This document shows positions 1-19,953 of a DNA stretch of 19,953 nucleotides, piece after piece (the first letter of the stretch is position 1; each line of letters begins with the position of its first letter). Source of the DNA: an uncultured Collinsella sp. (GTDB lineage Bacteria; Actinomycetota; Coriobacteriia; Coriobacteriales; Coriobacteriaceae); assembly GCA_937969105.1 (NCBI GenBank), contig CALBUZ010000114.1:1-19953 (forward strand), in the 5' to 3' direction. Under the pieces are notes generated by a model. The model searched no databases. It was not told where the DNA came from and worked only from the letters and a program-made list of their open reading frames with translations. A program made the position numbers and the translations under genes.

Positions 1-313
1 CTCAAGAAGGAGTAATATCGGGACTTGCAGCGACGGACCTCGGGACGCTCTTACACCACGTCTGCGCGCGCCACCCAGGGTCTATCGAATTTACTTCGTT
101 TTGTCTCAAGATTGAGTTAAATTAGCGTACATCTGTTGCGCAAAATGAGCAAAAATGGCTTCGTGAAATGTCTCTATTTACGTGCCAGTACTCATATTTG
201 CCACTTTTTGACCACGGGGTATCCGGAGGGGCTCTCGACAAGCATCTAACGCTACAATAACTACCACGTGGCTGGGTTTTGCCGGCCGAATGTGCGATGT
301 CGTGGGAGGGGAC
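1..313. other. Leader region without a supported gene
   Basis: No convincing coding region is visible. The first codons could be read as the tail of an upstream gene (Lys-Lys-Glu-stop at 4-15), but this is too short to support. A 34-codon reading frame at 145-249 has no ribosome site. A TACAAT hexamer at 253-258 could be the -10 of the HPr gene. A CCACGTGG palindrome lies at 264-271. The stretch around 140-225 is AT-richer than the flanking genes and looks like typical intergenic sequence. Confidence 0.5.
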
Positions 314-562
314 ATGGTCGAATTTACGAAGACGATTAAAGATCCGTTGGGATTGCATGCCCGCCCGGTTGCGCTGCTCTATGACATTATCGCCAAGCAT
401 CGTAGTGACGTGTCGGTTTCGATTGGCAATCGTCATGTCGATGGCCGCGACGTTATAGGGCTCATGGCACTCTGCGGCGAATGTGGCGAAGACGTCGTGT
501 TCCGCGTTTCGGGCGTGGATGAGGCCTCCTGCGTCACGTCGATCAGAAACCTCTCGCTCTAA
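314..562 (+). CDS. HPr-family phosphocarrier protein (Asp at position 46)
   Basis: An 82-residue protein of the HPr fold, the small cytosolic phosphocarrier that passes phosphate from enzyme I to sugar-specific EIIA proteins of the PTS. The active-site motif LGLHARPVA places the phosphorylated histidine at residue 15, exactly where HPr has it, and the length fits the family (about 85-88). The start at 314 is chosen because GGAGGGG lies just upstream; an in-frame ATG at 290 would put this ribosome site inside the gene. Residue 46, serine in HPr of HprK-containing Firmicutes, is aspartate here (context GRDVIGLMAL), so regulatory serine phosphorylation is impossible and the charge mimics it. No enzyme I or EII gene is nearby, and the gene has its own terminator, so it is probably monocistronic. 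It could be canonical HPr or a specialised paralogue. Confidence 0.85.
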   Translation: MVEFTKTIKDPLGLHARPVALLYDIIAKHRSDVSVSIGNRHVDGRDVIGLMALCGECGEDVVFRVSGVDEASCVTSIRNLSL

Positions 563-616
563 GCGCATCAATGTGACAAGGGGACAGTCTCCTTTGTTGC
601 ATAAATTGGTATGACA

Positions 617-658
617 AGGCACCGCAAAGAGATGGTCTTTGTGGTGCTTCTTTTGTTT
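617..658 (+). terminator. Intrinsic terminator after the HPr gene
   Basis: GCACCGCAAAGA at 619-630 pairs with TCTTTGTGGTGC at 636-647 (12 bp with one G-U pair) around a 5-base loop. It is followed by a T-rich tail TTCTTTTGTTT. It ends the HPr transcript before the feo operon. Confidence 0.8.
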
Positions 659-700
659 CGTATAGGAAACTTTTTCGAAATCTGAATGGGGACCCTTTCC

Positions 701-756
701 AAAAAGTTAACCACGTGCTAGTTTACTATAGCGAACATAGACGTGGTTAACTTTTT
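701..756. promoter_or_regulatory. Perfect 16-bp inverted repeat upstream of feoA
   Basis: AAAAAGTTAACCACGT (701-716) and its exact reverse complement (741-756) are separated by 24 bases that contain TTTACTATAG, a possible -10 region. Each arm carries the palindrome GTTAAC, and the arm centres are 40 bases apart, close to four helical turns. This fits a paired operator for a dimeric regulator at the feo promoter. The A-tract/T-tract edges also allow a bidirectional terminator hairpin, though the 24-base loop and AT-rich stem make that less likely. Confidence 0.55.
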
Positions 757-797
757 ACGCGTCGATGTTGAGGACGAACTGACGTTAGGAGCAACTC

Positions 798-1040
798 ATG
801 TCTTGCGGACCGCAGATGCCGGCCATGCCGCTTTCGATGGTAAAAGCGGGCGAAACCGTGCGCGTGTCTCGTGTAAAGGGCAATGAGGACATGAAGCACC
901 ACCTCAAGGACCTCGGCTTTGTCGAGGGCAACGAAATCCACGTGGTGAGCTCGAGTGGTGCCAATATCATCGTCACGGTGCTGGGCGCACGCTTTGGCAT
1001 CGATTCCAAGGTTGCCATGCACATCATGACCGTCGGTTAG
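798..1040 (+). CDS. feoA: FeoA-family protein, first copy
   Basis: An 80-residue FeoA-type SH3-like domain protein, a small cytosolic partner of the FeoB ferrous iron transporter. The family core is seen in the stretch with HHLKDLGFVEGNEIHVV followed by a second beta-rich half ending VAMHIMTVG. The N-terminal tail with one cysteine (MSCGP) is about ten residues longer than in the second copy. TAGGAG at 786-791 supports the start. It is first in a feoA-feoA-feoB operon, 39 bases ahead of the second feoA. Iron control is likely through the inverted repeat upstream. FeoA is thought to modulate FeoB GTPase activity or assembly; what the two copies do separately is not known from sequence. Confidence 0.9.
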   Translation: MSCGPQMPAMPLSMVKAGETVRVSRVKGNEDMKHHLKDLGFVEGNEIHVVSSSGANIIVTVLGARFGIDSKVAMHIMTVG

Positions 1041-1079
1041 TCAGCAGCATTTCATAAAAACCGAAAGGGGGACAAGAGG

Positions 1080-1301
1080 ATGAAGACGTTGGGTGACGTT
1101 AAGGTGGGCGAGAGCTCTACCATCGTCAAGCTTCACGGTGAGGGTGCGCTTCGCCGCCACCTTATGGACTTGGGGCTCATCAAGGGCACTTCGTTCAAGG
1201 TCGTGAAGGTCGCGCCGCTCGGTGATCCGGTCGAGATCAACGTGCGCGGCTACGAGCTTTCCATCCGCAAGGAGGAGGCGGCCGTCGTCGAGGTCCAGTA
1301 A
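1080..1301 (+). CDS. feoA: FeoA-family protein, second copy
   Basis: A 73-residue FeoA domain protein close to the canonical family pattern: RRHLMDLGLIKGTSFKVV, then a PLGDPVEINVRGYELSIRKEEA segment split over residues 45-67. It is the typical length for stand-alone FeoA (about 75). AAAGGGGGA at 1064-1072 is a good ribosome site. It differs clearly from the first copy, so the pair are diverged paralogues and not a recent duplication. The 123-base gap to feoB holds a DtxR-like box, so feoB may have an additional promoter. It is likely the main FeoB partner because it matches the family more closely. Confidence 0.93.
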   Translation: MKTLGDVKVGESSTIVKLHGEGALRRHLMDLGLIKGTSFKVVKVAPLGDPVEINVRGYELSIRKEEAAVVEVQ

Positions 1302-1332
1302 GGGCTTGCGACGTATATTTCTGCAGATAAAG

Positions 1333-1351
1333 TTAGGTTTTTCTAACTTAA
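1333..1351. promoter_or_regulatory. DtxR/IdeR-like iron box ahead of feoB
   Basis: The 19-mer TTAGGTTTTTCTAACTTAA agrees with the known DtxR/IdeR consensus TTAGGTTAGGCTAACCTAA at 15 of 19 positions by direct comparison. The mismatches are three in the centre and one in the right arm. Its core is the inverted repeat AAGTTAG/CTAACTT (1330-1336 and 1343-1349). It lies 74 bases before the feoB start, in the only sizeable gap of the operon. The iron-transport context makes repression by a DtxR-family regulator with Fe(II) the natural reading. Confidence 0.6.
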
Positions 1352-1379
1352 TGCAGCATCTTTGAAGCACATTATCCAG

Positions 1380-1403
1380 CCTGCGCGGAGAAAGCAGCGC
1401 AGG
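1380..1403 (+). other. Small hairpin in the feoB leader
   Basis: CCTGCGC (1380-1386) pairs perfectly with GCGCAGG (1397-1403) around a 10-base loop. There is no T-run after it, so it is not a terminator. It sits just before the feoB ribosome site and could stabilise or separate the feoB message. Confidence 0.4.
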
Positions 1404-1424
1404 CACACAAGGAAGAAGGATTGA

Positions 1425-3752
1425 ATGGCGGATTCTCAGATCCATGTCGCGCTGGCGGGTAACCCCAACTGCGGCAAGACCACGCTTTTCAACCTGATCA
1501 CCGGCGCCAACGGCTACGTTGGCAACTGGCCCGGCGTCACGGTTGAGAAAAAGGAAGCCAAGCTCCTAAGCGACAAGAACGTTACCATCACGGACCTCCC
1601 TGGCATCTACTCGCTTTCCCCCTACAGCCCCGAGGAGCAATGCTCGCGCGATTACCTCATGAGCGGCGAGCCCGATGTTGTCGTCCAAGTTGTCGATGCC
1701 ACCAACCTCGAGCGCAACCTGTACCTGGCGCTTCAGATTATCGAGACCGGCCTGCCCGTGGTCGTTGCCCTCAACATGGCCGACTTGGTCGAGAAGAACG
1801 GCGACAAGATCGACACGGACAAGCTCTCCAAGAAGCTCGGTTGTCCGGTCATGATGATCTCGGCTCTTAAGAACAAGGGCATCAAGGAGCTGTTCGAGCA
1901 GGTCAAGAAGTCCGCAGCTTCCAAGGGCCAGGTGCCGGAGCACAAGTTCGACTCCTCCATCGAGGACGTTCTGGACCACATCGAGAACAATCTGCCTGCG
2001 AGCGTTCCCGCCAACAAGCGCCGCTATTACGCCGTCAAGCTGTTCGAGCGTGATGCAGACGCCTGCAAACTCATCAACCTCACCAAGGAGAAGGCCGCTC
2101 GCGTGGAGGAGCTGGTCGCCCAGTGCGAGCAGGACTGCGACGATGACGCCGAGTCCATCATCACCGGTGAGCGCTACGGCGTGATCGCACACATCATCGA
2201 CGAGTGCCTCACCAAGGCTCCGGCCAAGATGAGCACTTCCGAGAAGATTGACCGCGTGGTTACCAACCGTATCCTGGGCTTGCCGATCTTTGTCGTCATC
2301 ATGTTCTGCGTGTACTACATCGCCGTTTCCACCTTGGGTGGCACGGTGACGGACTTCACCAACGACCAGCTCTTCGGCACCGACGGCTGGTACGTGCTCG
2401 GTCAGGGCCGCGACGCTTACGACGCGGCTGTCGAGGCCGCGGGTGACGACGCCGACTCGGTCGACCCGGCACAGTACGGCCCCTATGTCCCGGGTATCAC
2501 CACCATGGTGCACGATGCCCTCGTGGCGGGTGGCACCGAGGACGGCGGCCTGGTCGATTCGCTGGTCTGCGACGGTATCGTTGGCGGCCTGGGCGCCATC
2601 TTCGGCTTTGTGCCGCAGATGTTCCTGCTGTTCGTGATGCTGTCCTTCCTGGAGGACTGCGGCTACATGGCCCGCGTCGCCTTTATCATGGACCGCGTGT
2701 TCCGCCGCTTTGGCCTGTCCGGTAAGTCGTTCATCCCCATGCTCGTGTCCTCGGGCTGCGGCGTCCCCGGCGTCATGGCCACCAAGACCATCGAGAACGA
2801 GAAGGACCGCCGCATGACGGTCATGACCACCACGTTCATCCCCTGCGGCGCCAAGCTGCCGATCATCGCCCTGCTCATGGGCTCCATCATTGGCGATTCT
2901 TCCACCACGGCCGCATGGATCAGCCCGCTCTTCTACTTCCTGGGCGTCTTTGCCGTCATCGCCTCGGGCCTCATGCTCAAGAAGACCAAGCTCTTCGCCG
3001 GCCGTCCGACCCCGTTTGTCATGGAGCTTCCTGCCTACCACTTCCCGGCGATCCGTTCCTGGGCGCTGCACGTGTGGGAGCGCTGCTGGGCCTTTATCAA
3101 GAAGGCCGGCACGGTCATCTTTGCGTCCACCGTCGTCGTTTGGTTCCTCTCCAACTTTGGTAGCTATAACGGTTCCTTTGGCTTCCTGCCTGCGATGGAC
3201 GGCATCCCCGAGGAGTTTATGGACTACTCCGTGCTTGCCATGCTGGGCAACCTGGTCGCTTGGATCTTCGCCCCGCTCGGCTTTAGCACCTGGCAGGCCA
3301 CCGCGCTGACTGTCTCTGGCCTCGTCGCCAAGGAGAACGTCGTCGCCACCGCCGGCTCGCTGCTGTCCGTCGCCGACGCGGGCGAGACCGACCCGAGCCT
3401 GTGGACCGCGTTTGCCGGCATGTTCCCCACCATGGGCGCTTGCGTTGCCTTCGGCGCCTTCAACCTGCTGTGCGCTCCGTGCTTTGCCGCCATTGGCACC
3501 ATCCGCAACCAGATGGATTCCGGCAAGTGGACTGCGATCGCCATCGGTTACGAGTGCGCCTTCGCTTGGGTGATCGGCCTGTTCATCAACCAGTTCTACA
3601 ACTTGCTTGTTCTTGGACAGTTTGGTATCTGGACGATTGTGGCCATCGTGCTGCTGGTTGCGATGCTCTTCCAGATCTTCCGTCCCATGCCCAAGCATGC
3701 ATGGACCGACGAGGACGAGACCAACACTGCTTCCGCCGCAGTTTCCGCTTAA
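1425..3752 (+). CDS. feoB: Ferrous iron transport protein B
   Basis: A 775-residue inner-membrane Fe(II) transporter with an N-terminal G-protein domain. G1 is GNPNCGKTT (residues 12-20), followed by G2 around GNWPGVTVE, G3 DLPG (57-60), G4 NMAD (117-120) and G5 SAL (146-148). A helical spacer domain follows to about residue 270, then membrane segments from about 283. Two Gate regions are visible, one with SSGCGVPGVMATK and FIPCGAKLP (residues 442-480), the other near LLCAPCFAAIGTIR. The loop after the first membrane helix (about 305-380) is long and acidic, with a GDDADSVDP stretch, and probably lies outside the membrane. Start: AAGGAAGAAGG lies just upstream of 1425. The gene closes the feoAAB operon and is followed by a strong terminator. 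Cysteines in the second Gate region are typical of the family. Confidence 0.97.
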   Translation: MADSQIHVALAGNPNCGKTTLFNLITGANGYVGNWPGVTVEKKEAKLLSDKNVTITDLPGIYSLSPYSPEEQCSRDYLMSGEPDVVVQVVDATNLERNLYLALQIIETGLPVVVALNMADLVEKNGDKIDTDKLSKKLGCPVMMISALKNKGIKELFEQVKKSAASKGQVPEHKFDSSIEDVLDHIENNLPASVPANKRRYYAVKLFERDADACKLINLTKEKAARVEELVAQCEQDCDDDAESIITGERYGVIAHIIDECLTKAPAKMSTSEKIDRVVTNRILGLPIFVVIMFCVYYIAVSTLGGTVTDFTNDQLFGTDGWYVLGQGRDAYDAAVEAAGDDADSVDPAQYGPYVPGITTMVHDALVAGGTEDGGLVDSLVCDGIVGGLGAIFGFVPQMFLLFVMLSFLEDCGYMARVAFIMDRVFRRFGLSGKSFIPMLVSSGCGVPGVMATKTIENEKDRRMTVMTTTFIPCGAKLPIIALLMGSIIGDSSTTAAWISPLFYFLGVFAVIASGLMLKKTKLFAGRPTPFVMELPAYHFPAIRSWALHVWERCWAFIKKAGTVIFASTVVVWFLSNFGSYNGSFGFLPAMDGIPEEFMDYSVLAMLGNLVAWIFAPLGFSTWQATALTVSGLVAKENVVATAGSLLSVADAGETDPSLWTAFAGMFPTMGACVAFGAFNLLCAPCFAAIGTIRNQMDSGKWTAIAIGYECAFAWVIGLFINQFYNLLVLGQFGIWTIVAIVLLVAMLFQIFRPMPKHAWTDEDETNTASAAVSA

Positions 3753-3780
3753 GTCCGAATAAGGATTAACCCCTTTCCAC

Positions 3781-3815
3781 GAGCCCGGGTGTCCCAGCGA
3801 CACTCGGGCTTTTTG
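3781..3815 (+). terminator. Intrinsic terminator after feoB
   Basis: GCCCGGGTGTC (3783-3793) pairs with GACACTCGGGC (3799-3809) with one G-U pair and a 5-base loop, followed by TTTTT. It is a strong rho-independent terminator ending the feoAAB transcript. Confidence 0.92.
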
Positions 3816-3926
3816 GTGGGGGAGATATGGCGTTTCCGCAGATAAAACCGACCAAAATAAACCGTCCCTATTTGGTAGGTGGAGAATGGGGTAAAGTAAG
3901 TGATGGTTAACTAGAGGAGGCTTGCT

Positions 3927-4127
3927 ATGGCACCTATCGATATTGTTGTACTGGCTGTTATCGGTATTGCGTTTGTCGCGGTATGCGTGCGCATCCACCG
4001 TAAGGGCACCTGCGCCGACTGCGCTCAGGGTGGCGTTTGCACCGGGCATTGCTCCAACAAAAAGACGTGCGCCGCACTTAAGGGCGTGGACAAAATCGCC
4101 GAAGACCTGGGCCGCGGTATCAAATAA
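3927..4127 (+). CDS. FeoB-associated Cys-rich membrane protein
   Basis: A 66-residue protein with one N-terminal membrane helix (about residues 5-22, IDIVVLAVIGIAFVAVCV). A short basic stretch follows, then a cysteine-rich tail holding six cysteines in all, including TCADCAQGG and CTGHCSNKKTC. This layout matches the FeoB-associated Cys-rich membrane protein family, usually found beside feoB and suspected to help ferrous iron handling at the membrane; its exact role is unproven. GGAGG at 3916-3920 supports the start. It lies 175 bases after feoB behind a terminator, so it probably has its own promoter; the region 3841-3910 holds an ACCAAA/TTTGGT inverted repeat (3851-3876) that could serve it. 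Confidence 0.85.
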   Translation: MAPIDIVVLAVIGIAFVAVCVRIHRKGTCADCAQGGVCTGHCSNKKTCAALKGVDKIAEDLGRGIK

Positions 4128-4139
4128 GGTCCGGACATC

Positions 4140-4178
4140 AAAGCGCCCCGTGGGCATTCGTTCGCGGGGCGCTTTGCG
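4140..4178. terminator. GC-rich hairpin terminator after the Cys-rich gene
   Basis: AAAGCGCCCCG (4140-4150) and CGGGGCGCTTT (4165-4175) form a perfect 11-bp stem with a 14-base loop. The T-run is short (three T within the stem end), but position right after the stop codon supports termination, possibly on both strands. Confidence 0.75.
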
Positions 4179-4231
4179 CATTTGAGCGCGAGCGAGGCGA
4201 ACTGAAGAGTATTTTTTGGGTATCGTTAAAT

Positions 4232-4305
4232 CAGTTGCGGTGAAATACGGACTGTTTTGGCTGTCAAAAGCCTTATCTACTCCGTATTCCATCGCAACTT
4301 TTTGT
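4232..4305 (+). repeat. 74-base palindromic repeat, copy 1
   Basis: This element matches 12641-12714 at 70 of 74 positions in the same orientation. Its arms, TTGCGGTGAAATACGGA (4235-4251) and TCCGTATTCCATCGCAA (4281-4297), are imperfect inverted repeats. They enclose a smaller hairpin GGCT/AGCC. TTTTT follows the right arm, so it could terminate plus-strand transcription. It lies 8 bases from the stop codon of the minus-strand kdpE gene. Confidence 0.9.
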
Positions 4306-4313
4306 TGGGCGGG

Positions 4314-5018
4314 CTAGAGACGCTGCATGCGGTACCCGACACCCATGTGCGTCTGAATCATCTTGGGGTGAGAGGGGTCTGCCTCGATCTTCTTGCGCAG
4401 GGTGCGCATGAACACGCGCAGGCTCGCCAGATCGCTGTCCCAGCTCGTGCCCCATATCTCGCGGGTGATGAAGGTGTGGGTGAGCACCTTGTCGACGTTT
4501 TTCGCCAGAAGGACGAGCAATTTGTACTCGGTTGGGGTGAGCGAGAGCTCGCGTCCGTCTTTCGTCGCGTATCCCGCGGCGTAGTCGATATGCAGCGGAC
4601 CGTTGTCGAACGTGCTCGCTTCTGTCGACTCGCTCGACGCCATCGAGGAGCGCCTCAAATTCGCACGGACGCGCGCGAGCAACTCATCCACAGAAAAGGG
4701 CTTGGTGAGGTAGTCGTCTGCCCCTGCGTCAAGTGCTGCAATCTTGTCGGAATCTTCGGTGCGCGCCGAAATGACGATAATGGGGACTGCCGACCAACTT
4801 CGGATCTTCGTGATGACCTCGATACCGTCAATGTCGGGAAGGCCGAGGTCGAGCATGATGAGGCTGGGGCCGTGCGACACCGCATCCATGATGGCGGCCT
4901 GGCCGTTGCAAACCTTGCTCACGACATAGCCGTGAAGGTCAAGCGCGGTCGAAACGAGGTTTTGAACGGTCAGGTCATCTTCGACCAAGAGGACGCGTGG
5001 CTTAGCGGCATTATTCAT
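4314..5018 (-). CDS. kdpE: KdpE response regulator of potassium uptake
   Basis: A 234-residue OmpR-family response regulator. The receiver domain has the acidic cluster E13-D14-D15, phosphoacceptor D57 (LIMLDLGLP), the switch serine in VISARTE and K106 in YLTKPF, so it should be phosphorylated normally. The C-terminal winged helix (about 135-234) ends with MGVGYRM. The start ATG overlaps the end of kdpD by 8 bases (GAT TCATGAATAA arrangement read on the minus strand), and GAGGAG lies upstream inside kdpD. Longer in-frame starts upstream are discarded since they would lie inside kdpD. It is co-transcribed and translationally coupled with KdpD, and should activate the divergent kdpFABC genes under potassium limitation. 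Confidence 0.95.
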   Translation of the reverse strand: MNNAAKPRVLLVEDDLTVQNLVSTALDLHGYVVSKVCNGQAAIMDAVSHGPSLIMLDLGLPDIDGIEVITKIRSWSAVPIIVISARTEDSDKIAALDAGADDYLTKPFSVDELLARVRANLRRSSMASSESTEASTFDNGPLHIDYAAGYATKDGRELSLTPTEYKLLVLLAKNVDKVLTHTFITREIWGTSWDSDLASLRVFMRTLRKKIEADPSHPKMIQTHMGVGYRMQRL

Positions 5019-7746
5019 GAATCTCGATCTCCTCGGCAGGCAGGGTAAAACGGAAGACGGCCCCATGGGGGTGGTTGTCGCGAACTTCGATGACGCCGCC
5101 ATGCGCCTCCACGATGGAGCGGCAGAGCGACAGCCCAAGGCCGATGCTTCGACGCGAATCCACGGGCCGCGTATTGCCTGAGGTAAAGAAGCGCTCAAAG
5201 ATATGAGGCTTGTCGCAGTCTGCTACACCCGGCCCATCGTCTGCGACGTCCACCACGATGAACTCACCCTCGCGACGTGCGCTGATGGTGACAGTCGAGT
5301 CCTCGGGCGTGTATTTGAAGGCGTTCATGATGAGATTCGTAAGCACCTGCATGATGAGATGGACGTCGATGCGTACCAGCAGGATGTCGTCAGTGTGCTC
5401 GATGGTGACGGCACGTCCATGCGATGCTTGGGCGACATGGCTGAGGGCGGCCTCGATGACCTCGTCGATGAGCTCGGATGTTAAGTTGAGGCGAATGGTG
5501 CCGTCCTCGACGCGTGTGATGGCGAGGAGGTTTTCCACGGTATCGATAAGCCAGAGGGAGTCGTCGTAGATGGCATCGGCAAGATCGCAGCGTTGTTCGA
5601 GGCTGAGCTTCTCGTCGCTCTTCCGAAGGATTGCCGCAGATCCGGATATAGCCGTGAGGGGTGTCCTCAAATCGTGGCCGATGGAGCGCAAAAGGTTGGC
5701 GCGCAGCTGCTCGTTTTTCGCCAAGACCGCAGCCTCTTCGCGCTCTTGCGCCGCCCGGTCGCTTTCGAGCGCCAAGGCGCATTCACCTACGATAGATAGG
5801 ACGATCGAATGCTCGAAGGCTTCGATCTCGCGCCCCTCCAGGGCGATGCCGATGACACCGAATACCTTGTCGCCGGTGCGAACCGCGAGGTAGAGACAGC
5901 GCGCCTCAGGCAGGGTCCGCGTGCTTGCGCCCGCGCGCTTGTTGTTGGTGTAGGTCCAGGTTGCAACGGCGCGCTCGTAGTCGGTGAGCAGCGACGCGGG
6001 TCGGTTTTCGGTGCCAGCGGACTCATAGAGCGCCTTGCCGAGCGTGCCGTGTTCGGCGGGGTAGAAGACCACGTCGAGTTTTAGCAGTTTGACGAGTTGG
6101 TTCATGGCGACGCGGGCGCACTCCTCCGCGCTATGGGCTTGCTGCAAGAGCTGGTTCGTTTCGAGGAGTACGCGCGTTTTGAATGCGTTCTCGGCGGATG
6201 TACGGGCGTTGTCGGCGATGCGCGCAGTTAACTCGCCGGCGACCATAGCGGTGGCGAACATGATGCCGAACGTGACCAGATAGCTTCGGTCGTAGCTGGC
6301 GAGCGAAAACAGAGGCGTGACGAAGCAGAAGTTGTAAAGCACTACAGAGAGCACGCTCGATACGATCGTGCAGATACGCCCCGTCGTGGTGACGGCGGTC
6401 AGCAGGGCCGTGAAGATATAGAGGGATATGATGCTGGAATCGGCAAATCCCAGATGGCGGAAAGCCGTGCCAATCGCCGTGGCGGCAAGAGAGAGAGCCA
6501 GCGTGCGAAGCACGTTTCGGCTGCTGGGCGGCTGCAGGGCGAGCGCATGGCGGCGTCCTTTGGACCGGGAGGGCGGAGTCGACTGGTCTGGAATGATGTA
6601 AATGTCGAGGTTCGGGGCGAATGTTATGAGCTGTTCTACGAGAGATTTGCGGCCGAAGAGGGCCTGACGGACGCTGCTGCGCTCGCCCGTGCGCCCCATG
6701 ACGATCTTCGAAATACCCGACAGGCGCGCGAACTCGGAGATCTGAAATGCGATGTCGTCGCCATAGACGGTTTCCATATGTGCTCCGAGCTGCTCGGCTA
6801 GGGCGATATTGGCTGCAAGCTTGGCGCGCTCATCATCGCTCATGGCTTGCGTGCGCGGGCTCTCTACGAACAGGGCGACGAGCTCGCTGCGAAACGCTTT
6901 CGCCATGCGTGCGGCGGCACGGACGATGCGGGGATTGGTCGGCGCCGGGGAGACACAGACTAAGATACGCTCCCTGGTGTAGTAGTCACGGTTTCCCAGC
7001 ACGCGTGCGGCGTCTGTGAGGTGACCGGTGCGATCGGCGCAGCGGCGCAGCGCGATTTCTCGGAGTGCGGTGAGGTTCTCGACGGTAAAAAAATGCTGTT
7101 GCGCTCGGTCGGCTTGTGCGGGACGGTAGACGAGGCCGGCGCGAAGGCGCTCAAGTAGGTCTTCGGGCTCTATGTCGACGAGCTCGACCTGGTCGGCATC
7201 ATCGAAGATGCGGTCGGGGATTCGTTCGCTCACGACAACGCCGGTGATGGATGCAACCATGTCGTTTAGGCTCTCGATATGCTGAACGTTCACGGTCGTA
7301 TAGACGTCGATGCCCGCATGTAGAAGTTCCTCGACGTCTTGATAGCGTTTGTCGTGGCGAGACCCCGGCGCATTCGTATGGGCGAGCTCGTCGACAAGGA
7401 TGAGCTGAGGGGCGCGTTCGATAGCCGCATCTAGATCGAACTCGCTGAGCGCAATGCCGTTGTGCTCGATGAGTTTACAGGGCACGTTCTCAAGCCCTTG
7501 TGCAAGATGGGCAGTTGCCGGACGTTCGTGCGGCTCGATGTATCCCGCGACGACGTCGACACCTCGCCGCTTGGCGGCGTGGGCGGCTTGAAGCATCGCA
7601 TAGGTTTTGCCTGTGCCAGCAGCGTAGCCAAAGAAAATTTTGAGGTGTCCCCGGCTGGTTCGAGTGTCATCGGCGACCCCGTCTTTCTCAATTGCCTTGA
7701 GGATGAGGTCTGGATTGACGCGAGTGTCCGATGCGTCGCGCTGCAT
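5011..7746 (-). CDS. kdpD: KdpD sensor histidine kinase
   Basis: A 911-residue membrane sensor kinase. Domains in order: the KdpD N-terminal domain with Walker A GYAAGTGKT (residues 40-48) and VDELAHTN (about 118-125); a universal-stress-protein domain from about 259 to 387 with SKIVMGRTGERS; a four-helix membrane block (about 411-510); a GAF-like region (about 530-660); the HisKA helix with H691 in SIGHDLRTPLT; and the ATPase domain with NLIMNAFKYTP and VADDGPGV. The length fits full KdpD (about 890-920). The start at 7746 is chosen for the AGAAAGG ribosome site; an in-frame ATG 32 codons upstream lacks one. It senses potassium or turgor, and the USP domain binds c-di-AMP in some relatives. 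It is divergent from kdpFABC, unlike the collinear Escherichia coli order. Confidence 0.97.
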   Translation of the reverse strand: MQRDASDTRVNPDLILKAIEKDGVADDTRTSRGHLKIFFGYAAGTGKTYAMLQAAHAAKRRGVDVVAGYIEPHERPATAHLAQGLENVPCKLIEHNGIALSEFDLDAAIERAPQLILVDELAHTNAPGSRHDKRYQDVEELLHAGIDVYTTVNVQHIESLNDMVASITGVVVSERIPDRIFDDADQVELVDIEPEDLLERLRAGLVYRPAQADRAQQHFFTVENLTALREIALRRCADRTGHLTDAARVLGNRDYYTRERILVCVSPAPTNPRIVRAAARMAKAFRSELVALFVESPRTQAMSDDERAKLAANIALAEQLGAHMETVYGDDIAFQISEFARLSGISKIVMGRTGERSSVRQALFGRKSLVEQLITFAPNLDIYIIPDQSTPPSRSKGRRHALALQPPSSRNVLRTLALSLAATAIGTAFRHLGFADSSIISLYIFTALLTAVTTTGRICTIVSSVLSVVLYNFCFVTPLFSLASYDRSYLVTFGIMFATAMVAGELTARIADNARTSAENAFKTRVLLETNQLLQQAHSAEECARVAMNQLVKLLKLDVVFYPAEHGTLGKALYESAGTENRPASLLTDYERAVATWTYTNNKRAGASTRTLPEARCLYLAVRTGDKVFGVIGIALEGREIEAFEHSIVLSIVGECALALESDRAAQEREEAAVLAKNEQLRANLLRSIGHDLRTPLTAISGSAAILRKSDEKLSLEQRCDLADAIYDDSLWLIDTVENLLAITRVEDGTIRLNLTSELIDEVIEAALSHVAQASHGRAVTIEHTDDILLVRIDVHLIMQVLTNLIMNAFKYTPEDSTVTISARREGEFIVVDVADDGPGVADCDKPHIFERFFTSGNTRPVDSRRSIGLGLSLCRSIVEAHGGVIEVRDNHPHGAVFRFTLPAEEIEIHE

Positions 7747-7990
7747 AGCGTAGCCTTTCTGAAGCGTTGTCCATGCGTGCATACGCGGTGAAGACACCAC
7801 TGTATGCTCGCGAGGTCGAGTATAGGCGCACTGCAGCTGCAATAGTGCTTTCTACCTGCATCTTTACGGCATCTTAAGGACGTGAGCCCCGGCCCTCACG
7901 CCTCTTTAATCCCTAGAAGCGTTTACTGTCCCCAGACGCTTGCGAGAGCAGGCGTCCGAGACATCGGACCGCGCATGAAAGGGGCGGTAA
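7747..7990. promoter_or_regulatory. Divergent kdpDE / kdpFABC control region
   Basis: This 244-base region must hold both promoters. GCATCTT occurs twice, at 7858-7864 and 7869-7875, exactly 11 bases apart, the tandem half-site spacing used by OmpR/PhoB-type regulators; this makes it a candidate KdpE operator. Downstream, the kdpF leader has a CGTGAG/CTCACG hairpin (7881-7900) and a GTCCGA/TCGGAC hairpin with a 4-base loop (7954-7969). A second possible pairing, ACCGC/GCGGT (7968-7988), spans the ribosome site. On the minus strand TATACT (7819-7826 region) could be a kdpD -10 element. Confidence 0.5.
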
Positions 7991-8077
7991 ATGGACATCC
8001 TCATTCCCATCATCGGAGTCGTCTGCATTGGACTCCTTATCTATTACATCTACATTCTGATGAGGAGTGATTCGTAA
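7991..8077 (+). CDS. kdpF: KdpF small membrane subunit
   Basis: A 28-residue peptide consisting of one hydrophobic helix (starts MDILIPIIGVV, ends ILMRSDS). It has the length, topology and position of KdpF, the small subunit that stabilises the KdpABC potassium pump in the membrane (29 residues in Escherichia coli). AAAGGGGCGG at 7978-7987 is a good ribosome site. Its stop lies 3 bases before the kdpA start, so translation of the two is probably coupled. Sequence identity to known KdpF is low, as is usual for this peptide, so identification rests on context and topology. Confidence 0.85.
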   Translation: MDILIPIIGVVCIGLLIYYIYILMRSDS

Positions 8078-8080
8078 ACT

Positions 8081-9904
8081 ATGGACGCTGCGATTCAGTA
8101 CATCTTGTACTTTGCCGTACTCGTCGTCCTGGCCGTTCCGCTCGGTCGGTTCATGGCCCATATCATGGATGGTGAGCATACGTTCCTGTCGCCTGTGATT
8201 GCTCCTGTGGAGCGTGGCGTCTATCGTCTGCTTCGCATCGACGCGGCAGAACAGATGGGGTGTAGGCGCTATCTGGCGAGCGTGCTGGTCTTTTCGGGGA
8301 TCGGCCTCGTGACTCTTGTGGCACTCCAGGCGCTTCAGTCCTTCTTGCCAGGCAATCCCCAGCACCTGCCGGGTGTGTCATGGGACCTGTTGTTCAATAC
8401 GGCTGCTTCCTTCATAACCAACACCAACTGGCAGTCCTACTCCGGTGAGACCACCCTGTCCTACCTTGTGCAGTTCATGGGTCTCACTGTGCAGAACTTC
8501 GTTTCCGCTGGCACCGGTATCGCGGTCATGTTCGCGCTGATCCGCGGCTTCCGTCAGGTCAAGGAGCAGGGTCTGGGTTCCTTCTGGGTCGACCTCACCC
8601 GCACCGTCCTGTATGTGCTCATCCCGCTGAACCTCGTGTTCGGCATCTGCCTGGCTGCCGGTGGCGTCATCTCCAACTTCCAGCCGGCTCAGAAGGCTGA
8701 GCTCGTAGAACCCGTCGCTGTTCAGCCTAATGCAGACGGCGGCTGGAGCGTCATCGACGGCGCCCAGATTGAGGGCGACACGGTCAAGGTCGACGGCAAG
8801 GTTGTCGAGGGCGCGCGTGTGGTCACCGAGCAGTTCCTGCCCCAGGGTCCCGCGGCTCCTCAGGTCGCCATCAAGCAGTCCGGCACCAACGGCGGCGGCT
8901 TCTTCGGCGTGAACTCCGCCCATCCGTATGAGAACCCCAGCGCCTTCACCAACATCATCGAGATGACCAGCCTGCTGCTGATCCCGGCCGCCTGTTGCTT
9001 CGCCTTCGGTATCGGCGTCAAGAACACCAAGCAGGGCAAGGCCATCTTTGCCGCCATGTTCATCCTGCTGGTGATCTTCACCGGCATCATCGCCGTCAAC
9101 GAGCATGCGGGCACCCCGCAGCTGGCCGATGGCGGAGCGGTCAACATCGAGATGACCGACGGCCAGGCCGGCGGCAACATGGAGGGCAAGGAGAGCCGTT
9201 TCGGTATCGCCTCCTCTTCTATCTGGTCCGCTTTCACGACGGCTGCTTCCAACGGCTCGGTTAACTCCATGCACGACTCCTACACCCCGCTGGGCGGTTT
9301 TGTCCAGATGCTCCAGATTGCTCTGGGCGAGGTCGTCTTCGGCGGCGTGGGCTGCGGCCTGTACGGCATGATTGGCTTCGCCATCCTCACAGTGTTCATC
9401 GCCGGCCTCATGGTCGGACGCACGCCTGAGTTCCTGGGCAAGAAGATCGAGCCGGGCGAGATGCGCTGGGCAGTTGTCCTGTGCTTGGCAACTCCGTTTG
9501 CCATTCTGGTGTGCTCGGCCATCGCCTGCATGGTGCCCGGTCTTGCCGACCAGCTCAACAATGGTGGCGCGCACGGCTTCTCCGAGGCGCTGTATGCCTT
9601 CACCTCATGCGGCGGCAACAACGGCTCGGCGTTTGCAGGCATGAACTGCAACATTCCCTGGATCAACGTCATGCTCGGCCTCGAGATGCTGTTCGCCCGC
9701 TTCATGCCTATCATCGGTACGCTGGCTATCGCCGGCTCGCTGGCCAAGAAGGGCAAGGTCGCCGAGAGCGCCGGTACCCTGTCTACCACCAACGGCATGT
9801 TCGTATTCCTGCTCGTGTTCATCGTTCTGCTGATCGGTGCCCTGAGCTTCTTCCCGGCCCTGGCGCTTGGCCCCGTTGCCGAGTTCTTCCAGATGATTGC
9901 GTAA
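8081..9904 (+). CDS. kdpA: KdpA potassium-binding and translocating subunit
   Basis: A 607-residue polytopic membrane protein, the channel-like subunit of the high-affinity K+ ATPase. Four selectivity-filter segments are visible: TNTNWQ (113-118), SGTNGGGFF (267-275), [10 protein letters not shown] (386-395) and [12 protein letters not shown] (509-520). It is about 50 residues longer than Escherichia coli KdpA (557). Part of the excess is an insert around residues 211-250, just before the second filter, rich in Gly/Asp/Val (ending VVTEQ) and predicted to lie outside the membrane. Second gene of kdpFABC. The start at 8081 follows the kdpF stop directly; its ribosome site GAGGAG lies inside kdpF, consistent with coupling. 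Confidence 0.97.
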
Positions 9905-9920
9905 AGGAGGGCGCAGATTT

Positions 9921-11975
9921 ATGACTATGCAAAAAGACATGATGGGCCGCGCGGTCCGCGACTCATTTGCCAAGCTGGATCCTCGCGTCCAGATTCAAAA
10001 CCCGGTCATGTTCCTGGTGTGGCTTTCCGCCGTCATGACCTCCGTCCTGGCCGTCGCTTCCATTTTCGGTGTGCAGGACGCGGGTGTGCCCACCTACTAT
10101 GTGGTCGCCATCGCGGTCATCCTGTGGCTTACCGACCTGTTCTCGAACTTCGCCGAGGCGCTTGCCGAGGGCCGCGGTAAAGCCCAGGCCGATTCCCTGC
10201 GTGCGGCCAAGAAGGATGTCGAGGCCCATCGCATCGAGTCCGTTGAGGACAAGGAGCACTTCACCGTCGTTCCCGGCACCGAGCTCACGCGCGGCGACCT
10301 GGTGATCGTACGCGCCGGCGAGCAGATTCCCGGCGACGGCGACGTCATCGAGGGCGCTGCTTCCGTTGACGAGTCCGCCATCACCGGCGAGTCCGCCCCC
10401 GTGGTCCGCGAGGCCGGCGGCGACCGCTCTGCCGTTACCGGCGGTACCACGGTGCTGTCCGACTGGATCATCGTCAAGATCTCCAGTGAGCCCGGCCAGA
10501 GCTTCCTGGACAAGATGATCGCGATGGTCGAGGGTGCCGCGCGCAAGAAGACCCCTAACGAGATCGCTCTGGAGATCTTCCTGGTGGCCCTCTCCATCGT
10601 CTTTATCCTGGTCACGCTGGCCCTGTATTGTTACTCCTGCTTCTCGGTCGGTCTTAACGACATGGACAACCCCACGGCCGTGACCACGCTCGTGGCGCTG
10701 CTCGTGTGCCTGGCTCCTACTACCATCGGCGCCCTTCTTTCCGCCATCGGCATCGCCGGCATGAGCCGTCTGAACGAGGCCAACGTGCTGGCCATGTCCG
10801 GCCGCGCCATCGAGGCCGCCGGCGACGTCGACATCCTCATGCTCGACAAGACCGGCACCATCACCCTGGGTAACCGCCAAGCCGCCGAGTTCATCCCGGT
10901 CGACGGCATCGATCCCGCGGAGCTGGCCGATGCCGCCCAGCTTTCCTCGCTGGCCGACGAGACCCCCGAAGGCCGTTCCATCGTCGTGCTCGCCAAGGAG
11001 CGGTTCGGTCTACGCGGCCGCACACTCGAGGATAAGGGTATGGAGTTCATCCCCTTCACCGCGGCGACCCGCATGTCCGGTGTGAACTACGAGGGCAATG
11101 AGATCCGCAAGGGCGCTGCCGATTCCGTGCGCACCTATGTGGAGGCAGCCGGCGGCGTGTTCTCCCAGGAGTGCGACGAGGCCGTCGAGCGCATCGCCAA
11201 GGCCGGCGGCACCCCGCTGGTCGTGACCAAGAACTGCCGCGTGCTGGGCGTTGTGTACCTCAAGGACATCATCAAGTCCGGCGTTAAGGAGAAGTTCGCC
11301 GACCTGCGCAAGATGGGCATCAAGACCATCATGGTGACGGGCGACAACCCACTCACCGCCGCGGCAATCGCCGCCGAGGCCGGCGTTGACGACTTCCTGG
11401 CCGAGGCCACCCCTGAGGGCAAGCTCGAGAAGATCCGCGAGTTCCAGCGTGAGGGCCACCTGGTCGCCATGACCGGCGACGGCACCAACGACGCGCCGGC
11501 GCTGGCGCAGGCGGATGTCGCCGTGGCCATGAACACGGGCACCCAGGCTGCCAAGGAGGCCGGCAACATGGTCGACCTCGACTCCAGCCCCACCAAGCTC
11601 ATCGAGGTCGTGCGTATCGGCAAGCAGCTGCTCATGACCCGCGGTTCGCTTACGACCTTCTCGGTCGCCAACGACATGGCGAAGTACTTCGCTATCATCC
11701 CGGCCCTGTTCTCGCCGATCTACCCGGGCCTTGGCGCACTCAACATCCTCGGTCTGGCAAGCCCGCTGTCCGCGGTTCTTTCGGCCATCATCTATAACGC
11801 GCTCGTTATCGTCGCGCTGATCCCGGCCGCGCTGAAGGGCGTTAAGTACCGCGAGGTACCGTCCGGACAGCTGCTGACCCACAACCTGCTCGTATGGGGT
11901 CTGGGCGGCATCGTTGCCCCGTTCGCATTTATCAAGCTCATCGACATGCTGCTCGCGTTCTGCGGCATTATGTAA
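9921..11975 (+). CDS. kdpB: KdpB catalytic subunit of the potassium P-type ATPase
   Basis: A 684-residue P-type ATPase (KdpB of Escherichia coli has 682). The actuator domain carries TGES (155-158), whose serine is the inhibitory phosphorylation site known in KdpB. The phosphorylated aspartate is D309 in DKTGT, the nucleotide domain has [10 protein letters not shown] (about 378-387), and the hinge has TGDGTND (518-524). The membrane motif APTTIG (265-270) is typical of KdpB. The start at 9921 is set by AAAGGAGG at 9903-9910; an earlier ATG overlapping kdpA would place this site inside the gene. It hydrolyses ATP to drive K+ through KdpA. Confidence 0.98.
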
Positions 11976-11987
11976 GTGGAGGTTTGT

Positions 11988-12578
11988 ATGTTCAAAGGTA
12001 TCGCATCGCGCGCACTTGGCGTGTTCGCGCTGTTTACCATCGTCTGCGGCCTGGGGTACACGCTCGTGGTGACCGGCGTCGTGCAGCTTGCGTTTCCGTA
12101 CCAGGCGAACGGATCGCTTATTACGGTCGACGGCAAGGTTGTGGGTTCCGAGCTCATCGGCCAGAACTTCGATGACGAAGCCCACATGTGGGGTCGTATC
12201 CAGAACGTGTCAATTGTCGAAGGCGAAGACGGCGAGCTCATGGCGTATGGTGCCCCGTCCAACCTGTCCCCGGCGAGTGAGGAGTATCGGCAGCTGATAG
12301 ATGCGCGCGTGAAGAAGATCCGCGCCGCCAATCCCGATGCCGATATGGACGCTGTGCCCGTCGACCTGGTGACGTGTTCGGGGTCCGGCCTCGACCCGGA
12401 GATCTCTCCGGATGCCGCCGAGTACCAGGTCCCGCGCCTTGCCAAAGCTACGGGCAAAAGTGAGGACGAGGTGCACGACATCATCGCCGCGTGCACCAAG
12501 GGTCGTTTCCTCGGCGTGTTCGGCGAGCCCACGGTCAACGTGCTCAAGGTGAACCTTATGCTGGACGGCGTGCTGTAG
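11988..12578 (+). CDS. kdpC: KdpC subunit of the potassium ATPase
   Basis: A 196-residue protein with one N-terminal membrane helix (about 9-35) and a large outer domain. KdpC signatures are clear: YGAPSNLSPAS, VTCSGSGLDPEISPDAA and the C-terminal GEPTVNVLKVNLMLD. TGGAGG at 11977-11982, right after the kdpB stop, sets the start; the upstream in-frame ATG at 11976 is discarded. It is the last gene of kdpFABC. KdpC is held to raise potassium or ATP affinity of the complex. A short VDGKVV string also appears in the extra KdpA loop, probably by chance. Confidence 0.96.
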   Translation: MFKGIASRALGVFALFTIVCGLGYTLVVTGVVQLAFPYQANGSLITVDGKVVGSELIGQNFDDEAHMWGRIQNVSIVEGEDGELMAYGAPSNLSPASEEYRQLIDARVKKIRAANPDADMDAVPVDLVTCSGSGLDPEISPDAAEYQVPRLAKATGKSEDEVHDIIAACTKGRFLGVFGEPTVNVLKVNLMLDGVL

Positions 12579-12640
12579 GTGAAGGAGCGGCGGATGAGGG
12601 CATGACTGACTATCTGAGCCCTCAATTCCACCCCGCCCAT

Positions 12641-12714
12641 CAATTGCGGTGAAATACGGACTGTCTTGGCTGTCAAAGGCCTTATCTACTCCGTATTCCA
12701 CCGCAACTTTTTGT
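12641..12714 (+). repeat. 74-base palindromic repeat, copy 2
   Basis: Direct-orientation partner of the element at 4232-4305, with four substitutions. Arms TTGCGGTGAAATACGGA (12644-12660) and TCCGTATTCCACCGCAA (12690-12706) pair except at one position. The right arm is followed by CTTTTT. It begins 62 bases after the kdpC stop and could be the kdp terminator as well as a repeat. With copy 1 it brackets the whole kdp locus. Confidence 0.9.
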
Positions 12715-12760
12715 GGGTCGATACGTAGGCAGGGGAGTGCGTGCGGTCGGGTACCGTGCG

Positions 12761-12789
12761 GTTGCTGGTACGATAGGTACGTCAGCAAC
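12761..12789. promoter_or_regulatory. Inverted repeat in the enoate reductase promoter region
   Basis: GTTGCTG (12761-12767) and CAGCAAC (12783-12789) form a 7-bp inverted repeat with 15 bases between, which themselves contain GTAC twice. It lies 35 bases ahead of the reductase start, so it is a candidate operator. No T-run follows, so it is not a terminator. Confidence 0.45.
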
Positions 12790-12823
12790 TGCCGCCGAGC
12801 GGCTCAAATGAAAGGAACCCTGT

Positions 12824-14773
12824 ATGGAGTCCTCCGCCTACCCGATGCTCTTTAGTCCGATCAAGGTCGGTACGACCGAGGTCAAGAACCGCGTCTTTAT
12901 GCCGCCGGTGTCCACCAACCTGGCCGATCATGGCTATGTGACCGACGACTTGGTCGATCATTACCGTGCCCGCGCCAAGGGCGGCGTGGGCCTCATCATT
13001 ACCGAGGTCGTGACGGTCGAGCCCACCTATACCTATCTGCCGGGTGACATGTGCTGCTACGACGACACGTTTATCCCTGGCTGGGAAAAGCTCGCCGCCG
13101 CCGTGCATGAGTATGGCTGCAAGATCATGCCGCAGCTCTTTCACCCCGCCTACATGGCCTTTAACATTCCGGGCACGCCGCGCCTGATCGCTCCGTCCTT
13201 CGTGGGACCGTCCTATGCCCGTGAGGCACCGCGTCCTATCACGGTCGACGAGATTCACGAGCTCACGCATCAGTTTGGCGACGCTGCCGTGCGTATGCAG
13301 AAGGCCGGTGTCGATGGCGTCGAGGTCCATGCGGCGCACGCCCACGGCATGCTCGGCGGTTTCTTGACCCCGCTCTATAACAAGCGTACCGATGAGTACG
13401 GCGGCTCGCTCGACGCCCGCATGCGCTTTTTGCTCGAGGTCATCGCCGAGATTCGCGAGCGCTGCGGCAAGGACTTTATCATCGACGTCCGCATCTCGGG
13501 CGATGAGTACACCGATGGCGGTCTGACCCTCAACGACATGATCTACGTCTCGCGTCGTCTGGAGAAGGCCGGCGTCGACATGATTCACGTGTCGGGCGGC
13601 ACCACCATCAAGCGCGGCTCTGCGATTCCCGCCGCCGGTACGCAGCAGGCCTCGCATGCCGCCTGCTCGCGCGAGATTAAAAAGCACGTCAACATTCCCG
13701 TCGCCACCGTTGGACGCATCAACGAGGCCTGGATCGCCGAGGAGCTGATCGAGGACGGTGCTGCCGACATCTGCATGATGGGCCGCGCCAATCTGTGCGA
13801 TGCCGAGTTCTGCAACAAGGCCGCTGCCGGCAACGCCGACGATATCCGCCCCTGCATCGGCTGCCTGCGCTGCCTGAACGGCATTATGTTTGGCAAGCGC
13901 ATCTCCTGCACCGTCAATCCCGATGTTGAGCGCGACGAGGCCGGTTACGAGCCTGCCGCCGAGGCCAAGAACGTACTGGTTGTGGGCGCTGGTCCTGCGG
14001 GCATGGAGGCAGCCTACATTGCCGCCAAGCGCGGCCACAACGTAGTGCTCGTGGATAAGCAGGACGAGCCGGGTGGCGAGATGCGCATCGCGGCCGTTCC
14101 GCCGGCAAAGCAGGAACTCACCCGCGTGATCAAGTATCAGTACCGTCGCCTGGCCGAGGTCGGCGTGAAGTGCGTATTTGGCACCGAGCTTACTGCCGAG
14201 GACATTCAGCGTGACTACGCCGGCTACGAGGTCGTCCTGGCCTATGGCGCCGAGCCCATCGCCCCGGCCTTCATGCAGGGATTTAAGCAGGTCATGACGG
14301 CTGACGACCTGTTGGGCGGCAAGGCTTTCCCGGGCAAGAAGATTGTCATCGTGGGCGGCGGCACCGTCGGTTGCGAGACGGCCGACTACCTGGCCCCGTT
14401 GGTCAACGATCTGTCGCCGGCCAATCGCGACGTCACCGTCATCGAGATGACCAAGACGCTCGCCGCCAACGAGGGCGGCGCCGGTCGCGCGGTGCTCATC
14501 ACGCGCATGCTCTCCAAGGGCGTTCACGTGCTGACCGAGGCCAAGGTGACCGAGATTACCGAGGACACTATCAGCTACGAAAAGGACGGCGAGGTCCACA
14601 CCATCGCCGATGCCGATACGCTGGTGCTTGCCATGGGTTATCGTCCCAACACCAAGCTGGCCGACGACCTTGCCGCTGCTGGCGTTGCTGTCCACGTGCT
14701 GGGCGATGCCAACAAGTGCGGCAACATCCGCGACGCCATCGGCGATGGCTACAAGGTTGCCTGCGAGCTCTAG
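12824..14773 (+). CDS. Old-yellow-enzyme type NAD(P)H-dependent enoate reductase (FMN, 4Fe-4S, FAD)
   Basis: A 649-residue cytosolic flavoenzyme of the 2,4-dienoyl-CoA reductase / enoate reductase / BaiCD-BaiH type. Residues 1-340 form the FMN TIM barrel (NKRTDEYGG at 186-194). The cysteines C344, C347, C350 and C362 (CIGCLRC and SCTVNP) bind a 4Fe-4S cluster. The FAD site is VVGAGPAGMEAA (387-398) and the NAD(P)H site IVGGGTVGCETADYL (509-523). The usual HGYLLxQFL active-site stretch reads HAHGMLGGFL (172-181), with Met for the family tyrosine and Gly-Gly after it. The substrate is therefore probably not that of well-studied members. It lacks the HGDR motif of bilirubin reductase BilR. AAAGGAACC at 12811-12819 supports the start. 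It appears to be a single-gene unit with a strong terminator. Class is secure, substrate unknown. Confidence 0.93.
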   Translation: MESSAYPMLFSPIKVGTTEVKNRVFMPPVSTNLADHGYVTDDLVDHYRARAKGGVGLIITEVVTVEPTYTYLPGDMCCYDDTFIPGWEKLAAAVHEYGCKIMPQLFHPAYMAFNIPGTPRLIAPSFVGPSYAREAPRPITVDEIHELTHQFGDAAVRMQKAGVDGVEVHAAHAHGMLGGFLTPLYNKRTDEYGGSLDARMRFLLEVIAEIRERCGKDFIIDVRISGDEYTDGGLTLNDMIYVSRRLEKAGVDMIHVSGGTTIKRGSAIPAAGTQQASHAACSREIKKHVNIPVATVGRINEAWIAEELIEDGAADICMMGRANLCDAEFCNKAAAGNADDIRPCIGCLRCLNGIMFGKRISCTVNPDVERDEAGYEPAAEAKNVLVVGAGPAGMEAAYIAAKRGHNVVLVDKQDEPGGEMRIAAVPPAKQELTRVIKYQYRRLAEVGVKCVFGTELTAEDIQRDYAGYEVVLAYGAEPIAPAFMQGFKQVMTADDLLGGKAFPGKKIVIVGGGTVGCETADYLAPLVNDLSPANRDVTVIEMTKTLAANEGGAGRAVLITRMLSKGVHVLTEAKVTEITEDTISYEKDGEVHTIADADTLVLAMGYRPNTKLADDLAAAGVAVHVLGDANKCGNIRDAIGDGYKVACEL

Positions 14774-14826
14774 TCAACCCTTTGTGCGTGGGGGACAGGT
14801 GTCTCTGCGCCATCCGATAGCAAAAC

Positions 14827-14866
14827 AGCGGCGGCGTCCCGGATTTCGGGACGCCGCCGCTTGCTC
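14827..14866 (+). terminator. Strong hairpin terminator after the enoate reductase
   Basis: AGCGGCGGCGTCCC (14827-14840) pairs perfectly with GGGACGCCGCCGCT (14848-14861), extended by a G-C pair in the loop. The tail TGCTCTTG is only moderately T-rich, but the stem is very stable. Confidence 0.8.
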
Positions 14867-14894
14867 TTGTGATCCTGGCGACGCGAGCGCGCCC

Positions 14895-14909
14895 TATTTC
14901 ACCGCAACT
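14895..14909 (-). repeat. Half-copy of the palindromic repeat arm
   Basis: TATTTCACCGCAACT is the exact reverse complement of the outer part of the left arm of copy 1 (4233-4247). Only one arm is present, with no partner arm or T-run. It is either a decayed copy or a chance match, but 15 identical bases near two full copies favours a relic. Confidence 0.5.
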
Positions 14910-14923
14910 GAGGGAATGTGGGA

Positions 14924-14934
14924 TGCGATAGTAT
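14924..14934 (+). promoter_or_regulatory. Candidate -10 region of the GntR-family gene
   Basis: TGCGATAGTAT lies 45 bases before the start codon. The identical 11-mer occurs at the glnA promoter (16897-16907), at nearly the same distance from its start. It reads as an extended -10 (TGC followed by GATAGT). Confidence 0.45.
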
Positions 14935-14979
14935 TACGTGGTGATATTCGACAAACCGTGAGCTTCATCCGAGGGCTTT

Positions 14980-15672
14980 ATGGAACAGCACCAGCATTAT
15001 CAGAGCCTGCAAGATCAGGCATACAACGCATTGCGCTCCAAGATCATCTATGCCGAGCTCAAACCCGGCACGCGCCTTTCGGCGATTGGTCTGGAAAAGG
15101 AGACGGGAATCGGGCGCACGCCCATTCGCGAGTCCTTTGTGCGCTTGCGTGAGCAGGAACTGGTGGAAACGCGTCCCAAAAGCGGCACCTATGTCTCAAA
15201 AATCAGCATGGAGCGCGCTGAGAACGCATGTTTCTTGCGCGAGAAACTCGAGAGAAGCGTGCTTATTAAATGCTGTTCGGCCGCCTCGCCCGAGCAAAAG
15301 CATCGGCTTGAGCAGATTCTTGCCGAGTCCGAGTCGCTCGACCATAGCGAAACGCGTCGTTTTTTTGACCTGGACAACCTGTTCCATGAGACATGTTTTG
15401 AGATTGCTGGCCGTCACATGCTGTGGGATTGGATGAAGAGCGTCAACACGCATTTTGAGCGATACAACTGGTTGCGTATGGTGTCGCAGGATTTGGATTG
15501 GGAGCCGATTCGTCGGCAGCATCGCCGGATTCTCGAGGCCATTAAGAGGGGCGATACCGACACGGCGAGCTATCTGGCAGAGACGCACTTGCACCTGATG
15601 CCCGAAGAGCAAGGTCCGGTTATCGCCTTGCATCCCGACTATTTTGAGCTGCCTAAAGACGCGTCTATCTAG
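14980..15672 (+). CDS. GntR-family regulator with FCD effector domain
   Basis: A 230-residue transcription factor. The N-terminal winged helix (about 8-75) contains GIGRTPIRESFVRLREQELVE split over residues 43-63 and the wing PKSGTYVS (66-73). The C-terminal all-helical FCD domain has the usual metal-binding set D132, H136, H181 and H203. FCD proteins usually bind carboxylic acids, often with a metal. The start follows a GAGG site at 14971-14974. The upstream neighbour, an enoate reductase, may be its target, because FCD regulators often sit next to the catabolic gene they control. This is inference. It is probably monocistronic. Confidence 0.93.
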   Translation: MEQHQHYQSLQDQAYNALRSKIIYAELKPGTRLSAIGLEKETGIGRTPIRESFVRLREQELVETRPKSGTYVSKISMERAENACFLREKLERSVLIKCCSAASPEQKHRLEQILAESESLDHSETRRFFDLDNLFHETCFEIAGRHMLWDWMKSVNTHFERYNWLRMVSQDLDWEPIRRQHRRILEAIKRGDTDTASYLAETHLHLMPEEQGPVIALHPDYFELPKDASI

Positions 15673-15797
15673 CCCATCGTCGCATCTGCTCGAAACGCAA
15701 AAACGACGCTGCTCACCCACAGCGTTTTGCAACCGAGTTTTTTAAAAAAATGCCTAAAATGGCTCAGACCGCCGACAAATGGGAAACGGGGTGCGCT

Positions 15798-16820
15798 ATG
15801 GCGCAGATGAGAATCAAGGACATTGCCGCCGAGGCGGGCGTGAGCCCGGCCACGGTCTCGCGCTATCTCAACAACCGCCCCGGGCAAATGACCGAGGAAA
15901 CCCGTGCTCGCATCGCGGCGGTTATCGAGCGCACCGGCTATCGCCCGCGTGCCGCCGCGCGCAATCTGCGCAGCTCACGCACCAACCTCATCGGCGTGAT
16001 CCTGGCCGACATCGCCAACCCGTTCTCGAGCGCCATGCTCGAAGGGCTTTCCGCCAGCGCCGCCGCGCGCGGCTGCTCGCTCATGACGGCCATTAGTGGC
16101 AACGACCCCGCTAAGGAAGCGGAGTCGCTCACCAGGCTTATCGATGCCGGCGTGGACGGCCTGGTCGTCAACACCTGCGGAGGCAATGACGAGGCGATCG
16201 CCGCGGCAGCGGGACGTCTGCCCGTTGTGCTGCTCGACCGCGATGTTGCCGACGGTGGCATCGATCTGGTGACATCGAACAACCGTGAGCTGGTCGCCGG
16301 CTTGGTAGACGAGCTCGCCGCTGCGGGCTGTGAGCGCCTGTGCCTGCTCACCGAGGCAAGCGACGACAGCCCCGTGCGTCGTGAGCGCGCCGAGGCCTTT
16401 GTCGACGAGCTTTCGCGACGCGGCCTTGCCGGCGAGGTCGTCACCTTGGCCGATGGCGGTGCCACGGGCGTTGGTCGCTTGGACGAGACCATGCGTGACT
16501 ATGCCGGCAAAAAGCTCGGCCTCATTGCCGTCAACGGCCTGGTTTTCCTGCGTCTGACCGAGGCGCTAGCGCAGCTGGGACCCTCGCTGCCGGCGGGGCT
16601 CAGGATCGCGACGTTTGACGACTACCCCTGGAACCATGTGCTCTTTGGTGGCGTGACCACGGCCGCGCAGGACACCCTCACCATTGCCGAGCGCGTGGTC
16701 GAGCGCCTGTCCGAGCGCATCGACGTTGTCACCACCACGGTGGGCGAGGCCGCAAAGCTGGCGCCCAAACGCATCGAGGTTCTCGGTCACATCGAACACC
16801 GCGCATCAACCTCGCGCTAA
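15798..16820 (+). CDS. LacI-family transcriptional regulator
   Basis: A 340-residue repressor. The helix-turn-helix is at residues 4-23 (IKDIAAEAGVSPATVSRYLN), followed by the hinge with RNLRSSRTNLIGVIL and a periplasmic-binding-protein-like effector domain (from about residue 60). The effector domain keeps the ADIANPFSS start and the LLDRDV pattern of sugar-type LacI proteins. The start at 15798 is preferred; an upstream in-frame ATG at 15750 would add 16 residues without family similarity, and the ribosome site is weak for both. No sugar transporter or glycosidase gene lies next to it, so its target is not evident. It is followed by its own terminator. Ligand unknown. Confidence 0.93.
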   Translation: MAQMRIKDIAAEAGVSPATVSRYLNNRPGQMTEETRARIAAVIERTGYRPRAAARNLRSSRTNLIGVILADIANPFSSAMLEGLSASAAARGCSLMTAISGNDPAKEAESLTRLIDAGVDGLVVNTCGGNDEAIAAAAGRLPVVLLDRDVADGGIDLVTSNNRELVAGLVDELAAAGCERLCLLTEASDDSPVRRERAEAFVDELSRRGLAGEVVTLADGGATGVGRLDETMRDYAGKKLGLIAVNGLVFLRLTEALAQLGPSLPAGLRIATFDDYPWNHVLFGGVTTAAQDTLTIAERVVERLSERIDVVTTTVGEAAKLAPKRIEVLGHIEHRASTSR

Positions 16821-16825
16821 CCGCT

Positions 16826-16857
16826 CGTTCGCAACTGCCTGTTCGCGAACGTTTTTT
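16826..16857 (+). terminator. Intrinsic terminator after the LacI-family gene
   Basis: CGTTCGC (16826-16832) pairs with GCGAACG (16845-16851), followed by TTTTTT. Separates the LacI gene from glnA. Confidence 0.88.
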
Positions 16858-16873
16858 GAGCGCTTGATACGCT

Positions 16874-16889
16874 TTAACCCTGCGGAAAC
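16874..16889 (+). promoter_or_regulatory. GlnR-box-like operator ahead of glnA
   Basis: TTAAC-CCTGCG-GAAAC matches the actinobacterial GlnR half-site pattern gTnAc-n6-GaAAc at every fixed base except the first g. It lies at the -35 position relative to the candidate -10 TGCGATAGTAT at 16897-16907, where a class II activator would bind. Downstream, TCTGCGATA is directly repeated (16895-16903 and 16907-16915). The presence of a GlnR-like regulator gene just after glnA supports it. Confidence 0.5.
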
Positions 16890-16954
16890 ATTTTTCTGCG
16901 ATAGTATCTGCGATATAGACCAGTCGAAACCCGCCCGAAAGAAAGGGGAGCGAC

Positions 16955-18292
16955 ATGAACCAGCAGAACATCGATTACGTACTCCGCTCCGTAGAGCAGC
17001 GTGACATCCGCTTTGTGCGTCTGTGGTTTGTCGACATTCTCGGCCGCCTCAAGAACTTTGCCATTAGCCCCGAGGACCTCGAGGTCGCTTTTGAGGAGGG
17101 TATTGGCTTTGACGGTTCCGCCATCGAGGGCTTTGCCACGCCCGAGGAAGCCGACATGCTGGCGTTTCCCGATGCTTCGACCTTCCAGATTTTGCCGTGG
17201 CGCCCGAGCCACAACGGCGTCGCCCGCGTGTTCTGCGACGTGTGTACTCCCGATCGCAAGCCGTTTGCCGGCGACCCGCGCGATGCCCTGCGCCGCATGT
17301 TCCGCAAGGCCGAGAAGGCTGGCTATCTGCTCAACGTGGGTGCCGAGCTGGAGTATTACTACTTCCCCGACGAGCACACCCCCGAGCCGCTCGACAACGT
17401 GGGCTACTTCGATCTTTCGGTGAGCGATGCCGCCCGCGACCTGCGCCGCAACACGGTCCTCACGCTCGAGAAGATGTCCGTGCCCGTGGAGTACACCTTC
17501 CACGCCGCCGGCCGCTCGCAGCACGGCATGAGCCTGCGCCACGCCGAGGCCCTGAGCATGTCCGACGCCATCACCACGGCCAAACTCATCATTAAGCAGC
17601 AGGCCTACGAGAGCGGTTGCCACGCCTCCTTTATGCCCAAGCCGTTGGCGGGCGAGGACGGCAGCGCTATGTTCCTGTGCCAGTCGCTATTCGACCACGA
17701 CGGCTACAACGTCTTTTGGGGCGAGGACGACGAGAAGTACCATCTCTCCGATATCGCCAAGCACTACATGGCCGGCATCCTGGCGCACGCGCGCGAGATC
17801 AGCGCCATCACCAACCCCACGGTCAACTCGTACAAGCGCATCACCACGGGCGGCGACTCCGTGCCGCAGTACGCCACGTGGGGCCTGCGCAACCGCGCGA
17901 GCATGGTTCGCATCCCGGTCTACAAGCCCGGCAAACAGCTGTCCACGCGCATCGAGCTTCGCAGCCCCGACCCCATGGCCAACCCGTACCTGGTTAACGC
18001 CGTCACGCTGGCGGCTGGTCTGGACGGCATCGAGCGCAAGCTGGAGCTCCCGCCCGAGGCCACGGCCGAGACGCTCAAGCTTACCGACCGTCAGATGCTC
18101 GAGGCCGGCTACACGCCGCTGCCGCGCTCGCTCAAAGAGGCGCTCGACGTGTTTGAGGACTCGCAGTTTATGAAGGATGCCCTCGGCGAGCACATCCACA
18201 GCTTCTTCCTCAAAAAGAAGCGCGACGAGTGGCATAAGTTTGAGTCCACGATCACCGAGTGGGAGATCAAGCACTACCTGGCGAACTCCTAA
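16955..18292 (+). CDS. glnA: Type I glutamine synthetase homologue with substituted metal ligands
   Basis: A 445-residue protein that aligns over its whole length with the Bacillus-type (GSI-alpha) glutamine synthetase (444 residues). It keeps GFDGSAIEGFA (51-61), E131 and E133 in GAELEYYYF, MPKPL (227-231), NPTVNSYKR (287-295) and RIELRSPDP (332-340). It lacks several residues known to be catalytic or metal-binding. The HHEVAPGQHE region reads FHAAGRSQHG, giving Ala184 and Gly191 for two Glu ligands. The GMH histidine is Phe240 (AMFLCQSL). The flap PGYEAP reads TGGDSVP, with Asp301. Hence it may be a weak enzyme, have another substrate, or be a sensory pseudoenzyme. The start has AAAGGGGAG. 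The adenylylation segment of the beta type is absent. The gene precedes a GlnR-like regulator by 50 bases, so they may be co-transcribed. Confidence 0.85.
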   Translation: MNQQNIDYVLRSVEQRDIRFVRLWFVDILGRLKNFAISPEDLEVAFEEGIGFDGSAIEGFATPEEADMLAFPDASTFQILPWRPSHNGVARVFCDVCTPDRKPFAGDPRDALRRMFRKAEKAGYLLNVGAELEYYYFPDEHTPEPLDNVGYFDLSVSDAARDLRRNTVLTLEKMSVPVEYTFHAAGRSQHGMSLRHAEALSMSDAITTAKLIIKQQAYESGCHASFMPKPLAGEDGSAMFLCQSLFDHDGYNVFWGEDDEKYHLSDIAKHYMAGILAHAREISAITNPTVNSYKRITTGGDSVPQYATWGLRNRASMVRIPVYKPGKQLSTRIELRSPDPMANPYLVNAVTLAAGLDGIERKLELPPEATAETLKLTDRQMLEAGYTPLPRSLKEALDVFEDSQFMKDALGEHIHSFFLKKKRDEWHKFESTITEWEIKHYLANS

Positions 18293-18342
18293 TCGCGTTG
18301 GCTTGTTCCAGTACGATTGAGCTCATTTCCTTGGAGGCCGAT

Positions 18343-19014
18343 ATGTCCGAAAAGAGTGCCCTGTTCATGGCGCGCACGACGCGCTTCCACGAGTTTGCCC
18401 GCAGCTTGACGACCACCCTGGGTGTCGAGGTGAGCCTGGCTACCCCCGATTCGCCGACTGCGGCGCACGACTTTGACCTGCTGATCCTCGATTCCGACGG
18501 CATCCGCAGCGACCGCATCGATCAGATTGCCAAGTGGCTTGACGATCGCGGCGGCGTCCCCATGTTGGTGATCGTCGACGACGAGGCGCTCGGCACCCTG
18601 CGCCTGCCGAATCACGCGCATGCCGACTTTGTATGCCCCACGGCGACGCCCAACGAGCTTAAGGCTCGTGCACAGCGCCTGATGGGCGAGGAGGAGACCG
18701 TCGCCGCCGACGATGTGCTCAACATCGACAACCTCGAGATCAACCTGGCCACCTACCAGGTGACGCTCGATAACGAGCCCATCGACCTGACGCTGATGGA
18801 GTACTCGCTGCTGAGCTTTTTGGCGACGCATCCCAACCGTGCCTACAGCCGCGAAGTGCTGCTGCACCGCGTGTGGGGCTTTGAGTACTGCGGCGGCACG
18901 CGCACCGTCGACGTGCACATCCGACGCATCCGCTCCAAGGTGGGCCCGCAGATCGCGGCACACATCACCACCGTCCGCGGCGTGGGCTATAAGATCGGAG
19001 GGAGCCGGGCATGA
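18343..19014 (+). CDS. GlnR-like orphan OmpR-family regulator (degenerate receiver)
   Basis: A 223-residue regulator with an N-terminal receiver-like domain and a C-terminal winged helix (from about 118; VDVHIRRIRSKVG recognition region). The receiver keeps the aspartate at residue 50 (FDLLILDSDG) but lacks the acidic pair near the N-terminus (SALFMARTT) and the conserved lysine (FVCPTATPNEL in place of the KP motif). It should not be phosphorylated in the usual way. This is the arrangement known for actinobacterial GlnR, whose D50 supports dimerisation without phosphorylation. GGAGG at 18333-18337 sets the start; the longer in-frame start at 18259 lies inside glnA. The position directly after glnA fits a nitrogen regulator. 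Its last codons (about 19000 onward) may belong to another sequence; see the junction. Confidence 0.82.
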   Translation: MSEKSALFMARTTRFHEFARSLTTTLGVEVSLATPDSPTAAHDFDLLILDSDGIRSDRIDQIAKWLDDRGGVPMLVIVDDEALGTLRLPNHAHADFVCPTATPNELKARAQRLMGEEETVAADDVLNIDNLEINLATYQVTLDNEPIDLTLMEYSLLSFLATHPNRAYSREVLLHRVWGFEYCGGTRTVDVHIRRIRSKVGPQIAAHITTVRGVGYKIGGSRA

Positions 19015-19015
19015 G
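18967..19015 (+). other. Codon-usage junction at the conserved regulator C-terminus
   Basis: Upstream of here arginine is almost always CGC or CGT: in the regulator only one of about 18 is CGG, and that one is at 19006-19008. Downstream 16 of 26 arginine codons are CGG. The switch falls within or just after the codons for VRGVGYK (18973-18993), a sequence shared by most OmpR-family regulators. This is consistent with a join, in nature or in assembly, between two two-component loci. Confidence 0.5.
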
Positions 19016-19953
19016 ACGCGCCATCTTCAAAAGCATTTTCTACACCGCCATGGCGGTGTTTCTTCTGAGCCTGCTGTGCGTCAGTCTGGTGCTTTTCCCC
19101 TATTCCGCCCGACAGCAGAAGCGCAGTCTGGAGGATACCGGCCAGGTCCTGGCGGCCATGGCCAACCACAGCCCGGAGCTTCTGGCCCAGACGCTTCCCT
19201 ATTACGGCGGGAGCCGGCTCCGGGTCACCCTGCTTTCCCACACGGGCGAGGTCCTGCTGGACACGCAGGCAGATCCCGCCGCCATGGAAAACCACGCCCA
19301 GCGGGAGGAATTCCGTCAGGCGCTGGCGCAGGGCCAGGGCGAGAGCACCCGCTATTCCAGCACGCTCTCGGAAAAAACCGTCAACTACGCCGTCCTGCTG
19401 GAAAACGGCAGCGTTTTGCGGGTCTCGGGAGATTTTTCCGCCCAGACGGCCCTTGCCATCAGCCTGTTCACCCCCTGCCTGCTGGTGCTGGCGCTGGCGC
19501 TGGTGCTTTCCTTCCTGCTGGCGGCCCGGGTCTCCCGCAAGATCACCCAGCCGCTGGGCAAGATCGACCTGCGCAACCCGGACGACCGGGAGGTCTATGA
19601 CGAGCTGCGGCCGCTGGTCCAGCGGATCAGCGCGCAGAACCGGGAGATCCAGCACAAGGTGGAGGAGCTGAAGGCAGAGCACGCCCGGCAGGACGATATG
19701 CGCCGGGAATTCACCGCCAATGTCTCCCACGAGCTGAAAACGCCCCTGACCTCCATCTCCGGCTATGCGGAGCTGATGCAGAACGGCATGGTCCGTCAGG
19801 AAGACATTTCCCGGTTTTCCGGCGTGATCTACCACGAGGCCCAGCGGATGATCGTTCTGGTGAACGATATCATCCGGCTCTCCCGGCTGGACGACAAGGA
19901 CATCCGGGAGGAGACCCTGCCGGTGGATCTGTTCCAGGTCTGCGAGGAGACCC
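19011..19953 (+). CDS. Sensor histidine kinase, 5' part (runs off the window)
   Basis: The first 314 codons of a membrane sensor kinase of the PhoR/WalK type. A membrane helix at about 8-30 is followed by an extracytoplasmic sensor of about 110 residues, a second helix (about 147-171), a linker and coiled coil (about 200-228), and the HisKA domain with H240 in NVSHELKTPLTS. The window ends before the ATPase domain. It starts by an ATGA overlap with the regulator, the usual tight coupling of a cognate pair. The regulator, however, has a degenerate receiver and would not be expected to need a kinase. Codon use (CGG arginine) and style resemble Oscillospiraceae more than the rest of the window. 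Either a chimeric join or a transferred gene is likely. Confidence 0.88.
   Translation, partial: MRRAIFKSIFYTAMAVFLLSLLCVSLVLFPYSARQQKRSLEDTGQVLAAMANHSPELLAQTLPYYGGSRLRVTLLSHTGEVLLDTQADPAAMENHAQREEFRQALAQGQGESTRYSSTLSEKTVNYAVLLENGSVLRVSGDFSAQTALAISLFTPCLLVLALALVLSFLLAARVSRKITQPLGKIDLRNPDDREVYDELRPLVQRISAQNREIQHKVEELKAEHARQDDMRREFTANVSHELKTPLTSISGYAELMQNGMVRQEDISRFSGVIYHEAQRMIVLVNDIIRLSRLDDKDIREETLPVDLFQVCEET

Follow-up and report, generated by a model that had tools for sequence, protein, structure and literature searches.

The gene at 16955..18292 (plus strand) of the window, by which we mean the whole 19,953-nucleotide stretch of Collinsella DNA analysed here, encodes a GSI-alpha-type glutamine synthetase (GS) homologue of 445 aa that lacks three of the six metal ligands and the flap glutamate. 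Profile, alignment and structure-model evidence point to a GS pseudoenzyme. It has probably been retained as a nitrogen-status partner for an orphan GlnR-like response regulator, whose gene starts 50 nt after the GS stop. A narrower proposal is put forward tentatively: an OmpR-type GlnR regulator would sense glutamine through a GS pseudoenzyme that is dedicated to this task and whose metal site has been dismantled.

The reading frame has an ATG start and no internal stops, and its product matches both GS domains of Pfam (PF00120, 335.6 bits; PF03951, 96.4 bits). It does not reach the NCBIfam cut-offs for type I glutamate-ammonia ligase (TIGR00653, 397.2 versus 429.15 bits) or for the gamma-glutamyl ligases (GGputSyn, of the PuuA type, 275.4 versus 650 bits; type III ligase, 304.5 versus 469.6 bits). 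An AlphaFold2 model built on a 31-row alignment (mean pLDDT 88.5, pTM 0.91) predicts that the GS fold is intact over the full length, and the top Foldseek matches of this model were archaeal and Gram-positive GSI structures (TM about 0.92). The initial annotation of a clean, full-length GS-like frame is borne out by these results. The best named match is L031 (NZ_SPFO01000002.1), of Collinsella aerofaciens type, with 99.8% identity, and the closest genome among those compared is G001.

In a phmmer alignment to the Paenibacillus GS (7tdp, u132301), A184 and G191 stand at two of the n1 glutamates, F240 at the n2 histidine and D301 at the flap glutamate, which places all four substitutions where they had previously been located by eye. 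The stretch HHEVAPGQHE of the Paenibacillus enzyme corresponds to FHAAGRSQHG, and NGSGMH to DGSAMF. The same annotation had allowed that shifted residues might replace the lost ligands; none are visible in this alignment. The window protein retains E131, E133 and E334, as first reported, together with R295, R314, R319, R332, R336 and D53. With two of the three n1 ligands and the n2 histidine gone, phosphate transfer is not expected. E131, E133 and E334 could still bind a metal, which counts against a pseudoenzyme acting as a sensor.

We surveyed the ligands in 96 relatives besides the window protein: 20 from family f1, 26 from f5, 34 from f2, 14 from other lineages and two from uncultured Coriobacteriales. 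That f1 is Coriobacteriaceae follows from its Collinsella and Enorma records; Atopobiaceae for f5 and Eggerthellaceae for f2, both sampled at about one genome per genus, are guesses. L031, which is nearly identical to the window, was excluded from most f1 counts, L066 from alignment A1 because of an in-frame stop in the range and L255 from the family scan because of a coordinate error. Among the 48 proteins of f1, f5 and the two uncultured rows (the degenerate clade), Glu184, Glu191 and His240 were each found in none, compared with 48/48, 47/48 and 48/48, respectively, in the comparison set of f2 and the other lineages. Ligand loss is a character of the clade and not a quirk of a single genome. 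Among the 20 f1 relatives, position 184 is Ser in 17 and Ala in three, and position 301, in a loop with a one-residue insertion, is Gly in 14, Asp in three, Ser in two and Ala in one. In f5 and the uncultured rows, 22 of 28 proteins carry Glu in the column next to 301. Being variable and set in an inserted loop, Asp301 is not to be read as a functional aspartate replacing the flap glutamate; it is a detail of C. aerofaciens. As a separate observation, the ligand-keeping GSI proteins of f2 are already off canonical, with the Asn264 equivalent mostly Pro and the Ser53 equivalent Cys in 32/34, and the flap is variable in several of them (L187-L220).

According to the available text of PMC9249791, Arg296 of the Paenibacillus GS holds the carboxylate of a substrate analogue and Glu132 its amine, and the phosphate is held by several arginines and His243. 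Mapped by motif, the equivalents are R295 for Arg296, E133 for Glu132, F240 for His243 (lost) and positions 314/332/336 for the phosphate arginines. Throughout the degenerate clade, R295, R314, R319, R332, R336 and D53 are present in 48/48 proteins, E133 is Glu in 46 and Asp in two, and E334 occurs in 48/48 (44/48 in the comparison set). In our reading, amino-acid holding would be retained and phosphoryl transfer lost.

The initial annotation had offered two functions, a glutamine/nitrogen sensor or a gamma-glutamyl ligase for another amine. Phosphoryl transfer in the GS family depends on the metal site, and the ligase is disfavoured because this site is lost. More generally, it is improbable that the protein is still an enzyme, whether such a ligase or a GS working on fewer metals (E131/E133/E334) and the arginine cluster. 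The retention of these three glutamates and of the catalytic arginine in the window would agree with activity, as would the existence of GS-like ligases in Streptomyces, reported in the accessible parts of PMC5403932 (GlnA3) and PMC6529630 (GlnA4). Against it stand the missing ligands and flap glutamate and the lack of conservation in what remains of the site: among the 48 proteins of the degenerate clade, residue 131 is Lys in 21, Glu in 20, Arg in three, Asp in three and Gly in one, whereas Glu is found in 45/48 of the comparison set. Six distant GS-like loci (31-35% identity) also speak against it; L101, L104, L109 and L110 retain all six ligands, and L105 and L106 have a Val in column 184 that perhaps reflects a shift in the alignment. 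In f5, Lys or Arg mostly occupies the n2 ligand position 131, where a fixed cation may stand in for the metal.

A tree of 97 proteins (quick IQ-TREE, SH-aLRT supports only) places f1, f5 and the uncultured rows in one clade (SH-aLRT 100, stem 0.52), so ligand loss had one origin. The ligand-keeping set has 95 columns with an invariance of at least 97%; at seven of them (E184, E191, D193, K214, H240, D256 and the C-terminal column 445) the degenerate clade has another majority residue, and three of the seven (184, 191 and 240) are metal ligands. At the same threshold, both sets together have 69 invariant columns. This pattern is not that of random decay; the loss centres on the metal site. The median dN/dS (Nei-Gojobori, with pairs of dS outside 0.05-2 dropped) was 0.219 in f1 (170/190 pairs), 0.223 in ligand-keeping f2 (372/561 pairs) and 0.349 in f5 (276/325 pairs). 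We consider it very improbable that the gene is relaxed or decaying in organisms that rely on the type III enzyme, GSIII. The presence of GSIII and the higher f5 median would fit such decay, but f1 and the ligand-keeping relatives have equal dN/dS, the columns shared by both sets have stayed invariant, the gene is stop-free among the matches listed and it has been kept for the depth of two families. On this evidence, selection preserves the pseudo-GS gene.

Glutamine synthesis need not depend on the GSI-like protein, since GSIII is present: its N-domain was found in 268 of 272 genomes that represent the order with a completeness of 90% or more, among them 58/58 of f1, which answers the earlier call to look for a second GS in this group of genomes. 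The GSI-like gene itself was matched in 262/272 (f1 58/58), a count that includes G225, G043 and G048, where the best match is only 38-41% identical and probably belongs to another GSI lineage. In 18 f1 genomes, PII, which commonly serves as a nitrogen sensor, was absent from nine, amtB was absent from 10 and gltB was found in 13. These data bear on a further explanation, in which the pseudoenzyme has another target, such as GSIII, PII or an amino-acid transporter, and the operon reflects co-expression only. We regard this as unlikely, if less so than continued catalysis. GSIII is at hand in every f1 genome, and in f5 (L162-L186) a query from L175 detected an amino-acid ABC transporter downstream of the pseudo-GS in 22/26 loci; set against this are the absence of PII from half of the 18 genomes, zero matches of the transporter query in the f1 loci searched and the fact that linkage and co-loss are with the regulator. 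In the two f5 loci scanned for domains, the transporter consists of a binding protein fused to a permease and a GlnQ-like ATPase, the latter scoring best with GlnQ (314 bits, cut-off 379).

The Collinsella part of the regulator gene occupies 18343..18990 (plus strand), and its product has a winged-helix DNA-binding domain at the C-terminus (Trans_reg_C). The N-domain matches Pfam GlnR_1st only weakly, with 22.7 bits for L031 (cut-off 27) and 18.5 bits for one f2 regulator; the L060 regulator gave no match. The best PDB sequence matches are 8hig (named OmpR family regulator) and 8hih (named transcriptional regulatory protein), both of which we take to be GlnR. In 15 aligned rows inspected by eye, the receiver lacks the acidic pair and the Thr/Ser and Lys of the phosphorylation site; the beta-3 Asp is retained in f1 and replaced in several f2. 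In G001 (L158), the regulator gene is followed by one for an HtrA-like protease, and no neighbouring kinase gene was recognised.

The regulator is encoded immediately downstream of GS in 20/20 f1 and 34/34 f2 loci and adjoins it in f7 (3/3), f10 (2/2), f4 (2/2) and f9 (1/2). It also adjoins GS, with a gap of 0, in L060, an actinomycete MAG whose GS keeps all ligands, and the linkage is therefore probably older than ligand loss. Several loci count against a universal pairing: the two genes are 867 nt apart in L123, and no regulator match was found in the available flank of L111, L113, L121, L057, L058 and L064. In f5, adjacency holds in only 2/26 loci, which counts against a GS-regulator pair; one regulator copy is present in 26/26 of these genomes (E <= 1e-30), on the GS contig in 23, and in all 23 it follows GS on the same strand at a distance of about 0.2-7.3 kb.

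Loss of the two genes coincides. Ten of the 272 genomes lack the GS-like gene, and nine of these also lack a full-length regulator ortholog, their best E-values ranging from 1.5e-18 to 1.2e-21 (paralogue level in G242), with no match at all in G262. The exception, G268, has the regulator ortholog (1.6e-69); as this assembly has 1030 contigs and 8% contamination, the GS gene may just have escaped assembly. Six GS-positive genomes queried alongside all have the ortholog (E 1.7e-50 or better); two of them, G206 and G063, share their genera with the negatives G207 and G066. The f2 co-loss could be one deletion of the adjacent pair.

Linkage and co-loss single out this downstream gene as the neighbouring regulator with which the GS had been suggested to communicate. 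The LacI-type gene on the upstream side (15750..16820) was rejected as the partner: among 31 named loci (L031-L059, L063 and L108; f1-type and uncultured Coriobacteriales), LacI matches were limited to the C. aerofaciens group, L043 and L049, and in that group the gene is sometimes about 1 kb away from GS. Elsewhere in the window, 12824..14773 encodes an FMN/FAD enoate-reductase-type protein that scores with the mycofactocin OYE, BaiCD and bilirubin reductase models, each time under the cut-off, and a gene for a GntR-type regulator follows it.

The regulator frame of the window has a foreign end at 18991..19014 (plus strand; tail GVGYKIGGSRA), where the C-terminus reads GVGYLF[KR]x in all 18 full-length f1 regulators and in L031. 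Similarity of the window DNA to 49/49 f1 loci ends by base 18990, in the last codons of the regulator, and we therefore place a probable assembly junction there. From 19011, an open histidine kinase frame runs off the window end (18991..19953); to us it looks clostridial, and tblastn gave 0 matches in the 49 f1 loci. Given this result and the end of similarity by 18990, the kinase was rejected as the cognate kinase of the regulator. The window end is probably an assembly chimera, formed at a motif common to OmpR-type regulators. GC content is alike on the two sides of the junction (0.631 and 0.636) and lends the chimera no support; the alternative is a genuine local insertion in this strain after 18990. 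From the stop in similarity and the kinase without an f1 match, the regulator here probably ends as it does in its relatives.

A predicted GlnR-box-like site, TTAACCCTGCGGAAAC (16874..16889, plus strand), lies 81 nt upstream of the GS start and is the sole match to [GT][TA]AAC-n6-G[AT]AAC in the window, with both strands scanned. A putative -10 region at 16895..16905 (plus strand) is suggested by its fixed distance after the box in relatives; over 34 sites of the f1/f5 clade, the combined consensus is GAAACA....TgTG.gA.agT. For actinomycete GlnR, the part of PMC10704036 that holds its Table 2 gives the consensus gTnAc-n6-GaAAc. A first scan used three literature-like patterns, and the final pattern was set after viewing the f1 sites, so that f5, f2, gltB and the genome count are its independent tests. 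On the plus strand within 300 nt upstream of GS, predicted boxes occur in 16/20 f1, 16/26 f5 and 11/33 f2 loci (L188, with 26 nt of upstream sequence, was dropped from the f2 count of 34), compared with a mean of 0.02-0.03 loci per set and a maximum of one in 200 rounds of dinucleotide shuffling. The four f1 loci without an exact box have one-mismatch versions upstream, as judged by eye. Both uncultured rows carry a box, as does one of the 14 other-lineage rows (L118); it is absent in L060. The low exactness in f2 and the other lineages counts against the regulator acting at these boxes.

Beyond the GS operon, an exact predicted box was found upstream of gltB in 10/13 cases (either strand; shuffle mean for exact boxes 0.06), and the remaining three have a one-mismatch version. 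Control regions gave 0/19 after the regulator gene and 0/21 inside the GS gene. In the genome G164, a slightly longer pattern gave 14 matches compared with two for the reversed control; one predicted box lies 85 nt upstream of gltB, and several matches fall inside ORFs or at genes with no evident nitrogen link. Two G164 matches about 1.35 kb apart (L253 and L254) lie close to a gene whose product is a branched-chain amino-acid-type binding protein. Upstream of GSIII, predicted boxes were found in 5/19 (shuffle mean 0.09; two of 21 matches, the partial L248 and L249, were left out), and in four of these five GSIII and gltB are divergent, so that one set of sites enters both counts. With 1/8, amtB was rejected as a target. 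With a PWM of the GS sites, 0/8 amtB and 4/19 GSIII upstreams reached the 99% point of mononucleotide shuffles (5.2 bits), and none of either exceeded the shuffle maximum of 8.8.

For the pseudo-GS as nitrogen-status partner of the regulator, the following mechanism may be envisaged. Glutamine would be made by GSIII. The pseudo-GS, presumably as an oligomer, would most likely have glutamine as its ligand (or glutamate, with nucleotide bound or not). One of its ligand states would bind or release the regulator, in which the usual phosphorylation site is absent. The regulator would in turn be the protein that acts at the GTAAC/GAAAC-type boxes of its own operon, gltB and some GSIII genes, and control would run as feedback of the pair on its own operon and gltB. 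Of the two functions first proposed, the sensor thus has strong indirect evidence on its side, in the linkage, co-loss, upstream box, GSIII, purifying selection and pocket.

The closest parallel is the GS-GlnR/GS-TnrA system of Bacilli, which shares with the Collinsella locus the GSI-alpha fold and an operon that joins GS to a nitrogen regulator. In Bacillus, as described in the sections of PMC9249791 at hand, GS and GlnR are encoded in one operon, glutamine-bound GS activates GlnR, and the C-terminal tail of GlnR docks in the GS pore. The use of GS as a glutamine sensor for the regulator has been demonstrated there and would be an analogous role here. The differences, set against the same text (PMC9249791), are considerable: the Bacilli GS is an active enzyme, whereas the Collinsella protein lacks most of the metal site, and the Bacilli GlnR is of MerR type with a C-terminal tail that enters the GS active site, whereas the Collinsella regulator is of OmpR type and tail-less, which counts against Bacillus-like docking. 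For the Bacillus regulator to bind, glutamine is held in place by the flap Glu and Arg62 (PMC9249791, same sections); both residues, as mapped by eye, are missing in f1, which counts against Bacillus-like fixing of glutamine.

The regulator itself resembles the actinomycete GlnR, an OmpR-type orphan, in its atypical receiver and in the similar box described in the consulted part of PMC10704036; it differs in its N-domain, which stays under the GlnR_1st cut-off. Predicted GlnR-type boxes upstream of nitrogen genes, a trait of OmpR-type GlnR, are found here at the GS operon and gltB. We know of no model actinomycete with a GS gene beside glnR. GS folds without GS catalysis occur elsewhere, in lengsin and other GS-like proteins that have no GS activity; lengsin, unlike the Collinsella pseudo-GS, is a eukaryotic structural protein without a regulator. 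The nitrogen signals and kinases of OmpR-type GlnR were given as unknown in a 2023 review, in the part available (PMC10704036).

A third system is found in Clostridia. ANTAR leaders adjoining GS and associated regulators are mentioned in the accessible portion of PMC3369936. We took 39 of the 47 loci L064-L110 for parsing, of which eight gave no GS ORF. Among the clostridial GSI-like genes (at loci among L065-L103), a receiver-type regulator of one family is directly next in 22 of the 31 parsed loci, and the three of these 22 that were scanned are all ANTAR. The GSI-like proteins, mostly from clostridial MAGs, are 32-39% identical. They resemble the Collinsella case in gene order, GSI-like gene then receiver-type regulator, and in the unconserved flap Glu; they differ in that the metal ligands are mostly kept and the ANTAR regulator is of RNA-binding type. 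These loci suggest that the GS-regulator theme is a wider one. GSIII-, gltB- and pyrG-like neighbours, recognised by their N-termini, recur in them. Literature searches, which left most subscription papers outside their scope, found nothing on GlnR in Coriobacteri- and no papers on topic for bacterial glutamine synthetase pseudoenzymes or catalytically inactive GlnA paralogs in Actinobacteria; for Collinsella glutamine synthetase, none of the matches listed was on topic by title.

One consequence concerns annotation, since 58/58 f1 genomes searched carry a gene with glutamine synthetase domains although glutamine synthesis is not expected of its product. By operon, co-loss and shared predicted boxes, a GlnR-like regulator is tied to a GS that keeps its pocket and lacks its metal site, and the question of the sensor can be reduced to two small proteins and two promoters. 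If the proposal is true, the OmpR-type GlnR family would gain a sensor, and the coupling of GS to nitrogen regulators would have arisen with three unrelated partner types (MerR, ANTAR and OmpR), going as far in these bacteria as discarding catalysis once GSIII took over synthesis.
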